A stretch of 64,000 bases of DNA from Gemmatimonadota bacterium (GTDB taxonomy: Bacteria > Gemmatimonadota > Gemmatimonadetes > Longimicrobiales > Gaopeijiaceae): the NCBI GenBank assembly GCA_022563405.1, contig JADFNK010000005.1, positions 1-64,000 of the forward strand, given 5' to 3'. The notes beneath the pieces were generated by a model. The model made no database searches. It was not told the DNA's origin and saw nothing but the letters and a program-made list of their open reading frames with translations. This document shows, in pieces, positions 1 through 64,000 of this stretch (positions are counted from its first letter, which is position 1; each line of letters opens with the position of its first letter). The translations under genes were made by a program, and so were the position numbers.

Positions 1-756
1 TCCCCCCGCGAGGGCAACGGCGATGCGGTGGCTCTCGACAGAACTAGGCCGATCGGAGGACACCGTGGGGACATAGAGAATGCCGGGTCTGGACGCTTCG
101 AATACTCTTTGCAACGTGGCCGTCACCTCGTCTAGGTCCACGATATGACGGGTCTCCTCGCCGATGTTCTCCATCTTCGCGTCGAGCAAGTCCGCGGCCA
201 AGCGGGCTCTTTCGGCCAGGCCGGAGTGGGGATCTCCGCCGCCCGCAAGGTTCACGATGGCGATCCTGTGACCCTGGGCCCGGTGTTTGGATAGGACCCC
301 TCCACACCCCATCTCCAGATCCCCTGGCCGAGCCCCCACTGCCACAACCGTAGGCGCGGCGTCGGTCTCCACCGGACCTGTGTATTCACGGATTCGGGCT
401 AGCACATCCTCCGGGTCGATCGGCTTCGTGAAGTGATGGTTGGCGCCCGCCCGGAAAGCTGCATCGATGAGCAACTCGTTCGACGAAGCGCTGACGAACA
501 TGATGGGGAGATCGGGATACTTCTCCCGGCCTGCTTGGATGACCTCGATGCCGTCCTTACCGGGAAGCATCAAGTCCACGATCGCACAAACCCATTCCCT
601 GGAGACGATCAGAGCCGCACCGATGTCACCGTCGATAGCCGTCGTCACCTCGAAATCACCGGCCTGCCCGATGACCGCCTTCATCAAATGGGCGTCCATG
701 GCGTCGTCTTCGACCAGAAGGATGGCGGGGCGATCTCCCGGGCTGTGCTCACTCAC
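1..756 (-). CDS. Response regulator receiver domain fused to PIG-L deacetylase-like domain (partial, runs off left edge)
   Basis: Own reverse translation from GTG at 756: VSEHSPGDRPAILLVEDDAMDAHLMKAV..CAIVDLMLPGKDGIEVIQ..IMFVSASSNELL..HHFTKPIDPED.. then TVVAVGARPGDLEMGCGGVLSKHRAQGHRIAIVNLAGGG..SVESHRIAVALAGG. Receiver D/D/S/K residues present; second half has the PIG-L N-terminal pattern. Not in supplied ORF list because it is truncated. Confidence 0.8.
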   Translation of the reverse strand, partial: MSEHSPGDRPAILLVEDDAMDAHLMKAVIGQAGDFEVTTAIDGDIGAALIVSREWVCAIVDLMLPGKDGIEVIQAGREKYPDLPIMFVSASSNELLIDAAFRAGANHHFTKPIDPEDVLARIREYTGPVETDAAPTVVAVGARPGDLEMGCGGVLSKHRAQGHRIAIVNLAGGGDPHSGLAERARLAADLLDAKMENIGEETRHIVDLDEVTATLQRVFEASRPGILYVPTVSSDRPSSVESHRIAVALAGG

Positions 757-881
757 GCGGTTCAGCGCTCCTCATGTTACCGTTTGCGTCTTAGCACAGA
801 ATTTCAGGTGTGCCGATGTAGATATCTGTGCGCTTAAGCTATGACTGATGATCCAGGCGGTTCGATGCCCGGAGTAGGACA

Positions 882-1097
882 CTATCGGGAGCGAAACTCT
901 CCCACGAATTGCACCGTGAAACCCAAGAGGAGCAGGGCCCAGCCCAGGAGTTTTGCCCAAAATGCAATCTTGGGGCGGGAGATTCCTCGACGCAGAATCA
1001 GGTAGCTGCTCTCCACACCAGCCCCAATGGTTGTCGCTGCAATGATCAGAGCGCCGAGGATGTCCAGAATTAGACCCCAAGCCGCCCACGTCAACAC
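882..1097 (-). CDS. Small hydrophobic (two-helix) membrane protein
   Basis: 71-aa ORF with two hydrophobic stretches (WGLILDILGALIIAATTIGAG, LLGWALLLLGFTVQFVG), GGAG upstream of GTG start. Confidence 0.4.
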   Translation of the reverse strand: MLTWAAWGLILDILGALIIAATTIGAGVESSYLILRRGISRPKIAFWAKLLGWALLLLGFTVQFVGEFRSR

Positions 1098-1322
1098 CCA
1101 GAAACTCCGGAATCGTCGGCAGGGTTCTCAAAGTTTCGCGTGGCCGGGGCATTGGCGCACGGCATTGAGGCCAACCACATGAGCGCGGTAGGAAAACATC
1201 ACTACATACCCTCCCTGGTGTCACCGCCAGGGGGGCATAGCGGCGGGTACGAAAAAGGAAACTCTCGGTCGGGATTTACACGCCGAGTGTCACTTGGTCA
1301 AGCTGCCTTGCCCGGTGGCCTT

Positions 1323-1587
1323 ATCAGGCCGGAGCTCGAAAATTGCGGCGAAGCCAACTCCCTTGTAGCACCCATACACCCCAAGGCACCTACGCCCTCA
1401 GGGAGACGACTTGTGGAGCCGGGTCCTTCCTAGTGGGCCGCGCCCTCGAGGGCCTGGAGAATCCAAGTGTCCTCACGCTCATCAGGAAGCAACTCGAAAG
1501 TCCCCGAGAGGCCACCTCCCTTCTAGTACCTCCAAGAGCCCCACATCCACACACCCCCCGAGGCCCCTACATCCTCACGGAGACGAT
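1323..1587. repeat. Diverged tandem direct repeat, offset about 158 bp (copies from 1323 and 1481)
   Basis: ATCAGGccggAgCTCGAAAaT vs ATCAGGaagcAaCTCGAAAgT; GCCaaCTCCCTTgTAGcACC (1353) vs GCCacCTCCCTTcTAGtACC (1511); AGGCaCCTACgcCCTCAgGGAGACGA vs AGGCcCCTACatCCTCAcGGAGACGA. Confidence 0.65.
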
Positions 1588-1654
1588 CCGCGGCGAAGCC
1601 GTGGAGCGAAGCGGCAGCGAGCGCCGGCGGAGTGAGGGTGTAGGGGCTTCGGGG
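1556..1654. repeat. Long inverted repeat (23-nt arms, 2 mismatches, 53-nt GC-rich loop)
   Basis: CCCCGAGGCCCCTACATCCTCAC (1556-1578) vs reverse complement of GTGAGGGTGTAGGGGCTTCGGGG (1632-1654). Confidence 0.7.
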
Positions 1655-1709
1655 CGCTCGGAAGCCTCGGGATGCAAGAGAAGCTTCGGAAAGCCAAATG
1701 GTTCGCTGT

Positions 1710-2630
1710 CTACGAGCGCGGATGCGACCGCCGGTACACCTGCCTCAGCCTCTCCTTGGACGTATGCGTATACACCTGCGTCGTAGACAGCGACACGTGC
1801 CCCAGGAGCTCCTTGACCGCCATGAGGTCAGCCCCCGCGTCGAGGAGGTGCGTGGCGAAGCTGTGACGCAAAGAGTGCGCGCTCAGTCCGACACCCGGGG
1901 CCGCATCGTCCAGAAAACGTCGGACGACGGTCTGGATGGACCGTCTCGAGAGCCTTTTCCCCACCGGATTGAGGAGCAGGGCCTCACGGTCCGGCATCGT
2001 AGATGCCGCCTGTACTTCGAGGCGGCGAGGTAGGTACCGGCCGACGGCCCTTCTTGCCGACCCGGTGACGGGTACGAGTCGCTCCTTGCTTCCTTTGCCC
2101 AGCACCTTGGCGTGTCCTCGTCGAAGATCGAGGTCCGAAAGGTCGAGACCGTGAAGTTCCGACAGCCGGAGGCCACTCCCGTACAAGAACTCGAGGATGA
2201 CCAGGTTCCTCGTCCCTCGAAAGGTATTCTCCGCCGCACGGGCCTCGGCCCTCGAGAAGACTCCTTCGATATTTGCCGCGGTCGCGTGCCCCGGAAGACG
2301 CTTCTCCACCCTGGGCGACCTCAGCGTCCTCGCCGGATCACTCGCCACTCGGTCCTCGAGATGAAGGAACCGGTAAAACGTACGTACGGCCGACAGCTTC
2401 CGGGCGACGGTACGGCGGGTCAGTCCTTTCCTGTCACACCACCCCATGAAGGCGCGGAAATCGGTTCGCCCCACGGTCCCCCATGCCCATTGGTCCGCCC
2501 CGTAGTGATCGTCGAGAAAGACCCCCAGATCCTCGAGATCCTTCCGATAGGATACGACGGTCCGAGGCGACAGCCGTCGCTCCGACTCGAGATGCTCGAG
2601 AAAGCGGGAGACGTCGGCGTCCACGTCCAC
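1710..2630 (-). CDS. xerC: Tyrosine recombinase XerC-like
   Basis: Conserved R..HxLRHSFATHLLDAGADLMAVKELLGHVSLSTTQVYTH catalytic region. The long ORF upstream extension (to 3161) overlaps trmFO; GTG at 2630 is the likely start. Confidence 0.88.
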   Translation of the reverse strand: MDVDADVSRFLEHLESERRLSPRTVVSYRKDLEDLGVFLDDHYGADQWAWGTVGRTDFRAFMGWCDRKGLTRRTVARKLSAVRTFYRFLHLEDRVASDPARTLRSPRVEKRLPGHATAANIEGVFSRAEARAAENTFRGTRNLVILEFLYGSGLRLSELHGLDLSDLDLRRGHAKVLGKGSKERLVPVTGSARRAVGRYLPRRLEVQAASTMPDREALLLNPVGKRLSRRSIQTVVRRFLDDAAPGVGLSAHSLRHSFATHLLDAGADLMAVKELLGHVSLSTTQVYTHTSKERLRQVYRRSHPRS

Positions 2631-2635
2631 TACGT

Positions 2636-3976
2636 CTACGTCCGGCCCACCAGGCCGCCCGCTGGACTCTGGATCCCACTCGCCTCCATCCAGGCCCTGA
2701 AGTCCGTCTCGGCGCGCTCGGCCAGCATCTCCCTCTTCTGGGCCTTGTTCTTCACACGCTGCTTGAGCGGGTCGACGAGTCCCCAGTTCGAGTTCATGGG
2801 TTGGAAGCGGTCGGGGGCGCTCTCCCGGAGGTACCGGAACAGCCCACCGAGCATCGTGGTGGGTGGAGGCACGACCGGGGGCTCTCCTCGTAGGACCCGA
2901 CCTAGGTTGATGCCCGCCAGAATGCCACTGGCCGCCGACTCGGTGTACCCTTCCACCCCCGTGAGCTGGCCGGCGAAAATCAGGTCTGGCCGTTCTTTGA
3001 GCGATCCGTGAGGTGTCAAACAGGCGGGGAAGTTCAGATAGGCGTTGCGATGGATGGAGCCCCACCGAAGGAACTCGCAGCGCTCGAGGCCGGGAATCAA
3101 CTGGAAGACACTTTTCTGCGCTCCGGTACGCAGCCGTGTTTGGAAGCCCACGAGATTCCACATCTGCCCGGCGCGATCCTCTCGCCTGAGCTGCACGACG
3201 GCGTAGGGCCGCGCTCCGCTCCTTGGGTCGGTCAGCCCGATCGGTTTCATGGGGCCGAAGCGCGGCGTGTCCTCCCCTCGTGAGGCCATGACCTCGATCG
3301 GAAGGCAGCCCTCGAAATAGGGTACGGCGTCCCAGTCGGGCCCCTCGTACACGTCCCCCGCCAGGAGTGCTTCAATGAATACGAGGTATTCCGTCTTGTC
3401 CATCGGGCAGTTGAGGTAGTCGCTGTCTTCTTCGAAGCGGCCGGCCTCAAAGACGATGCTCTCATCCAGAGAATCACGGTGTACGATCGGTGCGATGGCG
3501 TCGTAGAACGCGAGCCCCTCGTCGCCCAGAGCACGTTGGATGGCCGAACTCAGCGCGTCAGACGTCAGCGGCCCCGTGGCCACGATCGCCGGACCCTCGG
3601 GAAGCTCTCCGCCCTCTTCCCGGACGACCTCGATCCCCGGATGAGAATCGACGGCATGGGTCATCGCCTCTGAAAAAAGCTGCCGGTCGACCGCCAACGC
3701 CGAACCGGCGGGCACGGACGTCGCATCAGCGCAGTCCAGAAGAACGGAGCCAAGGGCCCGCATTTCCCTCTTGAGCTGGCCGTGTGCGTTCGTCGGATGC
3801 ACGCTCTTGAAGGAGTTCGTGCAGACCAACTCGCCCAGGTTTTCACTCTGGTGAGCCTCGGTTCCACGCACCGGGCGCATTTCGACCAGGGTGACGTCGT
3901 GCCCGGCGTTCGCCAGTTGCAGCGCGGCCTCACATCCGGCGAGGCCACCCCCGACCACCATAACACGATCGCTCAT
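2636..3976 (-). CDS. trmFO: Methylenetetrahydrofolate--tRNA-(uracil-5-)-methyltransferase TrmFO
   Basis: VMVVGGGLAGCEAALQLANAGHDVTLVEMRP FAD site, CTNSFKS, GQLTGVEGYTESAASGILAGINL. Confidence 0.96.
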   Translation of the reverse strand: MSDRVMVVGGGLAGCEAALQLANAGHDVTLVEMRPVRGTEAHQSENLGELVCTNSFKSVHPTNAHGQLKREMRALGSVLLDCADATSVPAGSALAVDRQLFSEAMTHAVDSHPGIEVVREEGGELPEGPAIVATGPLTSDALSSAIQRALGDEGLAFYDAIAPIVHRDSLDESIVFEAGRFEEDSDYLNCPMDKTEYLVFIEALLAGDVYEGPDWDAVPYFEGCLPIEVMASRGEDTPRFGPMKPIGLTDPRSGARPYAVVQLRREDRAGQMWNLVGFQTRLRTGAQKSVFQLIPGLERCEFLRWGSIHRNAYLNFPACLTPHGSLKERPDLIFAGQLTGVEGYTESAASGILAGINLGRVLRGEPPVVPPPTTMLGGLFRYLRESAPDRFQPMNSNWGLVDPLKQRVKNKAQKREMLAERAETDFRAWMEASGIQSPAGGLVGRT

Positions 3977-4031
3977 CGGCTCATCCGTTCCGCGGTCCCC
4001 GGAGGTGGCGTCCCGTCGTGCACTGCTGCCT

Positions 4032-6497
4032 CTATTTCTTTGCCTTACTCTTGCGCCTCGACTTCTTTCTCTTCGCCGCGTCGACGAGCATCGGCACCGC
4101 CTCTTCCATGGTGAGTTCGTCTGGCTCCATGCCTTTGGGCAGACTCGCGTTCGCCGTGCCGTCGGTCACATAAGGGCCATATCGGCCGGAGAGAATCTGT
4201 ATGTCATCCCCCGTTTTCGGGTGGGCTCCGAGCTCCTTCAGGACCGTTCGCCCACCCTTCTTCTGGTTGAGGAGCGCGACGGCTTCGTCGACGGAGACCG
4301 TGAACATTTGATCTTCGTTCGCCAAGCTCGCGAACTTCTTACCTCGCCGCACAAAGGGGCCGTAGCGGCCCAACCCGGCCACGACTTCCTCACCGGTCTC
4401 CGTATCGGTACCCACCGTTCGTGGCAGCGAGAGCAGGCGTAACGCATGAGCGAGTTCCACGGTCTCTGGCTCCGTGCCCTTGGGCAGACTGGCCCTCTTG
4501 GGCTTTGCACCGTCCTCTACCTCACCGAGCTGAACGTAGGGCCCGTAAGGCCCGACCCTCGCGTACACCGTGAGGCCTGTGACCTCGTCGACTCCGACCA
4601 CGTGGTCCTCGGATGTACCGTCGATCGGGCGGGTCCCCTTACAGTCCGGGTAGGCCGAGCAGCCCAGGAATCGGCCGAAGCGATTCCACCGAACCTGCAT
4701 CGGCTCGCCACACACGTCGCACGTCTCCCCCTCGGCGGCCAGGATTTCCTTGATGATTTCTTCGGACCGTGCCTCGCCCCGTTGGAGTTGGTCCAGAAAA
4801 GGTGGATAGAACTCAGCGAGGAGCGTCCGCCATTCGATTTCGCCCTCCTCCACGCGATCCAGCTCACTCTCCATCCGACTCGTGAACTCTACGTCGAAGA
4901 TGTCGGGAAATACCCGGACGAGCAGCTTCGACACCGTGTCGCCGAGCGGAGTCGGATGAAACCGCCGGTCCTCATAATCGACGTAGCCACGGTCCTGAAT
5001 CGTCGAGATGATCTGGGCGTAGGTGGATGGCCGGCCGATTCCCAGGGCCTCGAGCTCCTTCACGAGAGAGGCCTCACTGAAGCGCGGAGGCGGCTGCGTG
5101 AAGTGCTGGGCCGGGTCGATGCCCTTCACAAGCGCAGAGTCGCCCACATCCATGTCCGGAAGCGCTGGGACGTCACCGAGAGGACGGTGATCACCCGCCT
5201 CGGTCGCCTCTACGTAGAGTCGGGTGAAACCCTGGAACTTCAGGATGGACCCCGTGGAACGGAACCGATACCCGGACCGATCCGGTCCATCTTCGCTCGT
5301 CAGATCGAACTCGATCGTGGTCGTGTCATACAGGGCCGGCGCCATCTGGCCGGCAACGAAGCGAAGCCAAATGAGCTCATAGAGCCGCGCCGTGTCGTCC
5401 TCGAGGAACTGGCGCGCGTCATCGGGATGGAGCGTCGGGTCGGTCGGCCGTATCGCCTCGTGGGCATCTTGTGCCGCCTTCTGTTGCTTGCCACCCCAGA
5501 GCCGGGGTGACGGAGAGACGTAGTCCTCACCGAACTCCCCCTTGATCCATTTTCGGGCGGCCTCTACCGCAACGGGAGCGACCCGGGTGGAGTCGGTTCG
5601 CATATACGTGATGAGCCCGACCGCGCCACGCCTGCCGATTTCGATCCCTTCATACAGTCTTTGCGCCGTGGACATCGTTCGCCGGGCCGAGAAACGGAGC
5701 CGTTTGGACGCTGCCTGCTGAAGCGTAGAGGTCGTAAAGGGCGCCACCGGATTCTTTCTTCGCTCGCGGCGCTTCACCTCCGCGGCTATGAAGGCGACGT
5801 CCTGAACCGTCGCCACGACGGCCCGGGCCTGTTCCTCATTGTCCAGCGCGAACGCCTTGCCGTCGATCTTGTGGAGCCGCGCTTCGAACGCCTGTTCCTC
5901 CTTTTCCAGCCGGGCCGTAATGGACCAGTACTCGACCGGCTGGAAGGCCACGATCTCGTCCTCCCGCTCACAGATCAGTCCGAGCGCCACCGTCTGAACC
6001 CGGCCAGCCGAAAGTCCGGGCCTGATCGGCTTCCACAGGAACGGACTCACTTGATATCCCACCAACCGATCCAGAATTCTACGTGCCTGCTGTGCTTCGA
6101 CCTTGTTCAGATCCAAGGCCTCCGGGGACTTGAGAGCTCTTTCCACGGCACCTTTGGTGATTTCGCGAAAGGTCACCCGTTCGAAGCGGCTGCGGTCGTC
6201 TTCGAAACCGAGGTGGTAAGCGACATGATACGCGATCGCTTCGCCCTCCCGATCCGGGTCGGTGGCGAGGATGACACTTTCGGCGTTCTTCGACTTGCTC
6301 TTGAGCTCCTTGAGGATCTTCCCCTTCCCACGGATCGTCTCGTACTTGGGCTCGAAACCGTTCTCGACGTCGACCCCGAGTTCCTTCTTGGGCAGATCCC
6401 GCACGTGCCCGATGGAAGCGGCCACTTCGTACTCAGAGCCCAGATAGCGCCTGAGCGTCCTGGCTTTGGCCGGGGATTCGACAATAACCAGCTTCAT
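4032..6497 (-). CDS. topA: DNA topoisomerase I
   Basis: MKLVIVESPAKARTL, SAGRVQTVALGLICERE, GLITYMRTDSTR, C4 zinc finger CDVCGEPM..CSAYPDC, Lys-rich tail. Confidence 0.97.
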   Translation of the reverse strand: MKLVIVESPAKARTLRRYLGSEYEVAASIGHVRDLPKKELGVDVENGFEPKYETIRGKGKILKELKSKSKNAESVILATDPDREGEAIAYHVAYHLGFEDDRSRFERVTFREITKGAVERALKSPEALDLNKVEAQQARRILDRLVGYQVSPFLWKPIRPGLSAGRVQTVALGLICEREDEIVAFQPVEYWSITARLEKEEQAFEARLHKIDGKAFALDNEEQARAVVATVQDVAFIAAEVKRRERRKNPVAPFTTSTLQQAASKRLRFSARRTMSTAQRLYEGIEIGRRGAVGLITYMRTDSTRVAPVAVEAARKWIKGEFGEDYVSPSPRLWGGKQQKAAQDAHEAIRPTDPTLHPDDARQFLEDDTARLYELIWLRFVAGQMAPALYDTTTIEFDLTSEDGPDRSGYRFRSTGSILKFQGFTRLYVEATEAGDHRPLGDVPALPDMDVGDSALVKGIDPAQHFTQPPPRFSEASLVKELEALGIGRPSTYAQIISTIQDRGYVDYEDRRFHPTPLGDTVSKLLVRVFPDIFDVEFTSRMESELDRVEEGEIEWRTLLAEFYPPFLDQLQRGEARSEEIIKEILAAEGETCDVCGEPMQVRWNRFGRFLGCSAYPDCKGTRPIDGTSEDHVVGVDEVTGLTVYARVGPYGPYVQLGEVEDGAKPKRASLPKGTEPETVELAHALRLLSLPRTVGTDTETGEEVVAGLGRYGPFVRRGKKFASLANEDQMFTVSVDEAVALLNQKKGGRTVLKELGAHPKTGDDIQILSGRYGPYVTDGTANASLPKGMEPDELTMEEAVPMLVDAAKRKKSRRKSKAKK

Positions 6498-6582
6498 GTT
6501 TTTCCTTCTCGTGTCATCGGTTGGGCTCTTCCTTCGGTTGGGCTAGTCATCGGTTCGTCCAATTCTTCGGCCTACCATTTCT

Positions 6583-7137
6583 CTATTTCTTCGCCTTCGG
6601 GTCAGGCTCACGCTCCATCAGCTTCAGGATCTCATCTGCCAACTCCGGCGGACCGTACTGCTCTGAGTCCAGGCTATACCGAGCACGACTGTACGCGGTC
6701 TCTCGGCCAAGCAACAGCATCGCGGCCTGCTCCGTCACGCCCTCCCCATCGAGGAGAGGGCGGGTGGGCCCCTGCTCCGACGCCCTGCGCACGGCGACCG
6801 CCAGCGACACCTTGAGCCAGATACTCATGGTATTTTCCGTTACCATCTTCCAGGCTCCGGGCTGGGCCGGCCAGCCACCTCCCGAAGCCACCACCGTATT
6901 GCTCCGCGCCAACAGGTCCTCGGCGACGCCGGACTCGAGACGGCGAAACTCCGCCTCGCCGTCCTCTGAGAAAATCCGAGAGACGCTTTTTCCTGCGCGT
7001 GCAGCGATCACAGTGTCGAAGTCTCGAAAGTCCCAGCCCAATCGTGATGCCAACTCCTTGCCGGTGCTGGATTTTCCACTGGCCATGAAACCGACCAACA
7101 AAACTCTTTCGGGCATATCATCGTTCACCATATCCAC
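6583..7137 (-). CDS. aroK: Shikimate kinase
   Basis: LLVGFMASGKSSTGKELASRLGWDFRDFDTVI P-loop and DXD; adjacent to aroC. Confidence 0.88.
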   Translation of the reverse strand: MDMVNDDMPERVLLVGFMASGKSSTGKELASRLGWDFRDFDTVIAARAGKSVSRIFSEDGEAEFRRLESGVAEDLLARSNTVVASGGGWPAQPGAWKMVTENTMSIWLKVSLAVAVRRASEQGPTRPLLDGEGVTEQAAMLLLGRETAYSRARYSLDSEQYGPPELADEILKLMEREPDPKAKK

Positions 7138-8326
7138 GCTCGCCGAGGTACGCGATGTACGACTCGAAGTTCCGTCGCACCTCGCTCATGGCGTCCCCAC
7201 CAAACTTCTCGAGAAACGCGTCCGCCACCACGAGAGCCACCATGGCCTCGCCTACCACGGCCGCCGCGGGCACCGCGCATACGTCGCTGCGCTCTACGGC
7301 CGCATCCGCGGCCGATCCATCACGCATGTCGACGCTGGGCAGGCGCTTCCTCAGCGTCGAGATCGGCTTCATCGCCGCCCGCACGACCAGCGGCTCACCG
7401 GTGGTCATGCCCCCTTCGAGCCCGCCCGCCCGGTTGGATGACCGCCCGATGCCACCCGCTCTTCCGGCCGATTCATCGGTCACGATCGGGTCGTGAACCT
7501 CAGATCCGGGACGGCGCGCGCCCTCGAAGCCCACGCCGATCTCCACTCCCTTGATCGCCTGGATCGACATCATGGCGCCCGCCAGGCGACCATCCAGCCT
7601 GGTGTCATAGGAGACGTAGCTGCCGAGGCCGGCAGGGAGGCCGCGGACGACCACTTCGAAGATGCCGCCCAGCGTATCACCCTCCTCCTTGGCCTGGTCG
7701 ATCGCCGTGATCATGAGCGAGGCTGCCTCGTCGTCCAAAGTACGAAGTGGTGAAGCGTCGACCGCGCTGTTCAGATCCTCGGGCAGCTCATCAGGCACCC
7801 GTGCCTCGACGGCCCCGATGGAGGTCACGTGACTCCCGATGCCAATCCCGAAATCGGCGAGCAATTTCTTACACACCGCGCCGCAGGCGACGCGGGCAGC
7901 CGTCTCACGGGCGCTGGCCCGCTCGAGGATATCCCGCGTGTCGCGCCGGTCGTACTTCAACAGCCCCACGAGGTCTGCGTGGCCAGGCCGCGGTAGGTAG
8001 AGCGATCTCAATGCCTTGGGGTTGCCGTCCGGATCGGGAGGCAGAGGTGACATCGCCTCCAGCCAGTTTTCGGAATCCCGGTTCCAGATGATCAGCGCAA
8101 GGGGTGATCCAAGCGTCTCTCCCAAGCGCACGCCCGAGATAACCTCGGCGCAGTCGGATTCGATCTGCATGCGCCGGCCACGCCCGTATCCACCCTGACG
8201 GCGTTTGAGATCGGGATCCACGTCGCGGACCATCTCGAGCGAGAGTCCGGCCGGTAGGCCCTCCAGCAACGCCACGAGACCTCGCCCGTGGGACTCCCCC
8301 GCAGTTCGGAACAACAGTCGCTTCAT
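7118..8326 (-). CDS. aroC: Chorismate synthase
   Basis: LLFRTAGESHGRGLVALLEGLPAG, RPGHADLVGLLKYDRRDTRDILERASARETAARVA. Confidence 0.97.
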   Translation of the reverse strand: MKRLLFRTAGESHGRGLVALLEGLPAGLSLEMVRDVDPDLKRRQGGYGRGRRMQIESDCAEVISGVRLGETLGSPLALIIWNRDSENWLEAMSPLPPDPDGNPKALRSLYLPRPGHADLVGLLKYDRRDTRDILERASARETAARVACGAVCKKLLADFGIGIGSHVTSIGAVEARVPDELPEDLNSAVDASPLRTLDDEAASLMITAIDQAKEEGDTLGGIFEVVVRGLPAGLGSYVSYDTRLDGRLAGAMMSIQAIKGVEIGVGFEGARRPGSEVHDPIVTDESAGRAGGIGRSSNRAGGLEGGMTTGEPLVVRAAMKPISTLRKRLPSVDMRDGSAADAAVERSDVCAVPAAAVVGEAMVALVVADAFLEKFGGDAMSEVRRNFESYIAYLGERGYGER

Positions 8327-8390
8327 CGAGCGTTTCTCAATCTCCAGGATGGATCATCGTGCGTAGAACGGCCCGCAACCATAAAAGGGA

Positions 8391-8418
8391 ACCCCGGTGG
8401 GCGTCTACCCACCGGGGT
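8391..8418 (-). terminator. Intrinsic terminator-like hairpin downstream of the 8484-11249 gene
   Basis: ACCCCGGTGGG/CCCACCGGGGT perfect 11-bp stem with 6-nt loop, followed on the minus strand by TTCCCTTTTAT. Confidence 0.65.
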
Positions 8419-8450
8419 CCATCCCCTTCACAACAAGCGGGGGCCAGCTA

Positions 8451-8474
8451 GAAGGCTGTCCGAAAACAGCCTTC
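8451..8474. repeat. Hairpin GAAGGCTGT-CCGAAA-ACAGCCTTC just after the stop of the lipoprotein gene
   Basis: Perfect 9-bp inverted repeat; member of the recurrent AAGGCT motif family. Confidence 0.6.
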
Positions 8475-8483
8475 AGGTCAGAG

Positions 8484-11249
8484 TCAGTTCCTCGTCGGGT
8501 GGAGGCTGAGCACGTCGCTCTTTCGAACGTCAACGACGACCACGCCGCCGATGTCGGTGATCGCGATCAGCTTCACCACGATGCACGCATCCTCAGTAGG
8601 TGGGCCGGCCGCCGGGTGAGGCGACGCGAAATTCCCACCTGCGAAGATTTCCACAGCCTCACCGATGTTGGCTCCAAACTGGTCCAGCACAGCCTTCGTA
8701 GCACACGTCAAGCCTGTGTTGTCTCCCGGGAACGGGAGCACTGCCCTGAGGGGCCCGGACGGGATGTCCCTGATGAAGATGCGACCCGTCGGGAAGGTTG
8801 GGTTGAACGTGTCGAGAATCTCGATGGCCCCATCGCCGGAGCCGACGAAAGCCATATGGGTGTCCGGCTGATAAAACCCTGTCGGGTTGTCCACAGACTG
8901 CACGTTCGCGTGCAGAGGATGGAGCACGGCCCCGGATCCGCCGGGCGTGATGACCGTACTACCCTGAACTTGGAGATCGTTGCTGAAGAAGGTCGCCACC
9001 GCGCTACCGAGTACCACCCCGAGCGTGCCGTCGTAATTGAGGCCGATACCGCGCACGGTCTCGCTGCGGTTGATCATGAGGTCGGCGACCTGGATGGCCC
9101 CGCTGATCACGTCGGTAGTGGCGTTGTACATGATGACGCGGCCGACGGGCTGGACCGCACCCTCACCGAAGACGACCCATCTGCCGTTCCCCGAGGCCGT
9201 CACGAACGTCGTATCGGAAAAGCCGATGTTCTCAACACTCCACTGCCCTGAGCGGATGATCACATCACTACCGAGGGCCTGAATTCCCGCACCTGCAGCG
9301 GCGGGGGACACGTCGGTAAAGCTCAGGACATCAAGCCGGTCCCCTGGCGTGTGATCCCCGATGAAGATGTCGTCACCCATTCCCGTCGGCACCGCCCCAA
9401 CGATGTTGGCATGTGCCACACCTGTGAACGCGTCGCTCTCAATCATCGCCGCGTGCTGAACAAAGAGTGTGACCTCGGTGTCCGGCAGGCCGGGGAATAC
9501 CTCAGCCTTACGAATCGTTCCGAAATCCCCGAGTAACGACGTCTTCGTCGAATAGAGGACCCGGCCCGTGAAATCGACCGCGACGAACTGCGGAAGATCA
9601 GAGAACCCTGGGGGTGTGGCGTCTGGGAGGAACGTGACCTTATACGCGACTTGCGATTGATCGTCCAGGCTCTCCTCCACGTCGAACAGCACAACATCGG
9701 GCGTGAAGAGGCGCCGTCCTACATCCTGGACGGGCACCTCGCTGCCGTCCGTGGCACCCAGGTAGATCATGTCGATGTTGGCGCCCCCGGAGTTCGCCAC
9801 GAGGAGCGTGTCCTCACCTCTGTTCATCGTGAGGCCCCACGGTTCGGAACCCACCAGGACGGCCTGCTCGAACGTCTCGTCCAGCAGCCGGAAAACCTCC
9901 ACTCGACCGTTTTCGATGTTTGTGAGATAGAGTTTCTTGCGGATCGTATCCATGACCGCGTCCGCGATCCCGCCACCCGTCGGCAGCAGGATGGTCCGTC
10001 CGGCCACGACAACCCGCGTCAAGCGAGAGCCCGTCCGATTCTCAGCGACGGTGTTGCCAAACAACGAGCCGCAGATGTAGCTAACGAGCGCGGGCTCACC
10101 CACGGACGCAGCACAGTTCCCTGCCGCGTCCACCGAATACCCAAAGACCTCGTACACCATCGTGTCGGGAAGTTGGAGTGGGTCGAAGTTGAAGACGGTG
10201 AAGTCGAACGACTGTATCACGGTCCCAGTTCGCGGGCTCGCAAAGACCACTTCGTTGGAAATGGCCACGGTGTCTCCGCGCCTCGCTGATATGCCGAGGA
10301 CGGTATAGCCCGTTCGTGCGACCCCGCTCCCTTGGTTGTCGTCGGCAGATGTGACCACGACGTTGATCAAGTCCTGGAATTCCAGACGGTCATTAGAGGT
10401 CGCGGTGACTTGCACGCCTGGTGGGACGGCGTCCCCGGTCGAGGTCGTAGTCACGGTGACCGTGAACGGACCGGCCTGCCCGACGACTCCGAGCGTGTTG
10501 GTCGCCCGAGCCGTAATGGTCATGGTACCCGAAACCCCAGACGGAATGACCACGAGGGTATCAACAACCAGCGAATCCAGCACAGGCGAGACCGGCACGA
10601 GAATAGTCTCCGTAACGACCCCCGTGATGGTAATCTCGACCTCGCGAACTCCGGCGCCATCTCTGGCTAGGACCCTCAAGCCCAGGGTGAGACCAGACTG
10701 AATCAACTCACCACCGACCAAGTTTTCAAACTCTACATGGGGGCCACCCAGAATGAGTGATACTGTATCCGCAGCGGAGTTCCCCAGGACGTCGAATGCC
10801 GTAACGATGATCAGAGACGTCTCGAGTATCGTATCGGGCGTCGCCAGCAGGTAACGACTGATGGTCGTGTCGGCGACCTCAGGGAGGAAGTTCACCGTCT
10901 TGGACACGAAGCGGGTGACCACGGTAGCGGTACCCAGACTCGCATCCCCGCGCAACGCCAACCCTTCGAAGACGACGCTCGTAACTCCGGCATCGTCGGA
11001 GATGGTGGCCGTCACCAACACTGAGTCTCCCAACGGTATTGCGGCAATCGAGACCGATGATGGGACGTCGATCGTGACGGTTGGAACGTCGCCGCTCTCG
11101 GCCTGGCCAAGCGTGAAGTCCACAAAAAGATTATCGCCCTGGCACGCAGCGAAGAGGATACCCATCAAGAGTCCCCCCGCCAAAGCTCTCAGGGGGGTCT
11201 TACGCGTGTAGCTCGTCACGTGGCGCGTATCGGTTCGTTCACGCTCCAT
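8484..11249 (-). CDS. Large surface lipoprotein with Ig-like N-terminal part and beta-propeller-like C-terminal part
   Basis: Signal peptide with lipobox (ALAGGLLMGILFAAC|QG), SD AGGGAGATATA before ATG 11249; repetitive VTITARATNTLGVVGQAGPFTVTV-type segments followed by YLTNIENGRVEVFRL..EPWGLTMNRGEDTLLVANSGGANID propeller-like segments. Confidence 0.7.
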   Translation of the reverse strand: MERERTDTRHVTSYTRKTPLRALAGGLLMGILFAACQGDNLFVDFTLGQAESGDVPTVTIDVPSSVSIAAIPLGDSVLVTATISDDAGVTSVVFEGLALRGDASLGTATVVTRFVSKTVNFLPEVADTTISRYLLATPDTILETSLIIVTAFDVLGNSAADTVSLILGGPHVEFENLVGGELIQSGLTLGLRVLARDGAGVREVEITITGVVTETILVPVSPVLDSLVVDTLVVIPSGVSGTMTITARATNTLGVVGQAGPFTVTVTTTSTGDAVPPGVQVTATSNDRLEFQDLINVVVTSADDNQGSGVARTGYTVLGISARRGDTVAISNEVVFASPRTGTVIQSFDFTVFNFDPLQLPDTMVYEVFGYSVDAAGNCAASVGEPALVSYICGSLFGNTVAENRTGSRLTRVVVAGRTILLPTGGGIADAVMDTIRKKLYLTNIENGRVEVFRLLDETFEQAVLVGSEPWGLTMNRGEDTLLVANSGGANIDMIYLGATDGSEVPVQDVGRRLFTPDVVLFDVEESLDDQSQVAYKVTFLPDATPPGFSDLPQFVAVDFTGRVLYSTKTSLLGDFGTIRKAEVFPGLPDTEVTLFVQHAAMIESDAFTGVAHANIVGAVPTGMGDDIFIGDHTPGDRLDVLSFTDVSPAAAGAGIQALGSDVIIRSGQWSVENIGFSDTTFVTASGNGRWVVFGEGAVQPVGRVIMYNATTDVISGAIQVADLMINRSETVRGIGLNYDGTLGVVLGSAVATFFSNDLQVQGSTVITPGGSGAVLHPLHANVQSVDNPTGFYQPDTHMAFVGSGDGAIEILDTFNPTFPTGRIFIRDIPSGPLRAVLPFPGDNTGLTCATKAVLDQFGANIGEAVEIFAGGNFASPHPAAGPPTEDACIVVKLIAITDIGGVVVVDVRKSDVLSLHPTRN

Positions 11250-11489
11250 TATATCTCCCTTGCGTACCGGATCTTCGATTTTTCGCCCTTGATCTGGCGT
11301 TCCGTGGTGTGGCCCGAGTCCTTCATTAAGTGCGAGATCCGTGCCAACGGCGGGAAGGCCATCCTCAACACCGCCTACGCACGTCGCAGGCCGGCACCGG
11401 AACACACTTTTCCCTCCACCGGCAAAGTTTATTCAATCAGAAAGAGGCGGGGTCGCCTTGTGTGTCTCACTCGGCATGTCCAACACCGC

Positions 11490-13214
11490 CTAGAAAGATT
11501 GCCGTACGATGTGCGGAGTCACCAGGATCATCAGATCCCGCTGTGTCTCCGAAATCGCAGTGGTGCGGAACAAGCCGCCAAGAAGCGGCAGGTTCATCAA
11601 GAGAGGGATCCCCGACCGAGTCTCGATACGTTCCGTCACGGTCAGCCCTCCCATGACCACGGTCTCGCCGTCGCGCACGAGCACTCGCGTGGTCACATTC
11701 TGAGTCCGGAAAATCAGCCCAATATCCGAGTCCGCGAAGTCCGCTGCCGAACGTTCGACCTCAAGGTCCAGAGAAATATGATCGCCCGTAATGTGCGGCG
11801 TGACCGTGAGAATTATTCCCGTCTCCTCGAAGCTTACCGTGGCCGTTGGGAAAGAACCGTCCCCCGCACCTCCGGCCGCCGCATCGATGATGCGGATCGG
11901 CGTCCTTTCACCGACCTGAATACGCGCCTCCTGGTTGTCCGTCACCGTGACGGACGGCGCCGCCTGGATATCCGAGAGATTTGAGGCCTCGAGCGCGCTG
12001 ACGAAGTTGATCAAGGTGTGCCGCCCGATGACCAATGAGGTCAAGAGACGCAACGTGGGGCTCGGGATAAAGGATTCCGCGTTCCCGAGAGCGGCAATCG
12101 AATTTCCTCCCAGCGAGAACACGTTCGTACCGATAGGCACGACCTCGATGACGCCATCACCATCGAGATCCGCGGCACCCGGAGCGAGCACGTTGAGCTG
12201 GTTGCCCTGCGAGTCCTTCAGATCATAGGAAATCCCAAGCTCCTTCAGATCCGTCCTGTTCACGAAGATGATCTTCGCGGAAATCATGATCTGGGGGGTC
12301 GGGGTGTCCAACTCCGTGATGAGGGCATTGACGGCCTCATGCACGCGCCGAATATCCGTAACGACGACCGAATTCTTGCCCACGACCTCTGCCACCTGTC
12401 CACGCTCGCTGATGAGCTGCCCGACGGCTTGGGCCACCTCGCCTGACGTCAAGTAGGCGATTGGGTACACCACGGTCTCGAGGGGCTCGATCGTCTCGCG
12501 TTCGAACATGTTCTGGATCATGTTGATCTGAATGATGCCGGTTTCACTTTCGGTCCCGACCAGGCCCCGGCTCTGAAGAATTTCCTCCAGGGCGTCATCC
12601 CATGCCTGGTCGAGGATGTTGGCCGTGACCACGATATTGGACACGCCGGTGCCCGCGACGATGGATTTACCCGAGAATTCCGAGAAGATGAATAGCACCT
12701 CATCAATGGGGATGCCGGGGAAAAAGACACTGATCAAAGCGGCTTCCTGAGTTTGCGCGGCAGCCTCGACAAACGGGGCCGCCCTCGCGACGAACCTCGG
12801 ATCGAAGACCGGATCGAAGCTCAAGGTCGGGCTTTCCCAGGGAGCAAAAGCTCCAGCCGGATTGTCCAACGAAATACGAACCGCTCCGTTCGACTGCTCG
12901 ACCGTGTATTCAGTCAGCCCCTCGAGGTCCACCACAACCCGGACAATGTCGTCCGCATACTGGCTGGTGCGGACCGACAGAACCCCGCCACGGTCGATAT
13001 CCAGAAAGTCTTCCTGGGAGAGCGCGTGCCTCGCATTCAAGAGGTCGACGACGATACGCGGCGGCGACTCCAAGCTGAACGCTCTGAAGGAGACCGAACC
13101 GTCGACCGCGACGAGAATATCGGTCCGGTTCAGGTTCGGTACGACACTTACTCCGGTGACCAGCTCGCTGGCCGACAGAAGTAACCCAATCAATAACGTG
13201 AGTATCGAAGTCAT
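11490..13214 (-). CDS. pilQ: Type IV pilus secretin PilQ
   Basis: AMIN-like N-terminus, IDEVLFIFSEFSGKSIVAGTGV, secretin domain VPLLMNLPLLGGLFRTTAISETQRDLMILVTPHIV (sequence: IPLLMNLPLLGGLFRT). Confidence 0.92.
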   Translation of the reverse strand: MTSILTLLIGLLLSASELVTGVSVVPNLNRTDILVAVDGSVSFRAFSLESPPRIVVDLLNARHALSQEDFLDIDRGGVLSVRTSQYADDIVRVVVDLEGLTEYTVEQSNGAVRISLDNPAGAFAPWESPTLSFDPVFDPRFVARAAPFVEAAAQTQEAALISVFFPGIPIDEVLFIFSEFSGKSIVAGTGVSNIVVTANILDQAWDDALEEILQSRGLVGTESETGIIQINMIQNMFERETIEPLETVVYPIAYLTSGEVAQAVGQLISERGQVAEVVGKNSVVVTDIRRVHEAVNALITELDTPTPQIMISAKIIFVNRTDLKELGISYDLKDSQGNQLNVLAPGAADLDGDGVIEVVPIGTNVFSLGGNSIAALGNAESFIPSPTLRLLTSLVIGRHTLINFVSALEASNLSDIQAAPSVTVTDNQEARIQVGERTPIRIIDAAAGGAGDGSFPTATVSFEETGIILTVTPHITGDHISLDLEVERSAADFADSDIGLIFRTQNVTTRVLVRDGETVVMGGLTVTERIETRSGIPLLMNLPLLGGLFRTTAISETQRDLMILVTPHIVRQSF

Positions 13215-13777
13215 TAAGGGCCTCCGCCCGATGAAGCGCGTGGTAGCAACATGATTCTCGTTTCGACGCGACCAAATTCCGCGACCTCAACGATCACCTG
13301 GTCAACTGCGATGGTCCGGACCGTCACGTTTCCGTTTCCCACGATTTCTCCCTCTCTCATTCGATAGGTCCTTCCAGTCACCTCCAGCGTGATCGTCTCC
13401 GGGACGCCAAGAGACGCGGGAATGACCGTTCTCGTGCCTTCACCGATGAGAGCGATGCTCTCACCAGCAAACGGCGAAGTAAGGAGCCCGAAGAGCACCA
13501 GAGCCTCGAAACGTGGACCCTCCTCACCACCCAGTAGCGACTTGAATGGGTTGCGACGGAAGTACTCAGGGTATACGAACACCTCTCGCTCAAAGGCCAA
13601 CGTCAAACTGTCGCCCGGCGACTGTGCGGGGGCGTCCTGCGTGTCCTGGCCCGTGAGTCCCCCCGGATCGAGCCAACCCACCGCGAGGAGGAAGAAACCC
13701 GCGCGGACGAACCTGATTCTCACGCGGTCCCACCTCCCCGATCGGAAACGACAAAGGTCTGGAATCATCAGCGCCAT
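13214..13777 (-). CDS. pilP: Type IV pilus assembly protein PilP-like (start may be GTG at 13723)
   Basis: Position between pilN and pilQ; FRRNPFKSLL, TLEVTGRTYRMREGEIVGNGNVTVRTI; signal-like VRIRFVRAGFFLLAVGW after an in-frame GTG preceded by GGGGAGGTGGG. Confidence 0.72.
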   Translation of the reverse strand: MALMIPDLCRFRSGRWDRVRIRFVRAGFFLLAVGWLDPGGLTGQDTQDAPAQSPGDSLTLAFEREVFVYPEYFRRNPFKSLLGGEEGPRFEALVLFGLLTSPFAGESIALIGEGTRTVIPASLGVPETITLEVTGRTYRMREGEIVGNGNVTVRTIAVDQVIVEVAEFGRVETRIMLLPRASSGGGP

Positions 13778-13784
13778 AGGTTGC

Positions 13785-14465
13785 CTACTGGTTGAGCGCG
13801 GGAAGATCTTCGCCGAAAAGCGGGATGGTCTCGAGGAAGTCCATCGACGGCCGTGAGTACACACAGTCCAGCTGGAACTGAACCACCATCTGACCCGTGG
13901 ACTGCAGGATTTGCTCAGACTGAACGAGCACAACGTCACGGATGAACGGAGATTCCTCTAGCTGCTCCCAGAACGTCGTCATAGCGAAGTTGTTCCCTGC
14001 CAGTCCTCGAATCTGGAACTCAACCGCCGCCCCCTCGCCCGAGACCTGGAGGATCTCCGTCAACCACGTGAAGTCGGGGAGAGCTCTCGCCACTTCATCC
14101 AAGAGATGAGGCCAGACGTACCGAAGGGCGTCGATCTCCTGGATGATATCAACTTTCAGCGCGATCGAGTCCCGCCGAGCCATCAGGCTCTCATTCTGCT
14201 GGATCAGGTCCGAATAGTTGCTCGAGTCCTGGACGGCGTCGGCCAACTGCACCTGAACCTCTTCCTGCCGGGAGGAGAGTCCCATGTACCAGTATCCGAG
14301 GGTGGCGAGGACCCCGACCACCACCACGACCGCCGCGATCGAGTAGGCATCCAGGGCAAGGCTTCCCAAGCTGGGCATCGACAGCTTCCCCAAGAAACCG
14401 CCACCTCCCCCACTCTTGGAGGGGCGCCTTTTCTTGCCGCCGGGCAGAAGATTGACTTCGATCAT
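13785..14465 (-). CDS. pilN: Type IV pilus assembly protein PilN
   Basis: MIEVNLLPGGKKRR start, single TM, coiled coil; follows pilM. Confidence 0.88.
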   Translation of the reverse strand: MIEVNLLPGGKKRRPSKSGGGGGFLGKLSMPSLGSLALDAYSIAAVVVVVGVLATLGYWYMGLSSRQEEVQVQLADAVQDSSNYSDLIQQNESLMARRDSIALKVDIIQEIDALRYVWPHLLDEVARALPDFTWLTEILQVSGEGAAVEFQIRGLAGNNFAMTTFWEQLEESPFIRDVVLVQSEQILQSTGQMVVQFQLDCVYSRPSMDFLETIPLFGEDLPALNQ

Positions 14466-14504
14466 GTTACCATTTCTCGTTCTCTTACCATTTCTCGTTC
14501 CTGC

Positions 14505-15542
14505 CTAGACAACCCGGAGGGCCAACCCGAGCGGAAGAAGGAGCATGGGCGCCGCTTCTTCCAGGTTGACTGACCCCGAAGCGCCAGGTTGGACCGGGAC
14601 TTGTTCGAACGGGTTGGCAAGGACCGTATTCAGGTTCATACGATTCCCCAAAGCATCAGCCATACCAGGAATGCGGGCGCCACCGCCACTGAGATAAATG
14701 CTCCCCAAGCCTCCACCGTCCTGGCGAGTCATGAGGAAAGCCGACGCCCGTTCGATGCCGACACCCACTTCATCCGCGGCAGACGCCACGAGGGTCGCGA
14801 GATCGTCGAGCTGCTCCCGACCCTGAACTACATCCTCGGCCTGCTCCGCAGTGAGTCCCTTCTCCCGCTGCAGGTCCTGACGCACCCTTCTGGACCCGAA
14901 GGGGATGTCTCGCGTGAGAAGAGGATTACCGTCCTCGAGGATATTCACGTTGGTGGTCTCGTGCCCAATGTTCACCAGCGCCACGATTCCCTTCATCGCC
15001 TCGGGATGGTTGTAGGAAAAGGCGTTGTGGAGTGCGAACGCATCGACCTCGATCGCTCCGGGGGAAACGCCGGCGTCGAGAAGCAGACTCACCTTATGGT
15101 CCACGAGCTCGCGCTTGGCAGCCACCAGCAAGACCTGCATTTGCAGACCCTCTCCGAGGGGATCGAGAATCTGGAAGTCCAACTCGACGCTCTTGATGTC
15201 GAACGGTACGTGTTGCTCCGCTTCCCACCGGATGACCTCACGAGCATCGGACTCGTTCATCCGGTCCATTTCGATCTTCTTGATGATCACGTCGTGTCCC
15301 CCAACGGCCGCGATCACATTCTTTCCCTTCAACCCGATCTCTCGGAACAATTCCCGAATCGTGTCTGCGACCAGGCCGGGGTCCATCACCTCGCCCTCGA
15401 CGATCGCGTCCGCTACGAGGGGCCGCATGGCGACCGCGCTGACCTCGGGCTGATCACCGGAATGATCGACGACAACGACTTTCACGAAGCCGCTGCCGAT
15501 GTCCAATCCTGCCGACTGCTTGTTGCGTCCGAAGAGGCCCAT
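14505..15542 (-). CDS. pilM: Type IV pilus assembly actin-like ATPase PilM
   Basis: SAGLDIGSGFVKVVVVDHSGD, ALVNIGHETTNVNILEDG, IYLSGGGARIPGMADAL. Confidence 0.93.
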   Translation of the reverse strand: MGLFGRNKQSAGLDIGSGFVKVVVVDHSGDQPEVSAVAMRPLVADAIVEGEVMDPGLVADTIRELFREIGLKGKNVIAAVGGHDVIIKKIEMDRMNESDAREVIRWEAEQHVPFDIKSVELDFQILDPLGEGLQMQVLLVAAKRELVDHKVSLLLDAGVSPGAIEVDAFALHNAFSYNHPEAMKGIVALVNIGHETTNVNILEDGNPLLTRDIPFGSRRVRQDLQREKGLTAEQAEDVVQGREQLDDLATLVASAADEVGVGIERASAFLMTRQDGGGLGSIYLSGGGARIPGMADALGNRMNLNTVLANPFEQVPVQPGASGSVNLEEAAPMLLLPLGLALRVV

Positions 15543-15594
15543 TCAACGCTCATCTTATCGGGACGGGAACATATTTTTACGCGAAACTTAATTC

Positions 15595-15624
15595 ACGTTA
15601 CCACTTAAACGTGAGTAGTGTCAA
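15595..15624 (-). promoter_or_regulatory. Candidate sigma-70-type promoter upstream of pilM
   Basis: Minus strand TTGACA-N18-TAACGT. Confidence 0.5.
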
Positions 15625-15818
15625 GATATTTCTGGCAAACGCGCGATCCCAATTATTGGTAAACATTTGGCGAACGATGTGCCGCTCTGGAAGTGAACTG
15701 CAGAGGGGAGGGGCCTTCTTCCGGCGCGACAGACAGCCGGCGCGCGGACCCGTCGGTCGCCCGATATGGGCGAGGGATCAAACCACCTTTTGGGGGGGCC
15801 GCAGAATCTAACTTCTGG

Positions 15819-16412
15819 CTACTCGGCCGGGGGCACTTCCACCCGATCCGGGGCAAGGTAAGTCTGAATCCGGAAGTTCACCTCCACCGGGGCGTCGAAG
15901 CCCATGGTCCCGGAGGGATCGGTGAACGGCACCAGTTGAAGGTCGCTCGGAGTGATGATCCGTGGCAGAGAGGCGAGTCCCGCCAGGAACCGGCCCACAT
16001 CGTGATATTCTCCGAGGACACGGATCTGGAAGGCCTGCTGGGCATAGACTTCACCCTGCACGACAGCGTCAGGACGAATACTGGGCTCGCTGACTCCGAC
16101 ATCACGAGCTACTTGAGACATCTGGTTCACCACTGAGGCAACTTCCTCGGAACTGGGGATCAGCTGTTCGAGCTCGGCGACGTGGCGCTCGATGAGGGCC
16201 ATTCTGTCCTCCAGGCCGCGCCCGGCGCTGATCGCCAATGCCTGTGCAGTGCGGTTTTGGGCTGCGAGATTTTCGACACGCGCCTCTTCGGCTTCGATTG
16301 TTTCAACAGCGCCGCTGTACCATTGGCTGTTGGCGAAGTACAGGACAACGAGCGAGACGGCGATCACCATAAGAGCTTTCTGTTGCTTCGGATCGTCCGG
16401 AATCAGCGCCAT
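15819..16412 (-). CDS. pilO: Type IV pilus assembly protein PilO
   Basis: TM then coiled coil, VVNQMSQVARDVGVSEPSIRPD, FQIRVLGEYHDVGRFLAGLASLPRIITPSDLQL; displaced upstream of pilM. Confidence 0.88.
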   Translation of the reverse strand: MALIPDDPKQQKALMVIAVSLVVLYFANSQWYSGAVETIEAEEARVENLAAQNRTAQALAISAGRGLEDRMALIERHVAELEQLIPSSEEVASVVNQMSQVARDVGVSEPSIRPDAVVQGEVYAQQAFQIRVLGEYHDVGRFLAGLASLPRIITPSDLQLVPFTDPSGTMGFDAPVEVNFRIQTYLAPDRVEVPPAE

Positions 16413-16414
16413 GG

Positions 16415-16471
16415 GTTACCTATTGGTTGACCGCCACCGGGTCCGTGCCAAGAAACGGCACAGCCCTCATG
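16415..16471 (-). pseudogene. Remnant of a second pilN C-terminus (16-codon ORF MRAVPFLGTDPVAVNQ*)
   Basis: Resembles intact PilN C-terminus LETIPLFGEDLPALNQ*; TCAACCAATAGGTAACCCATGGCGCTGAT (16402-16430) matches TCAACCAGTAGGCAACCTATGGCGCTGAT (13767-13795) at 26 of 29 positions. Confidence 0.6.
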
Positions 16472-16510
16472 AATCCCGAGAGAAACATATTTTTACCAAA
16501 AACCAAATTA

Positions 16511-16540
16511 AGATTACTACCGGGATTTGAATGCTGTCAA
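16511..16540 (-). promoter_or_regulatory. Candidate sigma-70-type promoter upstream of pilN remnant/pilO
   Basis: Minus strand TTGACA-N18-TAATCT; flanks resemble the pilM upstream region. Confidence 0.5.
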
Positions 16541-16599
16541 GGATTTTTTAGCTCAAGAAGAGTCGAAATGTCAGTAAACCTTTGACCGAGGCGCGAACG

Positions 16600-17712
16600 T
16601 CAGTGGGAGTCCGGCCAGGCCGATTCGGGGATAGGGGCGAGTTCCCGAAACTGTGTGGCAGCGTTTAAAGCCGACAGCAGCGCACACGCCGAACCGACAA
16701 TACGTGAACGGCCCTTGAGGGAGACGACTCCGCGGACGCGGACGAGTCCGTGGATTTCGGACTCCCCGGTAATCTCGAGGTCGCCCCCAACCACCACCAG
16801 CCCGTAGTAGCGGGCGGCGGATTGAAAGATCGCATCCCCCACGATCAGCAGGACACCCTGGCCCTGCCCTCCGTTCACGATCAACGAACCCTCGGATTTC
16901 ACCGTTGGCCTGTACGTCATACACGGATCGGAGATATCCAACGGAGCTCCCCAGTTGGTGGGAGAGGACACGGCACATCGGCCGAAGCGATTGATCGGCG
17001 AAGGCGAGATCGTTCCGGACACTTGGACATCCGCACCCTCCAACAGCTTGTCGTGCCCCAGGAGACCCAGGGAGGGTAGACGTGGCTCGATCGCACCCGC
17101 TCCGCCCTCTCTTCCAAGCTCGGCCCGCGGATCCTCGTGCAGTTCTGCTCGAGGCGAAATCCCTGATGTGAACAGGGTATCCACATCAGAACTGAAACGA
17201 TCACAAAACGCCGCGGGCCACATAGCGGGCGCCTCGTGAATCAGGGTGGCGTCCACCATGCTGCCTGCCTCCACCCGTGCCGGTCCGCCACTCTCGAGGA
17301 CGCCCCTCGCCGCCGCGAACCGCGCCACAGGGTCCATCGCCCAATAGAGACCCACCTGCCGATCTCGGCCGGGCCCCGTGTCCAACCACCCCTCGGAATG
17401 GATCAAGAGGACCTCCCGCGACAAACGCACAGCCCTCGCCTCATATCGCGCCCGGGGCGGAACGGCGACCGAACCCATGGATACCCATTCCCCCCACGGA
17501 AGGGAGTCGATACGCGTCATCCCGCGAGCGGTCAGATCCCTGCCCGTCTCGGCAGCGAACCGCCTGGCGAGCATGTCCCAGCGCGCCTGCGACACGAAGA
17601 ACTCGGATCGAGTCATCACGAGAAGCGTGTGCCCCACCCCCGTGACCGCAAGCAGGAGGAGCAGAACCGCAACCAGCACGTACCCTCGCCGTACTTCTTC
17701 GACCTTCTGCAT
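16600..17712 (-). CDS. PilX/GspK-like minor pilus assembly protein
   Basis: MQKVEEVRRG|YVLVAVLLLLLAVTGVGHTLLVMTRSEF prepilin-like N-terminus without Glu at +5; in minor pseudopilin cluster. Confidence 0.6.
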   Translation of the reverse strand: MQKVEEVRRGYVLVAVLLLLLAVTGVGHTLLVMTRSEFFVSQARWDMLARRFAAETGRDLTARGMTRIDSLPWGEWVSMGSVAVPPRARYEARAVRLSREVLLIHSEGWLDTGPGRDRQVGLYWAMDPVARFAAARGVLESGGPARVEAGSMVDATLIHEAPAMWPAAFCDRFSSDVDTLFTSGISPRAELHEDPRAELGREGGAGAIEPRLPSLGLLGHDKLLEGADVQVSGTISPSPINRFGRCAVSSPTNWGAPLDISDPCMTYRPTVKSEGSLIVNGGQGQGVLLIVGDAIFQSAARYYGLVVVGGDLEITGESEIHGLVRVRGVVSLKGRSRIVGSACALLSALNAATQFRELAPIPESAWPDSH

Positions 17713-17726
17713 TGAGCCGGCCTGGA

Positions 17727-18485
17727 TCAACGGATCTCGGGGATCCAAAACCGGAGGGCCGCCAAGCTATCATCGCCCGGGTTCGACCGGTCGGCAGCCA
17801 ACCGGAAAACGACCCCCGCCTCACGGGCCTCAATGCTCGATCTGTCGTCGTCGAACACATCTAGCGTGAGAGGCTGCCGGCCACCCCTGCCTCGGCGATA
17901 CCGCAGGGCCCCGCCACTGACATGATAACTCCCTCGTTCAAAGATTCTGGCTACCAACGCCCCCGGAACAGGCGGATCGATGGTCCACATTTCGACATCC
18001 CCGCCCAGATCCATCGAGCAGGACCCTACCCCCGGAGCCCGCCTCGTCAGATCCGCCCGCCGCCATCCATCAGCCGTCAAGATCAGGACGGAGTCCTTTA
18101 CCGGATTGGCCATCCGTTCCCCATGGTAGACCACCACGATATTTCCGGGATCGGGGCCCAGCCCACACACGGGCCCCCATCCACGGAAGGCCCGGAGCGA
18201 CAGACTGTCCGGGGCTCCAACGATCCAGTCCCTACCTCTCACCCCTGCCCGCAGTTCTTTGCCGATCACAACCGCCGCGAGACGCCGAGCCGAAAGGAGA
18301 TCCATTTGGGACCTGAGTCTGGACGCGACGGTACGTTGATGGGCGAGAGCCCTCCAGCCCAACGAGATCACCGCGAGCCCGAGAAGCAGAGACACGAGCA
18401 CTTCCACGACCGTGACGCCACAACGTACGTGAGGCCGTCGCCGGGAAGCCTGTTGCCGGATAGGCTGTTGGAGTCTAGGGAACAT
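17727..18485 (-). CDS. PilW-like minor pseudopilin
   Basis: CG|VTVVEVLVSLLLGLAVISLGW prepilin motif; between PilV-like and PilX-like genes. Confidence 0.65.
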   Translation of the reverse strand: MFPRLQQPIRQQASRRRPHVRCGVTVVEVLVSLLLGLAVISLGWRALAHQRTVASRLRSQMDLLSARRLAAVVIGKELRAGVRGRDWIVGAPDSLSLRAFRGWGPVCGLGPDPGNIVVVYHGERMANPVKDSVLILTADGWRRADLTRRAPGVGSCSMDLGGDVEMWTIDPPVPGALVARIFERGSYHVSGGALRYRRGRGGRQPLTLDVFDDDRSSIEAREAGVVFRLAADRSNPGDDSLAALRFWIPEIR

Positions 18486-18804
18486 CCGGCTGCTCCAGGC
18501 TCAGGCCTACGGATACAACGGCGCCGGGGCCACCTTGGAAGCTGATCGTAACGAGCCCGCCCGCCTCACGTGTCCAGCGGATCAACCCCCGCTCGGTCTC
18601 GATCGAGCCCGGCCCACCCCAACCCGTGAATGAGAGAGAGTCCGCCAGCCACTCTACGGCCCGGGACGCGGACTCCAGGGCGAGCGCGGCGAGGAGCGTT
18701 TTTTGGGCCTGGAGGGTCATTGCCAGAGCGCCCAGGAGCCCCACCTCGAACACGACGAGAGCGATCATGACCTCAACCAGACTGAACCCGCCCCGACTCC
18801 TCAT
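18475..18804 (-). CDS. PilV-like minor pseudopilin
   Basis: MRSRGG|FSLVEVMIALVVFEVGLLG prepilin motif. Confidence 0.75.
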   Translation of the reverse strand: MRSRGGFSLVEVMIALVVFEVGLLGALAMTLQAQKTLLAALALESASRAVEWLADSLSFTGWGGPGSIETERGLIRWTREAGGLVTISFQGGPGAVVSVGLSLEQPDVP

Positions 18805-19235
18805 TCCCGCCGAATCCGTCCATAGGCCGAGATGATCAGCCGGGCAACCGCTGATCCGCGCGTGAGCGTGACCGAACGAGCGGCCATTCTACCCAAGCCC
18901 GACGCGTCGAAGCGGAGCTCGAACGACGGACGTCCACCCGAGAGCACGAGCTCTGTTCCCCAAGTCGCGCGTATGTCCACCCGGTGCAGAATCTCTCCCC
19001 CGGCCTCGATTCTGATCTCTGCGGGATCGCGAATAACGATGAGCCTCGAACCCCCGTGCCGGAGCGCTTCGCCTCGAGCACGTGTGATCAGTCCGACCAG
19101 CTCCTCCCGAGCCCCGACCACCGACAGACGCTCCCGGACGCTCCATCCCACGGGAAAAGAAAGGCTCCCCGCCACCGCCAGGAGCGCCAGCACCCCCGCG
19201 AGCTCGAGAATAGTGAAACCGTGACGCATGGACAC
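18801..19235 (-). CDS. FimT/GspH-like minor pseudopilin
   Basis: MSMRHG|FTILELAGVLALLAVAGSLSFP; GspH-like LITRARGEALRHGGSRLIV. Confidence 0.78.
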   Translation of the reverse strand: MSMRHGFTILELAGVLALLAVAGSLSFPVGWSVRERLSVVGAREELVGLITRARGEALRHGGSRLIVIRDPAEIRIEAGGEILHRVDIRATWGTELVLSGGRPSFELRFDASGLGRMAARSVTLTRGSAVARLIISAYGRIRRE

Positions 19236-19327
19236 ACCATATCTGCGCGGTATGGGCGCCGGAATGTCACGTCACGCCAACATCGGTGTGGAGGAGGATG
19301 GGTACGCCGATCTCCCGCCAGATTCCT

Positions 19328-20689
19328 TCAGGTGCCGTCCAGCCCGTAGTCCTGTATTTTGTAGCGCAGAGCCCGCGGGGAAAGTTCGAGCAGCACCCCG
19401 GCTTTCGAGCGGTTCCCGCCCGTGCGCTTCAAGGCCCGCTGAATGAGCTCACGCTCCAATTGGGCAGACCGGCGTTTCACAGAGAGGTCGTCCGACTTGT
19501 AGGTCGCCTCGATCGGCCCACCCGTGTGGCGAAGCCGATCGATAAGTGTGTCCTCCTCCAACTCCTCTCCATCGGAGAGAACCGCGGCCTGTTCGAGCAC
19601 GTTCTCCAACTCACGGATGTTGCCCGGCCAGGGATAGGCGAGCAAGAGCTTCATCGCGGACGGCGAGATCCCAGCTACTTTCACGTTGAGCCGCTTCCTC
19701 AAACGCTCGAGTAAATGGTGTACAAGGTCCGGAATCGCCTCCGTCCTCTCCCGCAGGGGAGGCAGATGGATGGGAATCACCGCCAACCGATAGTAGAAAT
19801 CTTGGCGGAATTCACCGGCTTGGACCGCCGCCTGCAAGTCACTGTTCGTAGCCGAGACGATCCGGACGTCTACCTGAGTGGTCTCGGTCCCCCCGAGTCG
19901 CCGGATCTCACCCTCTTGCAGAGCACGCAGCAACTTCACCTGAAGGGCGGTTGGCAGCTCCCCGATTTCATCGAGGAACAGTGTCCCGCCGTCCGCAGCC
20001 TCGAACAACCCAGCCCGATCGCGATCGGCCCCGGTGAACGCTCCACGCATGTACCCGAAGAACTCGGACTCGAGAAGTGTTTCCGGGATGGCACCACAGT
20101 TGACCGGAATGAACGGTTCGTCGGCTCGGTTGCTCTCGCGGTGGATGAGGCGGGCCATCAACTCCTTGCCGGTACCGGACTCCCCGGTCAGCAAGACGGG
20201 AGAGCGGTGGCGGGCAACCTTCGTCGCCGTCTCCAGAGCCTTGATCATGGTCGGAGAGCGAGCCACGATATCTCCGAGTCGCCTTCCCGCGCTGACCTCG
20301 GCGCGGAGACGCCCTACTTCGGACCGAAGTTGCTCTCTCTCCTCGGCCTTCCGGATCGTAAGGAGGACTTCGTCGGCGCCGAACGGCTTGGGTAGGTAGT
20401 CGTACGCACCCGCCTTCATCGCCTCGACGGCAAGCTCCATGTTCCCGTACGCCGTCATGACGATGACGAGCGCCTGGCCCTCCACTTCACCGTAACGCTT
20501 GAGGAATTCCAAGCCGCCCATCTGGGGCATACGAACGTCACAAAGGATGATCTGGGGGTTCTCATTCGCGGCTATGGCCAAACCCTCTTTGCCGTGCGCC
20601 GCGAGCAGCACGTCGTGTCCACCCTCCTCCAGAATGAGGGTCAGAGATTTGCGAAGTCCCTGGTCGTCGTCTATTACGAGGACCTTCAT
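19328..20689 (-). CDS. Sigma-54-dependent response regulator (NtrC/PilR family)
   Basis: REC (IILCDVRMPQMGG), AAA+ GESGTGKELMARLIH, GAFTGAD, Fis-type HTH C-terminus. Confidence 0.95.
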   Translation of the reverse strand: MKVLVIDDDQGLRKSLTLILEEGGHDVLLAAHGKEGLAIAANENPQIILCDVRMPQMGGLEFLKRYGEVEGQALVIVMTAYGNMELAVEAMKAGAYDYLPKPFGADEVLLTIRKAEEREQLRSEVGRLRAEVSAGRRLGDIVARSPTMIKALETATKVARHRSPVLLTGESGTGKELMARLIHRESNRADEPFIPVNCGAIPETLLESEFFGYMRGAFTGADRDRAGLFEAADGGTLFLDEIGELPTALQVKLLRALQEGEIRRLGGTETTQVDVRIVSATNSDLQAAVQAGEFRQDFYYRLAVIPIHLPPLRERTEAIPDLVHHLLERLRKRLNVKVAGISPSAMKLLLAYPWPGNIRELENVLEQAAVLSDGEELEEDTLIDRLRHTGGPIEATYKSDDLSVKRRSAQLERELIQRALKRTGGNRSKAGVLLELSPRALRYKIQDYGLDGT

Positions 20690-22002
20690 TCGACCTCCTG
20701 TCTATCTATCGCCTCGGAGTACCGGGCTCCAACGGCCCCGTACTGCTCCACAGTAGAGTCCTTCACGGTGGTGGCCTCGGGCAGCCGAACCTCGAAGCGC
20801 GCCCCATCCGGCGTGTTTTCCAAGTCGATACGCCCGCCCATTCCCGACACGAGTCGGGCCGAGATGAACAGACCCAAGCCGGTTCCCTTCCCTGGTTCCT
20901 TGGTAGTGAAGAAGGGATCGAACACATGGGTCTCGTCCGCAGAAGGGAGGCCCGGCCCGTTGTCGGAAACCGCCACGACGACCACCCTATGGGCGGTCTC
21001 GAGCGATCCGAGGCTCTCCACGGCGAAGGCCCGGGCCACTCGACGCCGGTGCATATAGTTGACCCCGGGCGGGTCGTCTCCCCTTCTGCGGAGGGGGTTT
21101 GCCGCCGGGCCCTCCTCCGACCACATCGCAACCTCGATCTTGGGCTCGTCCACGTCCTTCACCGCATCCGAAGCGTTCAAGAGCAAGTTCACGAGGACCT
21201 GTTCCAGGTGCCGGGGGTCCATCAGGACCGGCGGGCACTCCTCGTCAAGCGTCCACGAATGTTCTATCTGTCCCAGTCGGCCCTGGGTCTCCAGGAGCTC
21301 GCGTACACCCGCGACGACTTCATCGACCCGCACCGGGGTGATCTCGTCCGACTGCGGGCGGGCGAAATCAAGAAGGCCTCGCACGATACCATCGATGCGA
21401 TGCGCTTCGGAACGTATCAACTCCAAGAGCTCCGGATCTCCCTGGTCCGCCTCGATGCGACGCAGAGCGACGTCGGCATACCCGATGATGGCGGTCAGGG
21501 GATTGCCTACCTCGTGCGCGATGCCGGCCGCCAGAGTCCCCACCGAGGCCAATCGGGCAGCCTGGATGACTTCGTTCCGAGCTTCGATGAGCATGACGTT
21601 GGTCTCATCGAGGGACCGAACGTTCTCGGCCAAGACCTCCTGCCCGGCGATGAGCCGGTCGGCCATCGCATTGACACTCTCCGTGATACTTCTGAGCTCG
21701 AGTCCGTTAGGAAGTTCGAGCCGGTGCCGGTAGTCGCCGTCGGCAATCTGTTTCACTCCCCGGACCAGTTGGTCCACCGGCTCCAGGAGATTCTTCTTGA
21801 GGGCCCACCCTCCGAAAGTGAGAACGATGACCAGGTCCACCGCCACGATGACGAGAATAAAGGCCATCGTCTCGCCCGTGGAACGAAGAAACGGAAGCAC
21901 CAGGCTGATGGAGATGCCCAAGAGAAGGGTGACCCCACCAAACAGAATCCCCAGTGAAATGAGCAGCTCACGACGAAGAGGGGTCGGGGAACTCATGTTC
22001 AC
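20686..22002 (-). CDS. Membrane sensor histidine kinase (HAMP, HisKA, HATPase)
   Basis: Two TMs, HAMP, GIAHEVGNPLTAIIGYADVAL, NLLLNASDAVKDV, DNGPGLP, GKGTGLGLFIS. Confidence 0.95.
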   Translation of the reverse strand: MNMSSPTPLRRELLISLGILFGGVTLLLGISISLVLPFLRSTGETMAFILVIVAVDLVIVLTFGGWALKKNLLEPVDQLVRGVKQIADGDYRHRLELPNGLELRSITESVNAMADRLIAGQEVLAENVRSLDETNVMLIEARNEVIQAARLASVGTLAAGIAHEVGNPLTAIIGYADVALRRIEADQGDPELLELIRSEAHRIDGIVRGLLDFARPQSDEITPVRVDEVVAGVRELLETQGRLGQIEHSWTLDEECPPVLMDPRHLEQVLVNLLLNASDAVKDVDEPKIEVAMWSEEGPAANPLRRRGDDPPGVNYMHRRRVARAFAVESLGSLETAHRVVVVAVSDNGPGLPSADETHVFDPFFTTKEPGKGTGLGLFISARLVSGMGGRIDLENTPDGARFEVRLPEATTVKDSTVEQYGAVGARYSEAIDRQEVE

Positions 22003-22028
22003 ATGGGCTTCCAGGCAAGAAGTGCAAA

Positions 22029-22054
22029 ACGCCGGAGGTTCTCGACTCCGGCGT
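22029..22054 (-). terminator. Intrinsic terminator downstream of pilin gene
   Basis: ACGCCGGAG/CTCCGGCGT 9-bp stem, followed on minus strand by TTTTGCACTT. Confidence 0.7.
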
Positions 22055-22119
22055 CTCCGATGAAGACTACTTCTAATGTGTGCAGGGGACGGACCCGCTG
22101 CAACGATAGGGTTCTTGTC

Positions 22120-22509
22120 CTAACGTGTGCAGGCAATGACCCCCTCTACCGCGCCGGGGTCCCCGCCCGCCACCGCCGCATTGCCCTGATAAATGCCGCA
22201 GTGCTCAGAGATGAGACCCGCGTGGGCCGCGGTCGCTGCCCAGCCCGAGCCGGTAGCCTCGTTGATCGTGATGGTCACTCCGGAACTTGGGGTCATTTCG
22301 AGGGTGCTGAGCGAGGTGCTGTACGTATAGGCGCCGTTGTGGTGGATCTCCTGGAAGGTCGCCAGGTTCTTCAGATCGGTCTTCATGGTCGAGACGAAAG
22401 ACTTCTCTCGCGAGGCGGCGAACTTCGGGATCGCGACAGAAGCCAGGATCCCGATGATCACGACCACGATGAGGAGCTCGATCAGTGTAAATCCGCTTTT
22501 CTTGCTCAT
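22120..22509 (-). CDS. pilA: Type IV major pilin (paralog 1)
   Basis: MSKKSG|FTLIELLIVVVIIGILASVAIPKF; SD GGAGGAAATGGGC before ATG 22509. Confidence 0.92.
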   Translation of the reverse strand: MSKKSGFTLIELLIVVVIIGILASVAIPKFAASREKSFVSTMKTDLKNLATFQEIHHNGAYTYSTSLSTLEMTPSSGVTITINEATGSGWAATAAHAGLISEHCGIYQGNAAVAGGDPGAVEGVIACTR

Positions 22510-22551
22510 GCCCATTTCCTCCGTTCGCACCAAGCCCGGACCCGGAGGCGA

Positions 22552-22588
22552 GAGAGCGCGGCCCGGGAAAGACCCGAGCCACGCTCTC
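22552..22588. repeat. Imperfect hairpin between the two pilin genes
   Basis: GAGAGCG-c-GGC-cc-GGG-aaaga-CCC-ga-GCC-a-CGCTCTC. Confidence 0.65.
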
Positions 22589-22632
22589 CAACCGAAAGCA
22601 ATCCAGCGCCTCCGAAAACTACCTGGTCTGCT

Positions 22633-23034
22633 TTATCCGTTGCAGGCCATCGCACCCGCCGCTGTGGGATTAGTCGACCCAATAGCGACAGCCACGGCGG
22701 TGCCGTAATAGATGCTGCAACCGTCGTCGACTCCGTTCATGGCCGAATGAACTGCGGTGGCCGACCAGCCGTCGGCGGTGGCCACACCAATGGCCACGGT
22801 CACACCGGAGGACGAAACGAAGCCGAGGTCCACTGCGACGGTTGTGTATGCGTACTCGTCCGAGTAGTAGATCTCCTGCTGACTGGCGAGATTCTTCAGG
22901 TCGGACTTCATGGCCGCGAAGTAGGCCTTCTCACGTGTGGCGGAGAACTTCGGAATGGCGATAGCCGCCAGGATGCCGATGATCACGACCACGATGAGCA
23001 ACTCGATGAGGGTAAAACCCTTGTTGTCCCGCAT
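22633..23034 (-). CDS. pilA: Type IV major pilin (paralog 2)
   Basis: MRDNKG|FTLIELLIVVVIIGILAAIAIPKF; cysteine pair near C-terminus. Confidence 0.92.
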   Translation of the reverse strand: MRDNKGFTLIELLIVVVIIGILAAIAIPKFSATREKAYFAAMKSDLKNLASQQEIYYSDEYAYTTVAVDLGFVSSSGVTVAIGVATADGWSATAVHSAMNGVDDGCSIYYGTAVAVAIGSTNPTAAGAMACNG

Positions 23035-23088
23035 GATGATAACTCCCGTAAAAATTGCACTGGTGAACATTCGATGTACTGGGACAAG

Positions 23089-23104
23089 TGCAAACTAGGG
23101 TCCA
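23089..23104 (-). promoter_or_regulatory. Candidate sigma-54 promoter (-24/-12) of the pilin pair
   Basis: Minus strand TGGACCCTAGTTTGCA: GG-N10-GC with exact TTGCA -12 element, about 55 nt before ATG 23034. Confidence 0.55.
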
Positions 23105-23178
23105 CAAGTTGGCATATCTCCTTAAGTCGTTGTTTTACAACGGCTTACGTAATTCCATAGGCCGGTCCTCCCTCACGG

Positions 23179-25083
23179 CTATCGACCATTCGATGCCGGA
23201 TTCTGCGAACCATTGGCATTTTCAGAGCCTCGTAGAACAGCCTCCATACTGTCAATTTGGCCGGGTTCATCGGGTGGCCGCACCCTTATCCGAGCGCTGT
23301 CGAGTGACTCGAGGGCTCGAGCGGTGTCGCCGGCGTGGGCATACGCCTCCGCAAGCCAGAACCACTGTTGCCAGCGGTGGCCCTCACCCGACGCGATCGT
23401 TTGGCGGCGCGCACGGACCGACTCTTCCCAACGGCCCTCAGCCGCCAGAGACTGGGCCAGGAGATGGTTCGAAAGCATGTCCTGCGACCGGTAGTAGACG
23501 ATGGCGGCCTCGGCCGCTTCGATGGCATCGGGATAGTTCCCCTGGGAATAATAGACCCCGGCGAGAATCCGGGGGGCGACGCCCCTATCCGGGCGATCCT
23601 GCCAGGCCCTGAGGAGAAGGGCCTCGGCCGCATCCTCTTCTCCGAAGACGAGGAGCTGCCGTCCCACCTCCACAAGCAGGGAGTAATCTCCACGTAGGAG
23701 GCTGATCGCAAGTCGGTAGGCGGCATTACCCCCCTCCCTGTCGCCGACCCGGTAGCTCGCGTCGCCGATGAGCCACTGCGCCCGTCCCGACTCCGGGTGC
23801 TCGCGGAGCAGGGTGTTGAAAACACTCGTATTGTCTCGCCAAGTTCTGTTCCGCGTAACGGTTCGGAGCGACATGAGCGCCAAGGTGAGGATGAAGGCCA
23901 CCTGAGCTACGCGTCGGCGCTCCTTGTACAGCTCGGTACCCATCCATGCGAGAAGCACGACGAACCCGACCGAGGGCAGATAGAACGTGCGCTCCGCCAG
24001 CAGGACGCCGGAAAGGAAGAGCACGTTGGAAACCGGCGACATCGTGATCACGAGCCATACGACGCCGAACGCGAAGAGACGAGGCGGAGTACGGTCCACA
24101 CCGAGCGTCTGCGCTCCCCACAGACGTAAGGCCAAGCCGAGCGCCCCCAAGAGAAGAAGAGCCCCTAGCATGCCACTTCGAGTCCAGTCGAACGCGAGTG
24201 GGATCACGCCTGGCGCATAGTCGACACTCAAGTCGAGGGGGAAAAAAAGCAGCCTGAAGTAGTGCGGCCAGATCGAGGCTACGGTCCAGATCCTGGGGAC
24301 GTCACCCTGCAAGAGATCCGCACCTAGAGGCGCCGTCGAGCTGGCCACGTTGCCGAGCACGGCGTACCGGGACACCAGGACGAGCGCCGCCACCGCCGCG
24401 AGGCCTACGTAGATCGTCCACCGGCGGCGGGCGTACGAGAGTGCGTCCCTGATCCCTGCGTTGTCCCGCGCGCCGTCGAGAAGAAAGAGGACGCCGGGGA
24501 GAGTGACCGCACTCTCCTTCGCCAGAAAAGAGAGCATGAACAGGAGCAGGATGGCCGCGCCGGGCAGAAACGTAATCCGCTCGCCCGCCCTCAGAAAAAC
24601 GAGGCACGCGCCCAGATACAACGCCGAGGAGAAGACCTCGGCCAAACCCACGACGTTCGCCACGGCCTCGACGTGGACCGGATGAACCGCGAAGAGCAGT
24701 CCCGCGACGAAGGCGAGCGCAAGAGGTGCGAGTTCCGACAGCACCAGCACCACGAGCGCGGTCACGACTCCGTGGAGCAGCACGTTCACCGCGTGGAACA
24801 TGGCAGGATTTTCCCCCCAGACCGCCCACTGAATGCCCAAGAGTGCGGTCGTCGCCGGCCGCCACAACCCTAGATCACGGCCGTAATCCCCGGGCCAATA
24901 GGGAGAAACCAGAGCCTCCGGTAGAGAACCCAAGTCCTGGATCCCCGTGTTCTCGGTGATGATCGGGAGGTCGTCGAAGGCGAAGTCGTTGAGCACGCTG
25001 TTCGCCGACAGAAGAATCGCCGCCGCGCCCGCCAGGAATGCGGCCGACCGGACGGACCGGAGGGGGGACTCCCAGATCCTCAT
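23179..25083 (-). CDS. TMTC-like GT-C membrane protein with C-terminal TPRs
   Basis: LNDFAFDDLPIITENTGIQDL (DD loop), HPVHVEAVANVVGLAEVFSSALYLGACLVFL, many TMs, C-terminal TPR-like repeats. Confidence 0.75.
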   Translation of the reverse strand: MRIWESPLRSVRSAAFLAGAAAILLSANSVLNDFAFDDLPIITENTGIQDLGSLPEALVSPYWPGDYGRDLGLWRPATTALLGIQWAVWGENPAMFHAVNVLLHGVVTALVVLVLSELAPLALAFVAGLLFAVHPVHVEAVANVVGLAEVFSSALYLGACLVFLRAGERITFLPGAAILLLFMLSFLAKESAVTLPGVLFLLDGARDNAGIRDALSYARRRWTIYVGLAAVAALVLVSRYAVLGNVASSTAPLGADLLQGDVPRIWTVASIWPHYFRLLFFPLDLSVDYAPGVIPLAFDWTRSGMLGALLLLGALGLALRLWGAQTLGVDRTPPRLFAFGVVWLVITMSPVSNVLFLSGVLLAERTFYLPSVGFVVLLAWMGTELYKERRRVAQVAFILTLALMSLRTVTRNRTWRDNTSVFNTLLREHPESGRAQWLIGDASYRVGDREGGNAAYRLAISLLRGDYSLLVEVGRQLLVFGEEDAAEALLLRAWQDRPDRGVAPRILAGVYYSQGNYPDAIEAAEAAIVYYRSQDMLSNHLLAQSLAAEGRWEESVRARRQTIASGEGHRWQQWFWLAEAYAHAGDTARALESLDSARIRVRPPDEPGQIDSMEAVLRGSENANGSQNPASNGR

Positions 25084-25128
25084 CGTCGGCGGCGGGGGGC
25101 CGATGCCTCGCCGCCGGAGTTTGCGGCC

Positions 25129-26022
25129 TCAGTCCCGTTCGGCGACAGTGGCCGCGTCATCCGCTGACACCTCGTCCGGCGACGGATGGCCCACCCCGGC
25201 ATCACCGGCGCTGGCCTCAGCCTCTCGCCCCTCCCAGGGCTGTACCTCAGGCACGTGCCAGGCATCGACCTTTGGGCCGAAGAGATTGGAGCGAAAGATG
25301 TAATAGAGAGCGGACACACCATCCTTCCAGTTGATCTTCTTCCCCTCCGCGTATGAGCGCCCGTCGTAACTGATGGGGAGCTCGTAGATTCGAGCCTGCG
25401 CCTGAGCCAGCCGGGCGGTCACCTCGGGCTCGAAGCCGAAACGGTTCGCCAACAGAGGTAATCCCTTCAGGAGATCCGCATGAACGACCTTATAACAGGT
25501 CTCCATGTCCGTGAGGTTGAGGTCCGTGAACATGTTGCTCAGCAACGTCAGGAAGCGATTCCCCATCATGTGCCAGAAGAACAGCACCCGGTGGGGGCCG
25601 CCGAGAAAACGTGACCCATACACGGCGTCGGCCTTCCCGGCCAAGATCGGCTGCATGAGCATGGGGAGTTCGTGCGGATCGTACTCCAGATCCGCGTCCT
25701 GGATCGCAATGATATCTCCCGTGGCTCGCTCGAATCCGGCCCGTAGCGCCGCACCCTTACCCCGATTCACCTCCTGGAACACCAGGATATCGATCAATCC
25801 CTCGTCCCGTAGACGCGAAAGTAATTCGCGTGTACCGTCCGTAGATCCATCGTCTACCACGATCACTTCGAGGCTCAGCCGGACCTCTCGTACCCGTCGA
25901 AGCAGGACCTCGACACTCCGGATCTCGTTGTAGGCGGGGATAACCACCGAGAGCTTCACCCGGTCCCAGGCAAGGTCCGTGTACCTTCTCCCGTCCATTC
26001 CCCGGAAGCCCGGCGTGGTCAT
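25129..26022 (-). CDS. Glycosyltransferase family 2, polyprenyl-phosphate sugar synthase-like
   Basis: KLSVVIPAYNEIRSVEVLLRRV, VIVVDDGSTDGTRELL, QDADLEYDPHELPML. Confidence 0.88.
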   Translation of the reverse strand: MTTPGFRGMDGRRYTDLAWDRVKLSVVIPAYNEIRSVEVLLRRVREVRLSLEVIVVDDGSTDGTRELLSRLRDEGLIDILVFQEVNRGKGAALRAGFERATGDIIAIQDADLEYDPHELPMLMQPILAGKADAVYGSRFLGGPHRVLFFWHMMGNRFLTLLSNMFTDLNLTDMETCYKVVHADLLKGLPLLANRFGFEPEVTARLAQAQARIYELPISYDGRSYAEGKKINWKDGVSALYYIFRSNLFGPKVDAWHVPEVQPWEGREAEASAGDAGVGHPSPDEVSADDAATVAERD

Positions 26023-27384
26023 TCAGACCTCGATCCCGTACCGATTGAGCTTCCGGTAAAGTGTGGAAGGATCGATGCCGAGAACCTCGGCCGCCTTCGA
26101 CTTGTTCCCCCCCTCGGCCGTGAGGACAAACTCGATGTACGCCCTTTCGATCACTTCCATGGAAGGATTCGGGGGTGGTTCATTCGTGACCAACGGTTTC
26201 GCATCGGTGGCGCGTACGACCTCCGGCAGGTGCTCCACCAAGATTTCCGAACCGGACGCCACGACGACGGCCCGCTCCAAAGCGTTCTCGAGTTCTCGGA
26301 CGTTTCCGGGCCAGTCGTAGGCACACAACACGTCCAACGCATCCTCCCGCAGTACTCTTTCTCCTTCCTGTTCCCCCATCGAATCGAGAAAGAGGCGGGC
26401 TAGGATGGGAATGTCATCCTTTCTTTCACGGAGCGGGGGCAGATGTAGCGCGATGACGTTGAGCCGATAATACACGTCACTCCGAAACGATCCGGTGCGG
26501 ATCTTCTCATTCAAATCGCTGTTGGTGGCGGCTAGAATCCGCACGTCGATTTTCCGCACTTCGGTCGAGCCTACGGGGATGACTTCGCGCTCTTGGAGAG
26601 CGCGGAGGAGCCTGACCTGGGTCGCGGCGGTCATCTCTCCAATCTCGTCGAGAAAAAGGGTCCCCCCGTTGGCCGCCTCGAAGAGCCCTATTTTGTCACT
26701 GATGGCACCTGTAAAGGATCCCTTCACGTGCCCGAAGAGCTCGCTCTCGAGCAGCCCTTCGGGAAGCGCCCCACAGTTCAAGGAGAAGAAGCTACTCTCG
26801 GCCCGGCCGCTGAGCCCGTGGATGTAGCGAGCCAGGACCTCCTTTCCGGATCCGCTCTCCCCCGTGATCAGTACGGTGGACTCCGTCGGGGCCACCGTCT
26901 CCGCCAACTTGAGGACTTCAATGAAACTCCGGTTTTTCCCGGTCGGTCGCTCACGTCGCGGCGCCGACTGCCGGCGGATCTCCTTCTTGAGGGCCTTGTT
27001 CTCTACCCGTAGTTCCCTCGCCTCCGCGGCCCTGCGGCAAATGGCCAGGAGCTCTTCGTTGGCGAAAGGCTTTTGGAGGTAGTAGTACGCCCCCTCGTTG
27101 ACCGCCTGGACCGCCGTCTGGAGCGAGGCCTGGGCGGTCATCAATATCACGGCGGTCTCGGGATCGATCTCATGCGCCTTCGCCATCACTTCGAGACCGG
27201 TCACCCCCGGCATACGAATATCGGTCAGGACGATGTCCGGAGAGGCCTCGGGAAGCATTTCGATGGCCTCTCGCCCACTGAGCGCCGCCACCACGTCGTA
27301 GTCCTCACCCCGAAGCAGGATACGAAGCGTGTCGACGATCCCTGTCTCGTCATCCACCAGGAGAATCCGTCTTCCCGCGCTCAT
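26023..27384 (-). CDS. Sigma-54-dependent response regulator (NtrC/PilR family), second copy
   Basis: REC IVLTDIRMPGVTG, GESGSGKEVLARYIHG, GSFTGAI, Fis-type HTH. Confidence 0.95.
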   Translation of the reverse strand: MSAGRRILLVDDETGIVDTLRILLRGEDYDVVAALSGREAIEMLPEASPDIVLTDIRMPGVTGLEVMAKAHEIDPETAVILMTAQASLQTAVQAVNEGAYYYLQKPFANEELLAICRRAAEARELRVENKALKKEIRRQSAPRRERPTGKNRSFIEVLKLAETVAPTESTVLITGESGSGKEVLARYIHGLSGRAESSFFSLNCGALPEGLLESELFGHVKGSFTGAISDKIGLFEAANGGTLFLDEIGEMTAATQVRLLRALQEREVIPVGSTEVRKIDVRILAATNSDLNEKIRTGSFRSDVYYRLNVIALHLPPLRERKDDIPILARLFLDSMGEQEGERVLREDALDVLCAYDWPGNVRELENALERAVVVASGSEILVEHLPEVVRATDAKPLVTNEPPPNPSMEVIERAYIEFVLTAEGGNKSKAAEVLGIDPSTLYRKLNRYGIEV

Positions 27385-29072
27385 ACGACCGCCTCCTGCT
27401 TCGTGAGGGAAGCTACGTCAGCGCCCGGCAACAGGACCACGAATCGAGCTCCCCCGGTCGGCACTTCCTCGGCATAGACGGCGCCATTGTGCGCCGCGAC
27501 GGCCCGATGTACGACCGCCAAGCCGAGACCACTCCCACCCTTACGGGTGGTAAAAAACGGTGCGAAGATGCGCCCGACGTCCTCGGGTGGAATCCCGGGT
27601 CCGGCATCCTGGACGCTCAAACGCACGGGCCGAGGCACGTTGGTTCCGGGAGCCGGGTCCTCGCCGGAGTGATTCTCGACGGAGACCTGAATCGTACCCT
27701 CGGGGCCGCTGAACTGAACCGCGTTGAGGATCAAGTTGGACACAAGGCGGTGCAGGAGATCCGAATCCCCCGGTAGAATCAGGCTGCCTTCGAGGCCCTG
27801 CTCCTCGATCTGAATCCCAGCTCCATAGTCCGGATGCTGTTTCACCAATTCGATGGCGTGCCGGACCACCTGGCAAAAGTCCACCCTGACCGGTGTGCCG
27901 AGGCGCATCACCGAGAAATCCAGAAATTCGGTGAGCAGACGGCTCAGTCGATCCGACTCCGCCAGCACAAGCCGCTGGAGAACCGCACGATCCTCGCTAG
28001 GAAGGTTGGGGCTGTCGAACTGTTCTACGGCGCTCCGGATCGAGGCCAACGGATTCTTGATTTCGTGCGCCAGCGAAGCACTAAGTTCGGCCACGGCCTC
28101 CAGCCGTTCGTTTCTACGATTCAGCGACTCGATCCGCTCCAGGTCGGTGATATCCTGAAAGATGGCCGTGACGGATGGGCCTTCCCCATCGGGACTCTCA
28201 CGCACCGTCGTGCTGATGCCCAGCACGAGGTCCCCCGACGGCTTCGTGACGGGCGACGTTGCACGGGTGACCGGGCCGAGCCCCTCGAGGCTCCCTCGGA
28301 GTGCCTGGGCAAGCCCCGGCGCCACTTCCTCCACCACGTCCAGAATCGGGGCGCCGTGCCACTGGTCGAGGCTCAGATTCAAGAACGCTTCGCCGGCAGT
28401 ATTGAGGTATCCGAGTCTCCCACCATTGACGACGGTGAGCACCCCCGTCGAGATATTGGTGAGAATGTCCTCCGTATCCCGCCGCAAGCGGACGAGTTCG
28501 GACTGCACTTTTCCGGCGGCGAGCCAGGTCCTTTGGACACGGTCCCCGGCCCAACCCGTGATGAGAGCGACGACGGCGAAGAGCGCGATCTGGAAACCAA
28601 CCGTATTCCAGGGCAGGGTCTCGGTCGGGCCCCATACGAGAACCGCGAGGTAAAGAATGGAGGAGAGGGCACCGATGAGCACACCGCCGGGCAGCGGCAA
28701 CAGTAGAGCCCCCTCTGTGATCACCAAGATGTAGAGCGGGGCGAAGACGATGTCGCCGCCTTCCGATGTGATATAGATGACCGTCGTAACAAGCAATGCG
28801 TCGAAAAGGACCTGAGCGTACATGAAGTTCCGGCCCGGCGGGAGGTCCCTGACCTCGGTGTGCCACACCGAACCGAGGGTAACGCCCAATGTGACCAAGA
28901 ACAGCAGCACCGCTATCTGCGTGGTCTCGGGGTCGGCATCGAACCAGGCCACCATCATGCCGACGAGAATCCCAGTGGCCAGCGTCATTCGGCCGACGTA
29001 CACCCAACGGAGGAGTTGGCCTCTACCGAACTCGTGCCTCTTTGACGTCTCCGGCCTCAAACCGAACTCCAT
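27381..29072 (-). CDS. PilS-like sensor histidine kinase (multi-TM, PAS, HisKA, HATPase)
   Basis: Six TM-like N-terminus, PAS region, SLAHEIKNPLASIRSAVEQF, GGSGLGLAVVHRAVAAHNG. Confidence 0.92.
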   Translation of the reverse strand: MEFGLRPETSKRHEFGRGQLLRWVYVGRMTLATGILVGMMVAWFDADPETTQIAVLLFLVTLGVTLGSVWHTEVRDLPPGRNFMYAQVLFDALLVTTVIYITSEGGDIVFAPLYILVITEGALLLPLPGGVLIGALSSILYLAVLVWGPTETLPWNTVGFQIALFAVVALITGWAGDRVQRTWLAAGKVQSELVRLRRDTEDILTNISTGVLTVVNGGRLGYLNTAGEAFLNLSLDQWHGAPILDVVEEVAPGLAQALRGSLEGLGPVTRATSPVTKPSGDLVLGISTTVRESPDGEGPSVTAIFQDITDLERIESLNRRNERLEAVAELSASLAHEIKNPLASIRSAVEQFDSPNLPSEDRAVLQRLVLAESDRLSRLLTEFLDFSVMRLGTPVRVDFCQVVRHAIELVKQHPDYGAGIQIEEQGLEGSLILPGDSDLLHRLVSNLILNAVQFSGPEGTIQVSVENHSGEDPAPGTNVPRPVRLSVQDAGPGIPPEDVGRIFAPFFTTRKGGSGLGLAVVHRAVAAHNGAVYAEEVPTGGARFVVLLPGADVASLTKQEAVV

Positions 29073-29086
29073 TCAGGATGTGTCGA

Positions 29087-29128
29087 CCACAACTCGGGGA
29101 GCCCATCCCACAACTTGGGGAACCTATC
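29087..29128. repeat. Tandem 21-bp direct repeat upstream of the second sensor kinase
   Basis: CCACAACTCGGGGAGCCCATC / CCACAACTTGGGGAACCTATC, 18 of 21 identical, followed by CCAC. Confidence 0.8.
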
Positions 29129-29278
29129 CCACGCTATTACTCGGCATGGCACAGTGCAACAGTTCTTTTTGGCGTTTTGCAAAAAGGGGTGCCGGGGAAC
29201 TGAATACACCGAAAAGATAGCCCCAATGTGCGAGGAGGAAGAAGTTGACTGACCCGCAAACCTCAGGGAGGTCGGGTC

Positions 29279-29920
29279 TCAGATCTCCGGACGCGGGAGG
29301 ACCTTGATCTCCCCGAGGAGTGTGTAGGCCGGACCCCAAAGCCGTCCGACGGGCCGAAGTCCCTCGCTGTCCACGAAGGCCGATCCCTCGACGATGGGGA
29401 GCTCGGGATCCAGACGAACCCCCTTCACCTCACCCAGCACCAATCCGCCGGAATCACCCAAGTCCACGTGCTTATGAAGCTCACATTCAAGGACCGCAGG
29501 ACAATCCGCCACGTAAGGCGCGTCGACGGTCTCCGCTTCCGCCACCGACAGTCCCGCAAAAGCGAACTCATCACCGTCCGGAGGCAAGCCGGCCGCCGTC
29601 CGGTTCATCGCTTCGAGCTGGGCCTCCGTGACAACATTCACGCAGAAGGCGCCTTGGTCGAGGATGTTGCGGAGCGAATCCTTGGCCACTCCTCCCCGGG
29701 TCCCGATGGACAAGCTCACAAGCATGGGCGAGGACGCCACGGCCGAGAAGAAGCTGAAAGGAGCCACGTTGGGAACGCCGTCCACGCCCCGGGTCGAAAC
29801 CCAGCCGATCGGGCGCGGAACGACAAGCGACGTGAGAAGCTGGTACCGCTCCTTGCCATCGACCGCGTCGGTACGAATTACTCTATGCCGGAGGTGCCCT
29901 TTCAGGTCGGCCAAGCTCAC
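29279..29920 (-). CDS. Flavin reductase-like domain protein (FMN-binding split barrel)
   Basis: YQLLTSLVVPRPIGWVSTRGVDGVPNVAPFSFFSAVASSPMLVSLSIG. Confidence 0.88.
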   Translation of the reverse strand: MSLADLKGHLRHRVIRTDAVDGKERYQLLTSLVVPRPIGWVSTRGVDGVPNVAPFSFFSAVASSPMLVSLSIGTRGGVAKDSLRNILDQGAFCVNVVTEAQLEAMNRTAAGLPPDGDEFAFAGLSVAEAETVDAPYVADCPAVLECELHKHVDLGDSGGLVLGEVKGVRLDPELPIVEGSAFVDSEGLRPVGRLWGPAYTLLGEIKVLPRPEI

Positions 29921-29939
29921 TGTACTCCTTCAGCAGGCC

Positions 29940-30686
29940 TCACTGAACCATGGGTACCGTTAGCAGCTGACCGGCGTAGATGCGGCTTCCTCGGATATCA
30001 TTGGCGGCCTTGAGCTTAGGTACGGTCGTCCCATGGATACGGGCGATGGCCCAGAGCGAATCACCGGCGCGAACCATATAACGTGACGCGGTGACTCGGT
30101 CCCCGGAGCGGGCGGAAGCCAACTGGCCCTCGACGTATTTCACGTACAGCTCCGGGAACACGGCAACATGATAGTGGGACGGCTGCCGCTCCCTCGTCGC
30201 CTCCAGCACGCCAGCACCCTCGAGGTAGAGGAGCGTACTCTCCAACCAATGCCGGCACACGGAGTTCAAACTCGTCCGAAAATCAACGGCCATGCCCGTC
30301 GGATGGACGGAAAAAATCGAGGCGTTACGGGGCTGTTTACTCAAAGGACGCGTGAGGCTCGTGACGACCAACTCCTCTCCGCACGCCCGGCGGTACTGCG
30401 CCCCCAGACGTTCGATGAAGAGCTTCACCGCTGGCCGTCCGTAAGGAAACGACACGTCGTGAAGTACGAAATCCCGACGACTTCTCACACGCACGAGGTA
30501 GCCCGCCTCGACAAACCGTTCAATTTGTTCGGACGTCTGCAGGAAGGTGAAGTCATGGTCCTCGGCACCCACATATGCTCGCATGACGGACGCCTCCGAG
30601 CCCCGAAGCGCCTGCCCGTGGACCTGGCTCATACCGGGTGCCAACAACACCGAAAACACAACCAGCAGGCTCATTCGTCGCACCAT
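29940..30686 (-). CDS. Secreted LAS/VanY-like peptidase-fold (DUF5715-like) protein with C-terminal LysM
   Basis: Signal peptide; SVHPTGMAVDF and HYHV motifs; C-terminal YMVRAGDSLWAIARIHGTTVPKLKAANDIRGSRIYAGQLLTVP. Confidence 0.75.
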   Translation of the reverse strand: MVRRMSLLVVFSVLLAPGMSQVHGQALRGSEASVMRAYVGAEDHDFTFLQTSEQIERFVEAGYLVRVRSRRDFVLHDVSFPYGRPAVKLFIERLGAQYRRACGEELVVTSLTRPLSKQPRNASIFSVHPTGMAVDFRTSLNSVCRHWLESTLLYLEGAGVLEATRERQPSHYHVAVFPELYVKYVEGQLASARSGDRVTASRYMVRAGDSLWAIARIHGTTVPKLKAANDIRGSRIYAGQLLTVPMVQ

Positions 30687-30710
30687 CACCACCCTCTCGC
30701 AGTCGGAGTC

Positions 30711-30735
30711 GCCTTCCGGAAGGCTATAGCCTTCC
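30711..30735. repeat. Overlapping palindromes GCCTTCC-GGAAGGC-TATA-GCCTTCC
   Basis: 14-bp perfect palindrome (30711-30724) overlapping 18-bp perfect palindrome (30718-30735). Confidence 0.85.
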
Positions 30736-30801
30736 AACTATTTGTAAACATATGTATTGCGAAGCACAAGGTTCCCGTCACGCCCGTCAGGAGCGAGTGA
30801 C

Positions 30802-31422
30802 TTACCCTTTGGCCCCGGCGTAGTTGGCCGCAACGACGTCCCAATTGACCACGTTCCACCACGCTGAAATATAGTCGGGCCTCCGGTTCTGATAGTTCAG
30901 GTAATATGCGTGTTCCCAGACATCCACGCCGAGAATGGGAATCGCCCCGTCGGAGAGCGGGTTGTCCTGGTTTGCGGTCGCGGTCGCTTGGAGGCCTCCG
31001 GAGGATCCGACCACCAGCCAGCCCCAGCCCGAGCCGAACTGCTTCGCAGCGCCACCACCGACAGCGGTCTTGAGGTCGTCCAACGAGCCGAAGGCACCGT
31101 CGATGGCCTCCGCCAACTCTCCGGATGGCTCGCTCGCACCGCCAGGCGCCATGATCGCCCAGAACATCTTGTGGTTGACGTAACCACCTCCGTTGTTTCT
31201 CACGGCGGCACGAATGGCTTCGGGAAGATGCGCCAGCTCGGCAAGGAGTTGTTCGCCAGAATGACCGTGTAAGTCTGGATGCGCTTCGAGGGCGGCGTTC
31301 AAATTGTTGGTGTAGGCCTGATGGTGCTTCCCGTGGTGGATCTCCATCGTACGGGCGTCGATGTGTGGCTCCAGGGCGTCATGGTCGTATCCCAGCTCGG
31401 GAAGTTCGAACGGATATCCCAT
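30802..31422 (-). CDS. Superoxide dismutase (Fe/Mn family)
   Basis: [69 protein letters not shown]. Confidence 0.96.
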
Positions 31423-31570
31423 CGTTATCTCTCCTATGATCGGTGGGTTGCTCAGTATGTCGGTCAGGCGCCGCGACGGCACCGCGGCCGGACGGCGAAT
31501 CGGATTCTACCGCACTTCGATTCCTCTTCGCAAACGAAGGCTCTCGAGAAAGTGGCGCGGGCCGCGCTTC

Positions 31571-31589
31571 GAAGGCTTCAATAGCCTTC
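31571..31589. repeat. Hairpin GAAGGCT-TCAAT-AGCCTTC in the divergent sod/dinB intergenic region
   Basis: Perfect 7-bp stem, 5-nt loop. Confidence 0.6.
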
Positions 31590-31652
31590 CAATTCGAGAC
31601 GTCGTAGACTGGGGCGGGATACCCTGAACGTCACTCTTCCCCCCGACACTCC

Positions 31653-32864
31653 ATGGCACCGCGCGAGTCTGGTCGACCCCCACGGATCCTTCTGGTCGAT
31701 TGCGACGCCTTCTTCGTTCAGGTGGCGCGACTCGAGGATCCCGAAGGCGCGGGGAAAGCGGACCTGCTCCTCGTCGGTGGCTCGCCGACCGGGCGCGGGG
31801 TTGTCACATCCGCATCCTACGGCGCGCGCCGGTTCGGTGTTCGGTCTGCGATGCCCACGGCGCAAGCCCTCCGCTTGTGCCCAAACGCTATGGTTGTAAG
31901 CGTCCCGCGGGGTGCCTGCAGCAGCAAGAGCCGCGAGATCAGAGACTGCTTGGACACACTCGCACCCATCGTGCAGGGCGCATCGATCGACGAGTTCTTC
32001 TTGGACCTCACGGGCACCGAACGTCTCTTCGGCGAGTCCTTGGAAGTGACAGCCCGCCGTATACGCGAAACCGTCCTCGAGACGACCCGAATCTCGGTGT
32101 CCATCGGAGGTGGGACGCGGCGGATGATCGCCAAGTTAGCCTCCGGTAGAGCCAAACCCGGCGGCGTGCACATCGTCCCGGAGGGCAAGGAAGCGGAATT
32201 CATGAAGGGGCTGGACCTCGCCGAGATCCCGGGAGTGGGGCCGGCGCTCGTCGAGGCCCTGCGAAGGCGGGGGCTGGTTCGAGTGGAAGAGGCGCTGGAG
32301 GTCCAGCAGGCGTGGCTGGAAACGTGGTTCGGGGCCCATAGGGGGGTCTGGCTCTACCGCCGTATGCGAGGACTCGACATGTCGAGGGTGGATCCACGCG
32401 AGCCCCGCAGGTCGATCAGCTCTGAACGCACGTTCTTCCGGGACTTGAAGTCGGACGAAGACCTGGAGCGTGTGCTCATGCGCCTCTGCGGGTCGGTCAC
32501 TCGTACGCTTCGCAAGGCAGGCCTTCGGGCCCGAACCATCACCGTCAAGCTCAGGGACGGGGATTTCAAGACACGTTCATGTTCACGGACGGTGGCCGAG
32601 CCGCTTGAAACCGATTCTGCCATCTACCGAATCGCCCGAGAACTCCTGGCGGAACTGAGAAGCCGACGCAGGACCCCCGCGCGGCTACTCGGCGTCGGCC
32701 TGACCAATCTGGGACCGGGGGACGATCCCCTTCAATTCGGATTCTTCGAGGACGAGGATCGCTTGGAGGGCCACCGAGAACGGACCCTCGATCACGTCGT
32801 GGACGGTCTACGCGAGCGTTTCGGAGAACGCGCCGTCCTGCCCGGCCGTATCATCGATGACTGA
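31653..32864 (+). CDS. dinB: Y-family DNA polymerase (DNA polymerase IV)
   Basis: ILLVDCDAFFVQVARLEDP, SIDEFFLDLTGTERLFG, ISVSIGGGTRRMIAKLASG, candidate clamp motif QFGFF. Confidence 0.93.
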   Translation: MAPRESGRPPRILLVDCDAFFVQVARLEDPEGAGKADLLLVGGSPTGRGVVTSASYGARRFGVRSAMPTAQALRLCPNAMVVSVPRGACSSKSREIRDCLDTLAPIVQGASIDEFFLDLTGTERLFGESLEVTARRIRETVLETTRISVSIGGGTRRMIAKLASGRAKPGGVHIVPEGKEAEFMKGLDLAEIPGVGPALVEALRRRGLVRVEEALEVQQAWLETWFGAHRGVWLYRRMRGLDMSRVDPREPRRSISSERTFFRDLKSDEDLERVLMRLCGSVTRTLRKAGLRARTITVKLRDGDFKTRSCSRTVAEPLETDSAIYRIARELLAELRSRRRTPARLLGVGLTNLGPGDDPLQFGFFEDEDRLEGHRERTLDHVVDGLRERFGERAVLPGRIIDD

Positions 32865-33602
32865 CGCGGCAGATCTCAAGAGCCGGGCCAGGTAGCGGCC
32901 ACCGGGGCCACTCCAGATCACCTCCATGTCCCACCCGGCGAGCCGGACCCTCCTGTCCAGCGTGTCGGGATCGACGAACAACTGCGGAAAGACGTCGCCC
33001 ACCTGTTCTCCGACCGAGAGCTGGTAGTGTAGCTCTCCGATGTAGGGGTCGGCATCCTCGCTCTCGAGACCCTCGTCGTCGTCCGCGGCGTCACGCAAGT
33101 CGGTGGAATCGAGGATGAGCGTCCCCTGCGGCTCGAGCACCGCGGTCGCAACCGCAAGCAGCCGATCGAGACCCGCGAGGGTCTCCGCGATCATCGAGCC
33201 GTTCATGAGCAAAATTACCGTGCTGTAAACGTTCAATGGGCGTAGCTCGAAGAGGGTCCCCTCCCTGGCGTCCTCCACCCCCCGCTCTCGCATGATCCGG
33301 ACGGCCTCCGGGATCAGGTCCAACGCCGTGACCTCGTGCCCCCGGGCCTGAAGGACCAGGGCATGCGCGCCTACGCCCGCCCCGATGTCGAGGACCCGGG
33401 GGCCGCACTGCCGGAGCGCGACCGACTCCCACTCCTCAAACGCCTCCTCCGTACGAAAGAAAAACGATGCGGGCATTTCTTCCGTTTGGCCGAAGTCGTT
33501 TCGAACCGTCACCACGACGTCCTCTCCGCGATCGTGGAACGCCGCCAAGGCCGACCCGAGGGGAGACCATGGGGGGGGCGACCCGCCCCCCTTTCCGATC
33601 AC
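32808..33602 (-). CDS. SAM-dependent methyltransferase
   Basis: VLDIGAGVGAHALVLQARGHEVTALDLIPEAVRIMRERGV. Confidence 0.85.
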   Translation of the reverse strand: MIGKGGGSPPPWSPLGSALAAFHDRGEDVVVTVRNDFGQTEEMPASFFFRTEEAFEEWESVALRQCGPRVLDIGAGVGAHALVLQARGHEVTALDLIPEAVRIMRERGVEDAREGTLFELRPLNVYSTVILLMNGSMIAETLAGLDRLLAVATAVLEPQGTLILDSTDLRDAADDDEGLESEDADPYIGELHYQLSVGEQVGDVFPQLFVDPDTLDRRVRLAGWDMEVIWSGPGGRYLARLLRSAASVIDDTAGQDGAFSETLA

Positions 33603-33606
33603 CCTC

Positions 33607-35319
33607 CTAAGCCTTGCCGGCGGTCTTCCAGGGCTTTCTCTCGAAGTAGTCCTCTGTCAATTCCTTGATCTTGCTCGAAAGCAGGACCAGGGCGATCAGG
33701 TTGGGGAGGATCACGATTCCCAGCGCGATGTCTCCTAGATCCCATACGAGGGAAATGCCCGCTGCTCCGACAACCCCTGCCCCGAGGAGGTGCATGATCA
33801 AGTAGACCACCTTATAGGGTCTAACGGCTCGCTCACCAAACAGGTAGATCGCGCAGCGGTCCCCGTAGTAACTCCAGGATATGGCGGTAGAGATCCCGAA
33901 CAGGAAGACCGAGAAGATCACGATGATGTGCCCCCAGTCACCGAGCGGAGCGAGTCCACGTCTGAAAGCATACATCGTGAGCGGCGCTCCGCTTTCAACG
34001 GCCATTCCCCAAAGCGACGTATGAACGGTACCCCCACCGTCGACAGCCTCGCCTTGGGTGGGGAACACCGAACCGGTGAACGGCTGCGTCATGTCCTCAT
34101 CAGTGAAGAGCTGTTCAACTGCCACCTCATGCCACGCCACAAAAGCGGCGCTCCCCGCGGTCTGGATTCCGTCTTGAATTTGGATCTCAGCGGGCGCCGT
34201 GACCTCTTCATATCCCACTCCCGCGTCTCCGGACACCCAAGTGAGATCGCCACCCGTGAGGGTGATCTCGGTGGGAACGCGCTCACTGTATACGCCCGTC
34301 ACGACGATCACTAGCGCCGTCATGGTGCAGATCACGATCGTATCGATAAAGGGGCCGAGCAGCGCGACGACCGCCTCAGACACGGGCTCGTCCGTTTTTG
34401 CTGCGGCATGGGCGATGGGTGCGGAACCCTGCCCCGCCTCGTTGGAGAAGAGGCCTCGATTGACCCCGTAGGTCATGGTGACCAGGATGGCGCCCACCCC
34501 GGTTCCCGCCACACCAGCCGTGGGATTGAAAGCCTCGCTGAAGATGGTTGCGAACGCCGGGATGACGTCCCCGAGGTTCATGACCAAGATGAGCAAAGCA
34601 GCGAGGACGTAAACCGCAGCCATCAACGGGGCCAAGATACTCGTGATGCGCCCTATGCGGGTGATGCCACCCAAGATCACGGACGCCACGATCGCGACCA
34701 AAGCCACGCCGGTGATCCAGGGGTTCAAGCCGAACGCCGTCTGGGCGGTATCGGCGATCGTGTTCGCCTGAATGGCATTCCCGGTCAAGAAAGCCGTGAA
34801 CCCCAGCATCACCGCAAAAAAAATGGCCATCCACTTCCAGTTCGGTCCGAGCCCCTGTTCGATGTAATACATGGGTCCGCCCGAGACGGTGCCCACCACC
34901 TTGTCCGCGCCTTGGTGCACCGAGCGGTAATGCATGGAAAGTGTGACCTCGGCATACTTGGTGGCCATTCCGAGGATCGCGGTCAACCACATCCAGACCA
35001 AAGCACCGGGGCCTCCCCAGTGAATCGCCAGCGCGACGCCGGCGATGTTGCCGATGCCGACCGTGGCCGAAAGCGCGGTCGTAAGCGCTTGGAAGTGCGA
35101 GACGTCGCCGGTGCTTTCGGGGTCATCGTAGCGGCCCGTGGCAACCGCGACGCCATGGCCGAAATGCCGCAGCTGGATGAACCCGAGGCGGAGCGTCAGG
35201 AACATACCCGTCCCTATGAGGACGATAACCACGATGGAAATGGTCGAATCTCCCACAGGAATCCCCGCCTCCCATACAAATACCCGGATGGCGGTGACGA
35301 CGGTCTCGAGAGTTTCCAT
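33607..35319 (-). CDS. Sodium:alanine symporter (AGCS family) with central insertion
   Basis: SHFQALTTALSATVGIGNIAGVALAIHWGGPGALVWMWLTAILGMATKYAEV, GVNRGLFSNEAGQGSAPIAHAAAKT. Confidence 0.93.
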   Translation of the reverse strand: METLETVVTAIRVFVWEAGIPVGDSTISIVVIVLIGTGMFLTLRLGFIQLRHFGHGVAVATGRYDDPESTGDVSHFQALTTALSATVGIGNIAGVALAIHWGGPGALVWMWLTAILGMATKYAEVTLSMHYRSVHQGADKVVGTVSGGPMYYIEQGLGPNWKWMAIFFAVMLGFTAFLTGNAIQANTIADTAQTAFGLNPWITGVALVAIVASVILGGITRIGRITSILAPLMAAVYVLAALLILVMNLGDVIPAFATIFSEAFNPTAGVAGTGVGAILVTMTYGVNRGLFSNEAGQGSAPIAHAAAKTDEPVSEAVVALLGPFIDTIVICTMTALVIVVTGVYSERVPTEITLTGGDLTWVSGDAGVGYEEVTAPAEIQIQDGIQTAGSAAFVAWHEVAVEQLFTDEDMTQPFTGSVFPTQGEAVDGGGTVHTSLWGMAVESGAPLTMYAFRRGLAPLGDWGHIIVIFSVFLFGISTAISWSYYGDRCAIYLFGERAVRPYKVVYLIMHLLGAGVVGAAGISLVWDLGDIALGIVILPNLIALVLLSSKIKELTEDYFERKPWKTAGKA

Positions 35320-35328
35320 TACGCGTTC

Positions 35329-35348
35329 CCAGAAGGCTGTTGAAGCAG
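35329..35348. repeat. Recurrent motif CCAGAAGGCTGTTGAAGCAG upstream of symporter gene
   Basis: Shares CCAGAAGGCTGTTGAAG exactly with 50456-50472. Confidence 0.6.
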
Positions 35349-35466
35349 TACAGTGGCCCGCGGCACCGCACGAGGGCACGGGTACCCGGGATGCCACAGT
35401 CCGAGACGAAAGCGAGGAAGATTGTACGCGCGGGTCACCCGGGCAAGGCGATCCGAAGGACCGAGG

Positions 35467-35820
35467 TCACTCGGGATCCGCCAACATCCTTCCGAGGGGG
35501 CGCCCACCGAGCAGGTGCAAATGGACGTGAAAGACTTCCTGACCCGCGTGGGCCCGACAGTTCAGGATGAGCCTGTATCCCGCCTCGTCGATCCCCTCTT
35601 CCTCAGCGAGCCGGGCAGCCACCCGGATCATGCGGCCGAGCGCCGGCTCGTCCACGTCGGTCACGTCGGCGACGGTCGGAACCGGTTTGTTGGGGACGAT
35701 CAGAATGTGGGTGGGTGCCTGGGGTTGGACATCCCGAAACGCCGTCACCAACTCGTCCTGATAGACGAGATCGGCAGGGATTTCCCCGCGGACGATCTGC
35801 GCAAAGATGGTGTCCGTCAT
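35467..35820 (-). CDS. HIT family protein (HinT-like)
   Basis: [60 protein letters not shown]. Confidence 0.95.
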
Positions 35821-35892
35821 CTAGGACACCATCCCGCGTAGGGGCGGCTCGGCGTAGCCATGCAGTGATGTAGTCGCTGCTGTCGCTGCCCG

Positions 35893-37095
35893 CTACCCCA
35901 CTGCGTTGATCATGTCGAAGATGGGCAGATACATGGCTACGATCATGCCACCCACCACGACGCCGAGCACGACGATCATGATCGGCTCCATGGCCGCGAG
36001 GAGCACCTCGACCGCCGCGTCGACCTCGTCGTCGTAGAAGTCGGCGATCTTGGTCAGCATGGTGTCCAAGCCTCCTGTCTGCTCGCCCACGTTGATCATC
36101 TGAACAACCATCGGCGGAAACACACCCGACTCCTTGAGGGGCCCGGCGATCGTCTCACCGCCCGCGATGGAGGTGCGCGATCTCATGATCGCGTCGTGGA
36201 TCACCCGGTTGCCCGCCGTCTTGGCCGTGATCTCGAGTCCTTCCAGAATCGAGACGCCGGAAGAGACCAGGGTTCCCAGCGTCCGGGTAAACCGCGAGAC
36301 CGCCGCCTTGCGTTGAAGGTCTCCGATGATCGGCAGCGATAGCAGGATCCTGTCGATCGCGAGTTCCCCCCCGGGGGTAGCGTAGGTCGCCCGCAGGGCG
36401 AAGGCGCCGCCTATGATCCCACCCAGACACGCCCACCAGTAAGCCTGCAAGAAGGCCGACATTCCGATCACGATTCTCGTTGGAAGCGGAAGGGGGATAC
36501 CCGCCGATTCGAACATCGTCTGGAACGTCGGGATCACGAAGATCAAGAGAATGACGATGGCCATCCCGGCCACGGTGAAGATCACGGACGGATAGACCAT
36601 GGCACCCTTGATCTTCCGTAGGAGGGCGTCGTTCTTCTCCAAGAAGGTCGCCAGACGCAGCAGAATGGTATCGAGGATACCACCCGCCTCACCCGCGGCC
36701 ACCATGTTGCAGAAGAGCTCGGTGAAGACCTTCGGGTGCTTGGCAATCGCGGCGGCGAGCGTATGGCCCGACTCGACGTCGTACAGCACTTCCCTGAGGA
36801 CCTTGGCCAAAGACGCGTTCTCCGTCTGCTCAGCCAGAATGTCCAGGCTCTGAACGAGAGGCAGACCCGAGTTGATCATCGTCGCGAACTGTCGGGTGAA
36901 GATGACGATATCGCGGGTCGTGATCCCGGTGCCGAATTGAATATTGAACTGCCTCGACTTCTCCCGCACCACAACCGGGATCAGCTTCTGCTTGTGGAGG
37001 AAGGCGATGACGTCTTCCTTCTTGGCAAGCTCAATCGTGCCCTGCTTTATGTCTCCGCCCGCCGCCGGGCGGGCACTCCAGTCGAAGCTCGGCAT
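35893..37095 (-). CDS. pilC: Type IV pilus inner membrane platform PilC
   Basis: FTRQFATMINSGLPLVQSLDILAEQ, MIRVGEQTGGLDTML-type motif (MINVGEQTGGLDTMLTKIADFYDDEVD). Confidence 0.95.
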   Translation of the reverse strand: MPSFDWSARPAAGGDIKQGTIELAKKEDVIAFLHKQKLIPVVVREKSRQFNIQFGTGITTRDIVIFTRQFATMINSGLPLVQSLDILAEQTENASLAKVLREVLYDVESGHTLAAAIAKHPKVFTELFCNMVAAGEAGGILDTILLRLATFLEKNDALLRKIKGAMVYPSVIFTVAGMAIVILLIFVIPTFQTMFESAGIPLPLPTRIVIGMSAFLQAYWWACLGGIIGGAFALRATYATPGGELAIDRILLSLPIIGDLQRKAAVSRFTRTLGTLVSSGVSILEGLEITAKTAGNRVIHDAIMRSRTSIAGGETIAGPLKESGVFPPMVVQMINVGEQTGGLDTMLTKIADFYDDEVDAAVEVLLAAMEPIMIVVLGVVVGGMIVAMYLPIFDMINAVG

Positions 37096-37125
37096 CTTGG
37101 GTTACCTACCTCTTCCTTGAGTTGG

Positions 37126-38271
37126 TCATGTACTCGGCTCTGTTTCACCAATAGCACGCAGAAATTCTTTCGGATCGGCGGAGCGCTTGAGTGCCTCCTC
37201 CTTCGTGATCATGCCCTGCAAAAAAAGTTGCTGGAACGAATCATTCATCGTCTGCATGCCGTGTTTCTTCCCGGCCTGCATGAGCGAATAGATCTGATGG
37301 ATCTTCTCGTCACGGATGACGGCTCGGATTGCCGGAGTGCAGATCATGATCTCCGAAGCAGCCACGCGGCCGCGCCCTTTCGCCTTCGGGAGCAACATCT
37401 GGGTGACCACTCCCTCGAGAACGAAAGCGAGCTGGGAGCGCACTTGTGATTGCTGGTGAGACGGGAAGGCGTCGATGATCCGGTTGATGGACTCCGCGGC
37501 GGAGTTGGTATGAAGCGTGGCGAGCACAAGGTGACCGGTCTCGGCGATCGTGAGCGCAGCGCTCATGGTTTCCAAATCCCGCATCTCACCGATCAGAATC
37601 GTGTCGGGGTCCTGCCGAAGCGCGTACTTGAGTGCCTTCTTGAAGCTCTGGGTATCGGCACCTACCTCACGCTGGTTCACCATGCACCTACGGTGCCTGT
37701 GGATGAACTCGATGGGGTCCTCGATCGTGATGATGTGCCCGCGACGTTCGCGGTTGATCTTGTCTATCAAAGCCGCCAATGTGGTCGACTTCCCTGCCCC
37801 GGTGGGGCCCGTTATGAGGACGAGCCCCCGCGGGCGATCCGCCAACGTGGCGAGAATGGGAGGCAGGCCGAGCTGTTCGACCGTGGTGATCTCGTACGGG
37901 ATCTGCCGGATGGCCATGGCCACACAGCCCCGCTGTTTGTATACGTTTCCCCGGAACCGAGACAGGTTCTGGACACCGAAAGAGAAGTCCAACTCATCCT
38001 CGGTCTCGTAGCGTTTCTTCTGGTTCTCCGTGAGGATGGAGTACGTGATCTGGAGCGTGTCCTTGGGCTTCAAGACGTAGTCGATCGAGGAGTCCATGAG
38101 TTCCCCGTCGATCCGGAGCTTCGCCCTCACACCCGCCGTGATGTGGAGGTCCGAGGCTCCCTTCTGAACCATCTCCTGAAGCAGAAGCCGGAGATTTATC
38201 TCAGGGGCAGCCTTCTGCTGCGCTGGTGCAGCGGGGCCGGTGGTGGGGGCCGTAGAGGTCGATTCGTTCAT
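37126..38271 (-). CDS. pilT: Type IV pilus retraction ATPase PilT
   Basis: GASDLHITAG, LITGPTGAGKSTTLAALIDKIN, IGEMRDLETMSAALTIAETGHLVLATLHTNSAAESINRIID. Confidence 0.96.
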   Translation of the reverse strand: MNESTSTAPTTGPAAPAQQKAAPEINLRLLLQEMVQKGASDLHITAGVRAKLRIDGELMDSSIDYVLKPKDTLQITYSILTENQKKRYETEDELDFSFGVQNLSRFRGNVYKQRGCVAMAIRQIPYEITTVEQLGLPPILATLADRPRGLVLITGPTGAGKSTTLAALIDKINRERRGHIITIEDPIEFIHRHRRCMVNQREVGADTQSFKKALKYALRQDPDTILIGEMRDLETMSAALTIAETGHLVLATLHTNSAAESINRIIDAFPSHQQSQVRSQLAFVLEGVVTQMLLPKAKGRGRVAASEIMICTPAIRAVIRDEKIHQIYSLMQAGKKHGMQTMNDSFQQLFLQGMITKEEALKRSADPKEFLRAIGETEPST

Positions 38272-38301
38272 TCGTTTCGCTTCAGGAGTAGGTGTTCATG
38301 G

Positions 38302-40017
38302 TCAATCATTGGTCGAGGTTTCCTTGATAACTTCTTCCAACGTCGTGGCGCCTCTTTCGACCTTCTTGAGGCCGTCCATTCGAAGAGTGAGCATGCCATT
38401 GTCCAGCGCCACTTCGCGAAGTTCGTCCGTGCCCGCACCCGACATGATCGCCTTCCGGATCTTGCTGTTGACGAGCAAGACTTCGTAGAGACCCTGACGC
38501 CCCTTGAATCCCGAGCCGTCGCACGCATCGCAGCCCTCTCCCTTGTAAAAGGTGTGGCTGCCGGCCCAGTCGAGCGGGATCTTCGCGGCGTTCAGAAACT
38601 CCTCGGTGTAGGTCGTTTCGGCCTTACACTCCGAACAGATTTTTCGTAGGAGCCTCTGGGCCGTGAGACAATTCAGGGCCGCGGCCAGATTGAAGGGCTC
38701 CAACCCCATGTCGACCATTCTCGTGATCGTCGAAGGCGTGTCGTTCGTGTGCAGCGTGGAGAGCACGAGGTGACCGGTGAGCGCCGCCTTGATGGCGATG
38801 CTGCCCGTTTCGAGGTCTCGAATCTCACCAACCATGATGATGTTCGGGTCCTGCCTCAGGAACGCCCTGAGCGCCGCCGCAAAGCCCATCCCGATCTCCT
38901 CGCGGACGAGGACCTGGTTGATTCCGTAGAGGTTGTACTCGACGGGGTCCTCGGCGGTCATGATGTTCACGCTCTCATCGTTGATCTGGGAGAGGGCGGA
39001 GTAGAGCGTGGTGGTCTTCCCGGATCCGGTCGGGCCCGTCACCAGGACCATGCCGTAGGGGTTCGCGATCGCATCCATGAACTCCTTCTCGGCCTGGGGC
39101 TCGAACCCGAACGAACTGAGATCGAAGGTGAGATTGCCCGCATCCAGGATACGCATCACGATCTTTTCGCCGAAAATCACCGGGAGCGTCGAGACGCGGA
39201 AGTCGACCACCTTACGTTTCATGCGGAGCTTGATGCGCCCGTCTTGGGGGACCCTGCGCTCCGCGATGTCCAAGTCGGCGAGAATCTTGATTCGAGACAC
39301 GAGTGCCGCCTTCATCTTCATCGGCGGCTTCATGACCTCGTAGAGCTTTCCGTCTAACCGATAGCGAACTCGGATATCTTTCTCATACGGTTCTATGTGT
39401 ATGTCGGAGACACCCTTCCTGACCGCGTCGGTGAGGAGGCCGTTGATGAACTTGACGACCGGCGCCGCGTCCACCATGGCCTCGAGAGCCGCGAGATTCT
39501 CGTCCTCTTCCTCCTCTTCGACGAACTCGAGGTCCTCTTCGAGAAAGTCACCGAGAAGATCTTCGACCTGCTCTTCCGAGACGCCGTAGTACTTCTCCAG
39601 GTGCTTCCTTAACGTGTATTCTCCGACGATTACCGGCTCGATATCGTAGCGAGTCTTGAACCGGAGGACGTCGATGGCTTCCATCTCGGACGGGTTGGCC
39701 ATCGCCACGGTCAACGTCCGACCCACCCTGCGGAGCGGGAGCACGAGGTGTTGGTACGCCATGTCCCCGTCGATGAGCTTATAGATCTTGGGATCGACCT
39801 CGACCTTCTCGAGGTCGACCGCCGGTAGCCGGTACTGCTTGGAGAGCATCCGGGTCAGCTCGTTCTCGCCCACGAATCCAAGCTTGACCAAAGAGTACCC
39901 TACACGTGTACCGCCTTCCTTGGCGTCTTGGAGCGCGTCCTTGAGTTGGTCGGCATCGATGAGGCCTTCTCGAACGAAAAGGTCACCGAGGCGAAGTTCT
40001 GCGACGTTCGTTGCCAT
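38302..40017 (-). CDS. pilB: Type IV pilus extension ATPase PilB
   Basis: MshEN-type N-terminus, VTGPTGSGKTTTLYSAL, GEIRDLETGSIAIKAALTGHLVLSTLHTNDTPSTITRM, Zn tetracysteine. Confidence 0.95.
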   Translation of the reverse strand: MATNVAELRLGDLFVREGLIDADQLKDALQDAKEGGTRVGYSLVKLGFVGENELTRMLSKQYRLPAVDLEKVEVDPKIYKLIDGDMAYQHLVLPLRRVGRTLTVAMANPSEMEAIDVLRFKTRYDIEPVIVGEYTLRKHLEKYYGVSEEQVEDLLGDFLEEDLEFVEEEEEDENLAALEAMVDAAPVVKFINGLLTDAVRKGVSDIHIEPYEKDIRVRYRLDGKLYEVMKPPMKMKAALVSRIKILADLDIAERRVPQDGRIKLRMKRKVVDFRVSTLPVIFGEKIVMRILDAGNLTFDLSSFGFEPQAEKEFMDAIANPYGMVLVTGPTGSGKTTTLYSALSQINDESVNIMTAEDPVEYNLYGINQVLVREEIGMGFAAALRAFLRQDPNIIMVGEIRDLETGSIAIKAALTGHLVLSTLHTNDTPSTITRMVDMGLEPFNLAAALNCLTAQRLLRKICSECKAETTYTEEFLNAAKIPLDWAGSHTFYKGEGCDACDGSGFKGRQGLYEVLLVNSKIRKAIMSGAGTDELREVALDNGMLTLRMDGLKKVERGATTLEEVIKETSTND

Positions 40018-40115
40018 CGCTGGAGGCCTCCGCAGGGCGGAATCAGTTGGAAACGCTTGTATCCCTAACGCCAAAGTTAGAATCGGGTGCCCCCGGCGGG
40101 CAAGAAAAAAAACAC

Positions 40116-40811
40116 TCAACCCCCTATGATGACGAAGGGCCTCAACCGCTCGATCGTGGCCGATCCAATTCCTCGGACTGATCGCAGCTCCTCCAGCCCC
40201 CGGAATCTCCCCACCTTCTCTCGCAAAGTCAGGATGCGCCCAGCCATGACCGGGCCGATCCCGGGAAGTCGCTCCAATTCTTCGCGGCTCGCCCGATTGA
40301 GATCGAGACGAGCTGGCCTACCAGCCGTCGGATCTGTGCCCTGACGGGGCAGACCGGACGGAAGGGGCAGACGCCGTGGACTGGCGGAACCACCGAACCG
40401 AGGCTGGGCCGGCCATTCGAGGTGGGGTGTGATTCTGGCGAGTATGGCCGGCCCCACACCCGGCACCGATAGCAGATCGCTTGGTTCGGCAAACGGCCCG
40501 CGGTCCTGCCTCATTTGAACGATTCTGCCTGCTATGGCCGGACCCACTCCGGGCAGGCGATCCAGATCCTCTTCGCCGGCGGTGTTCGGGTCGATGCGTT
40601 CATCGCTCCCCAGCGGGAGGGCCCGCCGCTGAGCCTCGTCGCGGCTTTCCCTGCTCTCATCCAGGAGCACGGCCAACCCGGACGAGTCCGCGACTTCGGC
40701 GCCTTGGGTCGTCACCGGGCTCCGGACACTTTCTGCCGCAGTCCGAAGGAGGGCCAGGGCCAGGACCAAAAGAGCGGCGTGTTTGAGAGCGCGGGTTTCG
40801 GAGGAAGTCAT
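40116..40811 (-). CDS. Helix-hairpin-helix (ComEA-like) protein with two HhH units
   Basis: DPNTAGEEDLDRLPGVGPAIAGRIVQMR and DLNRASREELERLPGIGPVMAGRILTLR. Confidence 0.85.
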   Translation of the reverse strand: MTSSETRALKHAALLVLALALLRTAAESVRSPVTTQGAEVADSSGLAVLLDESRESRDEAQRRALPLGSDERIDPNTAGEEDLDRLPGVGPAIAGRIVQMRQDRGPFAEPSDLLSVPGVGPAILARITPHLEWPAQPRFGGSASPRRLPLPSGLPRQGTDPTAGRPARLDLNRASREELERLPGIGPVMAGRILTLREKVGRFRGLEELRSVRGIGSATIERLRPFVIIGG

Positions 40812-40848
40812 GCGCCACGGTGCGCCCGACGACCGGGCGTAGCCATGG

Positions 40849-43800
40849 TTATCTGAGCAGTCCCTCGTCCGCTATGACAAATCGACCAAAAATGCCGAAC
40901 TGAAATTGGGAGGACCCCGACTGGAGCCCGACGAAGGACTGCCGATCCGTGTACGAAAGCTGGAGCCGAACATCGGTACGGGATATGGCGGTCTCCACCC
41001 GAAGCACCAGGCTTCGAATCAACTCGTCCAGGAACGGCACACATTCCGCTTGGCTCGCAGTGGCACGACAGTTTCGATTCGACGCGTACTGCAAGAGCGC
41101 GGACATCGTGATCGGACGGGTCAGACGGGCGGCCCAACGGGTGGGGGGCCGCATCGAGGCCGTGAGTGAAAAGGTATGATTGTTCCTCCTTCTCTCGGTC
41201 CCCCCGGTGGGGTCACTTCCCTCACCACTCGTGAACGATCCCCGATAACTGGTCGACAAGCCGCCGCCCCACACGAGGGCGATTTCCACCGGGATCCGGT
41301 CGTCCTGCTGAATCTTCTCCTGCAGCCCAAACCCACCGAAGACAGCTTTCTGCTTGATGCGCTGAAATCCTGCGGATAAGCTAACCCGGGTGATCACCCC
41401 TTGGTCCGGGAGAGGCAAATTTACGAGCGAAAGGTTGAGGTCTGGCCAGGTCTTCCGCCGAAGCGTCCGGTCACTGCGGGTGTCCAAGGTCTTCGTCGTC
41501 GCCAGACGGTAGTTCACCCGCACTCGTAAATCCGCAGGCAGGCGCACCCCGGATCCCAGGGTCCAGCCAACCCGGTCCGTAAACGTCGTGGCCGTGTCCG
41601 CTTCTAGCAGAGCATATCCCTCCCGACCAGCGAAGCCGTAGCGGTAGGAAAACGACGGATCTATCGGAGCGCGGTCGAATCTCGACGTCACTCCAGCTTG
41701 GTAGGTGACCGTGACCGGGTCCATTGCATCCGCCACCACCCCTACCCCTCGGCTGAGCGCCGATCCCCCCGCGGCCCCGCCGGATGCCCCAAAGATAGTG
41801 GCTGGAATGACGGTGACCTGACCCGTGAAATCACGGCCCCCGTTAACGTTGCGCGCCAGCGCCAGAACCGTGTCTCCGACGGCGTCCAGGGAGCGGTCCA
41901 CAAAGGTGGCGGTCCTATGACTGGAGTAGAACGTCTGCAAGCCGAGACCCGTGCGAATCCAATCGCCGAACCGTGGATCGAAGTTCATCCGGGTGCGCAC
42001 GACCTGGTCGGTCTCCCACCCCAGGTCGAGTCCCAACAGCGAAAACGTCTCGTCGAACAACAAGCCCTGAACCACCGGATCCGCGACCGTCTTTTCGGGA
42101 TCGAGAAGGTCCCTGCCCGTCACTACATCTGCCTGAGCGGAAAACGTCTCGAACGGCCGGAAAACGATCTCGAAGGCACTCTCGAGCGATTCCCGGGGCG
42201 ACCGTGTGGGCGCCACCAGCGAATCGCTGTCCTGCTGGAGAATCTGGTCGAACCGTAGAATTTTTTGGCGACTGCCAGCATAAGTGACGCCGAAGGAGAA
42301 CCGTTCCGGACTCCACCGGAAACGGCTGTTGACGACCTCGTCCTCCAATGCCCCTGGGAGTAACCAGCGCAACACCGGCTTCAGGAACCCAGGGACGATC
42401 CCAAAATCACGCCGCCCCACGGCCCGGCCGTATCCCAGGTGCCCGTCGATGCCCCTCGCCGACCCGTCCGAGGTAATCGTCGTCGAGCTGGACGTGAAGT
42501 AACCGGCCCGGGCTTCCAGGCCGTCGAGTAACAAACCGACCACGGGGTTCGCTGCCGGCGTACGCTTCCGGAACGCCACCTCGACACGCGTTCTGCGTGA
42601 CTCCGGCTCCCTCAAGTTCTCAACCTTGTCCACCCGAACGTCACTCCCGCTGAGGAACCGGGGGTCCTGATTGATCCTGACGTGGGTCACCGTGACGGGA
42701 ATCTCGACCCCCCAGTCCGCAGGAGCCATTCGGTCGAGATTGAAGGTCGACAGAAAGCGGATGTCCTGGTCCCCCTGAAACGTCGGATTCTCCGTCAACT
42801 GTCTGAAGAGCGAGCCACGGTTGCTGACTGCCAGATGGGTCGTCCAGACGTCGGAGGCCTCGATATCGAGGGCGAAGTATGAGGCCATCCCCGCATCTCG
42901 GAGCGGGGAAGAAAGCCTCATTTCGTTGATCCACACTTCTCCCGTTGTCGGGAAGTCCCCCTGGTTCCAAACCCCCATCGACAATTCGCGGACGGCCGCG
43001 AGGTTCGGGGCTCGCGCACGGTCCTTGAGTACGATCGCATAAGTCGAATCCCGTGCCCAAAGTACGAGCGGCGGGTCGCTGGGCCCGCGCGGCTCCAAGA
43101 TGAGGCTCACCTCCGCTTCCCGTCGAAGGTCGATCCACTCCTCGAAATCGATGACGATCTCCGGGAGCCAATCATTAGGCATGATCCTCGCCGGATCCGG
43201 TGCCGGTTGAAGCCGGGTTCGATACAAGTAGAAGTTCTCGGCGTCCTCTCCGACTTTCACGAAGAAGGACACGGGTACGGTGGCCCCCCAGTCGCCATTA
43301 CGTGCGACCGCCCAGAGCTTGAGTTGTCGATACGGCAGAAAATCCCTCGGACGTTGTGGAAACCGGTCAAAAACTTCCGCCCGGGATCCGGGCTGCACAT
43401 TCCCATACTCCAGCTTGAGGCCCTTTTCGTTGAACTCCGTGCCCAGCCCACCGAAGGCGGCCGACTGATCGTTGAGCTCCTCGATCACGCCGGGGGGCGC
43501 CTGATACGCGTCTCCGTCGGTGACGGCGCTCACGGGGCCCACCTCGGCACGCCCAAGCATGCTCGCAGTATCACCCACGATGCCGTCCAGGACGCCCGAC
43601 TCCGTGCGTTTCACCCAACGGGCTCCGACCAAACGCATCCGGAACAGCGTGACACTCTGGGCAACCCGGCCCGCGACCGTCATGCGAATGTGCTTCACTG
43701 CTCGAAAGTCGGCCTCCGAAAAGGGGCCGGGCACCTCGATGGCTCCAGCCCCACGAATCGGGATACGATAGAGTTGGAACTCGGTCCCCGTCTCCGCCTG

Positions 43801-46800
43801 GGTGCGTACCAGAAACGGGGATGAGCCGTCGAGCCGAACCACGAACCGCAAGTGTCGTTCGAGGTTGTCCAGGTTCCCGTCCCCGTCCAGATCTTCGGTG
43901 TCCTGAATGCCATCGCCGCGCGTGCAGTTCGCCCTCGGGTCACCGAGGTTGTAGACCCTCCTGGGCTTCCCCTGACACGTCTCTCCCCACACGCCCCTCT
44001 GATCGGCCTCGTCACTCCAGACTTCCCCGAGGCGCGGGTCCGCCTCGTGGTCGAGACGCCCCAGCCCCCACGGGGCACCGTTCTCCTTCACCCCCGTGGT
44101 TCGGCCCTGGTCATCGATGAACATCGCGTCCTCGCCGACTACACCCAGGTCGATCACGAGGGTGAGGGAGTCGCCGTCCGCCACATAGAACTCCAGCGAC
44201 TCCGTTTTGGTGAGGTCCATGCCGGTGGCACTCAAGCTGGTCGTTATAGATCGCCAGGACGGCTCCGCCGGACTGCTGGCACTCGGGGTGAACGTCAGTA
44301 CCATCCCCGACTCACGAGCCTGACGCCCGACCACATTGATCTGGCGATCGACATCAACTTCCGGGAGAAAGCCGATGAACACACCTGTGCTGTCCTGTCC
44401 GGGCCCTTGGACCACCCAGGTATGCTGCCAAACGAGGCGCCCCGCTGCGGATTCGTTTACCGGAAGCGGCAGGACGGTTTCCGCTCCGTCCCAGAAGGCC
44501 GGGGCGCTACCCAGGAACCAATCGGGCGAGTCGAGGGAGATAGACCGCTCATTGGACGCATCGAAGTCATCCAGAAACACATCGGCGCGAACATTCGGAT
44601 TGGGGAAAGAGAGGGCGACTTCCCCCTCCAGGCCGACCCTGGAAGGCCCCCCCACCCGAAGAGCTGGAATCTTCTCCAACAACCGGTCGAGGCCACTCGC
44701 GGGAAAGTCGAAATCCATGCTGAGTCCGCTCAGCGTGATCGCGGCAGCTTCGTTTCCCAACTGTGGCCGATTGACCAACGCCTGCTCACTCTGGCGTAGA
44801 GCCAGGATATTGAACTCCCCGTAGCGACCGGCCTGGACGGCGCCGTTGAAGCCGAAAACGGAGGTGGGGGTGACCTGAAAGATCGACTTCTGCTCCCACG
44901 AGACTCGTACAACGGGTTCGGATGCCGTGGCGAAAAGCGCCTCCGGCTGAGTCAGCGTGATCTGTCCGATCGCATAGTCGATCGTATAGTCGAGGTCACG
45001 GACCAGAAGGCGATCTCCAAGAAACACCCGCTCCGACTCGCCGCGGACACCCAGCGCACCCAGCGAGAAGGAGGAGATGACACCTCGGCTTCGTAGTTCG
45101 AAGGGGATGTTCAGGCGATAGAGCCCACCGCTCTCTCGCAGAAAAGGGTCCTCGGCTTCGTAGATCGTGGGGTTCCCATCGGACCCGAGAATCTGCTTCG
45201 TCTCGTCCGCCGTCAGGCCTAACACCGGTACAGGGGGCGGAGTCTGGAACGGGCGTAGCGTGGGAAAGAAGATAAAAACGCCGGGGACCACCGGCTGCTC
45301 CTCGATAAACTCACCGGTCCACCGGTAGAGTGCTCCCGCGTCGAGGACGTCGACGGGGGACTCTTCATCCAGCCCGAAGAGCCGCAGGAAGGTCAGGTCC
45401 CTCCCGGCGCCGTCCCGCGTGAAGGTACGACCCGCGCTGAGCTCGCCCAAAGAGATGGACAACCCTACCGAGGACGGCTCCACGTCGACCGACGAGGAGA
45501 CGCGGTACACCTGATGCATCTCCTGATCCCAAGTGGGCAGACCCGGTCTGTGGTTGGCCCTGGATGCCTGCAGCAACCGGAGCGAAGGGCTCCCGCCGGC
45601 GTTGTAGACTTGTTCGGGATTGTACGTCCCAATCGTGTCGCCCGTCGCCGAAATGTAGGTGATTGCGAGCATCTCGTCGCGACCGAGAGGCCGCCTCAGG
45701 GCCACCCACAGCCCGCTCGAATGAATCGAATAGTCGACGCCAGGTTGAAGGAAGCGGAACCACCCAGACTCCTGCACGGTAATTCCGTCCCGGCTGGCGA
45801 ACCCGTCCGCCTGGATGAGCCCGTCCACCTGCTGCCTCGTCACGGGGTCCGTCTCGAATCGATAGATCTGCACCGGGTCCACCCCGGGCGCCACGTCCAG
45901 AGGGACCGAAGACGGATTCAAGCCCAGGACATCGATGTGCGGGCTGCCGGCGATTTCCGCAGGATCGACGAGAAAGAAGAATTGCCCTCTCACGTAGTCC
46001 GCATCGTCGAGAACGAGCGTGTCGAGCTGCACGAAATTTTCCTGGCCGGGGCCACCGCTCAAACGGAATTCTCGACTCGACACATCTCCCGTTTGTTGGG
46101 CCCAGACACCTCTGAAATCAAGCGGACCCACCTGCCCGGTCACCAGAAGACCGAAGTTACCGGCGGGAACACCCTGAGTCAGAAAGCGCGACCTGGGAAG
46201 AGCGAAGGTGACGTCCCCCAACTCCAACGTCTTCAGGATCGCGTCAGCGCCGCCCTGGTAGAAAATATTGACGTTGTTGGCGGCCGAAAACTCGCGCGCC
46301 TGATCGAAGTCCACATTCAGCGTGATGCGGTCGGCCACGGTGCCCGCCGCCCGAACGGCAAACTGAATGTCGGGACTGATCCGAGGGAGCAGGCCCGTTT
46401 CGCAGGAATCCTGCACGCGTATATCGCAAGGGCGGAACCGGGTCCAATCGCCGCCCAATTCGGCCTGACCCACGATCTCGAAGTCCAGGTCGGCGAGCTC
46501 GCTCACCGAGCCGCCGGCTGCCGGCACGCGACCAGGGGGGTCGCGGCCCCGAAAGAAAGGCCCGAAAAGGTCCGCCTGCCTCAGGGCCAGCCGACGCCGG
46601 AGCAGCGTCGGTCCCCGAGCCACCATCCAACGAGATATGTTCGGCGTGGGCCCATCGGTGACGATCGTGGGTGCGTAGAAATCGATCGGCACGAGGAGCG
46701 GAACCGACTTCAGGCCAATGCGGCCGACCGTATACCCTCCCTGCCCTGACCGACCCGGAAAGGGCGAAAGAAACTCGGGAAGCTCGAACTCGGGTGGTTG

Positions 46801-46896
46801 AAGACGCACCGTGTCCGGCAGCGCGACTGATACTTGCCCAAGTGCTGCCCGGGGTGCAACCATTGTGAGGACCAGAATGGCCAGTGTCAGAGCCAT
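40849..46896 (-). CDS. SprA-like giant outer-membrane protein (T9SS translocon-like)
   Basis: 2015 aa, signal peptide; RITLNVDFDQAREFSAANNVNIFYQGGADAILKTLELGDVTFALPRSRFLTQGVPAGNFGLLVTGQVGPLDFRGVWAQQ; VFLDDFDASNERSISLDSPDWFLGSAP; C-terminal amphipathic beta strands. Confidence 0.75.
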   Translation of the reverse strand: MALTLAILVLTMVAPRAALGQVSVALPDTVRLQPPEFELPEFLSPFPGRSGQGGYTVGRIGLKSVPLLVPIDFYAPTIVTDGPTPNISRWMVARGPTLLRRRLALRQADLFGPFFRGRDPPGRVPAAGGSVSELADLDFEIVGQAELGGDWTRFRPCDIRVQDSCETGLLPRISPDIQFAVRAAGTVADRITLNVDFDQAREFSAANNVNIFYQGGADAILKTLELGDVTFALPRSRFLTQGVPAGNFGLLVTGQVGPLDFRGVWAQQTGDVSSREFRLSGGPGQENFVQLDTLVLDDADYVRGQFFFLVDPAEIAGSPHIDVLGLNPSSVPLDVAPGVDPVQIYRFETDPVTRQQVDGLIQADGFASRDGITVQESGWFRFLQPGVDYSIHSSGLWVALRRPLGRDEMLAITYISATGDTIGTYNPEQVYNAGGSPSLRLLQASRANHRPGLPTWDQEMHQVYRVSSSVDVEPSSVGLSISLGELSAGRTFTRDGAGRDLTFLRLFGLDEESPVDVLDAGALYRWTGEFIEEQPVVPGVFIFFPTLRPFQTPPPVPVLGLTADETKQILGSDGNPTIYEAEDPFLRESGGLYRLNIPFELRSRGVISSFSLGALGVRGESERVFLGDRLLVRDLDYTIDYAIGQITLTQPEALFATASEPVVRVSWEQKSIFQVTPTSVFGFNGAVQAGRYGEFNILALRQSEQALVNRPQLGNEAAAITLSGLSMDFDFPASGLDRLLEKIPALRVGGPSRVGLEGEVALSFPNPNVRADVFLDDFDASNERSISLDSPDWFLGSAPAFWDGAETVLPLPVNESAAGRLVWQHTWVVQGPGQDSTGVFIGFLPEVDVDRQINVVGRQARESGMVLTFTPSASSPAEPSWRSITTSLSATGMDLTKTESLEFYVADGDSLTLVIDLGVVGEDAMFIDDQGRTTGVKENGAPWGLGRLDHEADPRLGEVWSDEADQRGVWGETCQGKPRRVYNLGDPRANCTRGDGIQDTEDLDGDGNLDNLERHLRFVVRLDGSSPFLVRTQAETGTEFQLYRIPIRGAGAIEVPGPFSEADFRAVKHIRMTVAGRVAQSVTLFRMRLVGARWVKRTESGVLDGIVGDTASMLGRAEVGPVSAVTDGDAYQAPPGVIEELNDQSAAFGGLGTEFNEKGLKLEYGNVQPGSRAEVFDRFPQRPRDFLPYRQLKLWAVARNGDWGATVPVSFFVKVGEDAENFYLYRTRLQPAPDPARIMPNDWLPEIVIDFEEWIDLRREAEVSLILEPRGPSDPPLVLWARDSTYAIVLKDRARAPNLAAVRELSMGVWNQGDFPTTGEVWINEMRLSSPLRDAGMASYFALDIEASDVWTTHLAVSNRGSLFRQLTENPTFQGDQDIRFLSTFNLDRMAPADWGVEIPVTVTHVRINQDPRFLSGSDVRVDKVENLREPESRRTRVEVAFRKRTPAANPVVGLLLDGLEARAGYFTSSSTTITSDGSARGIDGHLGYGRAVGRRDFGIVPGFLKPVLRWLLPGALEDEVVNSRFRWSPERFSFGVTYAGSRQKILRFDQILQQDSDSLVAPTRSPRESLESAFEIVFRPFETFSAQADVVTGRDLLDPEKTVADPVVQGLLFDETFSLLGLDLGWETDQVVRTRMNFDPRFGDWIRTGLGLQTFYSSHRTATFVDRSLDAVGDTVLALARNVNGGRDFTGQVTVIPATIFGASGGAAGGSALSRGVGVVADAMDPVTVTYQAGVTSRFDRAPIDPSFSYRYGFAGREGYALLEADTATTFTDRVGWTLGSGVRLPADLRVRVNYRLATTKTLDTRSDRTLRRKTWPDLNLSLVNLPLPDQGVITRVSLSAGFQRIKQKAVFGGFGLQEKIQQDDRIPVEIALVWGGGLSTSYRGSFTSGEGSDPTGGTERRRNNHTFSLTASMRPPTRWAARLTRPITMSALLQYASNRNCRATASQAECVPFLDELIRSLVLRVETAISRTDVRLQLSYTDRQSFVGLQSGSSQFQFGIFGRFVIADEGLLR

Positions 46897-46950
46897 GAAT
46901 CGACTACTTCGCTGGGATCGGATCTCGGCGTGCGGTGTAGGGGTGTCGCT

Positions 46951-48399
46951 ATGAGGATCATCACCAAATATCTAATCCGCGCCCATATCGGACCGTTCCT
47001 TTTTGCATTCTCGGCTCTCACCGGGCTCCTGTTCCTGAATGCGTTCGCCGTGCGGATGGCCGACCTCCTCGGAAAGGGACTCCCCTGGACCGTGATCGGT
47101 GAGTTCGTACTCCTGTCGCTTCCCCATACCGTCGCGCTCACTCTCCCCATGGCCATCCTGGTATCTGTACTCTACACGTTCAGCGAGCTTACCGCCGCGA
47201 ACGAGATTACCGCTATGGCCGCGGGTGGTATCAGACCGCTCCGGATTCTTCTCCCGCTCTTGGGAGTCGGTACCATCCTGGCAGGCGTGATGCTGTTTTT
47301 CAACGACCAGGTGCTCCCGGATGCCAACCACAAACTCAAGAGCCTGATCATCGACGTCGCGCGAAAGAGTCCCACGTTCGAGCTTCGTGAGGGGGTCATC
47401 AATGAGATCGATACCGAGAACAGAAACGGAGCGGTGTACCTTCAGGCGGAGACCATCGACCCCGTCACGAACGAGATGACGGAGGTCTTCATCTACGATC
47501 TGACCGACCCGAACGCTCACCGCACGACCTATGCGGCGCGTGGAACGATGGCGTTCAGCGACAGCGGCACCGACCTCTACCTGACCCTCTACGACGGCCG
47601 CATCCTCGAGGCCGGCCAAGAAGGGGGCGGTGAGTTCAACCGATCGGACTTCGAGAAACAGTTCATTCCACTACGGGGGGTCGGGGACGAACTCGAGCGC
47701 CAAGAGGGGGGCGCCTCACGGAGCGATCGCGAGATGTCTATCGCGCTGTTGAGAGCCGAAATCCTCAACCGAAACGAAGAAATCGTCCGCGTCCGAGAGC
47801 GAAGCCTCGCACTTGCTCAAAAGACGGTCACGGATGCACTGGCGTACCCCGACCCGGACCTGATCGAGGCGGACGAGGCGGAATCCGAGTTCGTCAGTCG
47901 ACGAGGTTCCATAATCGGCGGGGGCCGCGGCCAACGCCTCAACCTCAGGACCGACAACCTGACTCAACAAGCCGCGTTGGCCGGGCGTCAGAACCTTGGC
48001 CGCGTCTTGGCTCTTCAGCAATCGGTGGACCAGTTTCGTGTTGAGATCCACAAGAAGTACTCGATCGCTTTCGCGTGTATCGTGTTCGTATTGCTCGGCG
48101 CCCCACTGGCCATCCGCTTCCCTCGAGGAGGGGTTGGTCTGGTCATCGTCGCCTCGGTCGCCATCTTCGCCGTGTACTGGGCGGGCCTCATCGGCGGAGA
48201 GAACTTGGCCAATAAAGGACTCGTGACACCGTTTTGGGCCATGTGGACCGCAGACCTCGTCTTCCTCGGTCTCGGCCTCGCGTTGGCCGCGCGCATGAGC
48301 CATACGGCAAGCTCGAATGGTGGGGGCGCCCTCGGTGAGGCGCTGTTCAACCTCTCGAGTCTGGTGCGCACGGTGACAGCCCGTTATCGCAAGGCATGA
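46951..48399 (+). CDS. lptF: LPS export permease LptF
   Basis: MRIITKYLIRAHIGPFLFAFSALTGLLFLNA, MPIAVLVSVLYTFSELTAANEITAMAAGG-type motif; followed by lptG. Confidence 0.88.
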   Translation: MRIITKYLIRAHIGPFLFAFSALTGLLFLNAFAVRMADLLGKGLPWTVIGEFVLLSLPHTVALTLPMAILVSVLYTFSELTAANEITAMAAGGIRPLRILLPLLGVGTILAGVMLFFNDQVLPDANHKLKSLIIDVARKSPTFELREGVINEIDTENRNGAVYLQAETIDPVTNEMTEVFIYDLTDPNAHRTTYAARGTMAFSDSGTDLYLTLYDGRILEAGQEGGGEFNRSDFEKQFIPLRGVGDELERQEGGASRSDREMSIALLRAEILNRNEEIVRVRERSLALAQKTVTDALAYPDPDLIEADEAESEFVSRRGSIIGGGRGQRLNLRTDNLTQQAALAGRQNLGRVLALQQSVDQFRVEIHKKYSIAFACIVFVLLGAPLAIRFPRGGVGLVIVASVAIFAVYWAGLIGGENLANKGLVTPFWAMWTADLVFLGLGLALAARMSHTASSNGGGALGEALFNLSSLVRTVTARYRKA

Positions 48400-49469
48400 T
48401 CAGGATTCTGGACCGCCTGATCGGGGGCACCTTCCTTCGCATTTTTGTTGTGTTCGTCCTCGGCGCCCCCCTCTTGTTCATCGTCGGAGACATGGTGGAG
48501 TACGTGGACCGGTACTTCGAACGGGGACTTTCGGTGAGCGACCTCGCGCTCGCTTACGTGTACATGCTCCCCGAGTTCATCTCCTGGTCCTTCCCGATCG
48601 CCGCCCTGATCGCCGCGGTGTTCACGATTCACTCCATGACGCAGCATCGAGAGATCCTCGCCGCCAAGGCCGGGGGAATTTCGTTTCACCGCCTGATGGC
48701 GCCGCTCATCGTGTTGGGACTGGTCCTGACCGGAGTCGGACTCCTCCTCAGTGAGGTCGTGCCCGTGGCCAAGAGGCGCTCCGGGCAGATTCTTCGCGGC
48801 GAACAGATCGGACGCCAATGGCGCAACAACTTCGTGTTCAAGACCGACGACGCCCGCACGTTGACCGTGAGAAGACTCAACATCTTCCCACCGGAGCTGA
48901 CCCGGGTGGCGCTGGAGGTTCCCGCCGGATCCAACGGAGAGGCGGCACAGCATCTGCAGGCGACGCAAGCGAAGTTCGACAGCCTACTGGGATGGACGTT
49001 CGTGGACGGGTATCTGCGTATCCTCCCCGACCGGGAGACCCCGCTCACCTTGAACTTCGACTCGCTCAGGTCGAGTGCCTTCGGCGAGCCCCCGGAGGGT
49101 CTCCTCGGGAGGCCCACCGAGGTAGGCGAGATGACCAACTCCGAAATCGACCGGTTGGTGGCCAATCTCACTCGCTCCGGCGGGGACGTCAGCGCGTTGT
49201 TGGTAGAGAAAGGACAACGTAAGGCCATCGCAGTCGCGACGTTGGTGATCATCCTGTTCGGTGGCCCACTCGCGACGAGCTCGCAACGGGGCGGGAGGGC
49301 CTACGGAATCGGCATCGCTCTCGCGTCGGTGATCCTCTACCTGCTCATGTTCCGTTTGGCGGGAGCCGCAGGCCAGTCGCGAGCCATCCCGCCGCTGTGG
49401 GCCGCCTGGCTTCCCAACCTCGTGTTCCTGACGTGCGGGCTCATCCTTTTGAAGCGCGTGAGGACTTGA
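48396..49469 (+). CDS. lptG: LPS export permease LptG
   Basis: MIRILDRLIGGTFLRIFVVFVLGAPLLFIVGDMVEYVDRY, SFPIAALIAAVFTIHSMTQHREILAAKAGG. Confidence 0.9.
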   Translation: MIRILDRLIGGTFLRIFVVFVLGAPLLFIVGDMVEYVDRYFERGLSVSDLALAYVYMLPEFISWSFPIAALIAAVFTIHSMTQHREILAAKAGGISFHRLMAPLIVLGLVLTGVGLLLSEVVPVAKRRSGQILRGEQIGRQWRNNFVFKTDDARTLTVRRLNIFPPELTRVALEVPAGSNGEAAQHLQATQAKFDSLLGWTFVDGYLRILPDRETPLTLNFDSLRSSAFGEPPEGLLGRPTEVGEMTNSEIDRLVANLTRSGGDVSALLVEKGQRKAIAVATLVIILFGGPLATSSQRGGRAYGIGIALASVILYLLMFRLAGAAGQSRAIPPLWAAWLPNLVFLTCGLILLKRVRT

Positions 49470-50427
49470 GGGCTGGCCCACCTCCTTCGAGCCGTGCCAG
49501 GAACTCCAGAAACCCTCCCGTCAGGCTACCGGTGGACACTTCCTGCACCGGTCCGCTGAGCGTGATCTCCATCTCGGCGGTGACGCTCACCTCCACGCTA
49601 CCGCCCTCCATGCGCACTTCGAACTGGCCGGGCTCGGCTCTTCCCGATTTCACCGCGGCGGCCGCGACCGCACAGGCCGACGTTCCGGAGGCGGAGGTCG
49701 GTCCCACGCCTCTCTCCCAGATCAACGCCTCCAGAGTTCGGTCGTCGAGTACGCGGGCAACCTGAACGTTGGTACCGTCGGCGAAGGCAGGGTGAACAGA
49801 AATCTTCGGCCCGATCTCGTCGATGAGCTCGCGCTTCCACTCCCCGGGAAAAACCACCGCGTGGGGATTACCAATAGATACGAGATGTACGACCGGACTC
49901 CCTGCCTCGCCGAGGTCGAGTCGTTGTTCCGCGTCCAAGGCTTCGGGGTCGAGTCCGACGGCACCGGGTCCATGGCCGGCTCGGCCCATCTCCGCGGATA
50001 CATCGTAAAGCCCTCGTGACGGAGGACCCAACACATGCAGCTGCACCGTGTCTCCTCCCACCGAGACGTCGAAAGGCCCCCCGCCCACAAGCCCCTCGCG
50101 TGCCAGATACGACGCGAGAATTCGGAGGCCGTTGCCGCTCCGCTCAAACTCGGACCCGTCCGGGTTGAACATCCGGAGAGGAAACGGCCGGGTGGTCCGA
50201 TCGAGGAGGAGCACGATTCCGTCGCTGCCGGGGCCCTTCCAACGGTCGCAGACGGCGGTGATCCTCTCTCTGTCGAGCACCCAATCGTCGCCGGCCTCGA
50301 ACACGAGATAGTCGTTTCCGAGACCATGCCCCTTGAAGAACGCCGAGCTGGCGTGGGCCGTCTCACGAGCTGAGAGTGTCACGTCGAGCCCCCCATCGTC
50401 CGTGTCCGAGGTCGTTTTCCGGCTCAT
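49441..50427 (-). CDS. dapF: Diaminopimelate epimerase
   Basis: FFKGHGLGNDYLVFEAG, MFNPDGSEFERSGNGLRILASYL, VGPTSASGTSACAVAAAAV. Confidence 0.93.
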   Translation of the reverse strand: MSRKTTSDTDDGGLDVTLSARETAHASSAFFKGHGLGNDYLVFEAGDDWVLDRERITAVCDRWKGPGSDGIVLLLDRTTRPFPLRMFNPDGSEFERSGNGLRILASYLAREGLVGGGPFDVSVGGDTVQLHVLGPPSRGLYDVSAEMGRAGHGPGAVGLDPEALDAEQRLDLGEAGSPVVHLVSIGNPHAVVFPGEWKRELIDEIGPKISVHPAFADGTNVQVARVLDDRTLEALIWERGVGPTSASGTSACAVAAAAVKSGRAEPGQFEVRMEGGSVEVSVTAEMEITLSGPVQEVSTGSLTGGFLEFLARLEGGGPALKSSRASKG

Positions 50428-50455
50428 GCGAAACCGGAGGAACAGACAGTAGCCT

Positions 50456-50472
50456 CCAGAAGGCTGTTGAAG
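50456..50472. repeat. Recurrent motif CCAGAAGGCTGTTGAAG upstream of dapF
   Basis: Exact match to 35329-35345. Confidence 0.6.
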
Positions 50473-50720
50473 AAGGACGGTGGGCTGCACCGTGGATGCC
50501 GCCACGAGCACGACCGTCTCCGTGCTCATGCTTACGAGGCCTAGGAATCGTTCGGGAGACATACTACCTTTTGGAGACATTGGATGGGGTGATTTGAGGC
50601 GTATTGCGGCCCGGTACAAACCGCTAAAAAGCCAGGCCTCGGCGCGGAAGGATTGCGGCGGGGTTTTGAATTTCGGACCGCCCCTCCCCGCATGACTCCG
50701 AGAGGCGAGATATAAGATCC

Positions 50721-54436
<3,716 letters not shown>

Positions 54437-54440
<4 letters not shown>

Positions 54441-56314
54441 GCGCGCAAGAAGCGAAGGAGACGGACGCCTTGAGGGAGCTCATCGACGACGGGCGCGTGC
54501 ACGTCATGGACGGGGCGATGGGAACGGAACTCTACGCTTGCGGGGTCTTCGTCAACGTTTCGTACGACGGGCTCAACCTCGAAACGCCCGACATAGTGGA
54601 GAACGTCCACCGGAACTACGTCAACGCCGGCGCCGAAGTCATCGAGACCAACACGTTCGGGGCCAATCCGGTCAAGCTCTCCAGCTATGGCCTGGCCGAC
54701 CGAACGGAAGAGATCAACCGCGCGGCTGTGCACCTGGCCCGGAGGGCAGCCCAGGACCGAGCCCTGGTGGTCGGCGCCATCGGGCCGCTGGGTATCCGCA
54801 TCGAACCGCTCGGGCCCACGTCGCGTGAGGAGGCCCAGGAGTTCTATCACCGGCAAGTCGATGGGCTCGTGGAGGGCGGGGTGGACGGTTTCGTTCTCGA
54901 GACCTTCAGCGACCTCAACGAGATGGAGCAAGCCTTCAAGGCCGTCCGGAGCCGATCGCCTCTCCCGGTCATTTGCCAGGTCACGGTGGGGGACGACGCT
55001 TGCACCTCGTACGGTACGTCTCCGGAGGACGTCGCGACCGAAGTCGCCGCTTGGGGCGCATCGGTGATCGGGCTCAATTGCTCCGTAGGGCCGGCCGTCA
55101 TGCTCGACGCAGTGGAGCGGATGGCCGAAGTGACCGACCTACCCCTTTCGGCCCAGCCCAATGCCGGTCTGCCCCGTGCCGTAGGCGATCGCAAGATCTA
55201 CCTGGCCAGCCCCGAGTACATGGCGCAGTACGCCCGTCGTATGATCGAAGCGGGAGCCCGCTTCGTGGGGGGGTGCTGCGGTACGAGTCCGGAACACATC
55301 CGGAGCATCCGAGCGCTGGTCGGCGGCGTGCGACCGCCGTCCACGCGAGTCCGCCCGGGCTCGCACGCCGAGCCACACGACACGCCCATTCAGCCGGAAG
55401 TGCCGCTCCGCGAGCGCTCCGAATGGGGACGGCAGCTCGCCGAGGGCACCTTCGTCACGAGTGTCGAGGTCACGCCGCCCAAGGGTTGGAACGCGGAAGT
55501 CCTCTTGGAGCAGTGCCGGGGCATCCAGAGCGCCGAAGCCGATACCGTGAACGTCCTCGATCACCCGCACTCCCCCAATCGGATGAGCGCTTTGCCAGCC
55601 GCCATGCTGATCCAACGGGAGGTGGGCATCGAGACGATCGTACACTATCCGTGCCGCGACCGGAACATGACTCGCATGATCAGCGACTTGCTTGGGGCCG
55701 CCGCTGCCGGGCTGCACAACCTCCTCCTCGTGACCGGTCGTCCCCCAGCTATGGGTCCCCACCCGGATTCCACGGCTTCACTCGACATCGACTCGATCGG
55801 ACTCACCAACGTGGTCCACGGCCTGAATCGGGGAGTCGATCCCGGGGGAAACGCGATCGGTGTACCCACGCGCTTCGTCATCGGGGTCAGGGTGAGTCAA
55901 GTCGCCGTGGACCAGGACCGGGAAGCAGGACGCTTGAACTGGAAGGTCGATGCCGGCGCCGACTTCGTTGTCACCCGGCCGGTGTTCGACGCGGGACGGC
56001 TCCATTCCTTCTTGGAGCGCGTGCCGGAGTTGTCCGTGCCCATCATCGCGAGCTTGCGACCGCTCACTTCTCTTCGCGAGGCCGAGTTCCTCCACAACGA
56101 GATTCCGGGCATCCACATCCCGGACCGAGTTCTGACCCGGATCGCCGATGCCGAAGCCCGAGGTGAGGATGCCGCGCGAGCGGAGGGTGTCTCCATCGCC
56201 CTGGAGGCATTCGAGGCCATCCGCGACTCCATCGCGGGCCTCCACATCCATGTCGCCGATGGCAACCTAGACGGCGCGTTGGAGCTCCTGTCCGAAATAC
56301 GAAACTCGGTCTAG
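54437..56314 (+). CDS. Homocysteine S-methyltransferase / methylenetetrahydrofolate reductase fusion
   Basis: [33 protein letters not shown] then [32 protein letters not shown] overlap with metH stop. Confidence 0.93.
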
Positions 56315-56323
56315 AGCAGCCTT

Positions 56324-57682
56324 CTAAGCGACGGGCTGCCCGGCCCGCTGTCGGGCCGCAACAGCCAGCCCGAGGATCACAGCCAGAAGGTAGAGCAGAG
56401 GATAGAGCAGTGGTAGCTCGAGACCGAGCCGCTGGCTCATGTTCGCCAACAGGGGCTCCATGACACCCTGTAGACCGTACCACGCCCCGGCCCAAGCGTG
56501 GAAAACGGAGACGATTACCGAAGCCACCAAGAGGGTTCGCAGGATGAACGCCCGTGGACCGGCATAGTCCATGATGGCCGGAAACCCCAGGGCCAGGAGT
56601 GGGAAGAGAGGCAGGAAGAAACGGCCGATGCCGTATCCCACCGATCCGTGGTGTTCGATGCTCAGAATGAACAGGAAGTGAATCAGCACCAGAGACCCGA
56701 TCACCAAGAGACGCTTCAGGGGCCACTGCGTTCGAAGCAGCCCATAGGCGCCGAGCACGAACAGGGGAAAGAAAAAGACGAGCCCGTACTCCGGATGCGT
56801 CAGATAGAAGTGCAGCTTCTCCACGGAGTTTCCCAAGTTGAACTGGGGATAGTTCAGCACTCCGCCCTCTCTGTAACCGGTACGCCAGGGAGCACCGAAC
56901 GCCAGCGTGTGATAGGCGGCCAGGGCGAGTACGGGCGGAAGGCCTCCGAGAACCAGGGCAGCTCGCGCTTTCGGACCCCTGTCACGGATCACCCAAAACA
57001 CCACGAGTCCAGCCACGAGCGGAACCACCAAGTAAGAGGTCAGCACCGAGAGTCCCGCCAGAAAACCGGCAAGTCCTCGGGCGGCCAGGGCACGCCGGGC
57101 TCCTGAATCGCGGGCCCCCTCCAGCAGTGCGGCGGCCACCAGAAGAAGGGCCAGGGCGACGTTGTCCTGATTCAGGAGCGCGGACCCGGCCCACCAGGGG
57201 CTGGCCACTCCGAACGCCAATGCAGACCAGAAGGCCGTGCGCCGCTCAACCCCCCAGCCTACGAGGATCAGGAAGAAACAGGCCACCGCAATGGCGCCCA
57301 AGGGCGTCGTCAGCGCCAGAGTGAGAATCCACCACACGACGGACTCGTGGGTCTCAAAACGAAATCCCAGCGCCGCGCTCGCCGCGTAGATCGGAGCGGC
57401 GATGAGGAAGAGCCCGGGTCCGTGGTTGACCCGGAACACATCACCTGCGGGATACACGTTGTAGAGAACTCGAAACGACTCGGTTCGGGTCTCGGTATTA
57501 AGGAACCGATCGGGACCGATCATCTCACCCTGAACGAAGTGAAGCCGGCCTCGCTCCACGATGTTCTCCAACTCCGCGCCGATCAGGCTCACCTCAGGTC
57601 CACGTTGGGGGATCGCGGCGTAGAGAGCCCAGAGAGACATGAAGAGAACCCAAAACGCTCTCCGATCCGATCCGATCCCCAT
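56324..57682 (-). CDS. Polytopic membrane protein, probable GT-C-type glycosyltransferase
   Basis: About 10-12 hydrophobic segments, FRVNHGPGLFLIAAPIYAASAALGFRF. Confidence 0.55.
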   Translation of the reverse strand: MGIGSDRRAFWVLFMSLWALYAAIPQRGPEVSLIGAELENIVERGRLHFVQGEMIGPDRFLNTETRTESFRVLYNVYPAGDVFRVNHGPGLFLIAAPIYAASAALGFRFETHESVVWWILTLALTTPLGAIAVACFFLILVGWGVERRTAFWSALAFGVASPWWAGSALLNQDNVALALLLVAAALLEGARDSGARRALAARGLAGFLAGLSVLTSYLVVPLVAGLVVFWVIRDRGPKARAALVLGGLPPVLALAAYHTLAFGAPWRTGYREGGVLNYPQFNLGNSVEKLHFYLTHPEYGLVFFFPLFVLGAYGLLRTQWPLKRLLVIGSLVLIHFLFILSIEHHGSVGYGIGRFFLPLFPLLALGFPAIMDYAGPRAFILRTLLVASVIVSVFHAWAGAWYGLQGVMEPLLANMSQRLGLELPLLYPLLYLLAVILGLAVAARQRAGQPVA

Positions 57683-57683
57683 G

Positions 57684-59507
57684 TTACGCCCGCTCGGAGG
57701 TCACGACCGAAGCAGGGCGGCGACTCAACCCAGCGCAGACGATCAACGCGGCGACGCTGAGCACCGCCCCCCACACCGTCGGCGCCCCACTCGCGAACCA
57801 GACCCGGATGTGCGACTCACCTCCCGGGATCGAGACCAAGAGACCACCACTCTCTGGATTCGTTCCGACCTCGAGCCGACTCGCGTCGCCATCCCTGGAA
57901 AGCTCGGCCTTCCATCCCGGGAAGTAATAAGTGCGGAGCGCCACCTCGCAGGGCCCGTCGCTCTCGACCCTGAAGACGCGCTCCGCCTGATCCCAGGCAT
58001 CTACCGAGACGCGGCAACCGGGTGTCAACGGAAGCACCAGAGGCTGGTCCGGGAGCGTCGTAGGATCGACCCCGGTGTTCGGCAAGAAAAAAGACTGGCG
58101 GGCGTGGAAGGTCTGGGCGAGTGCCGTACCCGAGAGCTCTCCGGAATGGAATGCTTCGACTGCGGGAGTCATCCGCGCAATCGAGCCGAACGACACACCG
58201 GTGAGCACACCGACGATGATAAGGCCACCGGCGAGCACCATGACGGCCAGATCGCTTCGGCGGCCGGGAGAGGGCCTCACGTGGCTCGCAGCGGACACCA
58301 CGGCCCGTACCGTGACAGCCGTCAGCACAGCCCAAGGAACCGCCGTCACCTCAAGAAAACGCCACGGGAGTTCGGCCTCGTGCAGGACCGGAAATATCGC
58401 CCAGATCACCGTCGACAGCGGGGTCGCCAGGACGAGGGATAGGACGCCGAACGTAACCAGGAGTGGGACCCCGCTCGACGCGGAGCGCCACCGGGCTGCA
58501 GAGGTTTCGGGCTCGGTGACGGTGGGTCCAGCGGAGGCCTCGATCCGCTCGGTGGAGCCCGATTTTCTTAGGACCCCCAGCATCACGAGGCTTATGAGGA
58601 GTCCACTCACGGGCAGGAGCGCTGCGTCCTCGAGGGTCCGTCTCAGTCGCGGCATCAAGATCGCATCGTCGTCGAACAGGAAGTTGAGAGACCACCACTC
58701 GCCACCTGCTTGCTGGGGTATGGACATCTGGGGGAGGTGTACGAGCATCGGCAACAGGAAGACCCCAGCGATCGCGGCGCCGAGGACGCCCCCCGCGACG
58801 ATCCGGAGGGAGCCACTCACTTCCGCGCGCAAAGCACTCCGAACCACCACCCAAGCCGCCACGAGATAGGTCACCATCACCACGTACGGAAGATTCGTGA
58901 GAGCCAGCAACCCATAGGTGAGGGCGAAGAACGATACGGCACGCGCCCGCTCCGAGGGCCGAGCCACCTCCAAGCGGTGAAGCGCAACCAATATCCAGGC
59001 GGCCAGACCACCGCCTGCCAGGAAGGAAAACAGTCCCGCCGAGAAGAGCTCGAAGGCCCTGAAGGGCGTAACGAGCCAAAGGCCAACCGCGAGCCATGCA
59101 TACCGGCCCGCCCGGAGCGCCCGGGCCAAGGTGTAGACCCCACACGCACCGATGAACGAGAAGACCCCTAAGGCCACCATCAGCCCCGCCATCAATCGCC
59201 CGCCCGCGATCCACGTGAAAAATGCGGTCAGCGCAGATAGGGCGGGTGGGTAGAAGTAACCCGTTGGCCCACCCCACCCCAAGTTGAAGTCGCCATACCA
59301 CCGAGGGTACCAATGCCCCTGCGCGACCCCACGCGCGAACTGATCCGCCATCGCGAGGTGGACCGCGAGGTCGGTCGCGGAAGGGAGTCGGACACGGAAA
59401 TAGAGGACAGGCAGGACGGCCAACGCCGCCAAGGCCAAGGCCGCCCGCCACGAGGGGAGCGTCGGGCTCGCCGGGTCGAAAATGGTATCCCGCGGCCGAA
59501 GCGTCAC
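57684..59507 (-). CDS. Large polytopic membrane protein (YfhO/6-pyruvoyl-tetrahydropterin-synthase-related membrane family-like)
   Basis: Many TMs, YPRWYGDFNLGWGGPTGYFYPPALSALTAFF, C-terminal YYFPGWKAELSRDG beta domain. Confidence 0.6.
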   Translation of the reverse strand: MTLRPRDTIFDPASPTLPSWRAALALAALAVLPVLYFRVRLPSATDLAVHLAMADQFARGVAQGHWYPRWYGDFNLGWGGPTGYFYPPALSALTAFFTWIAGGRLMAGLMVALGVFSFIGACGVYTLARALRAGRYAWLAVGLWLVTPFRAFELFSAGLFSFLAGGGLAAWILVALHRLEVARPSERARAVSFFALTYGLLALTNLPYVVMVTYLVAAWVVVRSALRAEVSGSLRIVAGGVLGAAIAGVFLLPMLVHLPQMSIPQQAGGEWWSLNFLFDDDAILMPRLRRTLEDAALLPVSGLLISLVMLGVLRKSGSTERIEASAGPTVTEPETSAARWRSASSGVPLLVTFGVLSLVLATPLSTVIWAIFPVLHEAELPWRFLEVTAVPWAVLTAVTVRAVVSAASHVRPSPGRRSDLAVMVLAGGLIIVGVLTGVSFGSIARMTPAVEAFHSGELSGTALAQTFHARQSFFLPNTGVDPTTLPDQPLVLPLTPGCRVSVDAWDQAERVFRVESDGPCEVALRTYYFPGWKAELSRDGDASRLEVGTNPESGGLLVSIPGGESHIRVWFASGAPTVWGAVLSVAALIVCAGLSRRPASVVTSERA

Positions 59508-60483
59508 CTACGCCGCCGGTTCAGGGGGTTCGGAGGACCGAACCTCGGCCAAGAACGCGTCGTAGTCGCGGATGTAGTCGTCCGGGTCGTAAGGATCCGA
59601 CGCGAAGACGATCAGGAGCGCGTCCTCCGTGGACTTGTACTGCGTCGTCCAGACCATGGGCGCCACATGCAGTCCAACTTCCGGGTTGTCGAGGAGCACC
59701 TCCTGGTGGCTGGACTCCGTCGTCCACGACACAGGCCATGGACCCCTTCACGCAGACCAGGAGCTGTTCACACGCACGGTGCGCGTGTTCACCTCGAACC
59801 TCCTTCGAGCTTACGTCCATCACCAGGAAGCAGCGCTTGGGAGTGAACGGGAGACCCGCTCCGACCCCACGTGCGATCAGATCTCCCCGCAGATCCTCGA
59901 TCCTCGGAACCCGGTGAAGTGAAACTCCCGAGACTTCGATCACGAGATCCCGCGGCTGACTTCCGCTCGACGAGCCCGCTACGGAAGAGCCCGCCACGGA
60001 AGAACCCGCGTCGCCGGCATAACGCATGATTCGGGCCGGATTCCCGATGACGACGGCGTGGGGCGGAACCGATCGAGTAACCACGGCCCCCGCTCCTACC
60101 ATCGCGTACTGACCGATCGTGAGGCCAGGCAGAATAGTGGCGTTCGCTCCGATCGAAGCCCCTCGCCGGACGACCGTGGGGGAACGCTCGTCGAGATCTT
60201 GTTTGCTCCGGCGTACAGGATGGTTGGTGAAGGTGGCGTTCGGCCCCACGAAGACATCGTCCTCGATCCGAACGCCGTCTAGGAGCCGCACCCCCGGCCT
60301 GATGGTGACCCGATCTCCGATCACCACGTCGTTTTCGACGAACGTGTGCTCGCAGATGTCACATTCGGCTCCGATGCGGGCTCCCGGAAGGACATGGGCG
60401 AAAGCTTGCACCCGGGTGCCCTGACCAACCTGTTGGGATTCCAGCAGGGCGTTTTGGTGGACGAAAACGCTGCCCTCACTCAT
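59508..60483 (-). pseudogene. Hexapeptide acetyltransferase/FdtA-type cupin fusion (WxcM-like), disrupted by a frameshift near 59730
   Basis: Frame 1 to ..GEHAHRACEQLLVCVKGSMACVVDDG, continuing in another frame as ESSHQEVLLDNPEVGLHVAPMVWTTQYKSTEDALLIVFASDPYDPDDYIRDYDAFLAEV. Confidence 0.8.
59965..60009. repeat. 15-bp x3 minisatellite encoding (AGSSV)-type linker
   Basis: Minus strand GCGGGTTCTTCCGTG GCGGGCTCTTCCGTA GCGGGCTCGTCGAGC. Confidence 0.8.
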
Positions 60484-61691
60484 CCGCTCCTCCTAAGGTC
60501 GTCTCCCTCTACGTCGTCTCCCGTCGCGGTGTCTGCGCCTGCGCTGTCTCCGTTGCCCCTCTCGGCTCGCCACTCGTTGACCAGTTGGACGACTCGCTCC
60601 ACCTCCCAGTCCAAGAGGTACGCGTGGATCGGCAGGGAGACCTCCTCCTCCGTCAGCGCCCGGGCCCGCTCGACCGTCCCGATGACCTCGTGTGGACCCG
60701 ACGAGAGCGCGGGCTGAGAGGGGATCAAAGTGGGATAGTGGACCGCCGTCGGCACTCCGCCCGCTTCGAGATGAGCGCGAAACGCCGCCCTCCCATCCTC
60801 GGGCACACGCACGGGGAAAAGGTGCCAGGAGGATTGGAAGCCACGGCTCGCCGGAACGGGCCTGACGTCCGGGTTCGATATCCCCTCGAGATAACGGCCC
60901 GCGACCTCCGCTCGGCGCGTGTTCCACTCTTCCAACCGGGGGAGGAACACGTCCTCGAGCACAGCGGCGTGGAGCTCATCGAGACGGCTGTTCATCCCGA
61001 TGTGGAGGTGCTCGAACTTCGCGCCCTGCCCGTAGTCCCGGAGTTGGCCGGCCAGCTCGGCGACTTCCGGGTCATCCGTAACGAGCGCGCCGCCGTCACC
61101 CAGAGCCCCGAGGTTCTTGGTCGGGTAGAAGCTGAGCGTCGCGACCAGCCCCACCGACCCAGCCGGCCTCCCATCATGCGCCGCACCCAACGCCTGGGCA
61201 CAGTCCTCGATCACGGGGATCCCGTGTCGGCTCTGGATGTCCGTGAGGCGTCCGATGTCGAGACAGCGTCCGTAGAGATGGACCGGCACCAGGAAGCGGA
61301 TCTCGGAGTCGTGTTCGAGTGCCTGATCCGCGAGGTCCAAGTCGAGGAGCCCGAACTCGTCGGTATCCACGAAGACTGGGCGCCCGCCGGCTCTCACGAT
61401 TGCCAGGGTGGTCGCGAACGCGCTGAGCGGCGTGGTCAGGACCTTGTCTCCGGGCCGCAGGCCCAGAACACGGAGGGCCAGCTCGATGGCGTCCAGGCCA
61501 CTCGCACATCCGACCGCATGGGTGCGGCCGCAGTAGCCAGCGATCTTCTCCTCGAAGCGACGAACCCGCTCTCCCAGTATGTACCAGCCGCTCTCGCCGA
61601 CGGCTGCGACGGCGTTCAACACGTCGGACCGCGTGTCCTCCCACTGGCGAATGAAAGGGCTGGACGACACCGGCTGCTGGGAATCAGACAT
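60480..61691 (-). CDS. DegT/DnrJ/EryC1/StrS sugar aminotransferase
   Basis: HAVGCASGLDAIELALRVLGLRPGDKVLTTPLSAFATTLAIVRAGGRPVFVD, FYPTKNLGALGDGGALVT. Confidence 0.93.
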   Translation of the reverse strand: MSDSQQPVSSSPFIRQWEDTRSDVLNAVAAVGESGWYILGERVRRFEEKIAGYCGRTHAVGCASGLDAIELALRVLGLRPGDKVLTTPLSAFATTLAIVRAGGRPVFVDTDEFGLLDLDLADQALEHDSEIRFLVPVHLYGRCLDIGRLTDIQSRHGIPVIEDCAQALGAAHDGRPAGSVGLVATLSFYPTKNLGALGDGGALVTDDPEVAELAGQLRDYGQGAKFEHLHIGMNSRLDELHAAVLEDVFLPRLEEWNTRRAEVAGRYLEGISNPDVRPVPASRGFQSSWHLFPVRVPEDGRAAFRAHLEAGGVPTAVHYPTLIPSQPALSSGPHEVIGTVERARALTEEEVSLPIHAYLLDWEVERVVQLVNEWRAERGNGDSAGADTATGDDVEGDDLRRSG

Positions 61692-61760
61692 GGAACTAAG
61701 CTACTACGGCAGCGGTGAGGAAGGCGATGATACTTTTCGAGCTGTCCTCGGGGGTCTCGA

Positions 61761-62612
61761 TCACATAGAAGCACGCGCCAGCGCCTTGTCGAGCCTGTCC
61801 TGCACGCGCCGGTGGCCCAAGTTGCTGATGTAGACCTTTTCCGCGCCGGCAGCACGCAGGGCCTCCAACGTCCTCCCCAAAACCTCTCCAGGCGAGGCAC
61901 CCGCGGCGAATTCGCGGGTCAATTCCTCCGCCGGAACGGGGAAAAACTCCCCCAGCCGCCCGAGCGTTTTGGGTTGGGCACTCCAGTAGTAAAAGATGCC
62001 GAATATTCCCGGCGTGGAGACACCCCGGCGATCGCACTCCTCGAGGAACGACTCCACCCGACCCGCGCTGTGGTGGGATACGACCTGCGTGAGGTAGAAT
62101 TCGGCTGTGAAATCGTCCGAGCCGATGTACTCGACCTGTTTGCGCACGTCGCGATGCGGGTTCGCCCAACCCCCCAGAGACAACCCAGGTTGCCGCTCGC
62201 GAATCCGCTGCCTGAGCATGTAGGAGTGTGGAACGCAGCGGGGCGGACCCGTCGAGACGTCTCCACCCACCACCGTCAGCGCCTCGAACCCAAGGGACTG
62301 AGCACGGTCGGCGTATATGAGGCAATGCTCTATCGTGTGCTTACACGTGAGAAACGGAACGAGTCGCGAGAGCGGCACATCCGAGCCGACGTTGGCCGCA
62401 AGATGCCCGAGATTCTCCTCCTCCCGCAGTCCGACCGCATCATCCGTCAGGAAAACGAAGGTGTCCTTGAGCGTGAGGTGGCGGATGGAGTGGTTGAGGT
62501 CGATCCAGCTGTCCATACCCTCGGCGGCGGACAGCCCACGGCGTGGTGGCCGAAGCTCCACCGTGATGAGTGGCCCCGGACGCCGCAGACGCTCCACCAG
62601 CGCCGCGGTCAT
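61761..62612 (-). CDS. Methylenetetrahydrofolate reductase-like (MTHFR TIM barrel), second copy
   Basis: TVELRPPRRGLSAAEGMDSWIDLNHSIRHL, ALTVVGGDVSTGPPRCVPHSY, LGGWANPHRDVRKQVEYI. Confidence 0.75.
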   Translation of the reverse strand: MTAALVERLRRPGPLITVELRPPRRGLSAAEGMDSWIDLNHSIRHLTLKDTFVFLTDDAVGLREEENLGHLAANVGSDVPLSRLVPFLTCKHTIEHCLIYADRAQSLGFEALTVVGGDVSTGPPRCVPHSYMLRQRIRERQPGLSLGGWANPHRDVRKQVEYIGSDDFTAEFYLTQVVSHHSAGRVESFLEECDRRGVSTPGIFGIFYYWSAQPKTLGRLGEFFPVPAEELTREFAAGASPGEVLGRTLEALRAAGAEKVYISNLGHRRVQDRLDKALARASM

Positions 62613-63967
62613 CCCTGCCCTCCCACAAGACCCCCGAGCTCGTCGGGGGACACGGGTAATGCTGCCGTCAACACCTCATGTCCTTCGGCCGTCACGACCA
62701 CAACGTCTTCGATCCGGATCCCGATCCCCACATAGTCATCCATGACCGCGGAACCCTCGACTTCGTCCGAAACCCCGAGACCCTCGAGCGGGTCTTGGAA
62801 GTACAGCCCCGGCTCCACGCTCAAGACCATTCCCCGCTCCAACACCCGGGACACACCGGCGTGGGCGTAGTCACCGACATCGTGCACGTCGAGTCCGAGC
62901 CAGTGTGATGTCTGATGGGGAAAGAACTGCTTGTAGGCCTCGGTATCGATCACGTCCGCCTTGCTCCCTGCGAGAACGCCGAGATCGAGGAGCCCGTCGA
63001 TGAACACGTCTCGCGCCGTGTGATGGATCGACTCTACCGTCACACCGGGGTGAATACCTTCGATGGCCCGATCGTGCGCCTCCAGCACCAGATCATAGAT
63101 GACTCGCTGGGGCGCCGTGAACGATCCGGATACCGGGAACGTACGGGTGACGTCGCACACGTAGAGGTCCGTCTCGGCACCGGCGTCCACGAGGACCAGG
63201 TCCCCGTCACACAGGCTGCGGTTGTTCTCCACGTAATGAAGCACGCACGCGTTCGCGCCCGAGCCCACGATCGTGGGATAGGCGGGGCCCCCAGCCCCTT
63301 TTCGACGAAAAGCCCCGTCGAGGATCCCCTCGAGCTCCCACTCGCCCGCCCCGGGGCGCACGGCGCCGAGCATCTCGGTAAACGCCTCGACCGTAACGGA
63401 GGCAGCCCACCGCATGCGCTCGAGCTCGTCCGGGTGTTTCGTGAGCCGTTGTGGATCCAGCAACCGCCCGGGATCGATGATCCCGTAAGGCCCAACGCCC
63501 TTCCTGGCACCTCGCAGCCGGGCAGCCTGGAGAGCCTCCATCACCAAGCTCTGAAGAGGAGATTCGGCCCCAATCCGGAAGTACATACCCTCGGCTTCCG
63601 CGAGCAATTTGGGAAGGTGCTCGGAAAGCAGGTCGTTACCATAGGTCGTATCGGCACCGAATATCTCCTGTGCCCGCTCCGGCCCGAACCTCTCTCCGCT
63701 CCAGCGCTCTTCCTCGGGACTCCTGACCCGTACGAAGAGTACGAAGTCGCCGTCTTCACCACCGGGACGAAGCACGGCCACGGCCCCAGGCTCCGTCACT
63801 CCGGTGAGATAGAAGAGATCGCGGTCCGGCCTGTGTCGGCCCCCGGAAGCGTCCGGGTCGGAGCACAACACCAGAGCGGAACCGTCCAGATCCGCCAGCA
63901 CGCGCTTGCGCCGCGCGGCGAAAATGTCGGGTGAAAACCCCCGCATCGGATCAGGACCGTTCTTCAC
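62609..63967 (-). CDS. pepP: Xaa-Pro aminopeptidase (M24B, PepP-like)
   Basis: DLFYLTGVTEPGAVAVL, LVLVDAGAETDLYVCDVTRTFPVSG, FPHQTSHWLGLDVHDVG, MVLSVEPGLYF. Confidence 0.93.
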   Translation of the reverse strand: MKNGPDPMRGFSPDIFAARRKRVLADLDGSALVLCSDPDASGGRHRPDRDLFYLTGVTEPGAVAVLRPGGEDGDFVLFVRVRSPEEERWSGERFGPERAQEIFGADTTYGNDLLSEHLPKLLAEAEGMYFRIGAESPLQSLVMEALQAARLRGARKGVGPYGIIDPGRLLDPQRLTKHPDELERMRWAASVTVEAFTEMLGAVRPGAGEWELEGILDGAFRRKGAGGPAYPTIVGSGANACVLHYVENNRSLCDGDLVLVDAGAETDLYVCDVTRTFPVSGSFTAPQRVIYDLVLEAHDRAIEGIHPGVTVESIHHTARDVFIDGLLDLGVLAGSKADVIDTEAYKQFFPHQTSHWLGLDVHDVGDYAHAGVSRVLERGMVLSVEPGLYFQDPLEGLGVSDEVEGSAVMDDYVGIGIRIEDVVVVTAEGHEVLTAALPVSPDELGGLVGGQG

Positions 63968-64000
63968 GCCTCGTCTCCACGGTGGAATTCACCCCTCGGA

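Follow-up and report, generated by a model that had tools for sequence, protein, structure and literature searches.

The pil locus described here raises the question of how pilO came to lie upstream of pilM. The window, which is the whole 64,000-nucleotide stretch that was analysed, belongs to one MAG of an uncultured Gemmatimonadota bacterium (157 contigs, 90% complete), and the pilO-first arrangement is seen in this genome only among those compared. Read along the minus strand, the locus comprises a promoter, an open frame of 16 codons, pilO, a second promoter, then pilM, pilN, pilP and pilQ. This is the order that the initial annotation had described, with the open frame as a pilN remnant. 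Ahead of pilO the same strand carries an NtrC-type regulator, then minor-pilin-like genes. A pilin-associated gene upstream of pilO (16600-17748) has no Pfam match, and most relatives have an alignable gene in the corresponding position. The genes of the operon are as follows.

15819..16412, minus strand: intact pilO, now upstream of pilM (Pfam PF04350, E=2.3e-20)
14505..15542, minus strand: pilM (Pfam PF11104, E=3.7e-61)
13785..14465, minus strand: intact pilN (Pfam PF05137, E=2.5e-13)
13214..13723, minus strand: pilP from its ancestral GTG start, by alignment with PilP of the nearest relative, G001, whose ATG overlaps the pilO stop
11490..13214, minus strand: pilQ secretin (Pfam PF00263, E=7.9e-43)

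The content is that of a type IVa PilMNOPQ operon. PilM, PilN, PilO and the secretin PilQ are recognisable, and PilP, which has no Pfam match and was identified by alignment with G001, lies ahead of PilQ. The order is O-M-N-P-Q instead of M-N-O-P-Q. The genome has one PilO match only, at 15819..16412. The proteins should still assemble the usual type IV pilus alignment complex. Farther along the window (50721-56314), a full-length B12-dependent methionine synthase immediately precedes a homocysteine methyltransferase-MTHFR fusion protein.

The relatives keep the ancestral order pilM-N-O-P-Q intact, so the synteny comparison that the initial annotation called for does reveal such an ancestor. 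In family-wide searches, pilM precedes pilO in 82/83 family contigs with both genes, and the single exception is the window; five family contigs have pilO with pilM absent from the contig. A DNA-level reading found both genes in 38/40 relatives' loci, with pilM before pilO in all 38, G001 included. M, N and O stand in order at 74/80 loci from named genomes. The other six comprise three with a diverged pilO at the usual place and three that end too early or have no pilO match. The loci L142, L143 and L145 were considered as pilO-less and rejected, as a diverged pilO was found at the canonical place. G001 is of the same genus, its PilM is 92% identical, its order is canonical, and its pilO stop codon and pilP start overlap in ATGA. 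No PilM or PilO match was found in G002 and G003 (same genus; 73% and 85% complete), which may reflect pilus loss or assembly gaps; these two genomes thus contribute nothing to the comparison of gene order. The window joins G001 in the PilM, PilN and PilO trees, each with support of 100/98 or better. Since the three trees agree, an origin of pilO outside the genus is rejected. The flanking minor-pilin-like genes and the regulator are also the same in the window and the relatives.

The arrangement is best explained by duplication of promoter-pilM-N-O followed by complementary deletion, which would give pilO-M-N-P-Q (probability about 0.9, judged from sequence). The initial annotation proposed this history, and the collinear double copies that it predicts are all found: promoter, pilN tail, pilO head and pilO tail occur twice, collinear with one intact promoter-M-N-O unit. 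Both copies thus retain collinear remnants of the genes they lost. Since the remnant pairs include the pilO tail and the relatives are canonical, duplication with complementary deletion is well supported. The region 13721-16600, to which the event had been assigned, encloses its limits almost exactly.

The strongest remnant is the pilO tail between pilN and pilP, which the initial annotation overlooked.

13720..13777, minus strand: scar of the deleted second pilO, in which the pilO 5' end ATGGCGCTGAT runs straight into the pilO 3' tail; its counterpart by alignment in G001 is the pilO/pilP boundary

The sequence that separates pilN from pilP opens with the pilO start ATGGCGCTGAT and continues into TTCCAGACCTTTGTCGTTTCCGATCGGGGAGGTGGGACCGCGTGA. 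From 13764 to 13720 it reads, in the pilO frame, FQTFVVSDRGGGTA and a stop, which are the last 14 pilO codons plus stop. The peptide corresponding to the scar's FQTFVVSDRGGGTA is FQTYVVPER in G001, and the intact pilO of the window has IQTYLAPDR. Its TGA overlaps the pilP GTG start, so that the stop is placed as in relatives. A PilO C-terminal motif built from 64 PilO tails ranks the scar 2nd among 111,563 window positions in six frames, behind the true pilO. Since a pilO head is fused to a tail of this rank, a second pilO appears to have been deleted between the two. An in-frame ATG at 13777 would give pilP 18 more residues, read from the pilO scar.

The matching remnant in the other copy lies just before the intact pilO.

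16420..16470, minus strand: 16-codon mini-ORF MRAVPFLGTDPVAVNQ, in which the pilM leader runs into the pilN 3' tail

The mini-ORF had been matched to the PilN C-terminus, and on protein this stands. Aligned from the stop, it scores 34 against the PilN tail, a score equalled among 1,655 window ORF ends by the true pilN alone. When only the 12 residues ahead of the shared 3' block are scored, the true pilN is again the sole equal among these ends. When the mini-ORF and the pilN end are aligned simply as DNA, nothing beyond the 3' block (last 15 nt) is significant, but the protein comparison holds and identifies the mini-ORF as a putative pilN tail. A free-jump alignment of the two for breakpoint placing was overfitted, with several short jumps, and was discarded. 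The mini-ORF stop lies 7 nt ahead of the pilO ATG, which equals the pilN-pilO spacing in G001. The junction block before pilO was reported to match the pilN/pilP boundary at 26/29 positions; this is reproduced, with an alignment score of 26.1, whereas 300 shuffles reach at most 14.5. The pairwise alignments suggested alongside it thus exceed all shuffles for the junction block and the promoter regions, but not for mini-ORF and pilN DNA beyond the 3' block.

The promoter is the third duplicated element.

16479..16600, minus strand: copy-1 promoter region, which duplicates the sequence upstream of pilM and now precedes pilO; its alignment with 15543-15680 exceeds all shuffles
15543..15680, minus strand: copy-2 promoter region of pilM, 105/129 identical to the pilM upstream region of G001

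The two regions align with a score of 29.1 (shuffle maximum 14.5, 300 shuffles). Copy 1 has TTGACA (16540-16535), an 18-nt spacer and TAATCT (16516-16511), then TAAAAATATGTT; copy 2 has TTGACA (15624-15619), an 18-nt spacer and TAACGT (15600-15595). The common pilM promoter of the relatives consists of CAAATGTTTAC, TTGACA, an 18-nt spacer and a TAAnnT-type -10. Copy 1 equals copy 2 at 41/49 columns conserved in relatives and at 25/63 elsewhere (Fisher p=2.5e-6), with the conserved columns picked on copy 2 and the relatives, a choice that somewhat favours a difference. Since copy 1 agrees with copy 2 at the conserved columns, it seems to be constrained, and the duplicated promoter probably drives pilO.

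Some features of the pilM upstream region stand apart from this comparison. The conserved CAAATGTTTAC block lies upstream of TTGACA in the window, G001, G008, G020, G021, G015 and G022, and a AAATATGTT-like sequence downstream of the pilM -10 is common to the family. To our knowledge, a pilM promoter architecture with these two blocks has not been described. An inverted repeat, TCACGTTTAAGTGGTAACGTGA, lies over the pilM -10 region (15593-15614) and is absent from the copy-1 promoter; it is a possible operator.

These remnants suggest the following course. The ancestor would have had the usual promoter-pilM-N-O-P-Q, and the segment from the pilM promoter through pilO would have been doubled in direct orientation. 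In copy 1, a deletion would have joined the pilM leader to the last pilN codons, with loss of pilM and nearly all of pilN. In copy 2, the pilO body would have been deleted between near-repeats, TTCCGGAC near the pilO start and TTCCAGAC near the pilO end, and these are likely the short repeat used in that deletion. One functional copy per gene remained, so that a collapse of the duplication would cost a gene and the new order pilO-M-N-P-Q would be fixed. The duplication junction itself was not found in the spacer between the two copies.

15681..15818, minus strand: spacer at the copy-1/copy-2 junction, without detectable similarity and without a clear terminator

Searches of this spacer against pilP, the upstream pilin-like gene, G001 and the whole genome gave no match.

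Other histories could produce a pilO-first operon. A direct move, in which pilO was excised from its site after pilN and reinserted ahead of pilM, yields the same gene order, but leaves no second promoter, pilN tail, pilO head or pilO tail. All of these are found and are collinear, and since the pilO tail scar contradicts such a move outright, it is highly improbable. An assembly error or chimera might be suspected in a single genome of 157 contigs and 90% completeness. However, a misjoined canonical operon cannot yield a pilO head-tail fusion or promoter copies that are only 63% identical, the window is free of N, and the contig continues for 70 kb, so this explanation also has very little chance of being correct.

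Import of the second copy deserves more weight. Here promoter-pilM-N-O from a related strain would have recombined beside the resident operon before the complementary losses. Divergence between the copy-1 and copy-2 promoters is strong (70/111 identical) while copy 2 resembles G001 (105/129), and the copy-2 pilO scar looks nearer to the pilO of G001 than to the window's own. However, the PilO tree, like those of PilM and PilN, unites the window with G001 (100/98 for PilO), so any donor was a close relative, and four-way promoter site patterns (4/4/4) do not favour import. The strong divergence of copy 1 points either to fast evolution of this copy or to a duplication older than the split from G001, and the evenly split site patterns favour neither. 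Import is unlikely, and a tandem origin appears preferable.

Under duplication with complementary deletion, a further issue is whether the expression of pilO has changed. The initial annotation held that its stoichiometry and regulation would be separated from pilMNPQ. PilN pairs with PilO in heterodimers, and the native stoichiometry is important in Pseudomonas (PMC5805733). There is no convincing terminator between pilO and pilM; the sole scan match there sits in the pilM promoter. Neither the frequency of terminator-scan matches nor the folding of the spacer exceeds that of shuffled sequence. Since both promoters are of one type and a convincing terminator is absent, read-through is expected, and pilO transcripts probably continue into pilM-N-P-Q. 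The supply of PilO may be separated from that of its partners, but this part of the earlier claim is reduced to a possibility.

Selection for extra or separately controlled PilO would add a cause to the duplication and losses rather than replace them. Functional columns of the duplicated promoter are conserved, but the same conservation is expected if this promoter only keeps pilO at its old level, and both promoters are of one type, which makes adaptive rewiring rather doubtful. A regulatory change is also only tentatively suggested. In that case pilO would have its own conserved promoter and a coupling leader of 16 codons (pilM leader plus pilN tail), and the optional pilP start would add 18 residues from the dead pilO. 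Since the leader keeps the 7-nt stop-to-start spacing, translational coupling would be kept for pilO. If true, the locus would be a naturally preserved case of duplication and loss rewiring a near-invariant operon.

The locus resembles the canonical pilM-N-O-P-Q type IV pilus alignment operon in having all five genes on one strand, but differs in that pilO leads the operon and has a pilM promoter copy of its own upstream. The way in which bacterial gene order changes is debated, and duplication with per-copy loss usually leaves no visible trace. Tandem duplication-random loss is a model of gene-order change in mitochondrial genomes, and the papers retrieved on it were all mitochondrial. It shares with this locus the logic of a tandem copy and complementary loss, whereas here a bacterial protein-coding operon is affected and its promoter is duplicated. 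The route is also proposed for bacteria as SNAP, in which duplication and loss of different genes from each copy trap a new order (Brandis and Hughes 2020, PMC7055797). SNAP has been considered as a possible mechanism for ribosomal-operon rearrangements, where the precise mechanism could not be determined (PMC8046335). No bacterial operon case with both remnant sets appeared in titles and abstracts of the partial literature searched. Duplication, per-copy gene loss and a trapped order are also read here, but SNAP segments span tens to hundreds of genes kept by selection, and here about three genes are involved and selection is only a possible factor. The same pattern could be sought elsewhere, as gene tails just before the start of a downstream gene together with a duplicated promoter that precedes a displaced gene. 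Writing in 2020, the authors of SNAP saw no direct empirical evidence for it and stated that the completed process keeps no model-unique feature (PMC7055797). They expect no lasting unique feature, whereas here the scars of duplication and loss survive inside an operon of almost invariant order. Since fragments of both lost halves are legible in this near-fixed operon, the route can be read directly.
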